Assembly: GCA_029570205.1 (NCBI GenBank)
Contig: JAKQSI010000109.1
Location: 1 to 64,000 of the forward strand
Source: Candidatus Omnitrophota bacterium
Lineage (GTDB): Bacteria > Hinthialibacterota > Hinthialibacteria > Hinthialibacterales > JAKPRU01
Direction of reading: 5' to 3'
DNA length: 64,000 nucleotides
The notes under the pieces were generated by a model. The model was given only the letters and a program-made list of their open reading frames with translations. It had not been told where the DNA came from and did no database searches. The translations under genes were made by a program, and so were the position numbers. This document shows, piece by piece, positions 1 to 64,000 of the stretch. Positions within the stretch are counted from its first letter, which is position 1, and each line of letters opens with the position of its first letter.

Positions 1-124
1 TTTGCCCCGGTTGCGTACACCCATCCGCTTGCCGCACAATTCCCGCCTTGTACTCCGCCGTAAAGCGCCGGCGATGGGAGAGTCTTTGCGTCTTCTTATC
101 ATCTTCATTTTTTACACTGATTTC
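1..124 (-). pseudogene. IS3-family OrfA fragment (N-terminal part, cut by window edge)
   Basis: On the minus strand one frame is open from just after a TGA (125-127) to the window edge. It contains RRRFTAEYKAGIVRQADG followed by a Cys-Thr-Gln-Pro-Gly segment, which matches the N-terminal helix-turn-helix region of IS3-family OrfA proteins that bind the element's ends. No ATG, GTG or TTG precedes the homology in this frame; a nearby ATG is in another frame. So either the start is damaged or an unusual codon is used. It lies immediately beyond the 3' end of the IS630 transposase, which suggests nested or abutting insertion sequences. Only about 40 codons are visible, so family assignment rests on this short motif. 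Confidence 0.55.
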
Positions 125-192
125 TCACAGGAGGTTGTCTCGGGGAATGTTGGCACAGAGGCTGTAACGGTCCACGAAAACGGATGACTTTT

Positions 193-1194
193 TCAGTTGT
201 AGGTCTGAACAAAGTGATCGATTTTCTCGACGAGTTGTTTCACGCTTCGAAACGTGCCGTGGCGAATGGCGCGCTGAGTAATCAGATTGAACCAGATTTC
301 GACTTGGTTCAGCCAGGAAGAGTAGGTGGGGGTGAAATGGACGTGGTAGCGAGGTCGGGCCGCAAGCCATCGCTTCACGTTCGGATGTTTGTGAGTCCTG
401 TAATTGTCTACGACAAGATGGATGTCCAGGTCCTCTGGAACATTGGCATCAATATACCGGAGAAATTGGAGATACTCTTGATGCCGGTGACGGCGTTTGC
501 ATTGGCTCAACACTTTGCCCGTCGCGGTGTCCAGCGCCGCGAACAACGTGGTCGTCCCATGACGGACATAATCATGCGTTCGGCTTTCGGGATATCCGAC
601 ACTCAACGGCAACAGAGGTTGCGTTCGCTCCAAGGCTTGAATTGGACTCTTCTCGTCCACGCACAGCACCAGGGCGTTGTCGGGAGGATTCAGGTACAGT
701 CCCACAATGTCGCGAACCTTTTCGACAAAAAAGGGATCGCTGGACAATTTGAAATACTCGACCCGATGCGGCTGAAGACCGAACGCTCTCCACACCCGAT
801 GGACGGTCGATTTGGACAATTTTGTCTCGGCCGCCATCGTGCGTACACTCCAGTGGGTCCCATCCTTGGGAGGGGTTTTGAGCGTTTTCCGAATCAGGGT
901 GGCGACTTTTTCATCGGCAATGGAACGGGGGCGTCCCGAACGCAGTTCATCGTGCAGTCCCGCGACCCCGTGCTGAAGGTATCGGGTGCGCCATTTTCCC
1001 ACAGTGGCCGCCGTCCCCCCGACCTTTTTGGCAATGTGGCTGTTGCACAGGCCTTCGCTCGCCAGCAGAATCATTCGGGCGCGGGTAACCAGGGCGTGGG
1101 GAAAAGAACGGGAATTGGCCAGCGATTCCAATTTCTTCACCCAATCACTGGCCCTGCCGGACTCGCGATCGCGATGATATCCCTGTAAAGGCAA
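193..1194 (-). CDS. IS630-family transposase, C-terminus cut by a premature TGA
   Basis: DDE transposase of the IS630/Tc1-mariner superfamily, 333 codons. Residues about 25-115 form the HTH DNA-binding half ([11 protein letters not shown], then a GRPRS linker). The catalytic half shows [13 protein letters not shown] and WLNQVE, the three acidic residues of the DDE triad. The start used is TTG, since no ATG lies in frame upstream. The frame stops at TGA 193-195 straight after FVQTYN, but family-like sequence continues in the same frame past the stop (KSHPFSWTVTA, to a TAA at 112-114). The TGA is therefore a nonsense mutation near the C-terminus and the element is probably decaying. It sits 43 bases from purM and abuts an IS3 fragment. 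Terminal inverted repeats were not identified. Confidence 0.9.
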
Positions 1195-1237
1195 TTCGGT
1201 TATGCAACACCGTCATGTTCTCCCCCAGATCGTGTAT

Positions 1238-2266
1238 TCAAATTCCCTCGATGACCACTTCCTTGCCGGAGATGACCTCCCCGATGGGAAGAAGTTCCGG
1301 GATCTCCTCGATAGCCGATTCGCTATGCCCAGGGTGGACGACCACTAAGAATCCCATCCCCATATTGAACACCCGGTACATTTCCTCGGGGCGAACATGA
1401 CCGAGCTTCTGAATCCTCTGGAAAACAGGCAACGGTTCCCAGGCATTCGCGTCAATCCGCGCGCCGCAACCATCGGGAAGTATGCGGGGTAGATTTCCAT
1501 AGAATCCGCCTCCGGTAATATGCGCCAATCCCTGCACGAGGTTGTTCCGCAATAGCCGAGTAATTTCCGCAAGGTAACTTCGATGCGGGCGAAGCAGCTC
1601 CTCCGCCAGTGTGGACTGAAACTCCTCTACATATCGATCCAGCGACCACTGTAATTCGCTCAGGAATATCCGGCGGACCAGCGAGTAGCCGTTGGTGTGA
1701 AGGCCATTCGATGTCAGTCCCAGTATTCTGTCTCCGGGCCGAATACTCTGACCGTCAATAATTTTGTTGCGACTGACCACCCCGACAATGCACCCGGCAA
1801 GATCATATTCGCCCCCGGCGTACATATCCGGCATTTCGGCCGTTTCGCCCCCAAGAAGCGCCATGCCGGACTCGACACAGGCATCGGCCAGGCTCCCGAT
1901 GACCTCTGCGATAACCTGCGGATCGACCCGTCCGCTTGCAAGGTAGTCCATAAAGAACAGGGGTTGCGCACCGCAGGTCAGGATATCGTTAATGGAATGG
2001 TTGACAATATCCGCGCCGATGCCGGAGTGTTTCCCGCTCAGGCAGGCAATCTTAATCTTTGTTCCGACACCATCCATACTGGACACGAGTACCGGGTCCG
2101 GGATTTCCAGCGAGCCGATAGCAAACAAGCCGCCAAATGCTCCCTCGCGAGAAAGCACTTCGGGACGGCGAGTTTTTCGCGTAAGCGCAACGATGTGCGT
2201 TTTCAGCGCATCGAGAATGTCCAAGTGAACGCCTGCTTCGGCGTAACGGTCTGAACCGTCAGGCAT
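1238..2266 (-). CDS. purM: Phosphoribosylformylglycinamidine cyclo-ligase (AIR synthetase)
   Basis: Cytoplasmic purine-biosynthesis enzyme that closes FGAM to AIR with ATP. The 342 residues equal the usual PurM length. The family signatures appear in order: MDGVGTK (about 65), HSINDILTCGAQPLFFMDY (about 90-108), LLGGETAEMPDMY, GDRILGLTSNGLHTNGYS and HITGGG near 245. The ATG is preceded by GGAG about ten bases upstream. It is a lone purine gene here, flanked by an insertion sequence on its 3' side and hairpin repeats on its 5' side, so it is probably transcribed alone. The identification is secure. Confidence 0.97.
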   Translation of the reverse strand: MPDGSDRYAEAGVHLDILDALKTHIVALTRKTRRPEVLSREGAFGGLFAIGSLEIPDPVLVSSMDGVGTKIKIACLSGKHSGIGADIVNHSINDILTCGAQPLFFMDYLASGRVDPQVIAEVIGSLADACVESGMALLGGETAEMPDMYAGGEYDLAGCIVGVVSRNKIIDGQSIRPGDRILGLTSNGLHTNGYSLVRRIFLSELQWSLDRYVEEFQSTLAEELLRPHRSYLAEITRLLRNNLVQGLAHITGGGFYGNLPRILPDGCGARIDANAWEPLPVFQRIQKLGHVRPEEMYRVFNMGMGFLVVVHPGHSESAIEEIPELLPIGEVISGKEVVIEGI

Positions 2267-2329
2267 AGTTCGTTTCTCCGGGTATGTACTTAGTAATGGT
2301 TGTGTTGAGATTCATTCTTGTCTCTTCCC

Positions 2330-2476
2330 TCACCCCATAGGGTGGAAGCCTGTGCCACCCATCCTGCAGACACTGGATTCCGGCTTTCGCCGGAATGACG
2401 GTTTCGTCCCCACTGGGATTTCGCTATTCCTTCTTCCTTCAATTCGTAATTCGTAATTCTTAATTCTTAATTCTTC
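2330..2476. repeat. Intergenic repeat cluster: two hairpins plus AATTCTT/AATTCGT tandem repeat
   Basis: This stretch between purM and the glycosyltransferase holds an imperfect hairpin at 2341-2359 (GGTGG...CCACC), a perfect hairpin at 2377-2396 (ATTCCGG, six-base loop, CCGGAAT) and a short tandem repeat of AATTCGT/AATTCTT units at about 2440-2475. The tandem repeat runs into the last codons of the glycosyltransferase, so its final residues come from repeat sequence. Such elements are common dispersed non-coding repeats; the hairpins could also serve as transcription stops for the operon reading leftward. Confidence 0.7.
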
Positions 2477-3638
2477 TCCGCAAGGCCACCGCGTACATAT
2501 ATGCCATCTCCAGTGTTTCCGCTGTTTTGGCCCAGTTGAAGATGTCCTCGGCTTTTTTGCGGGCAAGACGCTCATATTTTATACGAAACTCCGAGTCTTC
2601 CAGGAACCCGTTGATCCCGATTGCCAGGGCCTCCGGGTTGCCCGGATCGACAATAATCCCACAGCTCTCCAGCATCCGGGGGACCTCACCGATTCCGCTC
2701 GCGACAATGGCTTTTCCGGCGGCCAGGTATTCCGCGATCTTCAATGGAGACTTGCACACGGTGGCTGCGTTTTCTTCGAATGAGGCCACGCAAACTGTGG
2801 CCGCTGCCAGGTATCGCGGAACCTCTTCGTGCGGCACATACCCCAGCAGCCGAATGCACTTCCCCCATGGAATTGTATCACAAAACCGCCTCAATTCCTC
2901 CAATCCTCTGCCGCCGCCGACAATCCACAGCATCGCATCGGGATGCTTCGGGTAAACGAATTCCATGCTTCGCGCGGCCAGTTCCGCATACGCCGCTCCT
3001 TCGAGTTGCCCCAGGTAAAGCACAATGGGGGTGTTCTCATCCGCGCCGTGTTTTCTTCGTATATCGTCGCCATTTTCCGCAGGGGCGAAATGCTCCCGGT
3101 TTGCGCCGACCGGCGCCCACCACATGCGGTCCTGCGGAAATCCGCACTGAATCGCCAATTGGCGGACTCCCTCGCTTGAATAGGTTAGCGTATCAACAAA
3201 AGACGGCATCCGACGTTCCCAAATCGCCGTCTTGTGACGGACCAGAACATCCTCGCAAACAATCCGCGAAATCGCCGTCTCATAATCATCCCAATCATAG
3301 TGAACCGGCAGATCCAGGAGGTACGCCGCCCAGAGGCAGGGAACAACGGCTACCGGAAAACATTTCTGTACATGAACGATATCCGCATTCCGGGCCAGAT
3401 TCATGACCTGGCGAGTGTTTCGGTAGAGATCGCTGTTTCGGACACCGAGCCGATGAACGGCGATATTTTCCGGAAAATGCTCGTGAACCGGTTTCTCATG
3501 GGGTTCCACTTTCCGTTTCGGTACGTAGCCCAACGTCACAGAGTGCCCGCGCAAAGCAAGGTGTTTAGCCGATTCGAGGATGCGAATGGTCCAGGGATCA
3601 TAATCCATGTCATGGGGATGAAGCATCAATATGTTCAT
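2460..3638 (-). CDS. Glycosyltransferase family 4 (group 1)
   Basis: Predicted GT-B glycosyltransferase of 392 residues. The N-terminal Rossmann domain begins MNILMLHPHDMDYDPWT, and the C-terminal nucleotide-sugar domain carries PIVLYLGQLEG, WIVGGGRGLEEL and the acceptor-side SPLKIAEYLAAGKAIVAS with the conserved Glu of family 4 enzymes. The ATG lies 6 bases after the stop of the upstream SAM-hydroxide adenosyltransferase gene, so it is the last gene of a four-gene minus-strand run. Its final residues fall in an intergenic tandem repeat, so the natural C-terminus may have been rewritten. Donor and acceptor sugars cannot be inferred. Confidence 0.9.
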   Translation of the reverse strand: MNILMLHPHDMDYDPWTIRILESAKHLALRGHSVTLGYVPKRKVEPHEKPVHEHFPENIAVHRLGVRNSDLYRNTRQVMNLARNADIVHVQKCFPVAVVPCLWAAYLLDLPVHYDWDDYETAISRIVCEDVLVRHKTAIWERRMPSFVDTLTYSSEGVRQLAIQCGFPQDRMWWAPVGANREHFAPAENGDDIRRKHGADENTPIVLYLGQLEGAAYAELAARSMEFVYPKHPDAMLWIVGGGRGLEELRRFCDTIPWGKCIRLLGYVPHEEVPRYLAAATVCVASFEENAATVCKSPLKIAEYLAAGKAIVASGIGEVPRMLESCGIIVDPGNPEALAIGINGFLEDSEFRIKYERLARKKAEDIFNWAKTAETLEMAYMYAVALRRRIKN

Positions 3639-3644
3639 GGGATT

Positions 3645-4463
3645 TCAGGACAGACCGATCGTTACCCGATCTCGGATAACAGCATTCAGAACCCGGTCGG
3701 CTCGTCCCAGGTTAATCGCTATTTCAAGCCGTCCATAGCCGTTGAACACAGCGACCGGGAATCCTTCCTCTACAGCGCTGTAGCAATCCGAGATGCCGTA
3801 AATGCAGGTCATGCCCAATCGGATAACCGTCTCGCGTGGTGTGGTATTCCTTTCCTTTAGCCATTCGAGCAGCGCATTGCGTTTGATTGTCGTGACCAGG
3901 TTTCCGAAGCGGTCAATGTAAATGATTTCAGCCTGGATTTCCTTCTTTCCGTAATCTTCCAATGGGGACGGCAACAAAACAGCCGGTTTCTCCCGTGGCG
4001 GTCCTGCGCAATCCAAATCCCCGCCGGTTGCCAGGAATGCCGCAAGCGGGGCGAAAATATCCCTGCCGTGAAAAGTACCGGAGATCTCATTTAACCAAAG
4101 CGCCCGGTTCTCCGCAACAACTAACCGGCACGGCTCGGCGCGGTCGGCCCAGAGTAACGAAAGAATCCCGTTGTCCGGGCAAAGGATTCGCTGCCCCCGC
4201 GTTTCAAAAACCAACACCTCCCGCGCTGTGCCGACACCGGGATCGACTACAACAGTGTGAACCGTCCCCTCCGGAAAATACGAACAGGCCCATTCGACTA
4301 AAAAGCCTGCCGCGCTTATGTCGAACGGGCGAATGTCATGAGAAATGTCGATGATAGGGGCCTGCGGCGCACGAGAGGCGATCACGCCTTTCATTACGCC
4401 GACAAAACCGTCCCGGAGGCCGAAATCGGTAGTGAGTGTAATAATGTTGGCGGAGTCTTTCAC
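3645..4463 (-). CDS. SAM hydroxide adenosyltransferase (DUF62 / duf-62 family)
   Basis: Family related to fluorinase that hydrolyses S-adenosylmethionine to adenosine and methionine. With the GTG start chosen the protein has 272 residues, normal for the family. Signatures are ITLTTDFGLRDGFVGVMKG at the N-terminus, IIDISHDI, VHTVVVDPGVGT, CPDNGILS and IDRFGNLVTT. The GTG (4461-4463) overlaps the histidine kinase stop as GTGA, so translation is coupled. A longer reading upstream runs through the kinase in another frame and is not real. Sharing an operon with a sensor kinase is unusual; the reason is not evident from sequence. Confidence 0.9.
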   Translation of the reverse strand: MKDSANIITLTTDFGLRDGFVGVMKGVIASRAPQAPIIDISHDIRPFDISAAGFLVEWACSYFPEGTVHTVVVDPGVGTAREVLVFETRGQRILCPDNGILSLLWADRAEPCRLVVAENRALWLNEISGTFHGRDIFAPLAAFLATGGDLDCAGPPREKPAVLLPSPLEDYGKKEIQAEIIYIDRFGNLVTTIKRNALLEWLKERNTTPRETVIRLGMTCIYGISDCYSAVEEGFPVAVFNGYGRLEIAINLGRADRVLNAVIRDRVTIGLS

Positions 4464-5689
4464 GACTGGGTTTCCGTGGCGGCGGAATAGGCCGCATGTT
4501 CCAGTAATTTTGTCGGTTCGGGGGCCATGGGCAGGGAAACAATTACCTGGGTCCCCTGGCCGATCCGACTTCGAATATTGACATCCCCGTGGTGTTCGTG
4601 GACAATCCGGCTGACAATCATCAGTCCCAGGCCGGTCCCGCCCTCTCGCGTGGTGAAATACGGCTCGAATACTTTTTGCATATCGCTGTCGAGAATACCC
4701 GCTCCGGTATCGGTGAAGATGAAATTGACCTGTCCCTCTTCCGAAACCAGTGTGATGGTCACTCGTCGTTCGCCCGGCCCCCGGCCTTCCTCCAGGAGGG
4801 TTTGCGAAGCTTCTTTGATCGCATCGACGGCGTTCTTGAGAATGTTGATAAAGGCCTGTTTGAGTTGAGCGGGGTCTCCACAAATTTCAGGGACCTCGCC
4901 TTCCTCATGCACAATCACCTCGATTCCCTCGTTCTCCAGGTCGGGACGCATCAGGGCGAGCGTATCTGTAATCAGGGAGCGCGGCGACAGACGAATAAAG
5001 GAAGCCGCATCGCTCCGAGCGGCGTTCAGGAACGAGGTAAGGACGTTATTCAAGCGTTTGATCTCGTTTTCGAGAACACCGAGGATTTCCATTGTTTCAC
5101 CATCCTGGTCCTCCCTTCGCCGAAGTTTGCGCCGCAGCAGTTGCAGGTGGATGGAAAGGGAGTTGAGCGGATTGCGAATCTCATGCGACATACCCGCGGT
5201 CAGGGTAGAAAGTGACGCCAGTTTTTCCGCATGTCGAAGACGTTCCTCCACGCGGCGTTCCTCCGTTCGATCCACAAAGAGCAGAAGGATAGCAAATTCA
5301 TTTCGGGGCAGGTGGAGCGGCACGATATTGGTTTCCAGGTAGATCTCTCGATTCTCCATGCGCAGGAACAGTTCGCGATGAAGATTCCCTTCCAGGCCGT
5401 GGAAACCCTCTTCGCAGAGTTGAAGAATGCGCCGATTCCGGATGATTCTCTGCGCAGGTTTGCCCAACGCCTCGTCAATGTCCTCCACACCGAACAGGTC
5501 CGCAGCGGCTCGGTTCAGATACGATACGGTCATGTCCGGTCCGATTACCGCCATCCCCTCCATCATGCTGTCGAAAATGAAACGGAGCAGATCGCGTTCC
5601 TCGGCCACTTCCACAAGGTAATCCACGACCTGCTGCTTGTCGATCTTGTCGGCGCGATCCAGAAGACGGCTGAGAAAAGAACTTTTCAT
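4460..5689 (-). CDS. PAS-domain sensor histidine kinase, NtrB-like
   Basis: Soluble two-component kinase of 409 residues. A PAS domain spans about residues 35-145. The dimerisation/phosphoacceptor helix carries GMSHEIRNPL with His169, and the ATPase domain shows NILKNAVDA (N box), FTDTGAGI (G1), VFEPYFTTREGG (F) and TGLGL (G2). No transmembrane segment is evident, so it senses cytoplasmic signals. It resembles NtrB-type kinases that pair with sigma-54 activators; an NtrC-type regulator is encoded at 26433-27899, but pairing is speculative. It ends in a GTGA overlap with the SAM-hydroxide adenosyltransferase gene and follows the CPBP protease gene by 76 bases. Confidence 0.93.
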   Translation of the reverse strand: MKSSFLSRLLDRADKIDKQQVVDYLVEVAEERDLLRFIFDSMMEGMAVIGPDMTVSYLNRAAADLFGVEDIDEALGKPAQRIIRNRRILQLCEEGFHGLEGNLHRELFLRMENREIYLETNIVPLHLPRNEFAILLLFVDRTEERRVEERLRHAEKLASLSTLTAGMSHEIRNPLNSLSIHLQLLRRKLRRREDQDGETMEILGVLENEIKRLNNVLTSFLNAARSDAASFIRLSPRSLITDTLALMRPDLENEGIEVIVHEEGEVPEICGDPAQLKQAFINILKNAVDAIKEASQTLLEEGRGPGERRVTITLVSEEGQVNFIFTDTGAGILDSDMQKVFEPYFTTREGGTGLGLMIVSRIVHEHHGDVNIRSRIGQGTQVIVSLPMAPEPTKLLEHAAYSAATETQS

Positions 5690-5765
5690 GGCCTTATCAA
5701 CATGCGAAATGCGTGGTATTCACTCAAATGGTAGATGGAACCGCTCGGAAGAGCAACCGAAAGGC

Positions 5766-6689
5766 TTATTCGGGCGCTTCTTGCGGGGCCGCTTTGATCC
5801 ATCCGAGTCGGAAAGAAAGATGCAGGAACGGAATCATCGCCACCAGAAGGACAACCGTGATAAGGCCGTCATACAGCTGCGACCCGCCAAAAAGAAGCGG
5901 CGATATGTTATCTGCACGGTCGCATATCCTTTTGGAGAATTGAATGACAAACACCCAGCCTGTATGAAGCCCGATTGCCATGTAAATGTCGCGGCTCAGA
6001 AGGACAGATACGCACAACACAATGCTGATCAGAACAAGACCGGTAAAATCCGGGAACAACTGGAATCGCTCCCACCAGCCCTTAAGCAACTCCCAAGCCG
6101 CCAAGGGGCCGACCCACAGAGAATTGCGCGGAATCTCCGAATGTCCGGTGCGGAAATAATGTAATGCGGCGAAAATCAGGCTGGTTCCGATTACCGCCAC
6201 GCTTTGTCTGGTCCATCTTAAAAACGCATGGAAAAGCAAACCCCGGAATACAATTTCTTCCAGAATCCCCACAACAACGGCCGTGCAGAGACTTTTTATG
6301 AGCGCGACCAACACAGAAGATAAAGTCAACACGCGGTCCGGTTCGAGAATCCGGTGCCCGGCAGCCAAGGCAGCCGATTGAAGCAGGGCCAGACCAAGAA
6401 CACCCATCCAAATGCCCGCGATCAGGTTGCCTTTCCAGGATGAGTGCCTCCTCAAGCCGATTTCCGAGGCCGGTGGAATGGCCAACCGGCGACGCCACAG
6501 ATACAGACCCGCAAGAAACATCACCACAACCAGGCGACGAAAAACCTTTGCAGCGTCATATTTGGCCAGGTCCGCCAGAAGAGCGGTGGAATCGATCAAA
6601 CGAATGACAATCGGTACAAAAAGACTCGACGTAAGAAAAGCAAAGATACCCACAAGCACAAAATAAAAGAATAAACTAAGATTCCGCAT
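5766..6689 (-). CDS. CPBP-family intramembrane metalloprotease (CAAX-type)
   Basis: Polytopic membrane protein of 307 residues with the Abi/CPBP signature: GILEEIVFRG (Glu144-Glu145...Arg149), FAALHYF (His177) and a later GLHTGWVF (His about 258), which together coordinate the metal. Several hydrophobic segments flank these motifs. I chose the ATG at 6687-6689, giving MRNLSLFFYF; a longer reading adds 18 residues that are encoded by the adjacent hairpin repeat and are implausible. It is first in the run leading to the kinase, the DUF62 enzyme and the glycosyltransferase. Substrate is unknown; members process prenylated proteins or bacteriocin-related peptides. Confidence 0.87.
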   Translation of the reverse strand: MRNLSLFFYFVLVGIFAFLTSSLFVPIVIRLIDSTALLADLAKYDAAKVFRRLVVVMFLAGLYLWRRRLAIPPASEIGLRRHSSWKGNLIAGIWMGVLGLALLQSAALAAGHRILEPDRVLTLSSVLVALIKSLCTAVVVGILEEIVFRGLLFHAFLRWTRQSVAVIGTSLIFAALHYFRTGHSEIPRNSLWVGPLAAWELLKGWWERFQLFPDFTGLVLISIVLCVSVLLSRDIYMAIGLHTGWVFVIQFSKRICDRADNISPLLFGGSQLYDGLITVVLLVAMIPFLHLSFRLGWIKAAPQEAPE

Positions 6690-6699
6690 TCGCAATTCC

Positions 6700-7120
6700 C
6701 TGGAGTGCGGGAGCGTCAGCTCCCGCCTTCTGATTTGGCACACTATATCTTAACCAGCGAAAAGGCGAGAGCTGACGCTCCCGCACTTGCCCGCAACCGT
6801 CACTGCGAGCCTCCCTCCGGCGGGGGGCGCTCTTCGGAAAGCGAAAAGGCGGGAGCTGACGCTCCCGCACTTGCCCGCAACCGTCACTGCGAGCCTTCCT
6901 CCGGCGGGGCGCTCTTCGGAAAGCGAAAAGGCGGGAGCTGACGCTCCCGCACTTGCCCGCAACCGTCACTGCGAGCCTCCCTCCAGCGGAGCGCTCTTCG
7001 GAAAGCGAAAAGGCGGGAGCTGACCCTCCCGCACTTGCCCGCAACCGTCACTGCGAGCCTCCCTCCGGCGGGGCGCTCTTCGGAAAGCGAAAAGGCGGGA
7101 GCTGACGCTCCCGCACTCCA
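6700..7120. repeat. Tandem array of 82-84 bp units, each with a perfect hairpin
   Basis: Four contiguous units begin at 6757, 6841, 6923 and 7005 (84, 82, 82 and 82 bp), followed by a partial fifth at 7087. Each unit contains GCGGGAGC-TGAC-GCTCCCGC, an 8-bp stem with a 4-base loop (one copy has C for G in the right arm). An isolated inverted copy lies at about 6706-6727. Units differ by only a few bases, implying recent amplification. There is no unique spacer, so this is not CRISPR. The array fills the gap between the porin stop and the CPBP start and could limit readthrough or stabilise the porin mRNA 3' end. Confidence 0.9.
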
Positions 7121-7137
7121 AGGTTGTACAACAAAAC

Positions 7138-7163
7138 GGGGAGCAACCGTTCGGCTGCTCCCC
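7138..7163 (-). terminator. Stem-loop terminator after the porin gene
   Basis: GGGGAGCA and TGCTCCCC form a perfect 8-bp stem around a short loop. On the minus strand it is followed by GTTTTGTTG, a modest U-tract. It begins about 25 bases past the porin stop codon, which fits an intrinsic terminator; the short T-run makes efficiency uncertain. Confidence 0.6.
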
Positions 7164-7188
7164 ATCGAGAAGACTTAAGAGTCGGCGA

Positions 7189-8637
7189 TTAGAAGGCCAC
7201 TTTCACACCAGTCCGGATGAAATAGGCTTCATCGTCTTCCTGCGTAGCGCTCATCCCTTCGATGGCATCGCCCGGCCAGAAGACTCCGCCGCCAACAAAC
7301 GTCGCAACGGATTCGTTGAATGCATAATTCAGCTGGACATCCACCTCGAATCCAAGGTCGTCATCTTCGGCAACACCCCAAGCACGCCCGGCCAGATCAG
7401 GCTGAACGATATCTTCATCCTGATCCATCAGGAAGTAATACCAGTCGGCATCGAGACTCCACTGCTCGTTGAAGTCAACACCACTGGTTATGTGGAAGAT
7501 GTGAGCGTTGGTGAAGATGAAACTGTTGGCGATTTCACCGTATACTTTGCCTTCAAACGGCAGGTAAGCGCCTTCGAAGTCCTCATCCTGAGCGCCCGGG
7601 ACATTGTCTTCATCACCCTGCAACCAGGTGTAAATGAGTCCGATCTCCGGCTTGTAAGCGATGTCAGGATGATAGTTCAAACCGGCTTCTACTGCCAATC
7701 CTTCGATATCACCATCATCATCACCAGGAGTGGTATTTATGACGGTACCGAATCCAGGAATACCTCCAGCGGAATTCTCAATTTCGCCCAAACCATAAGA
7801 TACTTCCGCTTTGTAAGAGAGTTGTTCCGGAAGGATATCGCCCGCGGCGCGCAGGCCAATGAGGTAGTGGTCGATGTCACCACCACCGATCAATTCGCTG
7901 TAATCCGCGTTTGTGTAAGCGAAATAAGCGTCGAACTGGTGGCCTTCCAGCCCGATGTATGAAGCATTGATGCCCCATGTGCTCAGGTCGGCATTGGTCT
8001 CAACAGGATCATCAACCGCTTGCGCATAAAAAGCATCGATCACGGCCGAATCCATGTCGTACTCGAGCAGGATGGCATCAAACGGATCGATTTCCCACGT
8101 GCCGATCTGCGAAATATCAACCGGAGACATCGCGTTACCGTCACCAAACCACATCGAGCTGCCCCAGAAACGGTTGAAATTATCCGCTTTGGGATTATCG
8201 CCGAAGTTGATGAACATACGACCCATTTTGACACTCAGGGGAGTGTCATAAACATTGGCAATGGAAACGAATGCTTCTTCGAGGAACACATCGAGATCGC
8301 TTGTCCATCCATCATCGAACATGTCGCCAGGAATAAAGCTGGGATCTGTTCCATCAGGACCTTCGATCGATTCCATCTCCCGGTCTGCCTCAAGGCTGAT
8401 GCGGACCATGACGTTGTCTTCCAAGTCCGCCTGGAACCACAGATGGGCTTCCGTGCGGAGGAAGTCCGTCTCATCACCGAGACCGGACGCGTCATCACTG
8501 AAATCGCCGGTGTTGTCACTGGCAAAGAACAAGATCATCAAATCGCCACCGATATCCATATTGCTGATGTCTGCGCGGGCCATGCCCGGAAACATCACAA
8601 CAGCGGCAACGAGTGCGAGAAGTGTATAGCGCTTCAT
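7189..8637 (-). CDS. Outer-membrane beta-barrel porin, alginate-export (AlgE)-like
   Basis: 482 residues with a classical signal peptide (MKRYTLLALVAAVVMFPGMARA). The mature protein is rich in Asp/Glu and in alternating aromatic/hydrophobic strands (LWFQADLED, ISLEADREM, VSVKMGRMF-like, SLDADWYYFL), ending in VKVAF. The terminal Phe is the usual BAM-recognition residue of barrels. The motif LSVKMGRMFINFGDNPKADN followed by a Phe-Trp region resembles alginate-export family porins, though the match is by eye only. A strong Shine-Dalgarno (AAGGAGG) precedes the ATG. It is a single gene with a stem-loop terminator. The very acidic extracellular loops might suit a cationic or divalent-rich environment; substrate is unknown. 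Confidence 0.75.
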   Translation of the reverse strand: MKRYTLLALVAAVVMFPGMARADISNMDIGGDLMILFFASDNTGDFSDDASGLGDETDFLRTEAHLWFQADLEDNVMVRISLEADREMESIEGPDGTDPSFIPGDMFDDGWTSDLDVFLEEAFVSIANVYDTPLSVKMGRMFINFGDNPKADNFNRFWGSSMWFGDGNAMSPVDISQIGTWEIDPFDAILLEYDMDSAVIDAFYAQAVDDPVETNADLSTWGINASYIGLEGHQFDAYFAYTNADYSELIGGGDIDHYLIGLRAAGDILPEQLSYKAEVSYGLGEIENSAGGIPGFGTVINTTPGDDDGDIEGLAVEAGLNYHPDIAYKPEIGLIYTWLQGDEDNVPGAQDEDFEGAYLPFEGKVYGEIANSFIFTNAHIFHITSGVDFNEQWSLDADWYYFLMDQDEDIVQPDLAGRAWGVAEDDDLGFEVDVQLNYAFNESVATFVGGGVFWPGDAIEGMSATQEDDEAYFIRTGVKVAF

Positions 8638-8686
8638 GAATCAGTACCTCCTTGTCGAGTTTTAGGTTTGTTGTGTTTCTTTTTTT

Positions 8687-8725
8687 GACCTTGAGGTTTT
8701 TGAGCCTCTTTCTCAACCCAAGGTC
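8687..8725 (-). promoter_or_regulatory. Leader stem-loop upstream of porin
   Basis: GACCTTG (8687-8693) pairs with CAAGGTC (8719-8725), with an inner GAGG/CCTC arm, about 50-90 bases before the porin ATG. On the plus strand it is followed by seven T's and could terminate a rightward transcript, but no gene points into it. On the porin transcript it would form a 5' leader hairpin that may stabilise the mRNA. Confidence 0.4.
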
Positions 8726-8907
8726 TTTTTTTCTATCGTTATGCTGTCAAGCAAGAGGCAACACTTTCGCGGCCTGCGGTCTCCTCGATCCCCCTTTCTT
8801 GGCCAGAGTCATGTCGGGGGTACCCCCATCCGACAACAACATTGTAATAGACGGTTCCCTTACAAGTCAAGAGCTGAATGCAAAAAACTTCTCAAAAAGT
8901 TGCTGAA

Positions 8908-8925
8908 TGTGGTATTTACACCACA
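8908..8925. promoter_or_regulatory. Operator-like palindrome TGTGGT-N6-ACCACA
   Basis: A perfect 6-bp inverted repeat separated by six bases lies in the middle of the divergent promoter region. The geometry fits a dimeric HTH regulator. The sequence resembles, but is not identical to, CRP/FNR half-sites (TGTGA). The regulator is unknown. Confidence 0.4.
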
Positions 8926-9255
8926 GTTATGTAAGTCAAGTGTTATCCGCATGTTATCTATGATTTTCGGCAGACATTCGGAAAATTGAGGGTGAAAATG
9001 AGAGATTTTTGGGCTGAATTCTCTCACTTCAATGCACGGAAAATCGTTTTGAAATTACAGTTTGGGTCGTGAGGGTTCTTTTTGCGGAGACTGTCTGGTA
9101 TTCTGGCGCCCATAGAACCTACGCGACCTATAGGACCCATGCAGCCCCCGGGGAACAGCAGATGCGTTTCCCACTGCGAGGACTCCGGTGCGACAGCATT
9201 GGTCGATTTTCGTGCTGGATTGTGGCATGATTGGCCACAAAGGTGGAGATGCCTT

Positions 9256-12200
9256 ATGAATATGAGAAAGATGATTCTTGCTGCATACCCTCATCGCCGC
9301 CCCGGTATGAAATATGGCTTTGTCCTTCCACTGATCTTGTTGCTCTTGTTCTCCTCCTGTGCCGGTTTGAAAACCCGTCCAGGTCCCCAATCCCTTATGC
9401 CGGGCCACAAACAGCCCGCGGCGTTGACATCGGCGGCATCGGAAGAGCTTCCGCTTTGGCAACCGCTCCCGGATTCCGAATTTGAGAAGATTTTCCCTTA
9501 CGCACTGACCTACGATCCAAACACGGGAGTCCTGTTTTTCACGGATATTGTGAGCAATCGAGTTTGTTTTCGACGAGCGGACGGAACCTTCGGCATTGTT
9601 ACGGCCTCGTTGAGCCTTCAACTTTCTCTGCCGCTGGCCCTGGAGTGCATCGGCTCCACGACTCTCCTGGTTGCCGATACGGACAAGAAACGAATCAGCG
9701 CGATCATGCGGGAAGGAATTGCGCCGGATTTCATTTTAAGCAACGGGCGAATAACCGGTCTGGCCGTAGGGCCGGACCAGTCCGTGTATTACAGCGATTA
9801 TGATGCCTGCAATGTGGTTCGAGCGGCCTCGGACGGCACACAGACCATCGTAGCCGGAACCAGCGCTCCGGGATTCGCCGGCGATGGCGGTGACGCAAAA
9901 GCCGCCATGCTGAACGGTCCTTATGGCCTTGCTGTTTCTAACAATCGTCTTTTTATCGCCGACAGCCTGAATCACCGGATCCGTGTTCTGGATTTGGCCA
10001 CCAATCAGATCCAGACTTTTGCGGGGAATGGCGTGCGAGGCAAAGAGATTCCGGCATCTCCCGTGAGCGGATTGGATGTTGCGTTGAACGAACCTCGCGA
10101 CGTGGTCACCGATGCCCAGGGGAATGTGTATGTAATCAACACTTTCGGGCCTTCGATTCTCTGTTTCGATTCGGGCGGCCAGTTTATACCGGCCATGGTG
10201 AAAGCCACGTTCAGTGAAAATGCCCGTCCCGCGTGCGGGGTGGTGGTGGACGGTAATCTCGTTTATACGGATCTTGTGACACCGCAGCTGTTGCAGTCAC
10301 CGATTGCGGCGGCGGTTCCTCAGCCTCCTCCCCCACCGCCGGCGCCTCCGGCGGAAGCTGCTCCGGCGCAACCCGCGGCGGCCACAGAACCTCCTCCGCC
10401 TCCTCCCGCACCGACTCCCGAAACCATACCGGTGCCGGTCAGCACACCCCCCCCCGCCGCTCCGGCTGCCCCTGCGCCCCCGGCGTATACCCCACCCGGT
10501 ACAACCACATTGAAATTGGTCGGTCCGACCTGCATTGCCGGGATGCAATCGGCCTCCTACAGACTGGTATTGGACCTTGCGGCGAATGACCGTCTCGCTG
10601 CGGTCGTAGCACAGGTTCGTTTCGATCCCCAACAGATGCAAATCCGGTTTGCTGTGCCTCAACCCGGCTCACCACCGGAAACCCGTCAGGCCCATGTTTC
10701 CCAGGAGCAGGGTGTTGTCACGTTTTCTATGCACACCCGCGCGGGATCCGCGCCGCCCTCCGGGATGATCGAACTCTGCGAATTGCTGTTCGAATGTGTT
10801 GCGGACAAACAGACTCCGACGGTGATCCGATTTGAAGTGCCCGCGCCGACGGCGATTTCAGTCGATGGCGTTCCGGTCGCAACCACATCTCAGAACCTGG
10901 AAGTTCTGAACTTTCTATATGGCGATGTCAGCCGGGATAACAAAGTTGACCTGATGGACGCGCTCTTGCTGCTTCATCACGGCGAGCAATCCGAAGAATT
11001 GCCGGATCGCGAGGCTCCGCCTTCGGATAGTCTGCTTCTGATTGGTGATGTGGATCGTGACGGAACAATCACCCTCTCCGACTCTCTGGCGGTTATTCGG
11101 CTGGCTTACAACGGTCCCGCACTTCCAACAGCGCCACCTCGCGCCAAGTCTGCGTGGACCGATAAGGATATTCTTTTGCAGAATGCCCTGGTGCAGATTC
11201 CGGACGGGACCGATACGCTCGGTCTGACCGCCAAACCTGATCCGGAGAAAACCGCTCTGAAAACCGAATGGACCACAAAATTGAGCACGACCGGATCGGT
11301 CCTGTTTGTGAACGTTCCAAAATTTGTCCGACAGAACCAGCGCGAGCTTCTTTTGGATGTCATCCTCGGACTGCCGGATGGGGTTCGATTGGGAGCGTTC
11401 AGAACAGAGATCGACTTTGATCCGCAATGTGTGGCCGTGCAGAAAGTCCTGATTGACGATCAAGGTCCGCAGGCCATTCTGGGGAAATCGGAGGTCTCGG
11501 AAGGGCGGGTTTCGCTGGAGGGCGTATGCCGATTCCCCGGAGACGCGACCGATACAGTTGTGCGACTGGCGGGATTGCTGGTTACGTTGACACCCCCGGA
11601 GGATGGCGCAGATTGGGATACCCGTTTCGCCCCAACCGTAACCGAACTGCTGGATCATGATGGAAAGGCTTCATTCGGATTCGGGGTTCCCACTGTTTTG
11701 CGCAGCTATGAACCGGGCGATTTGACACGAGACGGCTCGGTGGATTCTCTCGACCTTGTTCTTCTCTGCGAATGCCTCACAGGGACATCAAGTTTCGATG
11801 ACCTTCGTTCAAAAAGCGCGGCGGATCTGGATGATGATGGGGAGTATACCATTCGGGATGCGGCGGTTCTTTCTGCACTGATAAAAGGAACGAATTTGTT
11901 CGATCCATTGACGCCGACCGGGAAACAGATCGTGGTTCGCCACGTCATCGACCGCCTCTTCACTGTGCCGCCGGTCGAGGAATCGGGATTGCTTCCCCCC
12001 ATGATCGACCTGCTGACACAGTCGACGGCGGGATTGACGCTCGATGCGGCTGTGAAAGATCATGGTATTTTCGAACTGGAGGGGCCATTCACTCCGGGCA
12101 AGGGAGGATTTTTCCTGTTTGCCTTGAAATACCGGCCCTATCCCGGCAGTTCGCTTGGGGGATATCAATTAGCCGTCGAGTGCAATCCGGCTCTCATTTC

Positions 12201-12735
12201 CATTCAAACTGTTCTTCCGGCCGCCTCGATGGAATCGGCGGGGAAACCGTTGATATCGAATATCACAGAAAACCGAGGTCGTGTTTTGTTGACTCAGCTG
12301 CCGGATTGGAAACCCGCCGAGGGCACGAGCGAGCTCCTGTTGGCCTCCATCCTGTGCCAAATGAAAGCGGATGCCGATGTTGCGCCGGTCAGCGCCACGT
12401 TCCGGCTGGTCAGCTATGGAGCCGTGGACCAGCAGGGAGAGCATGTCAAAACAATTTGTCCTTCTTACACGGTGTCGAATTACCTGCCGGGCGATGTAAA
12501 CCGGGATGGGTCCGTGGAAAGACTGGACGAGGCGCTGCTGACGCGATATGTAATCGGTGAGATCAGTATGGAGGATTTTGCGAATCCCGACGCGGCAGAC
12601 TTGAACCTTGACGGAAAGATCGATATGACCGACATTGTTCTGGTCGAGCAGGCCACTTTGGGAGATGTGGGGTATGATGCGTTGCGCCGCGCGCGTCGAG
12701 ACGAAGCCCTTAAGAAGGAACTCAAGACACAATGA
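9256..12735 (+). CDS. Large lipoprotein: NHL propeller plus three cohesin-like/dockerin-like module pairs
   Basis: 1159 residues from the ATG at 9256, chosen because AGGTGGAG lies 7 bases upstream; the longer frame to 9082 lacks coding character. A lipoprotein signal ends in LLLLFSSC (Cys35). Residues about 75-345 are NHL-type beta-propeller repeats (LNGPYGLAVSNNRLFIADS, LNEPRDVVTDAQGNVYV). A Pro/Ala-rich linker spans 352-415. Three modules follow, each a cohesin-like beta-sandwich (416-553, 678-815, 939-1075) and a dockerin-type calcium-loop pair: GDVSRDNKVDLMDAL with GDVDRDGTITLSDSL; GDLTRDGSVDSLDLV with ADLDDDGEYTIRDAA; GDVNRDGSVERLDEA with ADLNLDGKIDMTDIV. Probably an anchored surface protein; intramolecular or intermolecular module binding is inference. 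Its stop overlaps the next start as ATGA. Confidence 0.85.
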   Translation: MNMRKMILAAYPHRRPGMKYGFVLPLILLLLFSSCAGLKTRPGPQSLMPGHKQPAALTSAASEELPLWQPLPDSEFEKIFPYALTYDPNTGVLFFTDIVSNRVCFRRADGTFGIVTASLSLQLSLPLALECIGSTTLLVADTDKKRISAIMREGIAPDFILSNGRITGLAVGPDQSVYYSDYDACNVVRAASDGTQTIVAGTSAPGFAGDGGDAKAAMLNGPYGLAVSNNRLFIADSLNHRIRVLDLATNQIQTFAGNGVRGKEIPASPVSGLDVALNEPRDVVTDAQGNVYVINTFGPSILCFDSGGQFIPAMVKATFSENARPACGVVVDGNLVYTDLVTPQLLQSPIAAAVPQPPPPPPAPPAEAAPAQPAAATEPPPPPPAPTPETIPVPVSTPPPAAPAAPAPPAYTPPGTTTLKLVGPTCIAGMQSASYRLVLDLAANDRLAAVVAQVRFDPQQMQIRFAVPQPGSPPETRQAHVSQEQGVVTFSMHTRAGSAPPSGMIELCELLFECVADKQTPTVIRFEVPAPTAISVDGVPVATTSQNLEVLNFLYGDVSRDNKVDLMDALLLLHHGEQSEELPDREAPPSDSLLLIGDVDRDGTITLSDSLAVIRLAYNGPALPTAPPRAKSAWTDKDILLQNALVQIPDGTDTLGLTAKPDPEKTALKTEWTTKLSTTGSVLFVNVPKFVRQNQRELLLDVILGLPDGVRLGAFRTEIDFDPQCVAVQKVLIDDQGPQAILGKSEVSEGRVSLEGVCRFPGDATDTVVRLAGLLVTLTPPEDGADWDTRFAPTVTELLDHDGKASFGFGVPTVLRSYEPGDLTRDGSVDSLDLVLLCECLTGTSSFDDLRSKSAADLDDDGEYTIRDAAVLSALIKGTNLFDPLTPTGKQIVVRHVIDRLFTVPPVEESGLLPPMIDLLTQSTAGLTLDAAVKDHGIFELEGPFTPGKGGFFLFALKYRPYPGSSLGGYQLAVECNPALISIQTVLPAASMESAGKPLISNITENRGRVLLTQLPDWKPAEGTSELLLASILCQMKADADVAPVSATFRLVSYGAVDQQGEHVKTICPSYTVSNYLPGDVNRDGSVERLDEALLTRYVIGEISMEDFANPDAADLNLDGKIDMTDIVLVEQATLGDVGYDALRRARRDEALKKELKTQ

Positions 12736-13493
12736 AATTCATACATCCTGCGCGAAGAACGATTCGAGCATGGTCCGTTCGAATGGTTCTGATCTTATGG
12801 ACCACCGGAATCATGTTCTTGTGCGGAATCCGGATCGGTGCGCAAGCGGAGGGGACAACGCGCTGGAGCGAATTTTCGCTGGCGCGTTTCTTCGATTCGC
12901 CGGTTGTATTCTGGACGGTGATGGGGATTTTTGCAGCGTTTGTGCTGTTTTCCGTCATTGTCGCGATTCGTACCTCCGTGCTGGAAAAACGAGCGGCATC
13001 CTGGGCCGGAGAAAAATGTTTGTCGGAGTTGGTGGACGCCTTGACGACGCCGGATGCGATTCATGCATTCGTGCATCTGCGCAAGTTGCGGAGCGAACGT
13101 CTTTATTCGAAATTGCTGAAACGGCTCCCCGGGAAAGAGGCGGCGCACCAAGTACAGATTCTGCTGGCGGATTTGCCTGTCGAGAATGATCGAAAGGCGC
13201 TTGAGGAAGAATTGCTTTCGGTAAAATTGAATCGCAAGGCGCGCCGAAAACCGTTGGCCCGGCTTTTTGACGAGCGGGATGAAATCCTTCGACGCCTGTT
13301 GATGCAGTCGTTAAGGCAGGCCAAGACCGGCGGTCCCGTAAATGTCTACCTGATCTATCTATTAGAGGATCTGGGAGCGACCGAGGCACGGCCCATACTC
13401 GAACGATTACTTGGCACCGGCGAAATCCCATCGACGATTCTTCAGAACGCCTTGCGGCGAATCCCACAAGCCCAGGAAGCCAAAGCGAAATAG
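12732..13493 (+). CDS. Two-TM protein with helical C-terminal domain, unknown function
   Basis: 253 residues. A basic N-terminus precedes a first hydrophobic helix (about 18-38), and a second spans about 58-83 (VVFWTVMGIFAAFVLFSVIVAI). The rest is soluble and charged, with helical repeats resembling HEAT-like pairs (LVDALTTPDAIHAFVHLRKL, LLEDLGATEARPILERLLG). The ATG overlaps the stop of the cohesin/dockerin lipoprotein as ATGA, so the two are co-translated and probably work together at the envelope. I do not recognise a family. Confidence 0.75.
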   Translation: MKFIHPARRTIRAWSVRMVLILWTTGIMFLCGIRIGAQAEGTTRWSEFSLARFFDSPVVFWTVMGIFAAFVLFSVIVAIRTSVLEKRAASWAGEKCLSELVDALTTPDAIHAFVHLRKLRSERLYSKLLKRLPGKEAAHQVQILLADLPVENDRKALEEELLSVKLNRKARRKPLARLFDERDEILRRLLMQSLRQAKTGGPVNVYLIYLLEDLGATEARPILERLLGTGEIPSTILQNALRRIPQAQEAKAK

Positions 13494-13732
13494 CCGGTCG
13501 GTTTGAGCTCGATCTCGAATCCATTTTCAGGCAGCGGTTTTCGTGCGCCTGGTGGGTTCGCAATCGGAAGTTTGTATATCCCACCCAGGAAAGTTCGTGG
13601 AGGGGCTGGGAAAGCGACCGGATGATCGGGTGGATTTTCAGATAGGTTGTCGCAGCTTGGGTTGTGGGGATGCTCAGCGTTCCGTATCGGCTGACGATTC
13701 CGAGCGAATTACCGGGACAGAAGGATACAACA

Positions 13733-14491
13733 ATGGAGATTCTGATAGCCGTTTGTCAAATGTTCTGTATTGACGGAGACCGGGAAGGGAACTACGTACG
13801 GATTGAGAATGCGCTTCGGCAGGCACGGGATGCCGGTGCGGAGATGGCCTGTTTTCCCGAGATGTGCCTGTTGGGGTGGGTGAATCCGGAGGCGTATCAA
13901 CTCGCCTATCCCATTCCCGGCAAGGACAGTGAACGCCTCGGTGATTTGTCACGACAGTATGGCATGATGATCGTGGCCGGTCTGGAGGAAAAGGAAAGAG
14001 AGTCATTATATGACTCGGCAGTTTTAATCGACCGGGATGGATCGCTTCTTCTCAAACATCGGAAAATCAACATACTCACAGAGCTGATGAAACCGCCGTA
14101 CACACCCGGCAATACCATTCGAGCCGTTGAAACGCGCTATGGACGCATCGGGCTGTTGATTTGTGCGGATACCTTCATCGAAGAACACCTGATCCGCATG
14201 AAAGCGGAAAAGCCGGACCTGGTAATTGTTCCATACGGTTGGGCGGCGAAGAAAGACGAATGGCCGGAACACGGCAAGAGCCTTCAGAATACGGTCTGCA
14301 AAGCCGCACGCGGGATCGGCGCTCCCGTGGTTGGAGTGAACCTTACAGGTTCCATCACGCACGGTCCCTGGAGCGGCTACACATACGGAGGGCAAAGCGT
14401 TGTTTGCGACACATCCGGAAAGGTCCTGGCGTTGGGGTGCGACCGGGATCGGGACATCCTGATCGTTCGGGTTGCGATACCAAAGAAGTAA
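13733..14491 (+). CDS. Carbon-nitrogen hydrolase (nitrilase superfamily)
   Basis: 252 residues from the ATG at 13733, which has AGAAGGA eight bases upstream; a 23-residue longer reading has no such signal. The Glu-Lys-Cys triad is visible as CFPEMCLLGW (Glu43), LKHRKINI (Lys111) and LLICADTF (Cys144). The length fits the omega-amidase/amidohydrolase branch, but the substrate (amide, carbamoyl or nitrile) cannot be deduced. It is a cytoplasmic single gene, 239 bases beyond the two-TM protein. Confidence 0.9.
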   Translation: MEILIAVCQMFCIDGDREGNYVRIENALRQARDAGAEMACFPEMCLLGWVNPEAYQLAYPIPGKDSERLGDLSRQYGMMIVAGLEEKERESLYDSAVLIDRDGSLLLKHRKINILTELMKPPYTPGNTIRAVETRYGRIGLLICADTFIEEHLIRMKAEKPDLVIVPYGWAAKKDEWPEHGKSLQNTVCKAARGIGAPVVGVNLTGSITHGPWSGYTYGGQSVVCDTSGKVLALGCDRDRDILIVRVAIPKK

Positions 14492-14512
14492 GTGTTCCTC
14501 AAAAGCGTATTT

Positions 14513-15655
14513 CTATCTAACAGGCGGAAAAGGGTTGGCCGCGAGGATTTCATTCGACAAGATTTGATATCCCTCCGCAAGTGGATGACTTGCATCCGCA
14601 TAATGCTCGCTTTCAAGAGGCGGTGGGGACAAAAAGGCAATGTTCCGTTTTCCCAACCAACTCACAGCCTCCGCCCGCAATTTTTCGTATTGCACCCGAC
14701 TTTCGTCAGTCAGTAGATGTACATTGAAGGGACCGACCAGAACAAACAATCGATTTCCACGTTCCAGAAGTATCCGGGTTGCTTTTTCAAATCCCAGCCA
14801 TTGAATTGAGTCGGACAGCGGCGCCCACTCCATGTTCTGCGGAGCGATTTTCTTTTGGGTCCATGGAACAGGGTCGGGTCTTGGATCATCCAGAGGATCC
14901 CTGGGCTGAGAAAACAGAGAAAAAGGATCGGCGTATGGATTCTGGATCGTCCAATTCGCAAAATCCATGTTGTCCATACAGGTAATACGGATGTGTGACA
15001 CCCACGCATAAAAGGGCAGGCTCCGCGTGATAACCACTCCCACGCGATGGGAGAAACTCTCTCGATAAGAAGGAATGAAGGGAAAGAACTGGGGGACCAG
15101 GTCGGGATGGTTGAACGGAATATCCTTGCGGACCCTCAAGTCCCGTTCGGGTGAGCTCATCCAAAGAAAATTGCAGTGCAGGATGACGTCTTGGTTGCGA
15201 ATAGCCGTGCCGTAGTACCGAACAAGGCCGGCAAGCGCGGCTGGATGCATTCCATTGATCCCCAGATTTACAAATTCCTGCTTGCCCGATTGTTGCATCA
15301 GGAATACCGACAGGGTTTCGTTCTGAGGCACGTATTGCCCCCACATCACGGAATCCCCCAGAACCAGAACGGCGTTTCGCTTTGCGGCATCCGATGCCAG
15401 GCGACTGAACAAGTGGTAGTCGCGACTGTAGGGTTCCGGAATGCGGTAATCGGATGAAGGGGTAAAGGTCTCCAATCGTTCAAGAATTACCGGCGGAAGC
15501 GCGAATGCCAGCATGAGAACAAACCCTGTCAGCAGCCACTCTCGGAGAGACAAGCGAATATCGTTCGAACCGTACGGGGTGTCCAGGAAATCCATGCGGT
15601 GTTTAACCGTTCCCTGCGGAATCGGCCGGGTATATTCTTTTGTTTCGCTCATCAA
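14513..15655 (-). CDS. Membrane-anchored SGNH-type hydrolase/acetyltransferase (AlgJ/AlgX-like role)
   Basis: 380 residues with one N-terminal transmembrane segment (about 38-57, WLLTGFVLMLAFALPPVIL), placing the catalytic domain outside the inner membrane. SGNH blocks are recognisable: VLVLGDSVMWG (Ser nucleophile), VNLGINGMHP, and DASHPLAEGYQ with the Asp/His pair. It starts 12 bases after the MBOAT acyltransferase stop. Such MBOAT plus SGNH pairs carry out O-acetylation of exported polysaccharides, the MBOAT passing acetyl across the membrane and the SGNH protein transferring or removing it. The glycan acted on is unknown. Confidence 0.82.
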   Translation of the reverse strand: MMSETKEYTRPIPQGTVKHRMDFLDTPYGSNDIRLSLREWLLTGFVLMLAFALPPVILERLETFTPSSDYRIPEPYSRDYHLFSRLASDAAKRNAVLVLGDSVMWGQYVPQNETLSVFLMQQSGKQEFVNLGINGMHPAALAGLVRYYGTAIRNQDVILHCNFLWMSSPERDLRVRKDIPFNHPDLVPQFFPFIPSYRESFSHRVGVVITRSLPFYAWVSHIRITCMDNMDFANWTIQNPYADPFSLFSQPRDPLDDPRPDPVPWTQKKIAPQNMEWAPLSDSIQWLGFEKATRILLERGNRLFVLVGPFNVHLLTDESRVQYEKLRAEAVSWLGKRNIAFLSPPPLESEHYADASHPLAEGYQILSNEILAANPFPPVR

Positions 15656-15666
15656 CCGGCAACACC

Positions 15667-17043
15667 TCAGAATTGAAAATAGATAAATGCCTGCTCACCG
15701 GACGGAGCCGCGACGGCTATATAAACGGTCATCAGGATTACAAGCGCAATCCTGACGGGTTGCAACTGTATCAGAAAACGATAAGGAGACTCATAGAGAA
15801 AGGCGTAAGCCCAAAGCGCTGCAATCATGGCCAGAGCCACCAGGGGAAAACGCGGATCTCCCATACTCCCGGTAAATATCCGCCGGGTGATGAGAAGCGC
15901 ATCGTCCAGGTTAGTTGCTCGGAAAAAGATCCATGTAAAGGTTACAAACAGAAAGATCAACAGTTGCTTGAGAAATTTCGGAACGCGCTCTCGGTAAAAA
16001 GCGCTTCGTTCGAAGCGAAGCGTGAACACCCGCCCCAGAGCATGAAGCGCTCCCCAGATCACAAATGTCCACCCCGCCCCGTGCCATAAACCCGAAATCA
16101 GCATCGTCAGAAGCACATTTCGGTACGTCGCGACGGCGCCCTTTCGATTTCCCCCCAGCGGAATATAAACGTAATCCTTGAACCAGGTCGACAGACTGAT
16201 ATGCCATCGGTTCCAGAAATCACCCAGGCCCGTGGCCAGATAGGGATTATTAAAATTGAGCATCAGGCGGTAGCCCATCATTCGCCCGATCCCCCGCGCC
16301 ATGTCCGTGTAACCGCTGAAATCGAAATAAATCTGCCAGCCGAACGCAAAGGTCGCCAAGAAAAGCGTCAACCCGGAGTAATTTCCGGGGACGGCATAAA
16401 TCGGGTCCACATACATGGACAAGTAATCCGCCATAGCCATTTTCTTGAACAAGCCCACGATAAAGAGAGAAAGGCCGTCGGAGATATCCTGTCGGCAGAT
16501 TTTCGGTGTGATATGGAATTGGGGGAGAAGATTCCTGGCCCGCTCAATCGGACCGGCTACCAGTTGGGGAAAGAAGGCAACAAACGTGGCAAACCGGATA
16601 AAACTCGGCTCGCGCGGAATCTGCCCACGGTAATAGTCGATGGCATAACTCATGGACTGGAACGTGTAGAACGAAATCCCCACGGGCAGAAGAACATCCG
16701 GTGCAGGCAAGCGGTAACTGAGAGAACAGAATTCAAGAAGCCGGTTCAGATTATCCGCGACAAATCCCCCATATTTGAAAAAGCCCAACAACAGCAGATT
16801 ATTGCCGACACCGAGAAAGAGCCACATTCTCTTCCGCTCGCTCTTCTCCATGCGTTGCACAACCCAGAAATCGAGAAAGGTGGAATACACGATCAGGATC
16901 AGGTAAAGCGGGTTCCACCACCCGTAAAACACGTAAGAAGCCAGAAGCAGCCAGGGAGCTGCAAATCGTGTATTCTTGGTGGCGAGATACACGGGATACA
17001 CGATCAGAAAGAAGAAGAAAAAGACCCAGGTATGAAACAGCAT
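15667..17043 (-). CDS. MBOAT-family O-acyltransferase (AlgI-like)
   Basis: 458-residue polytopic membrane protein matching AlgI/DltB-type acyltransferases. Key segments are SFYTFQSMSYAIDYYRG, DFWNRWHISLSTWFKDYVYI with PLGGNRKG, and ISGLWHGAGWTFVIWGALHA holding the catalytic His. It moves acyl groups, usually acetyl, across the inner membrane for glycan modification. It is 6 bases from the FGE-like gene upstream and 11 from the SGNH gene downstream, forming a tight operon. The role in O-acylation is family knowledge; the glycan is not identified. Confidence 0.95.
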   Translation of the reverse strand: MLFHTWVFFFFFLIVYPVYLATKNTRFAAPWLLLASYVFYGWWNPLYLILIVYSTFLDFWVVQRMEKSERKRMWLFLGVGNNLLLLGFFKYGGFVADNLNRLLEFCSLSYRLPAPDVLLPVGISFYTFQSMSYAIDYYRGQIPREPSFIRFATFVAFFPQLVAGPIERARNLLPQFHITPKICRQDISDGLSLFIVGLFKKMAMADYLSMYVDPIYAVPGNYSGLTLFLATFAFGWQIYFDFSGYTDMARGIGRMMGYRLMLNFNNPYLATGLGDFWNRWHISLSTWFKDYVYIPLGGNRKGAVATYRNVLLTMLISGLWHGAGWTFVIWGALHALGRVFTLRFERSAFYRERVPKFLKQLLIFLFVTFTWIFFRATNLDDALLITRRIFTGSMGDPRFPLVALAMIAALWAYAFLYESPYRFLIQLQPVRIALVILMTVYIAVAAPSGEQAFIYFQF

Positions 17044-17049
17044 CGGGGA

Positions 17050-17952
17050 TTATTCTCGGTTTACCTGTGAGGCGGATTGGAAACGATTCCGTTCCGCTTC
17101 GCTGAGGGAGCGGACACACCGGAATCCATACGTGTCTTTAGCGAAACAGGCATCCGTGATCCCCGGATCGTCATACGACCGGGCGGTTCCCCGGCAACTC
17201 TCCCAGGCGGACGACCACGACCCGCCGCGAAGGACACGGGTGTTTCCCTCTTCCGGACCGCGCGGATTCTCTTTCGGGCTGGAGGAATAATAGTCCTTCC
17301 CGTAGCGATCATTGCACCATTCGGCAACGTTTCCAAATAGATCATAGAACCCCCAGCGATTGGCCCTCAGAGAACCGACCGGATGAGTTCGATTATTCGA
17401 GTTCTCCGAGAAATAGCCGAATCGAGCAAGCGGGCGCGGATCCTCTCCGAAATCGAAATAGGACCATCCTCCGGCACGGGCTGCGAATTCCCATTCGGCT
17501 TCTGTCGGCAGACGATAGCCGCCCGCATCGAAATTACACTCGAAAGTCGTCTCATCGTAGCAGGGTTGAAGCCCTTCCTGGATCGATCGCGCATTGCAGT
17601 AATCTGCCGCCTCCGACCATCGGACTTGCTCGACCGGATTTTGCGAGCTTTTAAAGTGGGAGGGATTGGACATCATGAGAGACTCATAGCGTTCCTGAGT
17701 CACCTCATACTTGTCCATCAAAAAAGGGCCGACCGTGACTTCATGGACGGGCACTTCATCAGGGACACCGGCTTCAATACCCATCTGAAACGTTCCACCG
17801 GCGAGGGCGATCATCGGGATACCGGTCTGCGTTGTTACCTCGCCGAGAACGGGGTTCGAATCCGATGTTCGTTCGCTCTGCCCGCAGGAGAAAGAAAGAC
17901 ACAGAATGAGAATGATCTGAATGGAATCGCGGAGTGATATCTTATTAGTCAA
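17050..17952 (-). CDS. FGE-sulfatase-modifying-factor-domain lipoprotein
   Basis: About 300 residues from a TTG at 17950-17952 that overlaps the stop of the PD40 gene as TTGA, with AAAGGCGG upstream. A longer reading also starts with TTG (17988) and adds 12 residues. The chosen start gives a compact lipoprotein signal ending LCLSFSC. The body is a SUMF1/FGE fold: MIALAGGTFQMG, DKYEVTQERYE, NPVEQVRWSEAADYCN, YRLPTEAEWEFAARAGG, FGNVAEWCNDRYG, RVLRGGSWSS and YGFRCVRS. Most bacterial proteins of this type are not true formylglycine generators; no sulfatase is nearby, so a structural or glycan-binding role in the acylation cluster is as likely. Confidence 0.88.
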   Translation of the reverse strand: MTNKISLRDSIQIILILCLSFSCGQSERTSDSNPVLGEVTTQTGIPMIALAGGTFQMGIEAGVPDEVPVHEVTVGPFLMDKYEVTQERYESLMMSNPSHFKSSQNPVEQVRWSEAADYCNARSIQEGLQPCYDETTFECNFDAGGYRLPTEAEWEFAARAGGWSYFDFGEDPRPLARFGYFSENSNNRTHPVGSLRANRWGFYDLFGNVAEWCNDRYGKDYYSSSPKENPRGPEEGNTRVLRGGSWSSAWESCRGTARSYDDPGITDACFAKDTYGFRCVRSLSEAERNRFQSASQVNRE

Positions 17953-19004
17953 TTTTCGTAACCGCCTTTCGGTGGAGGGATGGTCCAATCGGATTCTTTA
18001 TTGCTGCTTCCGTCGGTCGTGAGTGGGATGGGGGGAAATTCGCCGGTAGCCGAGGCGATCCAGATATCCCATTGCGCGCGGACACCGACCAATTCCGCGA
18101 TCCCACGGTTGGTCCCGGGACCGTTCGCCTGCACCGTTCCACCCGGCCCAAGGCTGTATGTAATGTATTTCCCGTCAGGGGACCAGTCCGCATGGTACGT
18201 GTGCAGGTCGGGACTGGTAATGGGGGTTGCGATATTCGTAATTGCGGGTGCAGCGGAATTCAGGTCGATATCGCCGGTACAGATTTCGGTATCGCTTTTG
18301 CCCCAGGTAATTTTCCGACCGTCGGAGGTCAGGTCAGGACGACAGCCGTGGATCTGCAAATCGATTACCGTGTCGTTATCGGCCCCCAGCGCAAGAATGG
18401 CGTGGCTGAAACCCATCCCGCCATGGACCGTTGCAATCACCCAGCGTCCGTTGGGAGACAGGCAGGGACAGTACAGGTGTTCGATGGCCGGATTGGGATG
18501 CCGGCGATGTTCCTTTGTGCGAAGATCATAAAAGTAGATCCCCATTGTCACATAATCAAGGACATTAAACTTCTCATACTTGCTTCCAAGATAGACGATG
18601 GTTTGGCTATCTGCGCTCCAGCATGGTTGACGCCCGTTTTCGGCCACTTTGATTCTGCCGGTTCCATCGGCATTCATGTAATACACAGAGCGGATTTTTT
18701 TGCCCTCGACCATCTCGTCGCCGACAAAGCAGATTTTTGTTCCATCGGGAGAAGCCTTGGGATACATCTCATGGGCGTCTGCGGTATTGGTCAGGTTTAC
18801 TACACCGCTCCCATCGGCGTTGATTCGGAAGATCTCCCAATTGTTATCGCGGTAGGTTTCGAAGAGGATCCGGTTTGGGTATTCCCGAAGCTGTGCCCTG
18901 AAATCGTCGGCCTTATCGGGAAAAGCAGGGAAGCGCGGAATGAGGAGGAAAAACAGCGGGAGGATGATGAGCGGAAAGGAAGATCGCATTCGGGTCAACT
19001 GCAT
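17949..19004 (-). CDS. Exported PD40/TolB-like beta-propeller protein
   Basis: About 351 residues from the ATG at 19002-19004 (AGAGG eight bases upstream). A 20-residue longer reading is possible, and a later Met at MRSSFPLIIL would give a neater signal peptide. After the hydrophobic N-terminus, propeller blades of the PD40 type recur: NWEIFRINADGSGVVNLT, YPKASPDGTKICFV, QPCWSADSQTIVYLG, CPCLSPNGRWVIAT and HADWSPDGKYITYS. Periplasmic location is inferred. It is first in the run with the FGE-like, MBOAT and SGNH genes, overlapping the next start. Likely a sugar- or protein-binding accessory. Confidence 0.85.
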   Translation of the reverse strand: MQLTRMRSSFPLIILPLFFLLIPRFPAFPDKADDFRAQLREYPNRILFETYRDNNWEIFRINADGSGVVNLTNTADAHEMYPKASPDGTKICFVGDEMVEGKKIRSVYYMNADGTGRIKVAENGRQPCWSADSQTIVYLGSKYEKFNVLDYVTMGIYFYDLRTKEHRRHPNPAIEHLYCPCLSPNGRWVIATVHGGMGFSHAILALGADNDTVIDLQIHGCRPDLTSDGRKITWGKSDTEICTGDIDLNSAAPAITNIATPITSPDLHTYHADWSPDGKYITYSLGPGGTVQANGPGTNRGIAELVGVRAQWDIWIASATGEFPPIPLTTDGSSNKESDWTIPPPKGGYEN

Positions 19005-19540
19005 CTTGGGAGCCTCTGGAGTCAGGTCTTCGCAAACAAGGAGGATCGTGGATCGCCGCCACAATGCAAAATGATCTCATGCGGTAAAAGGTTCTTCAAG
19101 TTCAGCTTGGGAACGAACGGGATCGGCCCCCGGTTTTCCGGCGCAGCATCGTCCTTTCTGTATACTCAGGTCCATCCGTAATTCCTGCGGATTTGGCATG
19201 GGATGAGCGGACCGCCACCCGGCTGGAGTCGGATAGTTTCCGGCCGGCCTGTGTCGGACAATTATGGGGATTTTGGGCGTACAGCGCCTCCAGGTTCCGT
19301 TCAAAGAATCGGCTCGCGTATTCGTGAATAGAGACCCGGTTCGGGTCAGGTTCTCAATCCGACAGGACCCTCTTGACCGACCCTCTCAGGCTTATCGCTT
19401 GACTTTTTAACAAGAACCGGATACGTTGTAAAACAACCTCACAACGCGTCCACTTCTTCTATCTCACAATCCGGTCTGATAAATGAAGCGGTGCGGTTCT
19501 GGGGGCAAGATCATTTATCCCCCACAAGGAGAATCCGTCC
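19005..19540. other. Divergent intergenic region, no gene seen
   Basis: 536 bases between the PD40 gene (minus) and the peptidyl-prolyl isomerase gene (plus). No reading frame has coding character. A small palindrome GACCCG-GTT-CGGGTC lies at about 19329-19343 and a candidate promoter at 19399-19427. Confidence 0.6.
19399..19427 (+). promoter_or_regulatory. Candidate sigma-70-type promoter for the PpiC/SurA-like gene
   Basis: TTGACT (19399-19404) and TACGTT (19422-19427) are 17 bases apart, about 115 bases before the start codon. The -35 is good and the -10 poor, so this is tentative. Confidence 0.3.
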
Positions 19541-20626
19541 ATGCAACACTCTGCACCGATATTCTTGCTGTTTACAATCTTCCTGACGTCCATAACATGC
19601 CCATTCGGGCTGCTTGCCGCAGAGGATTCCGCAGCTTCCTCGGACCCGGCGAAAAAGGTTATTGCCAAGGTGGATGGGACCGAGATTACCGAGGCCATGC
19701 TGTTGCACGAGATCGACCAGATGGCTGCTTACATGGCTCGCCGGATTCCTCCCGCCCAGCTGGCTCAGAAAGAGCGTTATTTTTTTGACAATGCCTTGGA
19801 ACGGTGCATTGTCCTGAGCCTGCTGACGAGTACCGCTGCCAAAGAGGGTATCCAGATATCGGATGCGGAGCTGGAGGAGAAGATTCAAGAGATCAAAAAA
19901 CAATTCCCCGACGAGGAGCAGTTCCAGGCAGCTCTCCGATCGCAGAAAATAGACGAGAAAACTTTCCGGGACCGGATCCGAACCAGCCTGTTGCACGAGA
20001 AACTTCTTGACGCGAATGTAAAGAAAGCCGAACTGCCTTCGGATGCCTCCGCCGAGGAGTTCTACGAAAAGAATCCACAGTTCTTCAACGTGCCGGAGAA
20101 ATGCAGGGCCAGTCACATTCTGCTGACGATTCCTGAAGGCGCCACGGATGAACAGAAACAGGCCATTAAGGATAAGTTGATTGCCACCACGAAGGACATT
20201 GAGGAGAAGAAGATTACCTTCGAAGATGCGGCCAGGCAAATGTCGGACGACAAAGGCAGCGCAGTCCAGGGTGGTGATCTGGGGTATTTCCAGCGGGAGC
20301 AGATGGTCAAACCGTTTGCCGATGCCGCCTTTTCGACACCCGCGGGCCAGATGAGCGATATCGTCGAGAGCCAATTTGGATACCATCTGATCCTCGTGGC
20401 GGATCACAAGGACGCATCGAAGATTTCCTACGATGAAGTGAAAGACAAGATTAAAGGCCTTCTAAAAGAGCGGAATCAAGTGGATGCTGTGAACGCTTAC
20501 TTTGAGTCTCTCAAGAAAAAGGCCAAGATCGAACAACTGGTTTCCAAAGAGGAATGGGATGCGGCGCATCCGCCTCTGTCCCGGGAACAGGTTGTGCCGG
20601 AGCTGCTGGAGCCGGAACAAAAATAG
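19541..20626 (+). CDS. Periplasmic parvulin-type peptidyl-prolyl isomerase (SurA/PpiC-like)
   Basis: 361 residues with a Sec signal peptide (FLLFTIFLTSITCPFGLLAAE). A SurA_N-type chaperone domain spans about 40-165 (IAKVDGTEITEAMLLHEIDQM, ISDAELEEKIQEI). The parvulin rotamase core lies at about 188-285 with CRASHILLTIPEGATDEQ, ARQMSDDKGSAVQGGDLGYF and ESQFGYHLILV. It is presumed to help fold exported and outer-membrane proteins. It stands alone, with AAGGAG about eight bases before the ATG. Its acidic, Lys-rich body is normal for the family. Confidence 0.95.
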   Translation: MQHSAPIFLLFTIFLTSITCPFGLLAAEDSAASSDPAKKVIAKVDGTEITEAMLLHEIDQMAAYMARRIPPAQLAQKERYFFDNALERCIVLSLLTSTAAKEGIQISDAELEEKIQEIKKQFPDEEQFQAALRSQKIDEKTFRDRIRTSLLHEKLLDANVKKAELPSDASAEEFYEKNPQFFNVPEKCRASHILLTIPEGATDEQKQAIKDKLIATTKDIEEKKITFEDAARQMSDDKGSAVQGGDLGYFQREQMVKPFADAAFSTPAGQMSDIVESQFGYHLILVADHKDASKISYDEVKDKIKGLLKERNQVDAVNAYFESLKKKAKIEQLVSKEEWDAAHPPLSREQVVPELLEPEQK

Positions 20627-20750
20627 TCTCGAGTTCGATTGCGGGTCGGAGAGAAGCCGAATGTTGCTTCCCTCACGGAAACGTTATATTCTTTTTCTCT
20701 ATTGAGCGCAATTCCGTCGCTCGTGATCTCGGAACATAGAGGAGACCCAC

Positions 20751-21956
20751 ATGATTGACGCAACACGAAGGAAAGAGATCCTGAAGCAGGGAAAGCCCAA
20801 TCCTCCGTGGAGAGGGGAACCGCTTCTGGGCAGCATATACGGCGAAGAGGAAGTGGAGGCGGCGGTCAGCGCCATCCGCATCGCGATGGATGTCAGTGTC
20901 GGGTTCGGATTTTCGGCCCAGCACATTGTCGATTTCGAGAAAGCCTTTGCCCAGTATGTCGGGACAAAACACGCGGTGGCAATTAACAGCGCCGGTCCGG
21001 GTCTCGACATGGTCATGCGGTACTTGAAACTTCAGCCGGATGAGGAAGTGATTGTCCCGGCGATCAATTTTATGGCCGCGCCACTGGCGGTAATGGGAGT
21101 CGGCGCGAAGATTGTCTGGGGAGAAATCAACCCGCGTACTTTTCAGCTGGACCCGAACGATGTGGAAAAGAAAATCACGCCCAAGACACGGGCAATTTTT
21201 CCGGTTCACATGAACGGCTTGTCCGCTCCCATGGATGATTTTCTGGAGCTCGCAAGGAGATATCCGCATGAAAAGCACGGACCTTTGATGGTTGTCGGCG
21301 ACTGCGCTCGAGCGTGCGGCGGCGGATATCGAGGCACAAAAATCGGCAAAAAGGGAGATGTGAATATCTTTTCCCTTCACACTATGAAAAACATTACCAC
21401 CCTGGGCGAGGGCGGCATGATTACCACGGATAATGACGATATCGAGCGGTACTGCCGCTCCGTGCGATTTTACGGTACGGAAACGGAAGACTGGGGAACC
21501 TCTAATGTGATAACCAGTGTCCAGGCGGCGGTCGGCTCGGTTCAGCTGAAGAAACTGGACGGGCTTATCGCGGCGCGGCGCAGGGTGGCGCATCGGCGTC
21601 ATGAACTGCTGGACGGAGTTCCGGAGATCACGCTGCCGTTTGAGCCGGATGACTGTGAGCATAGTTTTTATCTCTATACCTGCCTAGTGTGCAAAGAATG
21701 GGCGGGAGAGAAACGGGACATGCTCATCAAAATGATGAACGAGGAATTCGGGGCCGGATGTGTGGTCGCGAATCCACCGGTGTATGAAATCCGAAAACTC
21801 GTTCGCGAATATACTGCCGGGCAGTCTTTACCGCTGTCGGAGTCCATCGGCAAGCGCCTGTTTTGCGTCTCGCTTCATCCGATCATGACGGAAGAAGACA
21901 ACGAGTACATTGCTGCGAGTTTGATTGAATGTGTGGAACGGTTAAAGAAGATGTAG
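20751..21956 (+). CDS. DegT/DnrJ/EryC1/StrS-family PLP aminotransferase
   Basis: 401 residues, the normal length. The PLP fold is shown by HAVAINSAGPGLDMVMRYL, EEVIVPAINFMAA (cofactor ring stacking), VVGDCARACGGGYRG (Asp binding the pyridine nitrogen; the family usually has DxAxA) and FSLHTMKNITTLGEGGMITT with Lys213 as Schiff-base lysine. The AxACGG variant is close to the AHBA synthase/sugar aminotransferase branch. A good Shine-Dalgarno (AGAGGAG) precedes the ATG. It may aminate a nucleotide keto-sugar, perhaps the product of the RmlAB pair at 52.5 kb; that link is inference. Confidence 0.93.
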   Translation: MIDATRRKEILKQGKPNPPWRGEPLLGSIYGEEEVEAAVSAIRIAMDVSVGFGFSAQHIVDFEKAFAQYVGTKHAVAINSAGPGLDMVMRYLKLQPDEEVIVPAINFMAAPLAVMGVGAKIVWGEINPRTFQLDPNDVEKKITPKTRAIFPVHMNGLSAPMDDFLELARRYPHEKHGPLMVVGDCARACGGGYRGTKIGKKGDVNIFSLHTMKNITTLGEGGMITTDNDDIERYCRSVRFYGTETEDWGTSNVITSVQAAVGSVQLKKLDGLIAARRRVAHRRHELLDGVPEITLPFEPDDCEHSFYLYTCLVCKEWAGEKRDMLIKMMNEEFGAGCVVANPPVYEIRKLVREYTAGQSLPLSESIGKRLFCVSLHPIMTEEDNEYIAASLIECVERLKKM

Positions 21957-21960
21957 TCAT

Positions 21961-22006
21961 ATCACGTTGCAGGGGACGACGCATACATCGCCCCCTGCAA
22001 CGTGAT
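21961..22006. terminator. Long perfect stem-loop after the DegT gene
   Basis: ATCACGTTGCAGGGG pairs perfectly with CCCCTGCAACGTGAT over 15 bp, starting four bases after the DegT stop. No T-run follows, so it is either a mobile hairpin repeat or a factor-assisted terminator protecting the mRNA 3' end. Confidence 0.55.
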
Positions 22007-22086
22007 TGAACAACCGGTTTTTCTGTCTCTCACACACGCGAATTAGTCGAAACTTTCTCTCCCAAAGACTGGGGGAAACACAGAGG

Positions 22087-22170
22087 CAATGTCATTAAGT
22101 TAGCAGTGTTCGGGAAGGGCTGGTTCTTGAGCCGCCATAATATCTTCACCCCTTAACTTAATGACATTGG
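22087..22170. mobile_element. MITE-like element with 16-bp terminal inverted repeats and 9-bp target duplication
   Basis: An 84-bp non-coding element. Its ends are inverted copies of CAATGTCATTAAGTTA (left at 22087-22102; right arm 22154-22169). It is flanked by the direct repeat ACACAGAGG (22078-22086 and 22171-22179), as expected for target-site duplication. It has no coding capacity and would need a transposase in trans. The 9-bp duplication is typical of several DDE families such as IS4, but the family was not identified. It lies between the DegT and VCBS genes, convergent to both. Confidence 0.8.
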
Positions 22171-22195
22171 ACACAGAGGGGCTTGAATGCCCAAT

Positions 22196-24403
22196 TCAAT
22201 ACCGAAACCAGAGCGGGATGAGCGTCTCCCACAGGATGGTTGAACTTGCGTCCGAATAGGTCGGCTCCCCATCCGTTCCCGGAACCAGGCCGTTTCCACC
22301 CTTACCGCCGAATACCTTTGTGTCCAACATCTTCACAATAGAGGCATTCTGAGCGATCAGGCCGATTCCACCATCGGTGGCGATTACATTGGTGTAGCCC
22401 GCTCCGCCCACGATCGTGCCGCCGGTGATATTTACTGTGGAATTGTCAACCTGGATTCCGTTACCGGTGTTTTCTCCTCCCACTACCCAGGAGGAGTGCA
22501 AATTCAGCACAATATCCGTACAACCGCTGATCTCCATGGCATTTCCGCCGAGGGTGGTCCCCTGGGGTTGACCGCTGAAATAGATGGTCTGGCCGGAGCC
22601 TCCCGATATATTGTTTTCTTGGAACTCGATCACCACGCCGTTACAGTTTCTGACGGACAGGGTCGGGGCGTTTCGCGGCCAACCTGCACCGCTTGAACCT
22701 ATTGAGTTATGAATCAGGCTTATTGAAGTTGCAGTGCAATGCTCAAAAATCATCACTTCCTGACCGGGTGTCCCAATTCCACCGTAGGGGCTGCTATCCA
22801 TGTGTCTCGTCCCGATAAATTTGTTGTTAAGCAAAGTCGCGGAAGAGTTGCGTAATGTAAGGGCTGTCATGAATGGCAAGGCCGGATGGATTGTCAGATT
22901 CTGAAAATGAACGGTTGCGTCTTCGATCTCAAAGGAGGCCCACACATCGGGCGGTTGAGCTGGGTCTATGCCGATTAGGGAGAAGTCCTTGCGGACTACT
23001 GAAATCTGATAGCCTTCCTCGTAAGTAGGGGAGATATACCTTCCTGTACAATAGACTCCCGGCTCCAATAGAAACACAGTCCCGCTTGAGGCACTCGCGA
23101 TTTCCTCGGCAAGGTTCATTTCGGGAGACAACACAACCGCGCCGGGGATGAAAGGGATCGGAGTTGGGGTGGGAGACGGGTATAAAATTGGTGTAGGAGA
23201 GGGAGTAGCGGTGGGCGTAGGGGTCGGCGATTGCTCCGTTGCTATCAACGCGACCAACTCGGGTGAGCCGTAATCTCCGATATGCCCGCCACAGGTCAGG
23301 ATGTCTGTGCGGTTGTCTTGGTTCATGTCTGCGGCAGCCGTGGCGAAGATATCCAAAAAGTATGGAACCAAGGCCTCGCCCCGCTTCGCAAAGTTGCCGT
23401 TTCCATCGCCACAGAAGATCGAAACAACTGCGCCGGTCCAGGAAACAAGATCCATCAGGGAGTCGCCGTCCATATCCGCCGCGATTACGTTTTCGGGATT
23501 GAGATCGGTAGGAGTCTCTGCGAGAAAATATCGGAACTGTCCCGGACTCTGTCCAATCAACGTGTAGATTCCTGTTGCTGATACAAACGCAAGATCAATG
23601 ACTCCGTCGGCGTTTATGTCCATGCGGAGGGAGGATACAGGTGTCAAAGGCGTCGGGATCTCGGAGAGCAGAGGGAATGAGGAAGGGCGGTCTCTTTGTC
23701 CTGCGTAGACGCTGACGACTCCACCGCATGGAATCAGCAAATCGTCACAATCGTCCCCGTCATAGTCAAGGACAACCATTCCATCATATACCTGGATATT
23801 GAATTCCACTTGGTCAAAATGACCGTCGCCCTTTCCAAATAGAAGGTAACCTTTGGATGATTCACATTCCGCGAGAATATCAATATGCTTGTCCCCATCG
23901 AAATCCCCAGAGCAGAACTGTGGGAATCTATTTGGACAAAGAGGCGCATTCAAGGATGTGGTACTCTCCCAGTCACCGTCCGGCTTTGAAATCCAGCACG
24001 TGAACCTTCCCAGGTAAGATCGGTCCCAAACCAGCATGTCGTCCCGACCATCTTCATTCCAATCTCCAGGAAACGGGACTACGGCGTCGGGCATCGAGCC
24101 ACTCCACATTTGTCCGGACCGCACTGTGCCATCGCCATTGCCATACCATATACTCGCGCCGGTTGTGCTAAAGCGCCCTGGTTTATTCCAGTTATGCACG
24201 AAATCGGGTATGCTGTCGCTATTAAAATCGGCAACGCTCAAACTGAATGTATAGGGTTGTTCTGTGAGACTACCGGCAAGAATCGGCCTGAAATAAAGCC
24301 CTTCGCTGTAAGATACATCCGACGTGCCAATCTGGATACAGAACAGTAAGAATATCCTGACAATTTGTCTGCCGGTGCGATGGAACAGCGATAAGTATTC
24401 CAT
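22196..24403 (-). CDS. Secreted VCBS/FG-GAP repeat protein with Pro-Thr linker and beta-helix domain
   Basis: 735 residues with an N-terminal hydrophobic export signal. Residues about 50-385 hold FG-GAP/VCBS-type calcium-binding blades (VADFNSDSIPDFV, PGDWNEDGRDDMLV, SGDFDGDKHIDIL, LDYDGDDCDDLL, RMDINADGVIDLAF, AADMDGDSLMDLV, AADMNQDNRTDIL), forming an integrin-like propeller. A PTPTPTATPSPTP linker near 390-415 leads to a right-handed parallel beta-helix, Asn/Ser/Gly-rich (about 425-720). GGAGGA lies 7 bases before the ATG. Its place at the end of the NtrC/aldo-keto reductase/Gfo run may be fortuitous. Probably a surface or secreted glycan-related protein; no enzyme residues are recognised. 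Confidence 0.85.
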   Translation of the reverse strand: MEYLSLFHRTGRQIVRIFLLFCIQIGTSDVSYSEGLYFRPILAGSLTEQPYTFSLSVADFNSDSIPDFVHNWNKPGRFSTTGASIWYGNGDGTVRSGQMWSGSMPDAVVPFPGDWNEDGRDDMLVWDRSYLGRFTCWISKPDGDWESTTSLNAPLCPNRFPQFCSGDFDGDKHIDILAECESSKGYLLFGKGDGHFDQVEFNIQVYDGMVVLDYDGDDCDDLLIPCGGVVSVYAGQRDRPSSFPLLSEIPTPLTPVSSLRMDINADGVIDLAFVSATGIYTLIGQSPGQFRYFLAETPTDLNPENVIAADMDGDSLMDLVSWTGAVVSIFCGDGNGNFAKRGEALVPYFLDIFATAAADMNQDNRTDILTCGGHIGDYGSPELVALIATEQSPTPTPTATPSPTPILYPSPTPTPIPFIPGAVVLSPEMNLAEEIASASSGTVFLLEPGVYCTGRYISPTYEEGYQISVVRKDFSLIGIDPAQPPDVWASFEIEDATVHFQNLTIHPALPFMTALTLRNSSATLLNNKFIGTRHMDSSPYGGIGTPGQEVMIFEHCTATSISLIHNSIGSSGAGWPRNAPTLSVRNCNGVVIEFQENNISGGSGQTIYFSGQPQGTTLGGNAMEISGCTDIVLNLHSSWVVGGENTGNGIQVDNSTVNITGGTIVGGAGYTNVIATDGGIGLIAQNASIVKMLDTKVFGGKGGNGLVPGTDGEPTYSDASSTILWETLIPLWFRY

Positions 24404-24422
24404 GGTCTATTCCTCCTTCACT

Positions 24423-24442
24423 GACAGGCACGGAGGCCTGTC
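24423..24442. repeat. Hairpin repeat GACAGGC...GCCTGTC (copy 1)
   Basis: GACAGGC-ACGGAG-GCCTGTC lies in the 39-base gap between the Gfo/Idh/MocA stop and the VCBS start. It is one of a dispersed family with further copies at 28222-28241, 43217-43236, 54335-54354 and 54424-54443. Confidence 0.75.
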
Positions 24443-25471
24443 CTACTCGAAGTTGTAAATGAGTTCAATCGCGTTGCGCCAGCCGTCCAGCATCCGCATG
24501 TTTCCGAGCGTGTCATCCCAAGTCATTGCCGGCGGCGGGGCCTGGCGATTGGCGATATTCTCCGCAACAAGATCGGCTTCAATAGTATAAAGCCGTCTGC
24601 CATCAGTAACCACAATTTTCTGCCCTTTTTTCTCACCCCTTTTTCGCAGGTGAATGCAGGCCGGTTGTCCCTGGGGACCGGGAACCCAGGGTTCCTGTAA
24701 AAAGATATGTCCCTCTGTGCCGTAGATCCGAACGGTGTTGTCCTGTTCCACGCCGACACCACACGAAAACTGGGCGACAACATCTCCGGGGAATTTCGCA
24801 ATCCCGGCGGTGTAGTCATCCACGCCGCCGTCTTCTCGCAAGCGACCGAGCGCATGAAGTTCAATCGGCTCGGCAAAATCCCGACCCATCGCCACGCCCG
24901 CAACCAGGCGGCACATCGAAACACAATAGCAGCCGACATCCAAAATCCCGCCGCCACCCAGACTCGCCTCCAGAATACGGCGGTCCTCTACCAAGTCTGC
25001 ATAAAAACTAAACGTTGCCTGGATGATACAAACCCGGCCGATCGCCCCTTCCCGAATCAACTCCACAAGCCGCTTCGTTTGCGGATGGCAGCGGTACATG
25101 AAGGCTTCCATGAGGAACACGTCGTTCCGGCGGGCGGCTTCGATTACCTGTTCCGCTTCCCGCGCATTCACGGTAAACGGTTTCTCTAACAGAATATGTT
25201 TCTTTGCCTCCGCGGCCTGGATGGCCCATTCGGCGTGCAACGGATTGATCGGGCAAATATAAACCGCCTCGACTTCGGGGTTTTCAAGAACTCCCGCGTA
25301 TGTGGGATATCGGTACTTGACTCCGAATTCCTCGCCGAATTGTTCCGCCGCTTCCTGTGTGCGGCTGCCGATGGCGATCAGTTCGCCCGTGCGGGATTCG
25401 CGGAGATCTCTCGCAAAGGTCCGGGCGATTCGCCCGGTGGAGAGAATGCCCCATTTTAGTGTTTGGGTCAT
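24443..25471 (-). CDS. Gfo/Idh/MocA-family NAD(P)-dependent oxidoreductase
   Basis: 342-residue cytoplasmic dehydrogenase. The N-terminal Rossmann fold shows KWGILSTGRIARTFARDL and the signature HILLEKPFTVN with the conserved Lys. The C-terminal alpha/beta domain has GGGGILDVGCYCVSMCR, where family members place catalytic Asp/His-type residues; here the usual His is replaced by Cys-Val-Ser. The sequence is nearest to the dihydrodiol-dehydrogenase-like branch acting on sugars or polyols. It follows the aldo/keto reductase gene by 62 bases, suggesting a shared sugar oxidoreduction pathway. The ATG has AAAGGA about nine bases upstream. Confidence 0.93.
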   Translation of the reverse strand: MTQTLKWGILSTGRIARTFARDLRESRTGELIAIGSRTQEAAEQFGEEFGVKYRYPTYAGVLENPEVEAVYICPINPLHAEWAIQAAEAKKHILLEKPFTVNAREAEQVIEAARRNDVFLMEAFMYRCHPQTKRLVELIREGAIGRVCIIQATFSFYADLVEDRRILEASLGGGGILDVGCYCVSMCRLVAGVAMGRDFAEPIELHALGRLREDGGVDDYTAGIAKFPGDVVAQFSCGVGVEQDNTVRIYGTEGHIFLQEPWVPGPQGQPACIHLRKRGEKKGQKIVVTDGRRLYTIEADLVAENIANRQAPPPAMTWDDTLGNMRMLDGWRNAIELIYNFE

Positions 25472-25533
25472 TCATGGAGTCCTTTCGTTTCGGTAAATGT
25501 GGACATGGTGGACACAGTGGAAATTGTGAACCA

Positions 25534-26432
25534 TCAACTACTCAAAATCCTCCCAGTCCGCACAATATGCTCGTCTATTTCGGCCTCACTGAGAAATCCG
25601 ATGGTCGCGGCATCCACCAGGTTATTTTTGAGTACATAATTCAGAGAGGCCTCGCGCTGATCCGGTTCCACAAGCGTTCCGCAGCCGTACAGTTTCATGC
25701 CCAGAATGGCTTTGCCCGCCGTGCGTAATTCCTTCAATATGGCGGTAACCTCTTCCACCGTGCCGCCCATCCGGTACTCTTCCCCGCCCTTGTGGTTGAT
25801 CTGCGCCAGGACCACCTCCACCCACGGTGATTTTGCGGCGGCTCTCAGCCCTTCGGTAGAATGGCAGGAACATCCCAGCGCGCGGATATTCCCTTTTTCT
25901 TTCTCGGCGGACAGGACCTCCATCCACGCCTTCTTTTCCTCCGGCCAATTCGGTGTGTTCTGGCCGTGAAGCAGAACGATGTCAAGGTAGTCCGTTCCGA
26001 TTTCGAGACGAATCCGGTCGAAGTCTTTCTTGGGGTTGTTTTCCGGTTTCCACTGTAAGGGTTCGGGCCACAGTTTGGAGAGAAGGACCAGTTTTTCGCG
26101 TGGATAGCTTCTCAGCACTTTTGCCGCGTGCTGATGAGAGCCGTAGATATCGGCCATGTCCCAGAAGTTGATGCCCCGGTCGTAGCCGTGACGCATGAGC
26201 GCATCAAATTTCTGCTGACCCAGTTTGGTCTGATCGGAGACCTGTTCCCATCCGCGTGTGCCCGTGCCCATGGCAAATCGGGAGAGATGTATCCCCGTAT
26301 TGCCCAGAGCAACCTGATCGACCGTGTGGCCGGACTCCGCAGCCTGTACATATCCCACGGTGGAAGAGAAACCGGTCAATAAACCGGCACCGGCCAGCCC
26401 GCATTTCAGAAATGACCGTCGGTGGATTGGAT

Positions 26433-26436
<4 letters not shown>
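25534..26436 (-). CDS. Tat-exported aldo/keto reductase
   Basis: 300 residues from a GTG that overlaps the NtrC-type regulator stop as GTGA. The N-terminus carries HRRSFLKCGLAGAGLL, a twin-arginine signal. The TIM-barrel AKR residues are seen as NFWDMADIYGS (Asp and Tyr), VLLSKLWPE (Lys) and IVLLHGQNTP (His). A periplasmic AKR is typical of Planctomycetes-like and Bacteroidetes-like glycan degraders. Cofactor supply outside the cytoplasm is an open question for the family. Coupled translation with a sigma-54 activator is unusual. Substrate unknown. Confidence 0.92.
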
Positions 26437-27899
<1,463 letters not shown>

Positions 27900-28481
27900 T
27901 ATTCTACCCTCGTGCGGTGCGGCAAGATCAATGATCGAATCCGCCCGCTTTGTGCCTATCGTAACTCATTTCGTCGGGTTGCTGAACCTTCCAGGCGAGG
28001 TCATTCCATGATGGGCTGAGGAGGTTCCTATCCAACCTCTTGAGAACGATCCCCCCGCATCCGTCATTCCAAACCACCCTCCGGCGGGGCCGGTGATTGG
28101 GTGAAGAAAGTGTGCTTCCCGCCCTTCTTTGCCAGGCAGGGACGCCTGGCCCACTGGCAGGGACGCCTGGCCCACTGGTGGGACGCCTGGCCCACTGGTG
28201 GGACGCCTGGCCCACTGGTGGGACAGGCCTCTGTGCCTGTCGATGGGCGAGCTTTCTTAGGAGGAGCCGCCCGGAGTCTGCGAAGGGCCGCGACGTGGCG
28301 ATCTCCGGCTTGCGCGTTTGAACAGCGAGATTGCCACGCTTCGCTCGCAATGACGGTTGTAACCGAGCTTTCTCAGGAGCGCGACTAAGGCCCGGCCGGT
28401 GTCGTGCCCACAATGCCCTGTAATCCGAGCAAGGCTTTCCGTAATCTATGCGCGGAGAGAACACTCCCCTTTTGAACCGGT
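27900..28481. other. Repeat-rich intergenic region between NtrC regulator and znuA-like gene
   Basis: About 580 bases with no credible gene; open frames here are repeat translations. It contains a 20-21 bp tandem repeat ending in a hairpin (listed separately), a GATTGCCACG...CGCAATGACGG hairpin at about 28329-28356 and GC-rich inverted sequence near 28075-28095. Promoters for both flanking genes should lie at its edges but none is clear. Confidence 0.6.
28135..28241. repeat. Tandem 20-21 bp repeat (4 units) joined to a GACAGGC hairpin
   Basis: Units GGCAGGGACGCCTGGCCCACT start at 28135 and 28156, and GGTGGGACGCCTGGCCCACT at 28177 and 28197. The array runs straight into GACAGGCCTCTGTGCCTGTC (28222-28241), a copy of the dispersed hairpin family. 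The same AGGGACGC(C/T)TGGCC block recurs in the 89-bp repeats near 54.4 kb. Confidence 0.85.
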
Positions 28482-29381
28482 ATGAACGAAATGAGACGGC
28501 CGTTCCTGTCGATTCTTGCTGCATTGGCATCGCTGTGGATTGTCCCGGTCCACGCCGCCGAACCGCTGAGCGTATTTGTCAGCGTACCGCCCCAGGCGTA
28601 TATCGCCGAGCGGATCGGTGGCGAGCATGTTGCGGTGGAAGTTCTGGTCCGACCCGGCCAGGAGCCGCACACCTTCGAGCCGACACCGAAACAAATCCTG
28701 GCCCTCAGCCGGGCAAAGGTGTTCCTGCGGATCGGTATTCCCTTTGAAACGCGCCTGTTGGAGAAAATCCAGGCAAGTCATCCGGACCTGAAGGTAGTCG
28801 ATACTACAAAGGGTATCGAGAGACGGAGATTGACGAAAGACGAACTGTCTCACGACGAACATTCTGCCGACCGGGAAGAACATGACGAAGGAGAGCCGGA
28901 CCTGCATGTCTGGATGGCTCCTCCCCTCGTGGAGATCCTTGCACAAAACACAGCCGGAGTTTTTATGGAGGTTGATCCCTCTCATGCCGAAGAATATGAG
29001 CAGAATGTGCAGACCCTTTTGAAAGATGTCCGCGCCGTCCACGAGAAAATCAAGAAGAACTTTCTGCCGTTTAAAGGACGTTCTTTTTATGTGTTTCATC
29101 CCGCATTCGGCTACTTTGGAGATGCGTACGGTCTCCGACAGGAGGCCGTGGAAATCCAGGGCAAATCGCCATCTCCCCGGCAATTGTCGGAACTCATCCG
29201 CAAGGCAAAAGCGGAGAATGTGAAAGTAATCTTTGTGCAGCCCCAATTCGACAAACATGGGGCCGAGGTTGTTGCTGATGCCATCGGAGGCGTTGTGCTT
29301 CCATTGGACCCGCTGGCCAAAGACCTGTTAAAGAACTTTGAAGAAATCGCCGTAAAGATCGAACGCGCTCTGAAAGAGTAA
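28482..29381 (+). CDS. znuA: Zinc/manganese ABC transporter substrate-binding lipo/periplasmic protein (ZnuA-like)
   Basis: 299 residues of the cluster A-I metal-binding family with a Sec signal (ILAALASLWIVPVHAAE). Metal ligands are visible as His63 (EPHTFEPTP), His142 (DLHVWMAPP), His206 (FHPAFGYF) and Asp276 (VLPLDPLA). A His/Asp/Glu-rich loop (SHDEHSADREEHDEGE, about 123-138) precedes the second ligand, as in ZnuA proteins that scavenge zinc. It is the first gene of a three-gene operon, 6 bases before the ATPase. No Zur-type operator was recognised. Zinc is the likeliest ion; manganese is possible. Confidence 0.92.
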   Translation: MNEMRRPFLSILAALASLWIVPVHAAEPLSVFVSVPPQAYIAERIGGEHVAVEVLVRPGQEPHTFEPTPKQILALSRAKVFLRIGIPFETRLLEKIQASHPDLKVVDTTKGIERRRLTKDELSHDEHSADREEHDEGEPDLHVWMAPPLVEILAQNTAGVFMEVDPSHAEEYEQNVQTLLKDVRAVHEKIKKNFLPFKGRSFYVFHPAFGYFGDAYGLRQEAVEIQGKSPSPRQLSELIRKAKAENVKVIFVQPQFDKHGAEVVADAIGGVVLPLDPLAKDLLKNFEEIAVKIERALKE

Positions 29382-29387
29382 CCGGCA

Positions 29388-30161
29388 ATGACTGCGCCCG
29401 AACCCGCCGTATGGCTTCGCAATGTATCCTTTTCCTACAACCGTGTACCGGTTCTGGAAGAGGTAAATATCGACATTCCGCCCAATGAGTTCTGCAGCAT
29501 TGTCGGCCCGAACGGCGGCGGGAAAACGACACTGTTAAAGATCATTCTGGGCGCCGTGCAGCCGGACACGGGGGAAGTGCGTGTCCTGGGCGAAAGCCCG
29601 ATCCGCGCCCGACGCTGGATCGGCTACATGCCGCAATATACACGCTATGATCCGCATTTTCCCGTAACGGTTCTGGATGTTGTGTTGATGGGCCGTCTGG
29701 GAGCCGACGGGGTCAACGGCTTTTTCGGATGGTATGGACGCGAGGACCGGGAGGAGGCGCGGGCCGCATTGCGGGAGGTGGAAATGGCGGACAATTGGAA
29801 CCGGCCGTTCTCCGTGCTTTCGGGAGGGCAACGGCAACGGGTTTTGATCGCCCGCGCACTTTGCTGCCGACCGAGATTGCTTTTGCTCGATGAACCCACG
29901 TCCAATGTCGATGCGTTGGCGGAGGAAAAACTACTGTCCATCCTGCAACAATTGCAATCCCGCATGACAATTCTAATGGTTTCGCATGATTTGGGATTTG
30001 TCTCCACCGTTGTCCGAAGCGTGATTTGTGTCAACCGACGAGTACTCGTTCATCCCACCAGTGAACTGACCGGGGAGACCATTCGCGAGATTTACGGCGG
30101 CGATTTTCGGATGATTCGCCACGACCATCGCTGTTCGGAACAGGGGCATATCCGTGTCTGA
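29388..30161 (+). CDS. znuC: Metal ABC transporter ATP-binding protein (ZnuC-like)
   Basis: 257-residue ABC ATPase. Walker A is VGPNGGGKTTLLK, the Q-loop follows in YMPQYTRYD, the signature motif is FSVLSGGQRQRVLIARAL, Walker B LLLLDEPTSNVD, and the switch His lies in MVSHDLGFVS. It powers uptake of the metal delivered by the preceding binding protein. The gene starts 6 bases after znuA and overlaps the permease gene by 8 bases. Paired with ZnuB at the inner-membrane cytoplasmic face. Confidence 0.95.
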   Translation: MTAPEPAVWLRNVSFSYNRVPVLEEVNIDIPPNEFCSIVGPNGGGKTTLLKIILGAVQPDTGEVRVLGESPIRARRWIGYMPQYTRYDPHFPVTVLDVVLMGRLGADGVNGFFGWYGREDREEARAALREVEMADNWNRPFSVLSGGQRQRVLIARALCCRPRLLLLDEPTSNVDALAEEKLLSILQQLQSRMTILMVSHDLGFVSTVVRSVICVNRRVLVHPTSELTGETIREIYGGDFRMIRHDHRCSEQGHIRV

Positions 30162-31008
30162 GTTTATCCAGGCGCTTCACGATCCCGGAATTCCCTTCCT
30201 ACGATACGCCCTCCTTGCGGGCCTGTTGGCGAGCGTCTCATTCGGCGTTGTCGGAACCTACGTAGTCACCCGCAAAATCAGCTACATCGCCGGCGCTATC
30301 TCCCATTGCATGCTGGGAGGCATCGGGGCAGCGTTGTATGCGCAAACTGTGGTCGGATGGACGTGGTGCACTCCGATGCTCGGCGCGGTCGGCTCCGCGC
30401 TTGTAGCGGCCGTCGTGATCGGTCTTGTCAGCCTTCGCGGACAGCAGCGAGAGGATACGGTCATCGGTGCGCTCTGGGCTACCGGCATGGCGATCGGTCT
30501 CCTCTTCCTCGCAAAAACGCCCGGCTATTTCGATCCCATGAGTGTTCTGTTCGGTAATATCCTGTTGATTTCCAAACACGATCTCTGGCTGGTATCGGCG
30601 CTCGACATCCTTGTCGCCGGACTTGCGCTCCTGTTCCACAATAAGCTACTCGGCATTTGTTTCGATGAAGAGTTTACGGAACTTCGCGGCGTAAATGCCG
30701 GGGGATATTATCTGCTCCTGATCTGTCTCACCGCGTTAACCGTCGCTCTGCTGGTCCGTGTCGTCGGGATTGTTCTGGTCATTGCCCTGCTGACATTACC
30801 CGCCGCCGTCGCCGGGTATTTCGCGCGTCGAATCCGGCAGATGATGGTCCTCAGTATTGTTTTCTGCATGCTGTTTACCGTTACAGGACTTGCTTACAGC
30901 TACGTCTTCAATCTTCCCAGCGGTCCGAGCATTATTATGTTCGCCGGAGGAGCCTATCTTGTTGTTACCATTGTCAGCCGCTTTGTGAAATGGTTTGCGC
31001 ACGACTGA
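30154..31008 (+). CDS. znuB: Metal ABC transporter permease (ZnuB-like)
   Basis: 284 residues with about eight transmembrane helices (for example ALLAGLLASVSFGVVGTYVV and VVGIVLVIALLTLPAAVAGY). The family signature GAISHCMLGGIGAALY and the coupling segment ITLLVR-like region identify the ABC-3 (Mn/Zn) permease family. The start is a GTG that overlaps the ATPase reading frame by eight bases, indicating coupled translation. The last gene of the znuABC unit, it overlaps slightly with the leader of the heparinase-like gene. Confidence 0.94.
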   Translation: MSEFIQALHDPGIPFLRYALLAGLLASVSFGVVGTYVVTRKISYIAGAISHCMLGGIGAALYAQTVVGWTWCTPMLGAVGSALVAAVVIGLVSLRGQQREDTVIGALWATGMAIGLLFLAKTPGYFDPMSVLFGNILLISKHDLWLVSALDILVAGLALLFHNKLLGICFDEEFTELRGVNAGGYYLLLICLTALTVALLVRVVGIVLVIALLTLPAAVAGYFARRIRQMMVLSIVFCMLFTVTGLAYSYVFNLPSGPSIIMFAGGAYLVVTIVSRFVKWFAHD

Positions 31009-31045
31009 ATTCAGGAATACGACAGAATATCGGAAAGGAAAAACA

Positions 31046-33622
31046 ATGTCTTTCTTTCTTCGGAGTATATGCAGCCTCTTGATTCCATATCTGCTTGTTG
31101 CAATCCCTCATCTCGCCGCCTGCGCCGCCTCGTCCGAGGAATATGCGCATCCCGCCGGCTATATTTCCGTAAAGACCGTTCTGGAGATGCGGCAGAAGTA
31201 TGAACAATACGACTGGGCGAAAGCACTCATTGCGGCCAAACAGGAACGATACAAGAAATGGGTGGACCAGGATATCGACAAGATTCTGCGCGTCATTCCG
31301 AAGAAGCGTGTGGGTGTCTATCATTTATTTACGTGCCCCGACAGCAAATCCACATTGACCTTTTCCCCATTCGAGGACGACAATTTTGTCAGCGCCAAAA
31401 CCGGCAAAGTATTTCGCGCCGATGAGTTCTCGCCTGTGTATCCAAAAGACAGTCCTCTTGCCGGGACCTATTATGACGGTTGGGGATGCTACTTCGTGAT
31501 CTACCTCGCCGATGCCTGTTGGCAATCGGGGATTCTGTACCAGGTGCTTCAGGAGCCAGGATACGCGGAATGGGTTTCCCGTGTGCTTCTTTATTACGCC
31601 GATGAGGTCGCACCGCGCCTCCAATATGACGAAGGATATGGCCCCCGCATTTTGATGTACGGTCGGGAGGGCGATGCGATCCACATGAACAACTTCGTGT
31701 GCGCCTACGAATTGGTTCGGGACGCCGGATTTCTTACCGAGAATGAAAAACGCCGGATCGAGGAGAATTTTATCCGCTACATTTTTGAGAAATCCATTCT
31801 CGATAAGGAATATCACGAGGATCACAACGACATTCCCCATTACCTTTGCGCGATCATCCATGCCGGGCTGGCGATTGGGGAACCGCGATACCTGGAGTTT
31901 GGATTTGGCTACGGGGACTATTCCCCCGAAACACGCTCCAGGCATCGCAGCCTGGCCTACATAGCCCGGCATCATTTTCACGACGACGGGGCGCATCTGG
32001 ATCGCTGTTCCGGCTACCATTTGTATGCCGCGACGCCGTTTTACCGGAATCTGTTTATCGGTCATAATCTTTCGGAAATGGATCCTGCACAATTCCCCGA
32101 GAGTATCTTCGACTATTTTTCACCGGATCATCCCCTATCCGAAAGGGTAAAAGGGGTGGCACGGTGGGCGTCTGCGATGTGTACCTATGACGGCATCCTC
32201 CCGACCGTCGGCGACTCCATGGCCGCGACAGCCAGTTGTATGCTCTACGACCCGTTCGGAGAGATCGCCTATCGGTATTGCGGATTCAAGGAACTCGGCC
32301 TGGAAGAGAAGATCATTCGTGGCGAACGCCCGGACAATGCGCTAATCGTCGGTGTCCCTCAGATTCAGACCCGTGGCATTCGGACACATTCCGCGAATCT
32401 CTCGTCCGGCTATGCGGTTCTGAAACAGAATAATATGTATATTGCTCTCAACGCCCTGCAACCCGGAGGAGGTCATCAGCACGCGGATCGGCTGAATCTC
32501 CTCATGTATCTGAATGATCGCTTAATGAGCATGGAAAAGGCTACACCTTACAACGATCTGAGCCTCCGAGACCAGGCCACGTACAGCTGGGCACATAACA
32601 CGGTTGTAGTGGATTCAACGACGCAGCCCCAGGGCGAGTCGCTCAAGCCGGAGCAGGTCCCCCAGATTACTCAATTTCTGGATCACCCGCAGATCGGCGT
32701 GATTCGTGCGGAAGGCGATCATCTGTATCCATCCACCACAATGTATCAGCGGACCGTTTTTCGGATCGACAATTTAATTGTGGATGTGTTCGGGGTCGAA
32801 GGCGGGAAGACACATGATTACATTTACCACAATTACGGCGAGCAATGCCAGGTGGATATTCCCCTGACGGAAGGGGGACCGTTCGATATATCGGACTACC
32901 TGGTCGGAGGAAACCCAACCTGCCATTGTGCAACTACAAAAGACATCTGCCGCGCAGTGTGGACATTCCCGGCAATACCCGATTCCGTGTACCCAATGCG
33001 GAAATTGCCCGCCGCAATGCACCTGACGCTGCTCCCGGATTCCGACAGAGAGACCACCGTATTCCATTTACTGACACAATATCCCGAGCAGGAAAGGCCA
33101 TTAACCAACACTTTCATGGCGCGACGCGCAGGGCCGAGAAACACGTTCGTTTCCGTTTTTGAATCGACTGTTGCGGATCATTCTTCTTCCGTTCTCCAGG
33201 CAGAATCCTCCAGCATCACCTATTCCGCAGTAAAGGTACAGATTTCAACCACGGACAAAGAAATCGCTATCGTGAACGTTTCGGGCAAGAATCCGATCAA
33301 TCAGAAAGGATTCGAAACGGATGCCGCTTACGCTGTGGTCGTCCGTTCGAAGCGGAACGCCGAGACGAATCTTATCGCACTGGGCGCGGGAACTTATTTC
33401 CGCATGGACGAAATCGCTGTTATTTTGGCAGACAATGCGCACCCCACGACCGCTGTATTCTCCGGAATCGGCGAGCAGGCGGATATACGATTCTCCGAGC
33501 CGGTGGAGTATATTACCCGCGCCGGGGGAAATGAATACCTGCAACCACGAACTGTAGAGGGTCTCGTACATTTTGCGAAAGATCAGTCACGTCATTTTCA
33601 GCAAAACACTGTCGCGAATTAG
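31046..33622 (+). CDS. Secreted heparinase II/III-like polysaccharide lyase
   Basis: 858 residues from the ATG at 31046 with AAGGA eight bases upstream; the frame is open 17 codons further into znuB but lacks a signal. A Sec signal (LLIPYLLVAIPHLAACAA) gives periplasmic or outside location. The N-terminal alpha/alpha toroid includes HEDHNDIPHYLCAIIHAG and DDGAHLDRCSGYHLYA, the Tyr-containing active-site region, and the C-terminal heparinase_II_III beta-sandwich begins near ALQPGGGHQHADRLNLLMYL with its conserved His. Such lyases cleave uronic-acid polymers (heparinoids, alginate oligomers); which one is not shown. The AlgE-like porin in the window makes uronate export/import worth considering. 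Confidence 0.85.
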   Translation: MSFFLRSICSLLIPYLLVAIPHLAACAASSEEYAHPAGYISVKTVLEMRQKYEQYDWAKALIAAKQERYKKWVDQDIDKILRVIPKKRVGVYHLFTCPDSKSTLTFSPFEDDNFVSAKTGKVFRADEFSPVYPKDSPLAGTYYDGWGCYFVIYLADACWQSGILYQVLQEPGYAEWVSRVLLYYADEVAPRLQYDEGYGPRILMYGREGDAIHMNNFVCAYELVRDAGFLTENEKRRIEENFIRYIFEKSILDKEYHEDHNDIPHYLCAIIHAGLAIGEPRYLEFGFGYGDYSPETRSRHRSLAYIARHHFHDDGAHLDRCSGYHLYAATPFYRNLFIGHNLSEMDPAQFPESIFDYFSPDHPLSERVKGVARWASAMCTYDGILPTVGDSMAATASCMLYDPFGEIAYRYCGFKELGLEEKIIRGERPDNALIVGVPQIQTRGIRTHSANLSSGYAVLKQNNMYIALNALQPGGGHQHADRLNLLMYLNDRLMSMEKATPYNDLSLRDQATYSWAHNTVVVDSTTQPQGESLKPEQVPQITQFLDHPQIGVIRAEGDHLYPSTTMYQRTVFRIDNLIVDVFGVEGGKTHDYIYHNYGEQCQVDIPLTEGGPFDISDYLVGGNPTCHCATTKDICRAVWTFPAIPDSVYPMRKLPAAMHLTLLPDSDRETTVFHLLTQYPEQERPLTNTFMARRAGPRNTFVSVFESTVADHSSSVLQAESSSITYSAVKVQISTTDKEIAIVNVSGKNPINQKGFETDAAYAVVVRSKRNAETNLIALGAGTYFRMDEIAVILADNAHPTTAVFSGIGEQADIRFSEPVEYITRAGGNEYLQPRTVEGLVHFAKDQSRHFQQNTVAN

Positions 33623-34059
33623 CGAAGCAAAGACCGTAAATTGCCCCTGCGGTGTATCAGGAAATCATTGTCGGCACTCCAGAACGGCTATATGGATGTG
33701 AGGTAGATATTCTTTTCTGTCTTGCTGCAAAAGCATGTTCGCAAAAGATCAGGAGGAGAAACATCACTGCGACAGGTATGGGAAGGCTCCTTGCATTAAC
33801 CGAGGTGGAATCGAGATAATACTTGATTGACAATAACAGACCGGAACGGGGAAAGTCCAGGTGTCGCGTACGGGGTTTTATGTCCGACGCTGTATATATA
33901 AAAGTACCCTATTGGATTACCTGTATGTATACAGATCGGTATTCGGCTAGATTTTGCATCTTACACTGTTGACAGACATTGTTGACCGTCCCGGAAAGAT
34001 GATACGATACGGTCTTCTATTATTCGCCAATTTCAGATGGGTCAATTGGAGGAGACGGC
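33623..34059. other. Intergenic region upstream of Gfo/Idh/MocA gene
   Basis: 437 bases, AT-richer than its surroundings, with no convincing gene. It contains an operator-like palindrome at 33921-33934 and a weak promoter-like pair TTGACC (33982-33987) and TACGAT (34003-34008) with a 15-base spacer. A GGAGG Shine-Dalgarno precedes the next ATG. Confidence 0.55.
33921..33934. promoter_or_regulatory. Operator-like palindrome CTGTATGTATACAG
   Basis: CTGTA-TGTA-TACAG is a short inverted repeat containing the TGTATACA core seen in several GntR/LacI-type operators. It is two bases shorter than an enterobacterial LexA box (CTGT-N8-ACAG). Located about 125 bases before the oxidoreductase start. The regulator is unknown. 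Confidence 0.3.
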
Positions 34060-34986
34060 ATGAGAATCGGTGTTGTGGAATTGGACACATCGCACCCGCA
34101 GAATTGGATTCCGATCGAGCGCAAGTTGGGCCATGAGGTAATCGGGGTCTGGGATGAGGGCGCAATACGTCCCAGGGGATTTGTCGAAGAGTTCGCGCGG
34201 GACCTTGGGGTACCGAGAGTGTTCCGGTCCCTGGAAGAGATGATCCCGGAGATCGACTGCGCGATTTTACACAGCTGTAATTGGGATATTCATGTCGAGC
34301 GTTCGCGTCCGTTTGTACACGCGGGGATCCCCGTACTGATCGACAAACCGATTGCAGGCAAGGTGAGAGACCTTGAACAGTTACGGGAATGGGTGCGCAA
34401 CAGCGCGAGGATTTGCGGCGGCTCCTCGCTGCGATTCTGCCGGGAAAGTTGCGACTGGTGGGCACGGCCGGTCGAGGAGCGAGGGACACCGATGACCGCG
34501 ATCTGCGGTTGCGGGACGGATGAATTCAACTACGGCATTCATGCGTACGCGCTGCTGAGCAGCGTGATGGGACCCGGCATTCAGAGTGTGCAGCACCTGT
34601 GCGGAGAAGAGCAGCGGCGAATCGCGGTAACTTGGGGTGACGGGCGCATGGGGATTCTGGTGATCGGTACAAATGGGGTCTGCCTGCCGTTCCACGGCAC
34701 CATCGTTACAGAAAAAAGCGTGACTCAATACCAGGTCGATTCATCCAGGATTTATGAGTCGCTTCTTCGCGCAGTCTTGCCGTACCTGGCGGGCGAAACG
34801 GATACGCCGCCGGTTCCATTTGATGCCTTGATTGAGCCGGAGCTCTGCGCAATCGCGGCGTTGCGATCCAGGAAACAGGGTGGGCGCGTCGTGCTGCTCT
34901 CGGAGTTGCCGGATGATGACGAGGGTTATGACGGAGCAGCGTTTGCGGCAGAATACCGCACAATCCGCAATCCAAAGGGGGAATAA
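34060..34986 (+). CDS. Gfo/Idh/MocA-like oxidoreductase
   Basis: 308 residues, on the short side. The Rossmann N-terminus reads MRIGVVELDTSHPQNWIP, with the Gly-rich loop degenerate (VELDTSH in place of GxGxxG). The signature IPVLIDKPIAGK retains Asp-Lys-Pro instead of Glu-Lys-Pro, and TDEFNYGIHAYALLSSVMG holds the His of the catalytic region. This pattern is seen in divergent family members whose dehydrogenase activity is uncertain. The gene has its own GGAGG ribosome site and stands alone, convergent with the DprA-like gene. Probably a sugar-related oxidoreductase. Confidence 0.82.
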   Translation: MRIGVVELDTSHPQNWIPIERKLGHEVIGVWDEGAIRPRGFVEEFARDLGVPRVFRSLEEMIPEIDCAILHSCNWDIHVERSRPFVHAGIPVLIDKPIAGKVRDLEQLREWVRNSARICGGSSLRFCRESCDWWARPVEERGTPMTAICGCGTDEFNYGIHAYALLSSVMGPGIQSVQHLCGEEQRRIAVTWGDGRMGILVIGTNGVCLPFHGTIVTEKSVTQYQVDSSRIYESLLRAVLPYLAGETDTPPVPFDALIEPELCAIAALRSRKQGGRVVLLSELPDDDEGYDGAAFAAEYRTIRNPKGE

Positions 34987-35078
34987 TCCTTTCCTGTACC
35001 CGGCTCACCGCTCCTGTCCCCCCGTTCCAACATTCCATCAGACAACATCCTATGAGAAATTAGTGTAGAAACGAAATC

Positions 35079-35103
35079 AGAGCAAAGCAGGACACCTTGC
35101 TCT
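35079..35103 (-). terminator. Stem-loop at the end of the RecQ-PRTase/DprA operon
   Basis: AGAGCAA (35079-35085) pairs with TTGCTCT (35097-35103), overlapping the DprA-like stop codon. On the minus strand the stem is followed by GATTTCGTTTCT, moderately U-rich. Plausible weak terminator of the operon. Confidence 0.4.
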
Positions 35104-36376
35104 ACTCCAACAAAGACAGCTGTGACTTCGGTGCGTATCTCACAGGTGTTCCGTGCTTTTCCAATACACCTTCCTTAACTAATCGTTGCAGCCACTTCCT
35201 TGCCTGCTTTTCCGATACACCCAAGTTCGCCGCCACCTCGCTAGCCGTTCTTGCGGAGGGTAGATTTCTGAGCATTTCTCGTGCCTTTGCAAACTCCTCG
35301 TCTACAGGTTTCTTGGACGATTCGGGGCAAGGTTTTTCGGCGGGCAATACCGGCGCGACTTCGGGAGCCTTTGCCGGTTCCTCAGAAAGCAGGGAAAAGA
35401 GATTGTCCTGTTCGGATGTAGTTTTTTTCGGACTCACCCGACTCGTTAGCAGTTTCCGCAAAGCCTCCGGGGTACCGGGATTCGGCCAAGCCGATGCGCC
35501 TTTCCGTTGAAGCGCCTCCATTTCCTTACCGGATTCCCCATCGGCACGAACATAAACCGGCACAAACCGGAGCCTTTCCAGCTGCTCGACCGCACCGGCC
35601 CATGTACCGCCCTTCTCGTAATCCGAACTGACGACCAGCGCTGCGTCCGCCAGCGCGTAAATTAGTTTATTCCGATACATAGCATACCCCACATTAAACA
35701 CGGCTAAAGGATCAAATGGTGAGATCAGGACCAGCCGATTCTCCATCCGAAAGTCGCGGTTTTCGCGATTCAACACAGCCCGCTCCAGGCTGTCTGCCAT
35801 GACCCCCACAACCTGCCCGCCGGCTTCCAGCGCGCCGCGCATGGCGGCCCGGTCAATCCCGCGCGCACCACCGGAGATCAGCGCACAACCGGCCTCCGCA
35901 GTTAGCCGTCCGATCCGCTCGGTGTACTCGACCGGCGCATCCCCCACATTCCGCGAACCGACAACTGCTAATCCGCCCGTATCCAGTATCGAGGCGTCTC
36001 CGCACCCATACAGAATCGGCGGCGCATTTTCCTCCATGCGCACCCTCAAACGATTCGGGTACTCGTCATCCATGTAACTGACTACCCAGATTCCCCGTGT
36101 CTGCCGGCGCTCAACCGCCTGACTCAGTAACAATCCCCGATCCAACAGGCGCTTCATGCGGTCGATATCAACCACAGTTCGGCATTCCTCCGGCAAAATC
36201 TCCAAATCGGAAGTCAGCAGGTCCGCCGGTTCCAGTTCGTAATCACGGAGTATTCGAGCCAACTTCTTGAATTCGCCCGGTGTGAGTAAATCGCCGGACG
36301 GTTCACCGTGCCCCAGGATCAGCGGCGCAGTCAGCAACAGAATGGCCTGCGTATTGGGGGAGATCTCTGCGATCAT
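35102..36376 (-). CDS. DprA/Smf-like Rossmann protein with C-terminal winged helix
   Basis: 424 residues. The DprA Rossmann core spans about 95-310: [29 protein letters not shown] (138-145), [14 protein letters not shown] (165-177) and [12 protein letters not shown] (251-262), matching the ssDNA/RecA-loading fold. A Pro/Glu-rich linker (about 320-360) leads to a winged helix ([23 protein letters not shown]). Its ATG overlaps the RecQ-phosphoribosyltransferase stop as ATGA, so both are made together. A lone DprA would serve transformation; the fixed pairing with a PRTase instead recalls ShosA, the DprA-like antitoxin of the ShosTA anti-phage system. Function as partner or antitoxin is inference. 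Confidence 0.88.
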
Positions 36377-38445
36377 GTTTTCTGTCCGATCAATGAAAGC
36401 GCCAATGGAAACACCTCACCGCTGCCGTGTGTGCGCAACAACCACGCCGCAATAGTCATAGTCCAGCGCGAGTCGACAATGTCATCTACCAGCAGAACAG
36501 GCCCTCTGGGCAGCCGCAGGGCACGGACCTCCAAAGACCCGTCGATATTACGTGCCTGTTGGGAACTGTTAGCCATTAATTTTTGCTTCGGTCTGTCGTC
36601 AGTTTTCTCAAACACCGCATAAAACGGCATTTTCAGAGCCGCTGCCAGCCGTTCGGCAAAATCGCGAACCGGTTCTGCATCTCGGGATGGAATACAGGTT
36701 ATCCATACCGGCATAGGCTCCGGATTCCACTCATGCACCAGGTCCACACAGGCTGATACCAGTTTATCGGAGAAACAGCCGTCGCGGTACTTACCCTCAC
36801 GGACCATCCTTCCCCACCCGGCATCTCCCCAGATACAGAGCGCCTTGCCGGGCTGCGCCTGAACGCCTGGAACGATATTCCCCTCCAGTTGGTACTTCGG
36901 CAAACCACCGATGGGCCATTCCTTCCGCGGCTTGATCAGGAGAGCACTTCGCCGAAGAAACGAGATCGCCTCCTGTACCAATGCCGGGTCAACCCATGTC
37001 GGCAGCGGCGATAAAACCGGCGGGCGAACTGTAGCCGGGTCCCCATCCAGCGCCCGAATAAGAAACTCCATGTGCCCCGATTTCAGATTCACATAATCCT
37101 GCATCTGTTGCTGTTCCACGCGACGAAGGCGGGTCAGTCGCTCCGCGCGCTGCCAGAATGTTTCGGGCAGAGTTGCCGCGGTCAGTTGCCATGTTGTACC
37201 CTGTTTCGCAATCGGCGCGGGCGACTCCAATGAAAGAAGCTGGATCGCTTTCTCGATGCGGCCCCGGCTGATATTAACCTTTACCATCAGTTCGGGAATC
37301 GAAAGGCCGTTGGGGGAGGCCTCCAGCGCCCCCAGTATCGATTGAACCTCTACCCGCGTCGGGAAAGCCGTCGTAATAAAGTAGTCGTTAATTTCCGCCT
37401 CTTCCTCACCGCTGAGAAGAACACCGTAAGCCGCATGAATCGCTCTGCCCGCCCGCCCTACCTGCTGATAATAGGCGACCACCGAGCCGGGAGCCTGATA
37501 ATGGATTACAAAAGCCAGGTCGGGTTTGTCGAATCCCATCCCCAGCGCCGTTGTCGCCACCAGCGCTTTTACGCGATTCTCCAAGAGCGCACGCTCCAGC
37601 CGAGGTCGATCCGCTCCTGTCTCGCCCGTATAAGAGGCCACATTGACGCCGCGCGACTTCAGCCAGTCCGCTACCTGTACCGCGTCGCGAACAGTTAGAG
37701 TATAAATGATCCCGTGACCCGGCAGCGCGGGTACATGTTCCGCCAGCCAGGCCATACGTTCCTCTTCCTTCGGCAGGCGAACAGTCTGAAGTGTAATGGA
37801 CGGACGGTTCAGGTCGCCGCAGGATACATGAAGCTGGGGTCCCAGCACGGCGCGCAAATCATCCATGACCCGGTTGTTTGCGGTAGCCGTTGTCGCCAGA
37901 AGACGCAGATTCGCGGGGAGGGTGCGAACGATGCGCTCCAATAGTCGATAGTGAGGGCGGAAATCATGTCCCCAGTCTGAAATGCAGTGGGCCTCGTCAA
38001 TCACAAGTAAAGAGATTCGCGCGGCGAGTCTTGCCAGTACCTTTGTGCGGAAATGTTCGTTCGCCAGCCGTTCCGGAGAGATCAGCAGGAAATCAATCTT
38101 GTTCTTTCGGATCTCGGTTTCAACATACTCCCATTCCTCCTGGTTGTCGGAGTTGATCGTAACTGCGCGGACTCCCATTCGTTCCGCCGCGGCGATCTGG
38201 TTACGCATTAGCGCCAGTAATGGAGAAATGAGCAGCGCCGGTCCCGCGCCCGCTTCACGCAACATCTTGGCGGCAATGAAATAGACGTAACTCTTCCCCC
38301 AGCCGGTTTTCTGTACCAGCAGTAACCGCCCGCGACCCTCCACAATATGTCGAATCGCTTCCTCCTGCCCTTCGCGAAACAGACCGTCCGCGCGTCCGAG
38401 TCCAAGTCGGAGAAGTTCAGAGGCTCTGGGGTGGTTGAAGGTCAT
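36373..38445 (-). CDS. RecQ-type helicase fused to a C-terminal phosphoribosyltransferase domain
   Basis: 690 residues. Superfamily 2 helicase motifs: [12 protein letters not shown] (Walker A, Lys51), [21 protein letters not shown] (DEAH 150-153), [21 protein letters not shown] and [10 protein letters not shown]. The usual RecQ zinc module and HRDC are not recognisable. Residues about 560-690 form a ComF-like type I PRTase: [20 protein letters not shown], then [16 protein letters not shown] (PRPP-binding motif, Asp654-Asp655), with SRWT in place of the canonical TGxT. Its start lies 3 bases after the broken hicA gene and its stop overlaps the DprA-like start. Likely DNA-acting defence or repair enzyme; what the PRTase modifies is unknown. 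Confidence 0.9.
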
Positions 38446-38448
38446 GGA

Positions 38449-38682
38449 TCAATCGTGATCATCCCATTCGTCAACGGAAACGCAGCAACCAATGATCGAT
38501 TCCACCTCACGGATCATCATCTTCAATTGCGGAACCGAATATTCTGAATTGGATGGAATACTCAAGCGATGTCCCTCAAAAATCATGAACTAATGGCGTG
38601 TGCGCGAGCACGGACCTTCGAATCCTAATTGACGTAACCTCTTGATAAATACGCTTCTCTTACATGCTTGCCATGGATGCAT
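38449..38682 (-). pseudogene. hicA: hicA toxin gene interrupted by an in-frame TAG
   Basis: Reading the minus strand from an ATG at 38680-38682, inside the hicB 3' end, gives MHPWQACKRSVFIKRLRQLG and then GFEGPCSRTRH. A TAG (38590-38592) interrupts at codon 31, and the frame continues FMIFEGHRLSIPSNSEYSV, PQLKMMIREVE... to TGA 38449-38451. The whole 77-codon frame matches HicA, the mRNA interferase of HicBA modules, where Gln usually occupies codon 31 (CAG to TAG would explain it). The break falls right after the conserved His of the dsRBD-like fold, so no active toxin is expected. TAG serves as an ordinary stop elsewhere in the window, so recoding is unlikely. Confidence 0.85.
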
Positions 38683-38929
38683 CGGCAGGTTCCTTGTTCA
38701 AATCATATCCCTCTATAACAGGAAGATGATGACCGAATTTGAGACCGACAAGAATCCAGTCTTCCAGCGTGGATTGCAGTTCGTGTTCGCATTCGCGTAA
38801 TGTGTCTCCAAAAGCGATCACACCTTTGCATTGCGGAATCCGACCGGAAAACGTACCGTCCTCCAACTTGTCATATTCCGCCAGGGACAGTACGGTTTCG
38901 ATATAACCCGTGAGGATGGATTTCAGCAT
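38660..38929 (-). CDS. hicB: HicB-family antitoxin
   Basis: 89 residues. The HicB fold is shown by ILTGYIETVLSLAEYDKLED, GTFSGRIPQCKGVIAFGDT and LRECEHELQSTLEDWILVGL, the partial RNase-H-like domain that binds HicA. Family members repress their own operon. AAAGGA lies six bases before the ATG. It is translated upstream of, and overlaps, the interrupted hicA frame, in the order hicB-hicA, and the operon continues into the RecQ-PRTase and DprA-like genes. Because hicA is broken, HicB may persist only as a regulator of the downstream genes. Confidence 0.9.
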   Translation of the reverse strand: MLKSILTGYIETVLSLAEYDKLEDGTFSGRIPQCKGVIAFGDTLRECEHELQSTLEDWILVGLKFGHHLPVIEGYDLNKEPADASMASM

Positions 38930-39008
38930 TGGCTATTCCTTTCTTTGAGCATATTAGCGGCACAGGCGGATCGGTGCGGAACGACAAGGGTTTGGGCAAG
39001 TTCTTTGA

Positions 39009-39509
39009 CTAGCTCCGCAAGATCCCTCTTATGGACGGACCTGACAAATAGATCATTTTCCAATGTTCACGTTTGAGAGACCAATCGAATATTCTCCTCT
39101 GTTCAATGGGGCCTTGTTTCGAATTATTAAATAACCTCCAATCCTCGCCGTTCGTCAGAACCTCCCAACGGATATTGGGATGACTGTAATTGCAGTAATC
39201 GCATACTTGACGCGCATCGGAGTCAGTCAATATGATCCCAGCTGCTTTGATTTCCAATGCAATATAAGGAACCTTGGCAGCGTAAAGAACATAATCTGCT
39301 CGCCCTTTCCCTCCAGCCTGTCCTGCGCTTTCTATATTCATTTCTGCTTCAATTCTGTTTTCCGCCTCCACATCCCATGGATCATAACCAATTGCGGCCA
39401 AAATCGGTTCACTCAGCAATCTCCTTGTTTCGACCTCTTTGGATGACTGCGTCTTCTGCAAATGTTCGAGGTTTCTTTCTGCAATTGCAAACCATGGGCG
39501 ATCGTTCAT
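39009..39509 (-). CDS. Lone HsdR N-terminal-type (PD-(D/E)XK) nuclease domain protein
   Basis: 166 residues from the ATG at 39507-39509 (AGGA nine bases upstream); an upstream extension lacks coding character. The sequence matches the N-terminal nuclease domain of type I restriction subunits: TRRLLSEPILAAIGYDPWD, GKGRADYVLYAAKVPYIALE followed by IKA. The Asp in RADY and the Glu-x-Lys in LEIKA form the PD-(D/E)XK centre. The helicase and translocase parts of HsdR are absent, and no hsdM or hsdS is nearby. Single-domain versions exist and are of unknown function. It precedes hicB by 80 bases. Confidence 0.85.
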   Translation of the reverse strand: MNDRPWFAIAERNLEHLQKTQSSKEVETRRLLSEPILAAIGYDPWDVEAENRIEAEMNIESAGQAGGKGRADYVLYAAKVPYIALEIKAAGIILTDSDARQVCDYCNYSHPNIRWEVLTNGEDWRLFNNSKQGPIEQRRIFDWSLKREHWKMIYLSGPSIRGILRS

Positions 39510-39742
39510 AATGGATCTTCCTCGCAATAGTTGTCTGTCTACCCATGAATTCTCTTGTTCTCCACAAGAACCGAATCGGGCTGTCACGGTCCATTCCGCA
39601 GCGATATACCGGCTTACGACGCATCTGCCCGGATCTTTCCCCTATTGGCCTTCCGGTCGACCACATCTGTCAGCGAAACTCGGTCATGTCCGTTTTCGAC
39701 GGAAAGACATTTCCCGGAAACGCCAATATAGTACCCTTCCCA

Positions 39743-40144
39743 TCAGCCAAGCGTCAACCCCTCAAGTTGACCGTCCGGCGGTTTTCGCATGCAAGATGTT
39801 CGCGCGGCGGGTTGTGGGCTCGCGCGTCTCGTTGTTTGCTGCGGTTCCAGTCTGATTTTCAGCGTGCAGCCCACGGCCTCGGCGTACTTCTTGAGTGACG
39901 CCAATGAGGGCGCATGTCTGTTGGCCCCTTCAAGCCGTGAGACAGCGCTCTTCGTTGTTCCCATGCGATGCGCAACGGCTTCCTGCGTGAGTCCTGCACG
40001 GCTGCGAGCCGACAACATTTCCCGCGCAAGGGCATATTCATCTTCGAGGGCATTGTATGCCTCTTGAAATCCTTTACGCTTCGACGCCTTTTCAAGAAAG
40101 GCTTTGTGATCGTGCGGAACAGGGTCGTATTGAATTCGTGGCAT
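39743..40144 (-). CDS. XRE-family HTH regulator (HigA/antitoxin-like)
   Basis: 133 residues. The HTH_3 domain lies centrally (ARSRAGLTQEAVAHRMGTTK, SAVSRLEGANRHAPSLASLK) and the C-terminal segment YAEAVGCTLKIRLEPQ is characteristic of HigA2-type antitoxins that follow a RelE/HigB toxin. No toxin gene is adjacent on either side, so it is an orphan or regulates neighbours such as the nuclease/HicB run. The long Lys/Asp-rich N-terminus (MPRIQYDPVPHDHKAFLEKA) is typical of this subfamily. Residues after about 103 look poorly conserved. Confidence 0.85.
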   Translation of the reverse strand: MPRIQYDPVPHDHKAFLEKASKRKGFQEAYNALEDEYALAREMLSARSRAGLTQEAVAHRMGTTKSAVSRLEGANRHAPSLASLKKYAEAVGCTLKIRLEPQQTTRRASPQPAARTSCMRKPPDGQLEGLTLG

Positions 40145-40163
40145 CTGTTCTCTCCTTCATCCT

Positions 40164-40760
40164 TCATCCCCCCTCCTTCCCAATCCTCACCAAAATTTCC
40201 CGCCCCCCGGCAATCGGTTCAAATCTATCTACGGAATAAGGTATGAGAATTTGCCGCAGAGTCTCTTCGTTAAAACGATGCGGAGCCTCGCCGGTGCCGG
40301 GATCGGTAAACCGTCGGCCAAGCCGGGAAAGTAACGGGTTCTGTGATGTGGAAAGATTCCGTACCGGCTCCGTTAATATAACACATTTCCGCGCCGCATC
40401 AACTAATTTACGCAAGATATTTTCGTGACTCGGAATGAATTGGTACAGAGAGGCCTGCATGAGTATAATGTCCGCTTCGGGAATCGGATCGAAACGGACA
40501 TCGCACACTTGCGCATTCACCCCGCGCCGCGCCAGCCAGTGAACAAACTTCGCGTTAATATCCAATCCGAGGTAGTCGATATGTCGCGTTGATAGAAATC
40601 GCCGGTACAGGTAGCCGTCGCCGCAACAGACATCTGTGAGACTGACCCCATCGGGAATCGCATCGGCAACGGCCCGGAACCGTTCCTCAAACCATCCGCC
40701 GTACACAATCCGCATGGCAAGTTGATAGAGAACAGGATGCCGGTATATGGGGCTTTTCAC
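40164..40760 (-). CDS. Class I SAM-dependent methyltransferase
   Basis: 198 residues. The SAM-binding motif I is SLTDVCCGDGYLYRRFL, an acidic residue (LGLDIN) follows strand 2, and EADIILMQASLYQF ends strand 4, the normal order for class I enzymes. The N-terminus (YRHPVLYQLAMRIVYGGWFEER) resembles small-molecule or lipid methyltransferases of unassigned function. It lies 6 bases after the gpsA stop, so it is expressed with that gene, hinting at lipid-related chemistry. Substrate unknown. Confidence 0.88.
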   Translation of the reverse strand: MKSPIYRHPVLYQLAMRIVYGGWFEERFRAVADAIPDGVSLTDVCCGDGYLYRRFLSTRHIDYLGLDINAKFVHWLARRGVNAQVCDVRFDPIPEADIILMQASLYQFIPSHENILRKLVDAARKCVILTEPVRNLSTSQNPLLSRLGRRFTDPGTGEAPHRFNEETLRQILIPYSVDRFEPIAGGREILVRIGKEGG

Positions 40761-40766
40761 CGATTC

Positions 40767-41822
40767 TCAACCTTGCGCTACACGTTGAAGCGTGTCCTTC
40801 ATCCCGTGCCATTCGGCTTTGCGTTCTCGACCGAGCAGTCGGCGGACAGATTCCCCCGGTTCGCTTCCATGCAGCAGGATTCGAATCACCTCGGTCATGA
40901 TCGGCATTTCATCTTCGGGAACAGGCTTGTGACTGTCGAGCGCGCGGGAGGTCTCGATCCCCTCCACCACCATCCCGACCCTCCGCTCGGCTTCCTGGGG
41001 ATCATGCCCCTGGGCAAGCAGTTCGCCCATTTTCCGGTTGCGGCTATGGCGGCTGGTGCAGGTAACTACCAGATCCCCCAAGCCGGACAGCCCAAAAAAA
41101 GTCTCCGGTCGCGCCCCGCACACAACCCCCACGCGGCTCAGTTCCAGGAGACCCCGCGTAATCAAGGCGGCCCGCGTGTTGTCTCCGTATCCGAGACCGT
41201 CGGAAATCCCCACCGCAATGGCCATGACATTTTTCAGCGCGCCTCCCAGCTGTGTTCCCAGCGGGTCCGTGCCGGTATAGACTCGAAATTCGGGACGCTG
41301 AAGGAGCCGCTGCGCCTGTTCCGCCACGATGATATCCGTCGATGCCGCAACCACAGCGGTCGGGATGTGCTGAACAACCTCCTCCGCATGGCTGGGACCG
41401 GACAGCGCGACAAACCCGGCCGGGTCGTCGTTTGCCCAGGCCTCGGCCAGCAGATCGGTCATGGTGCGCAAGGTCCCGACTTGCAGGCCCTTGGTCGCGG
41501 AAATTATCAGCCGGCCTTTCAATAGCCCCCTCCCGCCGCATTGCTCCGCGACAGGTTTCATAAAAGCGGACGGGACCGCCACCAGCACAACGTCCGCCCG
41601 GGACAGGCAGGCATAGAGATCGCTGGTGATCTCGATGGAGTCCGGTATTCGGGCGCCCGGAAGGCGCGGCTCAAGGGAACGGTTTTCTCGCAGGTGTTCG
41701 GCATCGCTCTCCAAATGCGCCCAGATCGAGGCCGTACACCCGTTGGCATCCAACAGACATGCCAGCGCCACACCCCATGATCCGGCTCCCAGAACCGCCA
41801 CAAACGGATTTTGATTCTTCAT
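40767..41822 (-). CDS. gpsA: NAD(P)H-dependent glycerol-3-phosphate dehydrogenase
   Basis: Reduces dihydroxyacetone phosphate to glycerol 3-phosphate for phospholipid synthesis. 351 residues from the ATG at 41820-41822 (MKNQNPFVAVLGAGSWG); an alternative ATG 21 bases upstream is also possible and has GGGAG nearby. Motifs: GAGSWGVALA, VVLVAVPSAFM, IISATKGL, FVALSGPSHAEEV, LGGALKNVMAIAVGISDGLG (catalytic Lys), TRAALITRGLLE and GLSGLGDLVVTCTS. It is divergent from the LptG-like gene with about 100 bases between and is followed at once by a methyltransferase. Confidence 0.96.
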   Translation of the reverse strand: MKNQNPFVAVLGAGSWGVALACLLDANGCTASIWAHLESDAEHLRENRSLEPRLPGARIPDSIEITSDLYACLSRADVVLVAVPSAFMKPVAEQCGGRGLLKGRLIISATKGLQVGTLRTMTDLLAEAWANDDPAGFVALSGPSHAEEVVQHIPTAVVAASTDIIVAEQAQRLLQRPEFRVYTGTDPLGTQLGGALKNVMAIAVGISDGLGYGDNTRAALITRGLLELSRVGVVCGARPETFFGLSGLGDLVVTCTSRHSRNRKMGELLAQGHDPQEAERRVGMVVEGIETSRALDSHKPVPEDEMPIMTEVIRILLHGSEPGESVRRLLGRERKAEWHGMKDTLQRVAQG

Positions 41823-41925
41823 GGTTCTTTCATCCCGTTCCATCCTACTCCCTCCCGCCGTTCGCTCAAGATGAGCTTGACCGATTGCCCGGAACAGGGA
41901 AACATCTTGAGCGGGCATAGACACC

Positions 41926-43152
41926 ATGCTTTCCGAACGAACAATGAAAATTAAGCATCCGATTCATCACAACATAACGAAATACATCACGGGCAATTGG
42001 TTTCGCCGGATGTGCGATTTTATCGAGAAACGCCTGGAACAGCGGAGGCGGTATCCCTTTTTCCGCATCGCCGACCGTTATCTCATCCGCGAATTCCTTA
42101 AGGCGATCATCGTTGTGGTTTCCCTGTGTTATGTCATGGGTGTGGTGATCGTTCTGTTCGATGAGATCGACACATTCCTGGAATATGGGGCCGATGTGCT
42201 GATCGCGGCGCAGATGGTGCTTCTGGCCGCGCCATACCGCCTGGCCGAGGCGGGGCCGCTGGTCATGCTTCTGGCCTCGGTGTTCAGCATGGGGCGACTG
42301 GTTCATGCCCAGGAAATGGATGCGATGATTGTCGGCGGGTACCGCCTGGCGCGCCTGATCTGGCCCGTGTTCTGTTGTTCCGCCGTGTGCGCGGCAGCCT
42401 TCTTTCTGACTTGCGAGTACGTGATCACACCGGCCAGCGCGCGCGCAGAGGACCTTCTGGACCTTCAGATCAAACAGAAAGGGAAAGGAACTGCCGGACG
42501 CAATTCGGTCTGGATGCTGGGCCGGTACGGCAAAAAGTATTTCGTGCAGTCCTTCCAGCCGAGCGAATCCCGACTGATCGGCGTGGATATCGTCGAGATG
42601 GCGCGCGGTGGATACCGGCCGGCGAAACGGATCAAGGCGGCCACCGCAGAGTGGGATGCCTCTTCGGGAATTTGGAGAATGAAAGACGGAATGGAGTGGA
42701 TTTTTTCCGACAGCGGCGAAAGACGAAAGGAGCCGTTTGCCGAGCGCTCGTACCTCATCGAGGAGACCCCGCATGATTTCTCACTGGTTTCCCGGGACGA
42801 GACAGGACTGAGCCATGCGGATCTGAAGCACTTAGTCCGAATGGTTCAACGTGCGGGCGGGGACCCGATTGTGTATCTGCCTTATCTGCGGTTGCGGGAG
42901 GCACTTCCGTTCGCGTTGATTATTATGAGCCTGCTCGGTATGGGGATCGCATTCCGCACCGGCAGGGGGGGGTATGTCGTGGGACTGGGGATTTGCCTGC
43001 TGGTAGCCCTGGTTTATTACGGAATGTTACTGCTTTGTCTGGGGCTGGCTCCGAAAGGGGTCTTGGGGGCGGGACTCGCGGCCTGGATTCCCAACCTGAT
43101 TTTCGGCGCGGTCACATTGGGATTCCTGTACCATCTGGCTCGGGGGACATGA
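41926..43152 (+). CDS. LptF/LptG-family lipopolysaccharide export permease
   Basis: 408 residues (family about 360). The N-terminal half holds DRYLIREFLKAIIVVVSLCY, a long second membrane region around APYRLAEAGPLVMLLASVFSM and the conserved QEMDAMIVGGYRLARLIWPV, then a periplasmic jellyroll-like domain, and three C-terminal helices (ALPFALIIMSLLGMGIAFRT...). It forms part of the LptB2FG extractor that moves LPS from the inner membrane, showing a diderm cell with LPS. The extra N-terminal 45 residues are Lys/Arg-rich; a later Met (MKIKHP) may be the start. Other lpt genes are not in the window. Confidence 0.88.
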   Translation: MLSERTMKIKHPIHHNITKYITGNWFRRMCDFIEKRLEQRRRYPFFRIADRYLIREFLKAIIVVVSLCYVMGVVIVLFDEIDTFLEYGADVLIAAQMVLLAAPYRLAEAGPLVMLLASVFSMGRLVHAQEMDAMIVGGYRLARLIWPVFCCSAVCAAAFFLTCEYVITPASARAEDLLDLQIKQKGKGTAGRNSVWMLGRYGKKYFVQSFQPSESRLIGVDIVEMARGGYRPAKRIKAATAEWDASSGIWRMKDGMEWIFSDSGERRKEPFAERSYLIEETPHDFSLVSRDETGLSHADLKHLVRMVQRAGGDPIVYLPYLRLREALPFALIIMSLLGMGIAFRTGRGGYVVGLGICLLVALVYYGMLLLCLGLAPKGVLGAGLAAWIPNLIFGAVTLGFLYHLARGT

Positions 43153-43216
43153 CCGGCTCTCTATTTCCCTCACCCCGTGCCCCCTGGAAGGATGGACAAG
43201 GAGAGAAATCCGGTAG

Positions 43217-43236
43217 GACAGGCGTCTCTGCCTGTC
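43217..43236. repeat. Hairpin repeat GACAGGC...GCCTGTC (copy)
   Basis: GACAGGCGTCTCTGCCTGTC belongs to the dispersed family at 24423, 28222, 54335 and 54424. It lies just where the MauE/DoxX-like homology stops, within the 3' region of that truncated gene. Confidence 0.75.
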
Positions 43237-43255
43237 GAGTGATCGCTCGGTGATC

Positions 43256-43467
43256 AATCGGGAACCTTTTATCAACAAGCCCGCAATCAAACAGAAACCC
43301 GTCACAATTTCTACACCCGACAAAACAATAGCAATCGGATCAGCCAGGCTTGCGGGAAGCAATCGGTAGTTGTCAACAACCCGCGTCATGCCGGACAGGT
43401 CCCCGATTTGGCGGAGACCGGCGTACAGAATCACTCCGCCGACAACAATCCGCGCGCACAACGCCAA
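43256..43467 (-). pseudogene. Truncated MauE/DoxX-like membrane protein
   Basis: From a TTG (43465-43467) the frame reads LCARIVVGGVILYAGLRQIG...YRLLPASLADPIAIVLSG followed by a second hydrophobic helix. This matches the first two of four helices of MauE/DoxX-type proteins involved in periplasmic redox chemistry. After about 70 residues the frame enters the GACAGGC hairpin repeat and then runs antisense to lptG, so homology ends there. The gene has lost its 3' half, apparently with repeat insertion. It follows a DUF1573-like secreted gene by 23 bases, a common neighbour pair. Confidence 0.6.
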
Positions 43468-43490
43468 CTTGGGATTTCGTTAAACGTTTA

Positions 43491-44187
43491 TCACGGCCGG
43501 CTTCCTGTAACTGAATTGCCTTTACCCAGTGAATTCCTTTTTGACGGTTGCCCCCTGCTTTGCAATTCCCAGCAAGGCCGAATCTCCAGCGCGATCTTTG
43601 GGGAAATAGCAATCGGGATCTGCAATTCCCGCTGATTGGGATGGGATGTCTCCAATATCAGTATACCCACAAGCCGCCGCGCAGCCAGACGCGGTAGAAC
43701 ACTTAGGCGGCAATCAATACCGGATACTCTACCCGATCCTTTGCGCTCGGATTTGAATTCCTTCAGTTCAATATCGCCGCCGTCAAGGCGCGTTCGTAGA
43801 ATCTCCGTGTCCGCATTGTCGGCTACCGTGTCTTCAAAGGAAGCGCCTTGAACGTCACCCGGAACCACATTGCGCACTTCTAACGATGGCGGCGCAACCT
43901 TAAGAAATGAACGGACCTCACCCCGAATGTCCAACTTCGAGTACTCTCCGTTATCGAACAGAACGTAGATTCGATTCGCAAATAGTCCCTCCGCGGCTCC
44001 CGCCTGCACGCCGGCGGAAACGGTTCCGGTAGCCCCGGCAAGATCGCGCCATACGGGCGGCGGGGGTTGAGAGGAGATTGGTGAAGACAAAGCAGGCGTT
44101 GGGGAGATTTCGCCGGGGGCAGTTGCAGGAATCAAGACATAGGATTCCAGCCAGAATCCGGAGCAAATGCCCCCGGCGAAGGATCAT
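43491..44187 (-). pseudogene. Frameshifted exported protein, DUF1573-like C-terminal half
   Basis: An ATG at 44185-44187 overlaps the radical-SAM stop as ATGA and starts a signal-peptide-like sequence (MILRRGHLLRILAGILCL). That frame then loses coding character, while another frame continues from about 44135 as IPATAPGEISPTPALSS and a body with YSKLDIRGEVRSFLKVAPP and LVGILILETSHPNQRELQIP, resembling DUF1573-type beta-sandwich proteins. One fewer T in the TCTTGA segment near 44136 would join them. So this is likely one gene with a single-base frameshift; if intact, the product starts at a TTG at 44135 and lacks a signal. Family match is weak. Confidence 0.55.
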
Positions 44188-45605
44188 TTCGTTAACGTTC
44201 GCAGGATGTCCCAAAACGCGCCCCTGGCTCCGTTACGAATCGCTTGCGCAAGCACGGAATTATCATTGTAGTTGTAATTCTGCCCTGTCTGCTCCGTGCC
44301 GCCGAAGAGAAATCGAGTATCATCCTTTACAAGATCACGAAGGAACCCGTCAACACTCTCACCCAGGCAATGGGAAACATAATATACCGGGCGAAGTAGA
44401 GATTCATTACCCTCTACCGGTCCATGAAGATTCGGATTCCCGGAATAAAATCCTTCTTGATTTACCAGATGTGCCACATCGGCACCGGGATAGATTCGGA
44501 TACCGAACGAGATCCCGAATCGGTCAATGGGTAGAGATTTCAGGGAGGCGATACATTTCTCGATGGTCTCGCGAGTCTCACCCGGCCCGCCCAAGAGCAG
44601 GTCGTACATAACCGTAAATCCATACCGTCGGCATCGGTCGGCTACCGAAATCAGATCCGCCATGCGATGATGTCGGCGAAAACGAGACAGGATGTCCGCA
44701 TCGGTATGATCTACTCCAAAGTCGATTCCCACGCAACCCGCCCGGCGCATGACACCGGCGAGATCTTCCGGGAAAGCATGGGGAGCGGCATAAGCATACC
44801 AGCGGATCCGATCGGCGATACCCTTGCGGATGATCGCTTCGCACACCTTAATCGCATGTTCCGGTGGAAGGTTGAATTCACTGTCGCAGGTGTGGAATGT
44901 GTCCACGCCTTGTTCCAGCAGGTTGGCCAGCTCCTGCGCAACATTCTCCGGGTCCCGCAAACGAACACGCGGTCCACGCGACGCCGGTTCCGGGCAGTAA
45001 AAACAACGCTGATCGCAGCCTCGCTTGGTTTCGAATCCCACCATTCCTCCTTCGTTCAAATAGCGCACATTATCGACAACCCGCCGTGCCGAAAAATCCG
45101 CTCGTCCCAGGTCCATGGGGGTCGCCAAGCGAACATTTTCCGCGCGGGTGGTTTTTGTAATCAAACCCGGGATTTCACTCCCGTTTTGCCGATCCCGCAC
45201 AAACCGGGCGAATTCACAAAGAACCTGCTCACCCTCCCCCATCACCCCGGCATCCGCGCCCAGGTATTCCAGAATCTCTTTCGGGAAAATCGAATATCCC
45301 GCCCCGCCGATAATAACGGGCGCGGATGTCCCTCTTCGGATTTCTGCCAGGAGAACCTTTGTCTTATCGAGGATGAAATCCCGGCTCGCCAGGTAACAGT
45401 CATCGGTATTTCGGACCGTAACCGCCACCAGATCCTCCTCATCTGTCACGCTCTGCTCAATCGCCGCAACCGGATCGGCCGCGAACGACAGATCGAGCAA
45501 ATCGATTTCGAATCCCGCCTGTTCGAGCGCCTGCCCCAGGTAATCCAGGGCAACGGGCGTTACCGGCGGCTTCATCAGGTTCGGATTGACCAGCAGGATT
45601 TTCAT
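44184..45605 (-). CDS. B12-binding domain radical SAM protein
   Basis: 473 residues from the ATG at 45603-45605. A cobalamin-binding Rossmann domain covers about 1-140 (MKILLVNPNLMKPPVTPVAL, VIIGGAGYSIFPKEILEY). The radical SAM domain follows, with cluster ligands in ETKRGCDQRCFYCPEP (CxxxCxxC) and the GGE-type stretch in LLLGGPGETRETIEKC. Members are usually methyltransferases or ring-forming enzymes such as BchE relatives; substrate is unknown. It overlaps the following exported gene by four bases. Confidence 0.92.
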   Translation of the reverse strand: MKILLVNPNLMKPPVTPVALDYLGQALEQAGFEIDLLDLSFAADPVAAIEQSVTDEEDLVAVTVRNTDDCYLASRDFILDKTKVLLAEIRRGTSAPVIIGGAGYSIFPKEILEYLGADAGVMGEGEQVLCEFARFVRDRQNGSEIPGLITKTTRAENVRLATPMDLGRADFSARRVVDNVRYLNEGGMVGFETKRGCDQRCFYCPEPASRGPRVRLRDPENVAQELANLLEQGVDTFHTCDSEFNLPPEHAIKVCEAIIRKGIADRIRWYAYAAPHAFPEDLAGVMRRAGCVGIDFGVDHTDADILSRFRRHHRMADLISVADRCRRYGFTVMYDLLLGGPGETRETIEKCIASLKSLPIDRFGISFGIRIYPGADVAHLVNQEGFYSGNPNLHGPVEGNESLLRPVYYVSHCLGESVDGFLRDLVKDDTRFLFGGTEQTGQNYNYNDNSVLAQAIRNGARGAFWDILRTLTK

Positions 45606-45691
45606 GGTTCTCACAAGGATCGGTGATATGTTGAATTTCAAAAACCGTTGATAAACTATTTTTGACACATTTTCCGATCGGGAGCAACGGC

Positions 45692-45910
45692 ATGGAGTCT
45701 TTCGGACGCATTTTACTGTTTCTCGGCGCAGTCCTCATGCTGCTGGGGCTGCTGTTCACCTTTGCAGGAAAGATCCCGTGGATCGGCAGGTTGCCGGGGG
45801 ATATCCGCATCGAGCGGGAGAATTTTTCATTCTATTTCCCTATCGTCACTTGTATCATCCTTTCCGTGCTTCTGACAATTTTGTTGAACCTGTTCGGCGG
45901 AAGGCGCTGA
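45692..45910 (+). CDS. DUF2905 family small membrane protein
   Basis: 72 residues with two transmembrane helices joined by the family hallmark IPWIGRLPGDIRIERENFSF, followed by YFPIVTCIILS. GGGAG lies seven bases before the ATG at 45692. It precedes queA by 16 bases, so the two are probably co-transcribed. DUF2905 genes often lie beside queA or ruvB; the role is unknown. Confidence 0.9.
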   Translation: MESFGRILLFLGAVLMLLGLLFTFAGKIPWIGRLPGDIRIERENFSFYFPIVTCIILSVLLTILLNLFGGRR

Positions 45911-45926
45911 TTGAAAACCCATCCCC

Positions 45927-46973
45927 ATGGACATCCGTGAATTCGATTATGAATTGCCGCCGGAGCGGATCGCTCAAGTCCCCGTAGGGACCCGTGATCT
46001 CTCCCGCCTGCTTGCGGTTAACCGGAGGACCGGCGAGATCGAAGAATATCTATTTCGGAACCTGCCGCAGCTGCTTCGTCCGGGCGATGTGCTGGTCGTA
46101 AACGATTCCTGGGTGATGCCCGCCCGTATCTTCGGGACAAAAGCAGGCGGCGGCGCGAAAATCGAGGTTCTGTTGCTGGAAGACTTGGGCAACCGGCAAT
46201 GGAAGGTAATCGCGCAACGGGCCTCTCGTCTCAAAAAAGGCACGGAAATTCAATTCCCGGACGGTGTGACCGCAGAGGTAAGAGCGGTTCTGGGGGATGG
46301 CTTGTTCGAACTGCAATTCTTCGACAATGGGACCTGGAACGAGTTTCTCGAACGGAACGGCCAGGTTCCTTTGCCTCCGTATATCCACCGTAACGGAGAT
46401 GAGAACACGCCGCTGGACCGGCAACGGTATCAGACCGTGTATGCACAACCCGCCGAAACACTACTCTCGGCGGCCGCGCCCACGGCGGGACTTCACTTTA
46501 CAAAAGACCTGTTGGATCGTTTGCATAAAACCGGCGTTTCCATTGTGCCGGTGACGCTGCGTGTGGGACTGGATACCTTTCTGCCGATTCGTTCCAGGAC
46601 TGTAGAAAATCATCCGATGCACAGGGAACGATATCGCATTACAGAGTCGTCTGCCCGCGCCATCAACACGGCCCGCCAAGAAGGATGTCGGATTATCGCA
46701 GTGGGAACAACCGCCGTACGGGTACTGGAAAGCGCAGCCGATAGAAATGGGGTGATTCGAGCACAGGAAGCCGAGACGGCTCTGTTTATCCGCCCCGGAT
46801 ATCCATTCAAGATAATCGACGGAATGATTACAAATTTCCACCTGCCGCGTTCGACGTTAATTATTCTGATTGCCGCCTGGCTGGGCCGGGACCGCTGGCG
46901 CGGAGTGTATGAGGAAGCCATCCGGCGCGGATTTCGATTTTATTCTTACGGAGATGCAATGCTCGCATGGTGA
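45927..46973 (+). CDS. queA: tRNA preQ1(34) S-adenosylmethionine ribosyltransferase-isomerase
   Basis: 348 residues, the usual QueA length. It transfers and isomerises the ribosyl part of SAM onto preQ1 at tRNA position 34, making epoxyqueuosine. Signatures: MDIREFDYELPPERIAQVP, LLRPGDVLVVNDSWVMPARI, ERYQTVYA-like YQTVYAQPAE, AAPTAGLHFTKDLL, VTLRVGLDTFLPI, IAVGTTAVRVLES and MITNFHLPRSTLIILIAA. The frame overlaps the downstream NlpC/P60 gene by seven bases. Other queuosine genes are not in the window. Confidence 0.97.
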   Translation: MDIREFDYELPPERIAQVPVGTRDLSRLLAVNRRTGEIEEYLFRNLPQLLRPGDVLVVNDSWVMPARIFGTKAGGGAKIEVLLLEDLGNRQWKVIAQRASRLKKGTEIQFPDGVTAEVRAVLGDGLFELQFFDNGTWNEFLERNGQVPLPPYIHRNGDENTPLDRQRYQTVYAQPAETLLSAAAPTAGLHFTKDLLDRLHKTGVSIVPVTLRVGLDTFLPIRSRTVENHPMHRERYRITESSARAINTARQEGCRIIAVGTTAVRVLESAADRNGVIRAQEAETALFIRPGYPFKIIDGMITNFHLPRSTLIILIAAWLGRDRWRGVYEEAIRRGFRFYSYGDAMLAW

Positions 46974-47941
46974 ATCAATCCTCCTATATGGATGCCGACA
47001 GCAGGCGGGTCAGCGCGCCGGATACCCAGCAGATCCGCCGCCTTTTGGTTCCTGAAGGGGAACCACACCTGGAACATTTACCCGAATATCTCCGTCGATA
47101 CCGGGCGCGATATGTGTTCGATCCGCGTGTCATGCTGTTCGAAGTCCGGTCACGAATCGAAGATGAAACCGCTGTCCTGGAAGGATTTGTCGCAAATCCG
47201 GGATTGAAAGAAGGGCTTGTGGCAGCGCTGGAGTCCCTGGGGATTTCAGTCCGAGTGGATCGCCTCTCTATCCCCCCCACAGACGGGAAACGATTCGGAA
47301 TCGTGGAGGCAGAACAGTCTTTTCAGAGGAAGACCGCCGACGCCGACAGCGAACATGTGAATGAACTGCTTCGCAACGAGTCGGTGATTCTGATGGGACC
47401 GAAAGAGAGTGATTCCATTCTGGTTCAGGCGATGGATGGATACCTGGGCTGGATTCCCCAAGGGGCTATCCGGCAAATGGAAAAGCAAGGCTGGAGAAGG
47501 CTGCGAGCCGATATCGGGCCAACGGATCGGGCACAAACCGCACAACTGCGCGAGGAAATTGTGGCCGCCGCGAGGGAACGGCTGGGAGCGCCATACCTCT
47601 GGGCCGGGCGGAGCGAAAGGGGCCTGGATTGTTCCGGCCTGGTCCGGAGGGTGTACGCGAAAGTCGGCATTCACCTGCCGCGCGATGCGGACCAGCAATC
47701 CCTGTGCGGTAAAATCAGCGGTGATACCGGCTGGCGCGAGGACCTTGAACCGGGGGATTTACTCTTCTTCGCCGGGAAAATGGGCAATATCACCCATGTC
47801 GCCCTATCCCTGGGCGGATTGGATTTCATCCACGCAAAAGGAAGCCAAACGGTCCAGGAAGGCTCTCTGAGTCTACAGTCCACAAACTACGAAGATCGAC
47901 TCAACCGGATGTTCTTTATAGCCAGGCGGGTGCTTGGTTGA
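46967..47941 (+). CDS. NlpC/P60 cysteine peptidase with SH3-like domains
   Basis: 324 residues. Two SH3-type segments precede the catalytic domain (about 20-110 and 125-170, the latter with VILMGPKESDSILVQAMDGY). The NlpC/P60 core has RGLDCSGLVRRVY (Cys nucleophile), NITHVALSLGG (His) and FIHAKGSQT (second His). It resembles gamma-D-glutamyl-diamino-acid endopeptidases of muropeptide recycling. No clear signal peptide, so a cytoplasmic recycling role is likelier than secretion. Its ATG lies within the queA 3' end, giving coupled translation. Confidence 0.92.
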   Translation: MVNQSSYMDADSRRVSAPDTQQIRRLLVPEGEPHLEHLPEYLRRYRARYVFDPRVMLFEVRSRIEDETAVLEGFVANPGLKEGLVAALESLGISVRVDRLSIPPTDGKRFGIVEAEQSFQRKTADADSEHVNELLRNESVILMGPKESDSILVQAMDGYLGWIPQGAIRQMEKQGWRRLRADIGPTDRAQTAQLREEIVAAARERLGAPYLWAGRSERGLDCSGLVRRVYAKVGIHLPRDADQQSLCGKISGDTGWREDLEPGDLLFFAGKMGNITHVALSLGGLDFIHAKGSQTVQEGSLSLQSTNYEDRLNRMFFIARRVLG

Positions 47942-47969
47942 GATTCCTTCTGTTCATTTGATTACCGAT

Positions 47970-49388
47970 CTATCGTTGCATCAATTCTCCGAACCGATGT
48001 CCGATAGCCAGCGCGGGGTCCAGCGGGACATCCACGCCGACCGTTCCCTTCGGGATACTGATAACCGGAGTTTTTCGAATGGTTTTGCCTTCGAATTGCG
48101 GCAACCAGCGTTTCTCGGCCTCCAGCATTTCGGCGGCCATTTCGCGCACTTCATTCAGGGTGCAGACCGCGCCGGTCAGCGGGTCCATCGCCATGGCCGC
48201 AACGACCAGCTCCGTATCTCCGTCCATCCCCGCGCGAACAGTTAATCCCTGTACCGTGATGTTGCTCAGGTTTATCGCGGCACACGGCGGCGGAAGATGC
48301 CCGATATAAGTCGGGTGCAATCCCGAACGGTCCCCATAAATGGGAACCTCTGCGCAGCAGTTGTCCGGGAAGTCGGCAATCAGCCCATTATTGCGGATAT
48401 TCCCGTTCAGACGAAACACCTTATTTGTTTCGAGCGCCTCAATAATATACGAGCAGTACTCCGCGCTTCGCGGGTCCAGTTTCGTCGATTCGGAGGCAAA
48501 TAAATCGATCCCTTTGAACTTGTCGGCTATCGTCCGGCACCACTTGTAATAGGCCCCCGATTCACCGCCGAAAGACGGCTGATCGCAGTACAGGTCACGC
48601 GCCTTCTTGTTCTTTCGAAACCAGGGCAGGTATTCCGACAGGTGACCCGTACTCTCGGTCATAAAGTAGCCGAACTGCCGCATGACCTCACACCGGACTT
48701 TTTCGTTAATGTAGTACTCCGGTTTCTCGATGTTCTCGCGCAGGATCGGATACAGGTCTCTGCCTTCGTGTTCGATCTTGAGGAACCAGGCTATATGGTT
48801 GATACCCGCGCACACATAGTCAATTTCCTCCTTTTTCACACCGACATAGCGTGAAATCAGGTCAAGCGTGGTTTGGACACCATGGCAAAGGCCGACAAAC
48901 CGTGTCGCCCCCGCCTCACCGAGGGTCCAGCAACAGACGGCCATGGGGTTGACATAATTCAGGATCAGCGCGTTCGGGCACAGCTCCTTCATGTCCTCTA
49001 CAATGTCCACCAGAACCGGAATGGAACGAAGCGATCGGAAGATGCCGCCCGGATTCATCGAATCGCCGATGCACTGGTCCACGCCGTATTTCAGCGGCAC
49101 TTCATAGTCGATCTGAAACGCATCCACCCCGCCGATCTGAAACATCAGGATAACGTAATCCGCATCACGGAGCGCTTCTCGGCGATCCGTTGTGGCTAGA
49201 ATGGTTGACGGCAGACCGTTCTCCGAAACGATCCGTTGGGCGTATGCTTCCAGGCGTTTGAGTTTCTCCGCCGTGGGACTCATCAGCACAAATGTGCTGT
49301 CTGCCGTGGCTTCCGTAGACATGATATCCATCATCAATGTCTTGCAAAACACAATACTTCCGGCGCCGATCATAGCGATTCTGGGCAT
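47970..49388 (-). CDS. Glycoside hydrolase family 4 (alpha-galactosidase/glucosidase type)
   Basis: 472-residue cytoplasmic enzyme that uses NAD and a divalent metal to cleave alpha-glycosides by oxidation-elimination. NAD site: MIGAGSIVFCKTLMMDI. Metal and substrate residues: ILNYVNPMAVCCW, VGLCHGVQ (Cys/His), GINHIAWFL (His). AGGAAA lies six bases before the ATG. It begins 30 bases after the GH2 gene stop, so the pair degrades an imported oligosaccharide in steps. The CHG variant, where many relatives have CHS, may mark an uncharacterised specificity. Confidence 0.93.
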   Translation of the reverse strand: MPRIAMIGAGSIVFCKTLMMDIMSTEATADSTFVLMSPTAEKLKRLEAYAQRIVSENGLPSTILATTDRREALRDADYVILMFQIGGVDAFQIDYEVPLKYGVDQCIGDSMNPGGIFRSLRSIPVLVDIVEDMKELCPNALILNYVNPMAVCCWTLGEAGATRFVGLCHGVQTTLDLISRYVGVKKEEIDYVCAGINHIAWFLKIEHEGRDLYPILRENIEKPEYYINEKVRCEVMRQFGYFMTESTGHLSEYLPWFRKNKKARDLYCDQPSFGGESGAYYKWCRTIADKFKGIDLFASESTKLDPRSAEYCSYIIEALETNKVFRLNGNIRNNGLIADFPDNCCAEVPIYGDRSGLHPTYIGHLPPPCAAINLSNITVQGLTVRAGMDGDTELVVAAMAMDPLTGAVCTLNEVREMAAEMLEAEKRWLPQFEGKTIRKTPVISIPKGTVGVDVPLDPALAIGHRFGELMQR

Positions 49389-49418
49389 GGCGATTTCCTC
49401 CGTCTCTTGAAGACCGGT

Positions 49419-52187
49419 TTATTTAAGATCATTCCGGGTCTTGATGATCAGGGTCGGATCCACAGGATACCGCCCCTCTCGTTCTCCGTAAATCGAAAGG
49501 CCGCCTTTATGCGCGGCGTTTTCATTTACCTGGAAGGCAATACGTAACTCCGTCTCGCCCTGTTTGTTTTCAAAGAGTTCCGAAACCTGTTCCGTCGGTA
49601 GTTGAATCCGCTGCAGGTAGCCATAAGAGCTCGGATGTTTCCCGGAAAGGTTGGACAGCAATCCCCGCACATCCGCCGGATCGTCGAGGATCAGAACGGT
49701 CTCCACGATCATCCCGTTGACCAGGACGGTGACATCGGTTGGGAATTTCTTGTCCGGCTCGCTTTGCGGATAGTCGGTTTCCTTGTGTTTTTGTGGCCAG
49801 TCAATTTTAGCCGCACCGGCACACGCGCCGAGTTCGACCAGAAGTTCCATTTCCGCAGGTTGTGCGGCTACCACTTCCGCAGGGACAATCACCTGGTATT
49901 CGACGCGGCCGGCGCCCTCGCCGAATACCTTCTCACCGCTCTCAAACCTCTGCAATTTCCTATTCCAAATCTCCGAGGCGACATCGCCCGGTTTCCAGCG
50001 CAAAATGCACTGTCTCCCGTTTTTTTCGACACGCGGCGCAGGATCTGTTAGCGTATGAAATGTAGCGAAGTTTCGGGCCACTACTTTTCCATCCTTGTCT
50101 TCCGCCGCCACGCACAGCACGTACAGCATGGGGTCTTCCGGCAACACTCCGATCTCCAGGTTGACCAGCGGGGTTACCGCGAAGTGCGGCGCGGAGGTTC
50201 GTGTCCGCACACCGGCGGACCGCCAGACCTCCCCCAGCGTATTTACTCCCGATAGCCGCCAGCTAATCAATAGAGTTTCATCACCCTTGCCGGAAAATCG
50301 GCTGATCCAGGTGGTTACATTCAACGCCTCACCCGGCTTTCGGGGTTCCAACGGCACAAGATCAACACCAAGAAAGTCCTCGTTGTGGATGTCGCAGTAG
50401 CTGAATGGCGGCTGGCCTTCCGGCACGGGAATCAGTTCCTCATAGCCGTATTCTTTCGGACTGCGGTCGTAATCCATCATCCCGTTGTGTTCCCATTCAA
50501 TATCCTGCAATTCCGTATAAATGTAGCCGCAGATCTTCTCGTGCCGACGAAGCTCCGTGGTGAGATAATGCAGGCACCAGGAAATATCCCGGTCGCCGCT
50601 TCCCGCGCTGACTCCGCCGTACTCGCTGTTCATCAGCGGCTCCGTTCCCTGCTTGTTACCGCCGATGTAGTTAAACTCCGATCCCGGAAAAGTTTGCGCG
50701 ACCACATCCTCGATATGTTTCTTTGCCTTCTGAAAATCATAGATGTAGAAATGCCAGGAGTTGATATCCGTAATAACATGGTCATACCGGCACGCAGAAT
50801 TATCCTCTACCAGCCTTGTCGGGTCCGTTTGTTTCGTGGAATGATAAAGCGACTTAACCCAATCCTGGCTCTCCCGGGTGTCGTGCTTTTCCAGGCCCCA
50901 GGTTTCATTAAACAGGACCCAGGAGAAAATACACGGATGATTCTTATCTCGCGCAACGGCAGAATCCAGCATCTTTGTGTATAGTTCTTTCGCCCGGTCG
51001 TCATATCGATTGAAATTCGGCATGTCCTGCTGGATCAACAGTCCCAGCCGATCGGCCCAGTAATAGAATCGCGGTTCCTCCAGTTTGATATGAATGCGGA
51101 GGAAATTGAATCCGAATTCCAGCGCCTTTTCCACATCCAAACGGGTCGCGGCATCGTTTGGGAATGTGTAGATACCCTCCGGGTTAAACGACTGGTCGAG
51201 CGCGCCGATCAGGTAAATGGGCCGTCCGTTCAGGAAAATGTACTCATACTCTTTCTCGGGCAGCGCCTGGCGCGTAACGGAACGGATACCGAAATAGGTA
51301 TGTACCGTATCCAGTACCTGCTCATCGCTTTTGAGTGTCAGGCGGCAGAAATAGAGGTTCGGAGATTCCGGCGACCACAGTCGCGGGGCGCGGACATCCA
51401 TGTCAAACGTTAGCTTGTTTGTTTCGATCGTATATCTCTGGGGTTCACCGAACGTCGAGCCGGACGTCAGTCCTTCCGGGTCCGTTTCGGGGGCAAGTTC
51501 AAGGTAGAGCGGGGCTTTAATTTTGCCGCCAATGATAACGGACCAGGAGACTGTTCCTTTCAGGGCATCCGTCCGGATTGTCGCGTTCTCCAGGTATGCC
51601 GGGCCGCGCGCCTCCAGATAAACCGTCTGCCAGATTCCGCCGGTCGGCGTATACCAGCCGGTTTGTTTCCCGGACGGCTGGCTCGGATCAAGCAGATCCA
51701 CTACGCGGATCACGAGGCTGTTCTCCCGGTCCATCCGGCAGAGAGGGGTTATATCGAAACCGAACGGGTCATATCCGCCCTCATGTTTCCCCGCCTCCAT
51801 GCCGTTCACCCAGACCGTTGCCTCAAAATCTGCCGCGCCCACGGTCAGCCAGATTCGCTTGTCCCGCCAGTCTGCAGGGACCTCCAAGCGGCGGAAATAC
51901 CACCCGGTTCCCCGGCGATCCGGTTCGCCGATGCCGGACAGGCGGCTTTCCCACGGGAACGGCACAATGATCTCGCGGGTCGCAACCTTCGTTTCGGGCC
52001 ACTTCTGCCAGCCCTGTGACTCGCCCGACCGGCCTTCCTCAAACGCAAACTCCCAAGGGCCGTTCAGGCATTGCCATACATCGCGCCGCCAATCCGGGCG
52101 CGGATGTTCGGATTTCGGAATCTCCGCCGATATGTTCATCGTCAACGCTCCGCAAAGCAGGAATAAGAAACCAATTCGAAACCTCAT
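49419..52187 (-). CDS. Secreted glycoside hydrolase family 2 (beta-galactosidase/glucuronidase-like)
   Basis: 922 residues from the ATG at 52185-52187, chosen because GGAGGAG lies just upstream and because it opens a signal peptide (MRFRIGFLFLLCGALTMNISA). The 48-residue longer reading is translated repeat. GH2 architecture: jellyroll (WQCLNGPWEFAF, GWYFRRLEVPADW, VWVNGMEAGKHEGGYDPF), Ig-like domain, then TIM barrel with FLRIHIKLEEP, SWVLFNETWG (acid/base Glu) and MNSEYGG (nucleophile Glu). A long C-terminal extension follows. It is first in an operon with the GH4 enzyme. Sugar specificity is unresolved. Confidence 0.93.
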   Translation of the reverse strand: MRFRIGFLFLLCGALTMNISAEIPKSEHPRPDWRRDVWQCLNGPWEFAFEEGRSGESQGWQKWPETKVATREIIVPFPWESRLSGIGEPDRRGTGWYFRRLEVPADWRDKRIWLTVGAADFEATVWVNGMEAGKHEGGYDPFGFDITPLCRMDRENSLVIRVVDLLDPSQPSGKQTGWYTPTGGIWQTVYLEARGPAYLENATIRTDALKGTVSWSVIIGGKIKAPLYLELAPETDPEGLTSGSTFGEPQRYTIETNKLTFDMDVRAPRLWSPESPNLYFCRLTLKSDEQVLDTVHTYFGIRSVTRQALPEKEYEYIFLNGRPIYLIGALDQSFNPEGIYTFPNDAATRLDVEKALEFGFNFLRIHIKLEEPRFYYWADRLGLLIQQDMPNFNRYDDRAKELYTKMLDSAVARDKNHPCIFSWVLFNETWGLEKHDTRESQDWVKSLYHSTKQTDPTRLVEDNSACRYDHVITDINSWHFYIYDFQKAKKHIEDVVAQTFPGSEFNYIGGNKQGTEPLMNSEYGGVSAGSGDRDISWCLHYLTTELRRHEKICGYIYTELQDIEWEHNGMMDYDRSPKEYGYEELIPVPEGQPPFSYCDIHNEDFLGVDLVPLEPRKPGEALNVTTWISRFSGKGDETLLISWRLSGVNTLGEVWRSAGVRTRTSAPHFAVTPLVNLEIGVLPEDPMLYVLCVAAEDKDGKVVARNFATFHTLTDPAPRVEKNGRQCILRWKPGDVASEIWNRKLQRFESGEKVFGEGAGRVEYQVIVPAEVVAAQPAEMELLVELGACAGAAKIDWPQKHKETDYPQSEPDKKFPTDVTVLVNGMIVETVLILDDPADVRGLLSNLSGKHPSSYGYLQRIQLPTEQVSELFENKQGETELRIAFQVNENAAHKGGLSIYGEREGRYPVDPTLIIKTRNDLK

Positions 52188-52545
52188 ATCTCTCCTCCAA
52201 GGGCGCGGGGTGATTCTCTTCTGCCTCAAGCGTAACACTCTGCGCCGAAGAGGTGAATCCCGTGGCGGGGGTCGTGCTCGATTGTTGGATTCCAGCTCCC
52301 ACCGGAATGACGGACCTTTTACCCCCCTCAATCCCCCCGTAAACGGGGGGAGAATTCTCCCTCCCTGTTTACGGGGAGGGCCGGGGTAGGGTACTTACGG
52401 GGAGGGCGGGGGTGGGGCACTGGGGGGGGTATAGAGAAAGGATCGGGGTGAGGAGACAAATCAAACCGGCCACCCCCATTCGTCTTCCTCGATGAAATAT
52501 GGTAGCCTTTCCACAACAGGTCGCTTCAGCGAATAGAGGAATGCC
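52188..52545. other. Repeat-filled intergenic region between GH2 and rmlB-like genes
   Basis: 358 bases without a gene. A degenerate ATTCC...GGAAT hairpin lies at about 52282-52306, a GC-rich inverted sequence CCCCCCGTAAACGGGGGG at about 52335-52352, and two imperfect copies of a TTACGGGGAGGGC(C/G)GGGG unit at about 52370-52420. The Shine-Dalgarno AGAGGA precedes the next ATG. Confidence 0.6.
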
Positions 52546-53589
52546 ATGAGACTTTTCGTCACCGGCGGGGCCGGATTTATCGGGTCACACTTCATCCGCT
52601 TCATGCTTCGGGAGGACCCGAACACGCAGATCGTCAATTTCGACAAACTTACGTACGCGGGGAATCTCGATAACCTGAAAGAATGCGAGGACAATCCCCG
52701 ATACGCCTTCGTTCGGGGAGATATCGCAAATGCCGGGCAGGTGCGCAAGGCGCTGTCAAGCGGCGGTTTTGATGCCATCGTCAATTTCGCCGCCGAAACC
52801 CACGTGGATCGCTCCATCGGCTCGCCATCGGATTTTCTGAACACGGACATTTTCGGCACCTTCTGCCTCCTGGAGGCGGTCCGCGAATTCGGCATCCCGC
52901 GCTATATCCAAATCAGCACGGACGAGGTGTACGGCACAGTGCCGGTCGGCTCCTGCACAGAGACCGCCCCGCTCAATCCGTCCAATCCATATTCGGCAAG
53001 CAAAGCGGGCGGTGACCTGCTCGCGCTCTCCTATTTCAAAACGTACCGGACCCCGGTCCTGATCACGCGCGCCTCCAACAATTACGGGCCGAATCAGTAC
53101 CCCGAAAAGTTCATCCCTCTCGCGACTACGAACGCTCTGGACAATCGCCCAATCCCGCTTTACGGCGACGGAATGCAGATTCGCGACTGGCTGTTTGTAG
53201 AGGATCATTGCCGGGCCATTCACGCCGTTCTGATGAAAGGCAAGGAAGGCGAGATATACAATATCGGCGGCGACCAGGAACGCCCCAACCGCGAAATCGC
53301 CGAGATGATTCTCGCCCTGCTCGATAAACCGAAAGAGCTGATTCGCCGTGTCGCCGACCGGCCCGGCCATGATACCCGTTACAGTCTGGATTGTTCCAAA
53401 CTCAAGAAACTCGGCTGGCAGCCGACCATTCCGGTAGAGAAAGGAATGCGCCGGACAGTCGAGTGGTATCGCGACAACCGCCGGTGGTGGGAGAAAATCA
53501 AATCGGGTGAATTTAAACGATACTACCGGGAACACTACGGACGTCGCCTGGAAGAATCGACTACACCGGACAAGGAGGATGCGCAATGA
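52546..53589 (+). CDS. rmlB: dTDP-glucose 4,6-dehydratase
   Basis: 347-residue short-chain dehydrogenase that converts dTDP-glucose to dTDP-4-keto-6-deoxyglucose. NAD motif TGGAGFIGSHFIRF, then NFAAETHVDRSI, ISTDEVYGTV and NPYSASKAGGD (catalytic Tyr/Lys), TRASNNYGPNQYPEKFIPL and GDGMQIRDWLFVEDHC, all characteristic of RmlB. It overlaps the nucleotidyltransferase gene as ATGA. rmlC and rmlD are absent, so the product may feed other deoxy- or amino-sugars, possibly with the DegT enzyme at 20.7 kb. Confidence 0.95.
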   Translation: MRLFVTGGAGFIGSHFIRFMLREDPNTQIVNFDKLTYAGNLDNLKECEDNPRYAFVRGDIANAGQVRKALSSGGFDAIVNFAAETHVDRSIGSPSDFLNTDIFGTFCLLEAVREFGIPRYIQISTDEVYGTVPVGSCTETAPLNPSNPYSASKAGGDLLALSYFKTYRTPVLITRASNNYGPNQYPEKFIPLATTNALDNRPIPLYGDGMQIRDWLFVEDHCRAIHAVLMKGKEGEIYNIGGDQERPNREIAEMILALLDKPKELIRRVADRPGHDTRYSLDCSKLKKLGWQPTIPVEKGMRRTVEWYRDNRRWWEKIKSGEFKRYYREHYGRRLEESTTPDKEDAQ

Positions 53590-54317
53590 AAGGTGTCATT
53601 ACCGCAGGCGGACTGGGAACCCGACTGTATCCCATGACCAAGGTCACAAACAAACATCTTCTGCCGATCTACGACCTTCCGATGATTTATTACCCGATCC
53701 AGGCGCTTATTAACGCCGGAATTGACGATATTATGATCATTACCGGCGGCAATAATGCGGGCGACTTTATCCGTCTGCTCGGAAACGGTAAAGAATTCGG
53801 ACTCAAACGGCTGTCGTATGTGTACCAGGAAGGGGAAGGTGGCATCGCTGCCGCTGTTTCATTAACTCGGGATTTTGTCGGGGACGACCGCGTAGCCGTC
53901 GTGCTCGGCGACAACATTATTGAGAACAACTTTGCGAACGCCGTTCACGATTTCCAGAAACAGGAACGGGGCGCCAAAATCCTGCTGAAAGAAGTCGCCC
54001 ATCCCGAACACTACGGGGTCCCGACCATTCAGGATAAACGCATCATCAAGATAACGGAAAAACCGACACATCCCGATACGAACTACGCCGTAATCGGTAT
54101 CTACCTGTACGATAACCGTGTATTCGACATGATTGAACGATTAAAACCCTCCAGCCGGGGCGAACTGGAGATCACCGATGTCAATAACGCCTATATCGAG
54201 GAAGGCACACTGACCTACGAAATCCTCGACGGCTGGTGGGCCGATTGCGGCGAAGATCGGACCTCTTTATTTGAGGCCAGCTGCCTGGTGGCAAAAACCG
54301 GGGCGAACAAATTGTAA
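53586..54317 (+). CDS. rmlA: Glucose-1-phosphate thymidylyltransferase (short form)
   Basis: 243-residue sugar nucleotidyltransferase. GVITAGGLGTRLYPMTKVTN with KHLLPIYDLPMIYYPIQALI is the RmlA nucleotide and substrate signature; VLGDNIIENN and ITEKPTHPDTNYAVIGIYLY follow. Classical RmlA is about 290 residues; this one lacks the C-terminal regulatory helix, as in many short forms, so dTTP use is likely but not certain. It is coupled to the dehydratase gene and ends in a region of hairpin repeats. Confidence 0.9.
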   Translation: MKGVITAGGLGTRLYPMTKVTNKHLLPIYDLPMIYYPIQALINAGIDDIMIITGGNNAGDFIRLLGNGKEFGLKRLSYVYQEGEGGIAAAVSLTRDFVGDDRVAVVLGDNIIENNFANAVHDFQKQERGAKILLKEVAHPEHYGVPTIQDKRIIKITEKPTHPDTNYAVIGIYLYDNRVFDMIERLKPSSRGELEITDVNNAYIEEGTLTYEILDGWWADCGEDRTSLFEASCLVAKTGANKL

Positions 54318-54331
54318 GGGCGGTGTCTTGG

Positions 54332-54535
54332 TGGGACAGGCCTCCGTGCCTGTCATTGTTTCTTGATGATGGCCAGGGGCGATGACGGCCAGGCAGGGAC
54401 GCTTGGCCTACTGGAATTGATGGGACAGGCCTGCGTGCCTGTCATTGTCTCTTGATAATGGCCAGAGGCGATGACGGCCAGGCAGGGACGCCTGGCCTAC
54501 TGGAATTGGTGGGACAGGCCTCTGCTGTCTGAGAA
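54332..54535. repeat. 89-bp direct repeats (two full, one partial) built from GACAGGC hairpins
   Basis: Units start at 54332, 54421 and 54510 with an exact 89-base period. Each begins TGGGACAGGCCTC-GTGCCTGTC-type hairpin (54335-54354, 54424-54443), continues through a GGCCAG-GGCGATGACGGCCAGG segment, and ends CTACTGGAATTG. The third is truncated after about 25 bases. It fills most of the gap between rmlA and the GH38 gene. Confidence 0.88.
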
Positions 54536-54552
54536 CGACCGCGGGACACCAT

Positions 54553-57500
54553 TCACCACGCCACGCGCACAGTCTTGACCTCAAACGGGCTGAAGGGGAG
54601 CACTACCGTATTGCCATCAACTAACGAAACCCGCTTTTCATTTCGTTCGATTAAATTACACTCCCAGACCTTCTTCGGCTTCTCGGAAAATGTAATCTTT
54701 ACCGGTCCCCGATAGCCCAGCGACTCGTAGAATCGGAGAATGACATCATCGCCGACCTCTGCTTTCTTTACCGTATCCAATACCACATTCGACGGATGAA
54801 TTTGTATCCAGGAATATCGTGCGGAGATTTCCCCCGTGTGGCGACTTGTCCGAACGGCGCGGAGCGGGTTGTTCAGTTCGGCGGCACGGCGCACCGTTTC
54901 GCCCATACGCCAGTCTCCCGCATGAGGATACAGGCTGTAAGTAAATCGGTGCGTTCCCTCATCCGCTTGCGGGTCCGGGATGATCGGGCTTCTCAGCAGC
55001 GTGAGGCGCAATACATTATCCCGACAGTCATAGCCATACTTACAGTCGTTCAGCAGACTCACACCATAGTTGCCCTCCGACAAATCTGCCCAACGCTGCG
55101 CGGGAACCTCAAACTGCGCCCTTTCCCAGCTATGGTTACGACTGGTGGGACGTTCAATCGCGCCGAATTGAATCTCGTATGTAGCCCTCGGCGACAGGAT
55201 GTGAAGCGGGAATGCGACTTTGAGAAGTACTCGCTTCTCCCACCACTCGATCTGCGTCTCAAAATCAATCCGTGGAATATGGCTGTAAACGATTATGTCC
55301 TGTACCAATGTGGATTGTCGGGTTCTTCGTCGGATACGAACACGCGCACGAACCGGCCCGGATTCTAATACCTCTATAGAATCCGCCGGATCGAACGACC
55401 ACATCTGTTCTTCAAAGTTGTGATCGAAATCCCAGGCATCGTGTTTCCACGGACGATCATCAAACAGCTGAAAAACATTGCCATGTTTCCCCTGCTCCAA
55501 TACATCCCGATCCTGCCGCTTGTCGTATATCTGTGTCAGATCGCCGTCCGGGGACAGATCTATAACAAAGTAATCGTGTTCGAGTCGGGTGTTCGAAACC
55601 TCTATTGGATTGCATAGCGCACGGCCTGTGACCGTAGCAAGATCTTCACAATTTGCTTCTCTCCCTCCGGGCAAGCGCTCCGAATTGCGCCGGGCCTTCG
55701 CATTAGCCTTACCACCGTTCCCCTGAAGGAGCGAATAGACCTCATGGCCCATGGATGGGACATCGTTCGCAAGGAACAGTAACGCGGGTAAACCATCTTC
55801 GTTCGATACAATCTGTACCGGCTGGGGTTGCCCACGACTATCCAGAACGGATGATTCCTTCCCCTCAGCATCCAGATCTACCGAGACCAGCCCGGTATGC
55901 GACCAGCTCAACGTATTCAACACAACAATCGGATTTCCCGATCCACGTGTGTCTATTTTGCGGACAAGTTCCTTCTGTGCTGTTTCGCTGATCTGTTCAA
56001 TGTTCGCCAGGGCCGTTCCCAATTGCGCTTCGGTATCCTCATAGACATTCCGGACCGATGAGCCGGGCAGGATGTCGTGGAATTGATTGAGCAAGACATC
56101 GAGCCAACGCGATTGCAGTTGTTCCGATTCATATCCGCCGCCCATCATCATGTTCCGGGTAGAAAATATTTCCGCATGGCGCAGGGCGATCTCGCACAGC
56201 CTGTTCAAGCGTTTTGTGCGGGACTGGGTGGTCTGACAGGCCCGATGAAGTTCCAGGTACAATTCGCCTTTCCAGACCGGGAGTTTATCCAGCGGGACTT
56301 CTTTCTCCACCGTTTCGAAATACTCCTGTACCTTTCCAAATCGGCATTTAGGCATTCCCGCTATATTTGTAAGGCGGGCCGCGATTTCAATCATTTCCCG
56401 GGTAGGCCCGCCGCCACCGTCCCCCCATCCGAACGAAGCGATCTGTTCCGGCGCGAGATCCTTGCTCCTGAAGTTTCCCCAGTGTTCCAGGAGCGTTTTC
56501 GGCTCAAGCTCGATATTGTAGGTTCCTTCGATCATTATGGAGAGAACACGTGTGCCGTCGATTCCTTCCCACCAAAAAAGGGTGTACGGAAATCTATTGT
56601 AGACATTCCAACTCAGTTTTGTCGTCGCGAAATAATCCACGCCGGCTTTTTTCAGGATCTGGGGCATCGCCCAATTATAGCCGAACGCATCCGGCAGCCA
56701 TTCCACACGCGAGCGGACACCGAATTCCTTCTCAAAGAACCCGTTACCATACAGCAACTGCCGAATAATGGACTCGCCCGAAGTGCAATGATTGTCCTGC
56801 TCGATCCACGAGGCTCCCAGGCATTCCCATCGGCCGGACTTTACCCATTTGTGAATGCGGTTGTAGAGATCAGGATAATACTCTTTCAAATAAGCGTATT
56901 GTTGAGGCTGACTGTAGGAGAAAAGGAAGTCGGGATATTCCTCCAGGTATTTGAGCATGGAGGACACGGTTCGGGCGCACTTGCGTTTCGTTTCACGAAT
57001 GGGCCAGAGCCAGGCTGTGTCGATATGCGTATGCCCCACCAGGAGCATCCGGCCATCGCGGACATCTGCCGGAAATTTCTGTAGACCTTCGGCTAATGCT
57101 TCTCGCGCTTTGCGGATCGAATCGCGGTAGTGTTTCCCGCCGCCATCCTGCAGATCCACCATTTTCACGCACGGCGCCAGCATCCGAAGAAACTTCTGTT
57201 GGAGATTTGATTCTTCCGGGTACAAGCGAAGCACATCCCAGGCCACGGAGGCATCCCGGTAAAATCCGGCGATCTCAAGATCCTTAATCGCGAGGCGGGC
57301 ATATTCGAACGTGGTCTCGGTGACTCGTCCGGGGTCGACGTATGGCGTGTTTACCGCCTCGATCAGAATATCCAGTTTTTCGCCGCCTCTAGCCTTGTTC
57401 GAAAGGAGGATTTCATCACGGGTCACACTCAGACCCTGGAATGGTTTGCCGTTCAGATAGCAGAGGCTTTCGCCGCCCGGGCGAAGAAGCAGCACAACGG

Positions 57501-57765
57501 CCTTGCCTTTCCACTCGCAAGGAACGCTCGTGGTGGCGCGAAACCAGGCGGTGATATCCACACCTTCCGCGCCCCAGTGCATGGGAACAGCGAATCGTTT
57601 CCAACCGCGTGCAGGGGGTTTTTCGGGGCCACGCCCGGTACCGGTGAGGCACATTTCCCACGGCCCGATGTCCCGAACATCCTGGTAAATCGTCCGCGCA
57701 ATCTCTTTCAGACGGTTCCCGATCTGCCCGATTTCCAATTCACGTTCCACTCGAAAAACAGTCAC
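54553..57765 (-). CDS. Glycoside hydrolase family 38 alpha-mannosidase
   Basis: 1070 residues, the size of cytoplasmic-type alpha-mannosidases. The start is GTG (57763-57765), with GGAAGAGAAATCG upstream. An N-terminal sandwich domain (about 50-200) precedes the GH38 barrel: LLVGHTHIDTAWLWPIRE, WVKSGRWECLGASWIEQDNH, SRVEWLPDAFGYNWAMPQIL with the nucleophile Asp, and a mid helical domain (HRACQTTQSRTKRLNRLCE). The C-terminal beta domain ends at EVKTVRVAW. No signal peptide is seen. It removes alpha-mannosyl residues from imported or stored glycans. It stands alone between hairpin repeats and the restriction-modification genes. Confidence 0.95.
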   Translation of the reverse strand: MTVFRVERELEIGQIGNRLKEIARTIYQDVRDIGPWEMCLTGTGRGPEKPPARGWKRFAVPMHWGAEGVDITAWFRATTSVPCEWKGKAVVLLLRPGGESLCYLNGKPFQGLSVTRDEILLSNKARGGEKLDILIEAVNTPYVDPGRVTETTFEYARLAIKDLEIAGFYRDASVAWDVLRLYPEESNLQQKFLRMLAPCVKMVDLQDGGGKHYRDSIRKAREALAEGLQKFPADVRDGRMLLVGHTHIDTAWLWPIRETKRKCARTVSSMLKYLEEYPDFLFSYSQPQQYAYLKEYYPDLYNRIHKWVKSGRWECLGASWIEQDNHCTSGESIIRQLLYGNGFFEKEFGVRSRVEWLPDAFGYNWAMPQILKKAGVDYFATTKLSWNVYNRFPYTLFWWEGIDGTRVLSIMIEGTYNIELEPKTLLEHWGNFRSKDLAPEQIASFGWGDGGGGPTREMIEIAARLTNIAGMPKCRFGKVQEYFETVEKEVPLDKLPVWKGELYLELHRACQTTQSRTKRLNRLCEIALRHAEIFSTRNMMMGGGYESEQLQSRWLDVLLNQFHDILPGSSVRNVYEDTEAQLGTALANIEQISETAQKELVRKIDTRGSGNPIVVLNTLSWSHTGLVSVDLDAEGKESSVLDSRGQPQPVQIVSNEDGLPALLFLANDVPSMGHEVYSLLQGNGGKANAKARRNSERLPGGREANCEDLATVTGRALCNPIEVSNTRLEHDYFVIDLSPDGDLTQIYDKRQDRDVLEQGKHGNVFQLFDDRPWKHDAWDFDHNFEEQMWSFDPADSIEVLESGPVRARVRIRRRTRQSTLVQDIIVYSHIPRIDFETQIEWWEKRVLLKVAFPLHILSPRATYEIQFGAIERPTSRNHSWERAQFEVPAQRWADLSEGNYGVSLLNDCKYGYDCRDNVLRLTLLRSPIIPDPQADEGTHRFTYSLYPHAGDWRMGETVRRAAELNNPLRAVRTSRHTGEISARYSWIQIHPSNVVLDTVKKAEVGDDVILRFYESLGYRGPVKITFSEKPKKVWECNLIERNEKRVSLVDGNTVVLPFSPFEVKTVRVAW

Positions 57766-57969
57766 CGATTTCTCTTCCTTCCGAAATTGCGTTTACAAAT
57801 CAAAAAGCGTATCCAGGACACCCTCAGGAAACAACGCTGGTCCGGGAATATCCCTTCTTTGCTCGGTTCCGTCGCCGCTTGGCGCGGCGACGGGGATTGG
57901 GGTAAAATGACTGCTGGAAGACCACTGTTTCAAATCGGCAGCATTGCGAGGTCATCCGGGAGAGACAAC

Positions 57970-58887
57970 ATGAAGACGGGCAGAGTCGTTCCACATCCTA
58001 TCCCATACCAAGGGAGCAAGAGGGGATTGACGCAGACAATCCTACGTCTTTTTCCTCGGGAACGGGTGAGGCTGTTTGAGCCATTCGCCGGGTCCGCCGC
58101 CGTTTCCATCGCGGCCGCTGCGAACGGCCTCGTCAGTCATATCATTCTGAACGATGCAAATGAGCCCTTGATGAGGCTGTGGGAGAGAATCATTCACAGC
58201 CCACACGACTTGATCGCCACCTATGAGCGACTTTGGAATGCTCAATTCGGAAGGGAAAGACACTATTACGACCGAATCCGTGAAGAATTCAACAACACTC
58301 ATGATCCCGACTGTTTACTCTATCTCTTGGCAAGATGCGTGAAAGCATCAGTGCGCTACAACACCAATGGAGAGTTCAACCAAAGCCCGGATAACAGAAG
58401 AAAGGGCGCCAAACCAGAGACAATTGCCAAACACGTTCTCGGTGCATCCCGCCTTTTGCATGGGATCACCACCATCCGACACGGGGATTTCCGGGAAGCA
58501 ATTCACGATGCCGACCCGAACGATATCATTTATATGGACCCTCCCTATCAAGGCGTATGTGGCAGACGGGATAGCCGGTACTCTGCGAGTCTGCCGTTTG
58601 AAGAATTTGTTGCAGCCTTGCACGACATGAATCACAGGCACCTCTCGTTCATCATCAGCTATGACGGACGCACAGGAGAAAAAACCTATGGAAATTTGCT
58701 TCCAAAGAACCTCGGACTGGGACATATCGAGGTGAAAGCCGGCGTGTCGTCACAGGCAACCTTGCTTGGCAGAAATGCGGAGACCGTGGAATCTCTTTAT
58801 ATTTCCGCTGGATTGGTGAAACGAATAGGCTTATCACGAATTGCTCAAAGTCAATCGGGCAGGGAGGCTCAGTTGGCGCTGTTCTGA
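57970..58887 (+). CDS. D12-class (Dam-type) DNA adenine-N6 methyltransferase
   Basis: 305 residues from the ATG at 57970 with GGGAG eight bases upstream; the frame is open far upstream without coding character. It carries IPYQGSKRGLTQTILRL and FEPFAGSAAVSIAAAANGL (SAM binding), CVKASVRYNTNGEFNQSPD and the catalytic DPPY in IYMDPPYQG. The order (FxGxG before DPPY) is alpha/D12 class. It lies 12 bases before an HNH nuclease gene, so it is the protective methylase of a type II restriction-modification system. The recognition sequence cannot be read from the protein. Confidence 0.93.
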   Translation: MKTGRVVPHPIPYQGSKRGLTQTILRLFPRERVRLFEPFAGSAAVSIAAAANGLVSHIILNDANEPLMRLWERIIHSPHDLIATYERLWNAQFGRERHYYDRIREEFNNTHDPDCLLYLLARCVKASVRYNTNGEFNQSPDNRRKGAKPETIAKHVLGASRLLHGITTIRHGDFREAIHDADPNDIIYMDPPYQGVCGRRDSRYSASLPFEEFVAALHDMNHRHLSFIISYDGRTGEKTYGNLLPKNLGLGHIEVKAGVSSQATLLGRNAETVESLYISAGLVKRIGLSRIAQSQSGREAQLALF

Positions 58888-58899
58888 GTGCAACCCATA

Positions 58900-59628
58900 A
58901 TGTCACAGAAACGCATACCTCAAGAAATCCTCAGAATCCTGCGAGGCGTGACAGCAAAACGTCCGAGAACGGTTATCCAGCACATCATCGAACATGGCTT
59001 TGTCACGACGGAAGAACTGAAAGAAAAATATGGGTACAACCATCCTCCGAGAGCTGCACGCGATGTCCGTGAACAAGGTATACCTCTTGAGACATTCAAG
59101 GTGAAGGACTCGACAGGGCGGGCTATCGGGGCGTATCGGTTCGCGAAATGGGAAGATTTTCGGACAGACACACTCAAGGGACGGAAAGCATTCTCCAAAC
59201 AATTCAAGAAAGATTTGATCGGTCAGCACGGGGAGAAATGTCATATATGCTCCGGGGCTTTTGGGGAACGGTATCTTCAAATTGACCACAGGATTCCCTA
59301 CGAAGTTGCCGGAGACTTGGCCTCGCTGAATAGAGACCTTGATCGGTATATGCTGATCTGCGCCTCCTGCAATCGAGCTAAGTCGTGGTCCTGTGAGCAC
59401 TGCCAAAATTGGAACGAATCCCATGACCCGACAATTTGTCGCACATGCTACTGGTCATCACCATTAAAGTACGAGCACATAGCCATGCAAGACATTCGCA
59501 GGCTCGCGATGGTCTGGCAAGAGAATGAAACAGACGAATATGATTCCGTAAGAAAAATGGCCGATGATGCAAAAGAAGATATGCCGGAATTCGTCAAGGG
59601 AATTCTTCGGAGGATTCTCGTCAGGTGA
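58900..59628 (+). CDS. HNH restriction endonuclease partnered with the D12 methyltransferase
   Basis: 242 residues from an ATG at 58900; an in-frame GTG twelve bases earlier (58888), adjoining the methylase stop, is an alternative. An N-terminal winged-helix-like segment (VIQHIIEHGFVTTEELKEKY) precedes an HNH nuclease: CHICSGAFGERYLQIDHRIP, then RYMLICASCNRAKSW with structural CxxC pairs, and a further Cys cluster CEHCQ...CRTCYW forming a zinc finger. Position beside the methylase makes restriction activity the best guess. The C-terminal region is helical and charged. Confidence 0.88.
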   Translation: MSQKRIPQEILRILRGVTAKRPRTVIQHIIEHGFVTTEELKEKYGYNHPPRAARDVREQGIPLETFKVKDSTGRAIGAYRFAKWEDFRTDTLKGRKAFSKQFKKDLIGQHGEKCHICSGAFGERYLQIDHRIPYEVAGDLASLNRDLDRYMLICASCNRAKSWSCEHCQNWNESHDPTICRTCYWSSPLKYEHIAMQDIRRLAMVWQENETDEYDSVRKMADDAKEDMPEFVKGILRRILVR

Positions 59629-59671
59629 TTCTACCCGGACGCATCAGCCCAACCGAAAGGGGGACAAAAGA

Positions 59672-59899
59672 ATGAACTGCAGCATCCAGGGATGTCCCGG
59701 TGAATATGAGGATCGCGAGATCACGCACACGGTCAAAAGCAAGGGCGAGATTATCGTGATCGATCATGTACCCGCAGAGGTTTGTTCCATCTGTGGCGAT
59801 ACGCTCCTCAGCCCGGAAACTGTGCGACAAATTGAAAGCCGTGTTTTCACAAGAGAAAAGCCGTCTAAAACGGTGCCGCTTTATGAGTACGTAACTTGA
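59672..59899 (+). CDS. YgiT/MqsA-type zinc-finger protein (orphan antitoxin-like)
   Basis: 75 residues from the ATG at 59672 (GGGGGA upstream). Two CxxC pairs, CSIQGC near the N-terminus and VCSICGDTLLSPETVRQIE, form the zinc-binding fold of the YgiT-type antitoxin N-domain. Family members normally follow a DUF4258 or MqsR toxin; here the HNH nuclease takes that place, 43 bases upstream. It might therefore act as a small controller of the restriction unit, or be a remnant. Its stop overlaps the following ATG by one base. Confidence 0.88.
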   Translation: MNCSIQGCPGEYEDREITHTVKSKGEIIVIDHVPAEVCSICGDTLLSPETVRQIESRVFTREKPSKTVPLYEYVT

Positions 59900-60753
59900 T
59901 GGGAGGTCATTCAAAAACCATGGCCCTGTTCTCCGAACGCGAAGGCATCAGACCTCGAAAGGCCCTTCAGATCGATGGGATGGACCAAGACTTAAGAAAC
60001 GACCTGTGGAACGCGTTCATTTACTTTATTCTAAGGGTGACAGGTCATTCAACGAGAGATCGGGAAGAATCAGAGATTATGACAAGGAAGATCTGGATGC
60101 ACTTTTTCAATCTGCCTTTCCACGATCTGTATGAATCAATTGACGGGTCATTCGGTCAGATAAGGAAACGTTTCTTTCAAATCGAGTGGTATAGAGTATA
60201 CGACATCATTGAATTCTCGGCGGCGTACTGTGATAGAGATGAAATGAGAGAACAATTCATCAATGCCTGCAACGGGGTGCTGAAGCGTCAGGTATCTGCC
60301 TATAGATTTGTAAACGGCAAAATTGCACAAATTACTTCAGATCAAGAGATTTCTGAGATTGAAGAAGCCCTTCAGGGGCCTTACCAACCGGTAAACGGTC
60401 ATTTGAGCAAAGCCCTGGGATTACTTTCAGACCGGGAGAATCCCGATTATTCCAATTCCATCAAAGAATCGATCAGCGCCATTGAGTCGATGTGCAGAAT
60501 CATCTCTCAAAAAGAAAAGGCCAAATTATCGGACGCGCTCGACATTATCGAAAAAGAACATCACATCCATCACGCCCTGAAATCTGCCTTTGACAAGCTC
60601 TACGGATATGCTTCCGATGAGGGTGGTATCCGGCATGGGGCTTTTGGGGAATCGGAGGTTGGCTTTGATGAGGCGAAATTCATGCTAGTTTCCTGTTTGG
60701 CTTTCGTCAACTATCTGATATCCAAGACCCCTAGTGTGAAAGACCAAATATGA
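59899..60753 (+). CDS. AbiJ-like abortive infection protein (NTD4 plus HEPN-type C-terminus)
   Basis: 284 residues from the ATG at 59899 (TGATG overlap with the zinc-finger stop); the next Met (MALFSE) is a plausible alternative. The N-terminal half matches the AbiJ N-terminal domain pattern, FSEREGIRPRKALQIDGMD with DLRNDLWNAFIYF. The C-terminal half is helical with EGGIRHGAFGE, the Arg-His motif of HEPN RNase domains in AbiJ-family proteins. Such proteins stop phage growth by killing or arresting the host, probably by cutting RNA. It completes a four-gene defence run with methylase, HNH nuclease and zinc finger. Confidence 0.85.
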   Translation: MGGHSKTMALFSEREGIRPRKALQIDGMDQDLRNDLWNAFIYFILRVTGHSTRDREESEIMTRKIWMHFFNLPFHDLYESIDGSFGQIRKRFFQIEWYRVYDIIEFSAAYCDRDEMREQFINACNGVLKRQVSAYRFVNGKIAQITSDQEISEIEEALQGPYQPVNGHLSKALGLLSDRENPDYSNSIKESISAIESMCRIISQKEKAKLSDALDIIEKEHHIHHALKSAFDKLYGYASDEGGIRHGAFGESEVGFDEAKFMLVSCLAFVNYLISKTPSVKDQI

Positions 60754-60807
60754 CTCACAGCGCCGGAAGGGACTGTGACTGGGTCAGCTGAAAACGAGAA
60801 ATCCCCC

Positions 60808-61642
60808 ATGCGTTATGCTTTTGGCGATACGGATCTGGCGGCGCAACGATTGGAACTCCTGGCGGAGGTCTTTTCAGAATCTACCCGTCCGTTTCTGCTC
60901 GAATCGCCCGCGAGAAATCCCCGCCTGTGCGTCGATCTCGGCTGCGGCCCCGGCTGCACCACGCACCTGCTCGCGGAGACTCTTCAACCGGAACGCACCA
61001 TCGGCCTCGATAACTCCGAATCGTTCACCTCCCATGCCGGGAAAACCGCAACCGAAACGGTTTCTTTCCTTGTGCACGATGTCACTCAGGTTCCATTCCC
61101 GGAAAGCCCCTGCGACGCGATCTACTGCCGGTTCCTGCTGACTCATATCCGGGACCCGGAAACCGTTCTGGAGACATGGGGAAGCCAGCTCTACCCCGGT
61201 GGATTCCTTCTGCTGGAGGAGACCGAATGGATTCACACAAGTCATCCCTTATTCAGGCTCTATATCGAAATGGTGGATGCCATGCTCGCCTCTCAGAGCA
61301 ACATCCTGTTCGTCGGCCCGATGCTCAGCAAACTCTCGCAAATCGGCCTGCTGAGAAGGCGATCCGCCACGGTCAGGCGATTGCCTGTTCCGACCGCTCT
61401 CACTGCAAAACTGTTCCATCTCAACATGCAAACCTGGAAGCGCCACCCGTTCATTCAGGAGACTCTCCCGCCCGAATCGGTCCAGGACCTGGAAAACCGG
61501 ACTGGAACAAACCGCCGAATCCGGCGCTTCCGTCTCAGAGATCGAGTGGGGAATGAGGCAGATGGTGTTTCAGAAAGAGATTATCCTGAGCCACATCCAT
61601 ACCCCTTTTGTTCGGCAGCACAACAACGGTACAATTCCCTGA
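60808..61642 (+). pseudogene. SAM-dependent methyltransferase gene with a single-base frameshift
   Basis: Class I methyltransferase with motif I LCVDLGCGPGCTTHLLAE, IGLDNS, FLVHDVTQVPFPES and a GGFLLLEETEW segment. The frame loses coding character after DLEN (A-run 61493-61496). Removing one A joins it to the frame CTG GAA CAA..., reading LEQTAESGASVSEIEWGMR and ending at TGA 61640-61642, which looks like a natural C-terminus. A longer open frame that fuses this gene to the downstream antitoxin is an artefact of the shift. A GTG at 60775 is an alternative start. Substrate unknown; the indel could be real or an assembly error. Confidence 0.7.
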
Positions 61643-61671
61643 CAAGATTGAAGCAAAAAGGGCGCATCATC

Positions 61672-61863
61672 ATGACAACGCGACTGGAACAGGCGTTCGC
61701 TGAGGCTTCCTTGGCGGACTGCCTCCTTGCCGAACTTGAATCCGAACGACGGTGGGAGGATCTGTTCGCGAAATCTCAGGGATTCCTATCCGAAATGGCT
61801 GCAGAGGCTCTCGACGAGCTTCGAGACAATCAGACCGAGGAATTAGATCCAAATCGGATATGA
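61672..61863 (+). CDS. Small antitoxin of a RelE/ParE-type module
   Basis: 63 residues from the ATG at 61672. MTTRLEQAFAEAS, then LLAELESERRWEDLFAKSQ and a C-terminal Asp/Glu tail match a family of small helical antitoxins that precede RelE/ParE toxins. Relatives usually have about 12 more residues between the first and second helices, so a short internal deletion is likely. Its stop overlaps the toxin start as ATGA. AAAAAGGG lies about nine bases before the ATG. Confidence 0.75.
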   Translation: MTTRLEQAFAEASLADCLLAELESERRWEDLFAKSQGFLSEMAAEALDELRDNQTEELDPNRI

Positions 61864-62130
61864 TTTCGAAAACGACAAAACGTTTTCGTTAGATGCTCCT
61901 GAAGTTGCCCGAAGATGTTCGACGCCAGGCCAGAGAGACCTACGGACTTTTCAGCCGGAATCCTAATCATCCGAGCCTCCGGTTTAAGAAGATACACAGG
62001 ACCAATCCCATTTATTCCGTGCGAATCAGCATCGATTATCGTGCTGTTGGTGTGCTTCACGGTCAGGAAATTGTTTGGTTTTGGATTGGTCCTCACGGGG
62101 GAATTCGAAAGGATGTTGCGCCGACTGTAG
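61860..62130 (+). pseudogene. RelE/ParE-type toxin gene broken by TAG and a frameshift
   Basis: The ATG (61860-61862) overlaps the antitoxin stop. The frame reads MISKTTKRFR, then TAG (61890-61892), then MLLKLPEDVRRQARETYGLF, HPSLRFKKIHRTNPIYSVRI, DYRAVGVLHGQEIVWFWIGP. This is the full RelE/ParE-like toxin fold, including the VWFWIG strand. At the G-run 62097-62101 one extra G shifts the frame; with four G's it would end HGEFERMLRRL at TAG 62128-62130, the expected C-terminus. So the toxin carries both a nonsense and a frameshift lesion, while its antitoxin frame is intact. Confidence 0.85.
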
Positions 62131-62337
62131 GAATTCGTCCGGATGATTCCCGTCACGAAGCCAAATCGGTTTCCTGAAATGGCCCGCATGACTCCGCCTT
62201 ACCCATCCTCCCCCGGCCTTTGCTTGGATTCCATCCCGCAACCGGATATAGTGAGTGATACATCCGGATCCCATCGGCGGCATGGAATCGACTGTGCGGA
62301 GAATCCGAACGAAGGAAAATCCTGACGGCCTGGAAAT

Positions 62338-63018
62338 ATGAGACGTTTTTACTTTCGGTTGGGCGACCGTTTGGGACACTATGTCTGGGGACGGCGAGTG
62401 GTAGGCCATGTGCTCCGCCATCGGCGTTTCTATGAAAACTTCGAGGCGTTTTTCACCGCCCTGGTCCTGGCGTTGCTGATCAAACGGTTTATCGTCGATG
62501 CCTACCAGATTCCCTCCCCCTCCATGTGCGATACCCTCCAGGAAGGGGACCGTATCTTTGTGGCGAAATTCATCTATTGGTTCTGCGATATCCAGGTCGG
62601 CGATATTGTCGTGTTCCGAACACCCGATTGTATCTTCACTCCCGATAAACCGTATTATATCAAGCGGGTGGTTGCGCTGCCGAACGACCACCTCGCCATT
62701 CAGGATCACCGCATCGTCCTGAATGGAAAAGTCCTCGACAAACCGGAGTTTTTCACCCGGAACCGATACTATGAATGGCTGAGTAATGGCAAGCGATTCG
62801 AACCCGTCACCGTTCCGCCAGGTGAGATTTATGTCTTCGGAGACAACAGTGGAAACAGCTATGACAGTCGCTATTGGGGTGGAGTCCCCATCAAGAACGT
62901 AATGGGCAAAGCCTTCTTCCGGTATTGGCCCCTCAACCGGGTCGGTCTCATTCGGGGCGTTCCGCCGTTCAAGGAATTTCTGTCTGCGCCGTTGGAGAAT
63001 CTCGCGCCGGTTTCCTGA
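62338..63018 (+). CDS. lepB: Signal peptidase I
   Basis: 226 residues with one membrane helix (about 36-52) and the catalytic domain outside. YQIPSPSMCDTLQEGDRI gives the nucleophile Ser62; the general-base Lys109 lies in PYYIKRVVALPND; box E is FGDNSGNSYDSRYWGGVP. It removes Sec and Tat signal peptides from many exported proteins encoded here. The N-terminal 35 residues are basic and unusually long. It stands alone, with a large stem-loop downstream. Confidence 0.96.
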   Translation: MRRFYFRLGDRLGHYVWGRRVVGHVLRHRRFYENFEAFFTALVLALLIKRFIVDAYQIPSPSMCDTLQEGDRIFVAKFIYWFCDIQVGDIVVFRTPDCIFTPDKPYYIKRVVALPNDHLAIQDHRIVLNGKVLDKPEFFTRNRYYEWLSNGKRFEPVTVPPGEIYVFGDNSGNSYDSRYWGGVPIKNVMGKAFFRYWPLNRVGLIRGVPPFKEFLSAPLENLAPVS

Positions 63019-63051
63019 ACAGAATCATCCGTATGCCGATTTTGGCGCAAT

Positions 63052-63095
63052 GTCAACCCGCAAGGGCGAGGCATGCCTCGCCCCTGCCGGTTGAC
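63052..63095. terminator. Long stem-loop after lepB
   Basis: GTCAACC...AGGGCGAGGC pairs with GCCTCGCCC...GGTTGAC around a short ATGC centre, with minor mismatches, starting about 34 bases past the lepB stop. No clear T-run follows. The GGGCGAGGCATGCCTCGCCC core is a perfect palindrome and may be a mobile hairpin repeat. Confidence 0.5.
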
Positions 63096-63188
63096 ACTTC
63101 CTTCCAACGGGTTCCATGGAAAGTTTTTATGGGATCGGAGATCATACGGCATCAACCGATTTACTGAAGCGTACATAAGGAGATTCCC

Positions 63189-64000
63189 ATGTCTGAGAAA
63201 TCCACACGAAGAGAGTTCTTACAGAAAACCGCCGGCGCTGCCGCCGCAATCAGCCTGGCCTCATCGCAAGTGATCGGCGCAAACGAGCGCATTCGGATCG
63301 GCGGGATCGGCGTCGGAGACCGCGGAACCGACCGCCTCGAAAAAGTCATAGATCTTGGCGCGGAGATTGTCGCGCTCGCGGATGTCAACGGCGCGATGCT
63401 GGACCGCTGCATGAATCACCTTGAACTGAAGCCCAAAACGTATGTGGATTACCACGACCTGCTCGCCCGCGACGATATCGACGCCGTCATTATCGCGACT
63501 CCGGATCACTGGCACCATGATGTACTGATCGACGCCATCAAATCTGGCAAAGATGCCTATATCGAAAAACCCCTCACACGCACCATCGAGGAAGGCAAAG
63601 ACATTGTCAAGCAGGTCAAGGAGAGCGATCGGATTGTTCAGGTGGGGAATCAGCGGCGAAGCGGAACCCACTGGGCATACGCCCGGGAGCTGGTTGAGGC
63701 AGGAAAAGTCGGCGAAATCAAGTTCGTCCGAACCTGGGACTGCCGCTACCGTCTGGTCGATCCTTACCAGGAGCGCGCCAAAGACAAGGACTTGTACAAC
63801 CCGGAGCGGATCAACTGGCCCCTGTTTCTGGGAAATGCTCCCAAGATCCCGTTTGATCCCATGCGCTGCTCTGCGTGGCGCTGGTTCTGGGATTACGCCG
63901 GCGGTCTGATGACCGATATCGGTCCGCACATGCTGGATGTCGCCCATTGGATCACCGGCACGCTCGGCCCCAAACGTGTGGTTTGCAACGGCGGCAATTA
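63189..64000 (+). CDS. Tat-exported Gfo/Idh/MocA oxidoreductase (runs off the window)
   Basis: Only the first 270 codons are present. The ATG at 63189 has AAGGAG seven bases upstream. A twin-arginine signal (STRREFLQKTAGAAAAISLA) directs export. The Rossmann domain follows (IRIGGIGVGDRGTDRL, IVALADVNG), then DAVIIATPDHWHH, DAYIEKPLTRTIEEGK (catalytic-region Lys) and NQRRSGTHWAYA, with GGLMTDIGPHMLDVAHW holding the His near the edge. Such secreted family members are numerous in Planctomycetes-like and Lentisphaera-like glycan degraders. Substrate unknown. Confidence 0.94.
   Translation, partial: MSEKSTRREFLQKTAGAAAAISLASSQVIGANERIRIGGIGVGDRGTDRLEKVIDLGAEIVALADVNGAMLDRCMNHLELKPKTYVDYHDLLARDDIDAVIIATPDHWHHDVLIDAIKSGKDAYIEKPLTRTIEEGKDIVKQVKESDRIVQVGNQRRSGTHWAYARELVEAGKVGEIKFVRTWDCRYRLVDPYQERAKDKDLYNPERINWPLFLGNAPKIPFDPMRCSAWRWFWDYAGGLMTDIGPHMLDVAHWITGTLGPKRVVCNGGN

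What the first reader, a model, noticed from the sequence alone, without database searches (positions are those of the whole stretch)
9256..12735. Single lipoprotein carrying three alternating cohesin-like and dockerin-like modules behind an NHL propeller
Dockerin calcium loops occur in three paired sets, each after a cohesin-like beta-sandwich, in one membrane-anchored chain. In cellulosomes the two partners lie on separate proteins. Having both in one polypeptide with a propeller and a Pro-rich stalk suggests head-to-tail polymerisation or a self-locked rigid surface filament. It is co-translated with a two-TM protein of unknown function.
Basis: partly seen in the sequence, partly recalled or inferred. 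Interest (0 to 1): 0.74.

Follow-up and report, generated by a model that had tools for sequence, protein, structure and literature searches.

The report
Lipoprotein with three cohesin–dockerin pairs
This bacterial surface protein carries three copies each of two modules best known for plugging into each other in cellulose-degrading complexes; the modules are real, but having both on one chain is common in this bacterium's relatives and known elsewhere, so it is an unusual arrangement of known parts and not a new system.

Summary
Dockerins: Pfam 1.4e-26, six canonical loops against 0.0005 expected in shuffles. Pfam's cohesin model misses the sandwiches, but three further tests call them cohesins: a 90-domain cohesin profile built without the window finds this ORF (3.9e-10, next ORF 0.76) at the three sandwich positions; an AlphaFold2 model of unit 3 matches solved cohesins (Z 15.4, 2.1 Å over 131 residues); a control model of unit 2, using only the window's own three copies, does too (Z 14.2). 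"Partners on separate proteins" is not a rule: adaptor scaffoldins, a proposed planctomycete complex and ANME archaea carry both on one chain, and so do nine ORFs in six relatives. Polymerisation or self-locking has no direct support. The downstream two-TM gene overlaps here (ATGA), but its homologues in the sister family sit beside NAD synthetase. Best reading: a non-cellulosomal surface adaptor, with a self-clasped stalk the main rival. The strict threefold alternation on a propeller lipoprotein is an unusual variant of a known kind.

The parts
9256..9360 (+). Signal peptide ending in a lipobox-like LFSSC (Cys35)
   Evidence: Read from the translation; same motif in the congener orthologue. 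F at -3 is atypical.
9451..10305 (+). NHL beta-propeller region, residues about 66-350
   Evidence: Pfam NHL 1.5e-5; phmmer to NHL propellers in solved structures
10306..10506 (+). Proline-rich stalk, residues about 351-417
   Evidence: Sequence itself
10507..10914 (+). Cohesin-like module 1 (418-553)
   Evidence: 90-domain cohesin profile, 20.3 bits at 441-549
10918..11100 (+). Dockerin 1 (555-615)
   Evidence: PF00404 4.5e-6; loops at 557 and 598
11293..11706 (+). Cohesin-like module 2 (680-817)
   Evidence: Profile 9.0 bits; model with window-only alignment matches cohesin 1g1k at Z 14.2
11713..11877 (+). Dockerin 2 (820-874)
   Evidence: PF00404 4.6e-9; loops at 822 and 857
12061..12480 (+). 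Cohesin-like module 3 (936-1075)
   Evidence: AlphaFold2 unit-3 model pLDDT 85.5; cohesin Z 15.4, 2.1 A over 131 residues. Sequence profile alone gives only 0.2 bits
12487..12651 (+). Dockerin 3 (1078-1132)
   Evidence: PF00404 3.9e-12; double-dockerin 8x39 Z 11.2, 31% identity over 68 residues
12732..13493 (+). Downstream two-TM protein, start overlapping the lipoprotein stop (ATGA)
   Evidence: no Pfam family over its cut-off; homologues in the sister family lie after NAD synthetase. Association only, no functional evidence

Best explanation
A non-cellulosomal surface adaptor. The protein is exported and lipid-anchored, most likely to an outer membrane. It displays a propeller, a stiff proline-rich stalk and three cohesin-dockerin units. 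The most likely mechanism is calcium-dependent cross-linking: its cohesins capture dockerin-bearing secreted proteins and its dockerins plug into cohesin-bearing secreted proteins, both of which this genome encodes, so it would tie several surface proteins together. Shown: the modules, their order, their folds by prediction, and the existence of separate candidate partners. Inferred: lipidation, surface exposure, calcium binding, and every cohesin-dockerin interaction.
For: Dockerins and cohesin folds established. The genome has at least four other ORFs with Pfam-level cohesins and two other dockerin proteins. One of those dockerin proteins lies directly upstream of a cohesin protein, and the same gene pair is in a congener. 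The three copies differ in sequence (18-25% identity) and at recognition positions, as expected if they bind different partners. The neighbouring gene encodes a probable outer-membrane alginate-export-type porin, which points to a diderm cell. Proteins with both modules act as adaptors in cellulosomes (PMC11557425).
Against: No binding has been shown or modelled between any pair. The linker from each cohesin to its own dockerin is only a few residues, which could favour an intramolecular unit; pTM 0.76 for unit 3 hints at a defined packing. Only two other dockerin proteins were found, few for a three-cohesin adaptor. The partner proteins have no known activity.
Confidence: 0.45

Rival explanations
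1. Self-clasped stalk: each dockerin docks inside the same chain, onto its own cohesin or, through the 50-60 residue linker, onto the next one, giving a calcium-stiffened rod that holds the propeller away from the membrane.
For: Strict one-to-one pairing; very short cohesin-dockerin linkers; 50-60 residue linkers between units; pTM 0.76 for the two-domain unit.
Against: The models give no interface evidence, and a linker of a few residues may not let a dockerin reach the canonical face of its own cohesin. Separate partner proteins exist in the genome.
Confidence: 0.28
2. Homotypic assembly: the dockerins of one molecule bind the cohesins of another, giving head-to-tail or side-by-side filaments.
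For: Both partner types are on one chain in equal number.
Against: Copies are only 18-25% identical and recognition positions differ; the membrane anchor restricts head-to-tail growth; no pilus-like or polymerising precedent was found in the papers searched.
Confidence: 0.12
3. The modules serve only as stable calcium-binding spacers and no longer bind each other or anything else.
For: The cohesins are too diverged for Pfam and the recognition positions are not conserved.
Against: All six calcium loops are intact and the N-terminal 425 residues are under purifying selection (the module region itself could not be tested because the orthologue's contig ends).
Confidence: 0.15

Closest known systems
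Adaptor and complex primary scaffoldins of Acetivibrio and Ruminococcus cellulosomes (PMC11557425, PMC4959524)
   Same: Cohesins and dockerins on one secreted, non-catalytic chain
   Different: No strict one-to-one alternation is described in the passages read; part of a system with many dockerin enzymes; no NHL propeller or lipid anchor known to me
Planctosome adaptor proposed in freshwater Planctomycetes (PMC6461901)
   Same: Non-cellulosomal; dockerin and cohesin on one chain
   Different: One dockerin, one cohesin and a HYR domain; proposed peptidase complex; itself hypothetical
ANME archaeal cohesin/dockerin proteins (PMC9012536) and L113 here
   Same: Several cohesins and a dockerin on one chain, non-cellulolytic
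   Different: One dockerin per chain in the described cases; archaeal; no propeller
Relatives in the same class: G005:C98, G005:C87, G008:C64, G003:C59, G004:C62
   Same: ORFs mixing cohesins and dockerins, with Pro/Thr-rich stalks in the two read in full (L050, L051)
   Different: At most two Pfam cohesins and two dockerins, in other orders; no NHL propeller in the ones scanned

Membership tests
Type I dockerin (PF00404) | Profile match above the curated cut-off | tested here: met
   92.9 bits against 22.9; three stretches
Type I dockerin (PF00404) | Two calcium-binding loops per module with D/N/S/T ligands | tested here: met
   Six loops, all with Asp at positions 1, 5 and 12
Type I dockerin (PF00404) | Calcium-dependent binding to a cohesin | not testable with these tools
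   Needs binding assays
Cohesin (PF00963) | Pfam profile match above the curated cut-off | tested here: not met
   No hit at E<=1; hence described as cohesin-like, not filed as Pfam cohesin
Cohesin (PF00963) | Homology to cohesins by a more sensitive profile | tested here: met
   90-domain profile built without the window: ORF E 3.9e-10, next ORF in the window 0.76; module 1 20.3 bits, module 2 9.0, module 3 0.2. A profile from outside the class alone is not significant (0.19)
Cohesin (PF00963) | Cohesin-type beta sandwich | tested here: met
   Predicted models of unit 3 (Z 15.4) and unit 2 (Z 14.2, alignment free of other cohesins) match solved cohesins first. Module 1 was not modelled
Cohesin (PF00963) | Binds a dockerin | not testable with these tools
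   Needs binding assays
Cellulosome | Several dockerin-bearing plant-cell-wall enzymes in the genome | tested here: not met
   Only two other dockerin ORFs found in a 93%-complete genome, with no enzyme domain recognised by Pfam
Cellulosome | Scaffoldin with a cellulose-binding module | tested here: not met
   No such Pfam domain in this protein

The most novel reading that the evidence does not exclude
The three cohesin-dockerin pairs close on themselves within the chain and form a calcium-set rigid rod or latch that presents the propeller, so that cohesin-dockerin recognition is used as an intramolecular structural lock and not for docking separate proteins.
Probability: 0.25. Interest if true: 0.6.

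Novelty: new variant of a known kind. Interest (0 to 1): 0.36.

Why it matters
It adds a clear case of cohesin and dockerin modules used outside cellulose degradation, in an uncultured lineage where mixing them on one chain is common. If the pairs lock within the chain, cohesin-dockerin binding would have a structural role not usually ascribed to it, and this three-pair protein would be a compact system to test that.

Tried and rejected
Pfam and NCBIfam for a cohesin call on the sandwiches: no hit. Profile of the three sandwiches against PDB sequences: no hit. hhalign of the three sandwiches against eight relatives' cohesins: E 4.2e-4 but probability only 34%, inconclusive alone. A cohesin profile made only from outside the class: not significant. 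First guesses at orthologues in relatives (G004:C42, G005:C53, G007:C56) were dropped: the one read, G005:C53, is a membrane protein with a C-terminal NHL region. Absence of the gene in congener G001 is not evidence: its contigs break in both flanking genes. Promoter and terminator counts did not exceed shuffles. Unrelated Ig or CBM fold for the sandwiches: rejected, because cohesins lead every fold list and other sandwiches rank below them.

Full report
What was checked. The ORF at 9256-12735 (+) gives a 1,159-residue protein. A good ribosome-binding site lies before the ATG. A congener (G002) holds a 95% identical copy of residues 1-425 up to the end of its contig, and the two copies differ mainly at silent sites (65.5 synonymous against 21.5 non-synonymous differences, dN/dS 0.10). 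In another congener (G001) the contigs break in both flanking genes, so the locus falls in an assembly gap.

Modules. Pfam finds three type I dockerins (1.4e-26) and an NHL repeat. The dockerin loops are complete: six of them, with Asp at positions 1, 5 and 12. Shuffling the protein gives 0.0005 such loops on average, so chance is excluded. The stalk between propeller and units is Pro-rich.

The sandwiches. They are too diverged for Pfam's cohesin model and share only 18-19% identity with the third copy. A profile of the three found the second cohesin of a protein from the same order, L051 (iE 2.3e-6), which Pfam does call a cohesin. I then built a cohesin profile from 90 domains of other loci, leaving out the window and its congener copies. 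Among the window's ORFs it finds only this one, at 3.9e-10, with the next at 0.76, and its three matches fall on the three sandwiches. Module 1 carries most of that score and module 3 almost none by sequence.

Fold. AlphaFold2 of unit 3 with a 25-sequence alignment gave pLDDT 85.5 and pTM 0.76. The best solved matches are cohesins (Z 15.4, 2.1 A over 131 residues), and the dockerin half matches a double dockerin (Z 11.2). Because that alignment contained known cohesins, I ran a control: unit 2 with only the window's own three copies. Its sandwich was again predicted with fair confidence (blocks of 60-90) and again matched cohesins first (Z 14.2, 2.8 A over 127). Its dockerin half was poorly modelled with so few sequences. 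Module 1 was not modelled.

Is one chain with both unusual? No. In some searches, nine ORFs in six of the 13 relatives (G003, G004, G005 three times, G006, G008 twice, G011) have a cohesin and a dockerin in the same frame and open reading frame; one of these cohesins is just under the cut-off. Outside the class the same is seen in Paenibacillus and a Methanoperedenaceae archaeon. Published cases are adaptor scaffoldins (PMC11557425), ANME proteins with up to five cohesins and a dockerin (PMC9012536) and the proposed planctosome adaptor (PMC6461901). What I did not see elsewhere is three strict cohesin-dockerin pairs in a row on a propeller lipoprotein; the wider databases were not searched exhaustively for that order.

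Surroundings. The two-TM gene overlaps the stop codon by ATGA, so coupling is plausible. Its homologues in five genera of the sister family lie directly after NAD synthetase, so the partnership is not conserved there. The divergent neighbour is an alginate-export-type porin, consistent with an outer membrane. Elsewhere in the genome a dockerin protein sits directly before a cohesin protein, and the pair recurs in G001.

Mechanism. The three dockerins differ at the positions that set specificity in known type I dockerins (my knowledge of the family; residues), and the three cohesins differ as much. That fits different partners better than one repeated self-contact, so I favour an adaptor (0.45), with an intramolecular clasp next (0.28). 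No step of binding is shown. The prediction tool returned no interface scores, so the question stays open.

Verdict. Observation confirmed; interpretation partly supported; a new variant of a known kind, of moderate interest.

Noticed in passing
L052:4289-7048 (G000:C99) and L162 (G001:C756): A short Pro/Thr-rich dockerin protein gene lies directly before a Pro/Thr-rich cohesin protein gene, and the pair is conserved in a congener: a likely two-protein cohesin-dockerin system.
   Followed up: partly
window 12732-13493 and L068-L072: Homologues of the two-TM gene in five genera of the sister family follow an NAD synthetase gene; in L068 the cluster starts with gyrB.
   Followed up: partly
window 6756-7117: Tandem array of an 82-base unit, 4.4 copies at 96% match, between a CAAX-type protease gene and the porin gene.
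   Followed up: no
L055:6190-8181 (G000:C86): A 664-aa protein with a Pfam cohesin and a second probable sandwich, preceded by a Gly/Ser/Tyr/Arg-rich low-complexity region.
   Followed up: no

Follow-up and report, generated by a model that had tools for sequence, protein, structure and literature searches.

The pair of overlapping genes studied here is, judged by its sequence, a full-length canonical member of the known PsyrTA toxin-antitoxin family, which is the same as RqlHI. Both genes lie on the minus strand of the window, by which the whole analysed stretch of 64,000 nucleotides is meant. The toxin, PsyrT or RqlH (36373..38445), is a predicted RecQ-like helicase of 690 aa with a PRTase (phosphoribosyltransferase) domain, and the antitoxin, PsyrA or RqlI (35102..36376), is a predicted DprA-like protein of 424 aa with a C-terminal winged helix. 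Each frame begins with ATG, and the assignments come from PADLOC and AF2 models and, for the toxin, from homology to the E. coli protein. The coordinates and the stop/start overlap given in the earlier note on this DNA proved exact: the minus-strand sequence ATGA holds the stop of the toxin gene and the start of the partner gene, which overlap by 4 nt. The PADLOC model of PsyrT matches residues 1-684 of the toxin (E=8.1e-266), the PsyrA model matches residues 5-415 of the partner (E=2.4e-125), and the two models also match every homologue in the alignments. Chance ORFs are excluded by these full-length family matches, by the 82-91% conservation of the DNA of the pair in two genus-mates and by a gene order that is kept across many phyla, namely in 70 of the 75 loci that could be tested among the best 80 of more than 590. 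The PsyrTA/RqlHI system has already been described, and the pair itself adds one more host lineage; any wider interest would lie in the comparison that it opens.

The proposal that one polypeptide joins a RecQ-type SF2 motor to a C-terminal PRTase was borne out by several kinds of profile matches. The helicase core was identified at residues 20-346 (37408..38388, minus strand) with Pfam DEAD/Helicase_C and Foldseek, with K51 in the Walker A motif and D150 in the DEAH motif. The RecQ subfamily model TIGR00614 scores 229 bits and passes its cut-off of 219.8, and the best Foldseek matches of the core are the RecQ structures 4tmu and 1oyw. A canonical RecQ was ruled out by the equivalog TIGR01389, which reaches 259 bits against a cut-off of 640. 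The toxin departs from the normal RecQ layout at its C-terminal end, where a PRTase is fused to the RecQ-like SF2 helicase, and the AF2 model of the whole chain has a mean pLDDT of 90.5. The alignment places a middle region at residues 350-504 (36934..37398, minus strand), from which the four-cysteine (CGxCxxC) module is missing. Such a cysteine cluster (C-LM ... CGxCxxC) follows the helicase in 45 of the 68 aligned toxins and is absent from 23, namely the window toxin and 22 relatives. From its sequence, the cluster is expected to be a zinc module, and its presence or absence amounts to one single change on the toxin tree.

The C-terminal PRTase domain comprises residues 505-690 (36376..36933, minus strand), and a structural and profile check confirmed its identity at the level of the family. 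The match of Pfam Pribosyltran to the window toxin alone is weak (E=0.0074); 31 of 34 members of the toxin family match this model, with a best E of 5.5e-8. Searched against the PDB, the family profile hits PRPP synthetases and HGPRTs, its DDVVDSRWT loop aligns with the DDIIDTAGT loop of PRPP synthetase, and the order of strands and helices in the AF2 model agrees with a PRTase. The PRPP-binding motif spans residues 648-662. Alignment to E. coli RqlH places the PRPP-binding loop itself, DDIVDSRWT, at residues 654-662 (36460..36486, minus strand), where D655 corresponds to D663 of E. coli. This loop is divergent, with R in the place of G and then W; D654 and W661 are invariant in the 68 toxin homologues.

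The second protein had been read as DprA-like with a C-terminal winged helix, and this reading also holds. Its DprA Rossmann (SLOG) core is formed by residues 92-294 (35495..36103, minus strand; Pfam DNA_processg_A, 1e-34). The AF2 model (pLDDT 88.9) shows, in order, helices, the Rossmann core, a disordered linker (residues 325-354) and a winged helix at residues 357-416 (35129..35308, minus strand), and HTH profiles match the C-terminus weakly. A fold search with this model returned DprA (3uqz) as the best PDB match, followed by ShosA (8zva). The partner is not the housekeeping DprA: on TIGR00732 it scores 83.6 bits where 191 are required, and the same genome carries a canonical dprA separately (G000:C71). 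The winged helix is missing in 18 of 64 homologous partners, some of which may be assembly frameshifts. This natural loss fits the observation that RqlI without its HTH region is still protective in E. coli (PMC4670107).

The pair occurs in two further genomes of the same genus as the window genome. In the same-order genomes searched, no full toxin was found and there were helicase-domain matches only, so the gene is patchy. Its near relatives, at 60-75% identity, belong to Nitrospirae, Gammaproteobacteria, Chloroflexi, Chlorobiaceae, Spirochaetaceae, Mycobacterium and others, and the occurrence of such close relatives across many phyla suggests horizontal spread. Linkage was studied in the best 80 of more than 590 loci, a sample biased to near relatives, in which five loci are cut by contig ends. 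Within this sample, the partner lies downstream of the toxin in all testable loci except five without a detectable partner, the spacing is at most 60 nt in 62 of 65 measured loci, and ATGA occurs in 25. The divergence of toxins and that of partners are correlated (r=0.85, reached by none of 1000 permutations; 0.74 and 0.75 within the two clades), a correlation to which the kinship of the host organisms contributes.

Some individual loci deserve mention. Mycobacterium colombiense (L021) has a linked pair of the cysteine-free clade; mycobacterial and other Gram-positive RqlH proteins have been described as solo (PMC4670107). A haloarchaeal plasmid of Halanaeroarchaeum sulfurireducens (L104 6911-8992) encodes a full-length RqlH with no annotated DprA-like neighbour. 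In a Gemmatimonadota MAG (L038 754-6411, plus strand), PsyrT forms the C-terminal end of an open frame of 1885 codons, which may be a fusion to a long N-terminal protein or may reflect a missing stop.

Experimental work on relatives gives these sequences a functional context. The window toxin is 47% identical to RqlH of E. coli EC958 over 677 aligned residues, and the partners are 34% identical; in EC958, rqlHI is placed between gntU and yhgN. Residue numbers of the E. coli F11 mutants hold for EC958 without any shift; K49, D148 and D663 are therefore the counterparts of K51, D150 and D655 in the window toxin, and all three are conserved. E. coli RqlH without RqlI causes the SOS response, filamentation, mutation and growth arrest, its toxicity is lost after deletion of residues 509-690 or with D663A, and the co-precipitation of RqlI with RqlH requires the PRTase domain (PMC4670107). 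Toxicity of the helicase protein alone and a partner that neutralises and binds it have been demonstrated only for the relatives from E. coli (PMC4670107) and P. syringae. Toxicity, active-site dependence and direct partner binding were published for the PsyrTA/RqlHI family in 2013-2015. The mechanistic idea of the earlier note, a PRTase effector restrained by a DprA-like partner, is largely correct and matches E. coli RqlHI; it was already known (PMC4670107).

The reading preferred here, and considered probable, is that the DprA-like partner of the PsyrTA operon silences the PRTase, the release of which would damage nucleotide metabolism and cause DNA stress, with abortive defence as its likely use. 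The toxin would be a 3'-5' DNA translocase or helicase of the RecQ family that carries the PRTase at its C-terminus, and the product of the overlapping downstream gene would bind the PRTase domain and keep it silent. Once the balance tips, the targets of the PRTase may be PRPP and nucleotides, probably purines as in the reports on ShosT, or else nucleobases in DNA that the helicase has opened; arrest and filamentation would follow, together with DNA damage and induction of the SOS response. Phages or other invading DNA could be sensed through the helicase and the DprA-like protein. Points against this reading are the divergence of the PRPP loop, the window flanks with no complete second defence system, the failure of PsyrTA from E. 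coli NILS69 to protect against phages (PMC12409345), the under-representation of PsyrTA in the defence islands of MAGs (PMC10924106) and the unchanged fitness of E. coli after deletion of both rqlH and rqlI (PMC4670107). In relatives, PRTase toxicity, the need for the Asp equivalent to D655, direct partner binding and helicase activity are established. The same behaviour in the window organism, like the substrate, the trigger and the defence role, is presumed by analogy with them, and domain homology suggests that the chemistry of ShosT may carry over to PsyrT.

The genomic surroundings had been described as a defence neighbourhood, and this is true of the window only in part. An XRE regulator, a HicB-like gene (38660-38929) and an orphan protein with an HsdR N-terminal domain are indeed present, but hicA is broken and there is little around the pair that points to defence. 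The hicA remnant (38446-38673, minus strand), which directly follows the HicB-like gene, is a HicA-like frame that has no start codon and is interrupted by an in-frame TAG; HicBA is therefore not intact and HicB is orphaned. The stand-alone HsdR N-terminal domain protein (192 aa; 39009-39587, minus strand; HSDR_N_2, 6e-9) has no type I RM partners near it, and no complete second defence system was found in the flanks of the window. In one genus-mate, G001, unrelated DNA with a 416-aa ORF that has no Pfam match takes the place of the segment that lies between PsyrT and the conserved XRE/methyltransferase genes (L107 2048-3591, window 38446-39743); this marks a variable slot beside the pair. No mobile-element boundaries could be assigned around the pair: the window contains no tRNA genes, no convincing long flanking repeats were seen, and the genus-mates share parts of both flanks, so that no insertion site is defined. 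There are no Rfam matches at 33500-41000.

In other genomes, the neighbours of the pair are richer in defence genes. At 1e-20, the 150 genes that lie no further than about 1.8 kb from it match 177 PADLOC models, among them type I RM subunits, SoFic and WYL; 129 control genes, taken from stretches picked arbitrarily and mostly in genomes of the window's class, match three, all HerA with one match each. These figures indicate a direction and not a size, because models and not proteins are counted (one RM subunit matches many) and the genomes differ. Pfam adds Uma2, GmrSD, BrxL, PIN and Fic among the neighbours. On an E. coli plasmid, the pair lies inside an hsdM-hsdS-rqlH-dprA-hsdR cluster; in the chromosome of E. 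coli AVS0935 (L110 8001-12772), which has the same RM cluster, rqlH is split by an IS3 element and the dprA-like antitoxin is intact. The enrichment for defence genes around such pairs, which the earlier note had proposed to survey, is seen in these loci. It is qualified by a MAG survey that found PsyrTA to be under-represented in defence islands; inside them, however, its co-localisation with other systems was significant (PMC10924106). Genomic context makes an anti-phage role of the family plausible; in one direct test, no protection against phages by PsyrTA from E. coli NILS69 was detected, either in this native host or on overexpression in K-12 (PMC12409345).

The main rival to this reading is a housekeeping DNA-repair pair, which is considered unlikely. 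Here the helicase would replace a missing RecQ, the DprA-like protein would load recombination factors, the PRTase would be a regulatory ligand sensor, and toxicity would appear only if the subunits are unbalanced. It has to be taken seriously because the genus lacks a canonical RecQ (none was found at E<=1e-100 in the window genome and the two genus-mates) and because solo copies are widespread in Actinomycetes, where 196 of 296 genomes have a full-length relative, in a manner like that of a core gene, and the partner is almost always missing in the loci examined. Russell and Mulvey have also proposed a cooperative function of RqlH and RqlI on DNA (PMC4670107). However, several same-order genomes have neither RecQ nor PsyrT, which indicates that the function is dispensable. 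Outside Actinomycetes the distribution is patchy (28 of 301 in the phylum of locus L040), the neighbours of the pair are rich in RM and other defence models, and the double deletion of rqlH and rqlI in E. coli has no measurable effect on fitness (PMC4670107).

Another explanation concerns the chemistry and is less probable still. In the model of Russell and Mulvey from 2015, the PRTase would not deplete nucleotides or PRPP but modify bases where the helicase has opened the DNA, and the DprA-like protein would then resolve the lesion. The fusion of the PRTase to a helicase and the SOS and mutator phenotypes agree with it, as does the finding that the PRTase domain expressed alone is non-toxic in E. 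coli, which implies a contribution of the helicase part (PMC4670107). Nevertheless, a modified base has never been reported. Helicase-dead RqlH mutants lose viability and are still filamentous, and K49A/D663A brings titres back, so helicase activity seems to restrain the PRTase and not to deliver it (PMC4670107). In addition, ShosT, a PRTase free of any helicase, already causes DNA damage and duplications as well as filamentation, as described in a review of Pu et al. 2025 (PMC12593503). A module for competence or DNA uptake, comparable to ComFA/ComFC with DprA, is highly improbable, even though the PRTase resembles ComF, the partner resembles DprA and the PsyrT profile also picks up ComF-length PRTase ORFs in genomes. 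It was ruled out by the absence of competence genes from the commonest neighbour families of the pair; moreover, the window genome keeps a canonical DprA elsewhere, and E. coli, which is not naturally competent, has the pair in many strains.

Toxins that have a partner were also compared with those that do not. With 86 further loci added, the contrast set comprises 87 partner-linked and 54 solo toxins; solo means no partner at the locus, so that a partner elsewhere in those genomes is possible, and the solo set is mostly from Actinobacteria. None of the 87 linked toxins departs from Q621, N633 or S659, which are retained in 17, 16 and 31 of the 54 solo toxins, respectively. D658, which by motif alignment may occupy the place of the HPRT-type Asp adjoining the base, is kept in 81 of 87 linked and 37 of 54 solo toxins (Fisher p=2.6e-4, with relatedness ignored). 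Among the 101 positions that are at least 97% conserved in linked toxins, conservation falls below 60% in solo toxins at 4 of 17 in the PRTase domain and at 2 of 84 elsewhere. The contrast is a lead and not a result, because there are only about seven changes of partner state on the tree, the five pairs available to an independent-pairs test (D658 and presence of the partner) are too few for significance, and the dominance of Actinobacteria in the solo set lets phylogeny confound it. The defining RqlHI paper reported no major sequence difference between linked and solo groups (PMC4670107), so the contrast is new if better sampling upholds it.

A tentative extension is that there are two functional kinds of RqlH-type helicase, a view held to be possible and somewhat doubtful. 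In the linked toxins, Q621, N633, S659 and mostly D658 would be held fixed by the toxic reaction or because the antitoxin binds there. In the solo helicases, mainly of Actinobacteria, those residues would have been released and the PRTase would no longer be a toxin. The window toxin would belong to the cysteine-free clade, with its own coupling of helicase and PRTase. The substrate of the RqlH PRTase has been a question since 2015, and four residues kept in linked and relaxed in solo toxins give a few testable candidates for a role in catalysis or in contact with the antitoxin.

Several known systems resemble the pair. ShosTA (Kimelman 2012; Rousset 2022; Pu 2025) likewise combines a PRTase toxin with a DprA-like antitoxin, but ShosT has no helicase, whereas the window toxin has one. 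The earlier note had proposed a ShosTA-like module; distant homology to ShosTA does exist on both sides, but the pair is not a new ShosTA-like variant and is a canonical PsyrTA/RqlHI instead. The ShosA profile matches the partner at E=1e-25, and the ShosT profile matches the window PRTase domain weakly (0.023) but 31 of 34 toxin family members. An assignment to ShosTA itself was ruled out by the full RecQ motor and by the far better PsyrT match. DpdF of the dpd (7-deazaguanine DNA) system has a helicase region and a C-terminal domain homologous to the window toxin; the NCBIfam DpdF equivalog falls well short of its cut-off, with 168.8 against 550 bits, and no dpd genes were found among the window neighbours examined. 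For ShosT, the review of Pu et al. 2025 describes phosphoribosyltransferase and pyrophosphatase activities with altered purine pools, DNA binding by ShosA and T7 Gp0.7 as the trigger (PMC12593503).

The closest counterparts are the RqlH proteins and PsyrTA. RqlH of Mycobacterium smegmatis shares the RecQ-like motor and PRTase domain with the window toxin and is a solo gene there without a DprA-like partner, whereas the window toxin is partnered. RqlH of the Shuman type is defined by a tetracysteine zinc module between helicase and PRTase. Such a module was reportedly found in the M. smegmatis protein by Ordonez, Unciuleac and Shuman in 2012, and the window toxin lacks it. PsyrTA, a system listed in PADLOC and DefenseFinder, was reportedly introduced by Sberro et al. 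in 2013 as a toxin-antitoxin system of Pseudomonas syringae. Helicase activity has been shown for M. smegmatis RqlH (Ordonez, Unciuleac and Shuman 2012, cited in PMC4670107). The ATPase and PRTase residues tested in RqlHI of extraintestinal E. coli (Russell and Mulvey 2015, PMC4670107) are conserved in the window pair; the genes overlap by 94 nt in E. coli and by 4 nt in the window, and EC958 RqlH has the cysteine cluster CGKCSSC, which is absent from the window toxin. PsyrTA agrees with the window pair in having both genes at full length, in the same order and with the same domain layout, and the window pair differs from it by a new host lineage and by its place in the clade without the four-cysteine module.
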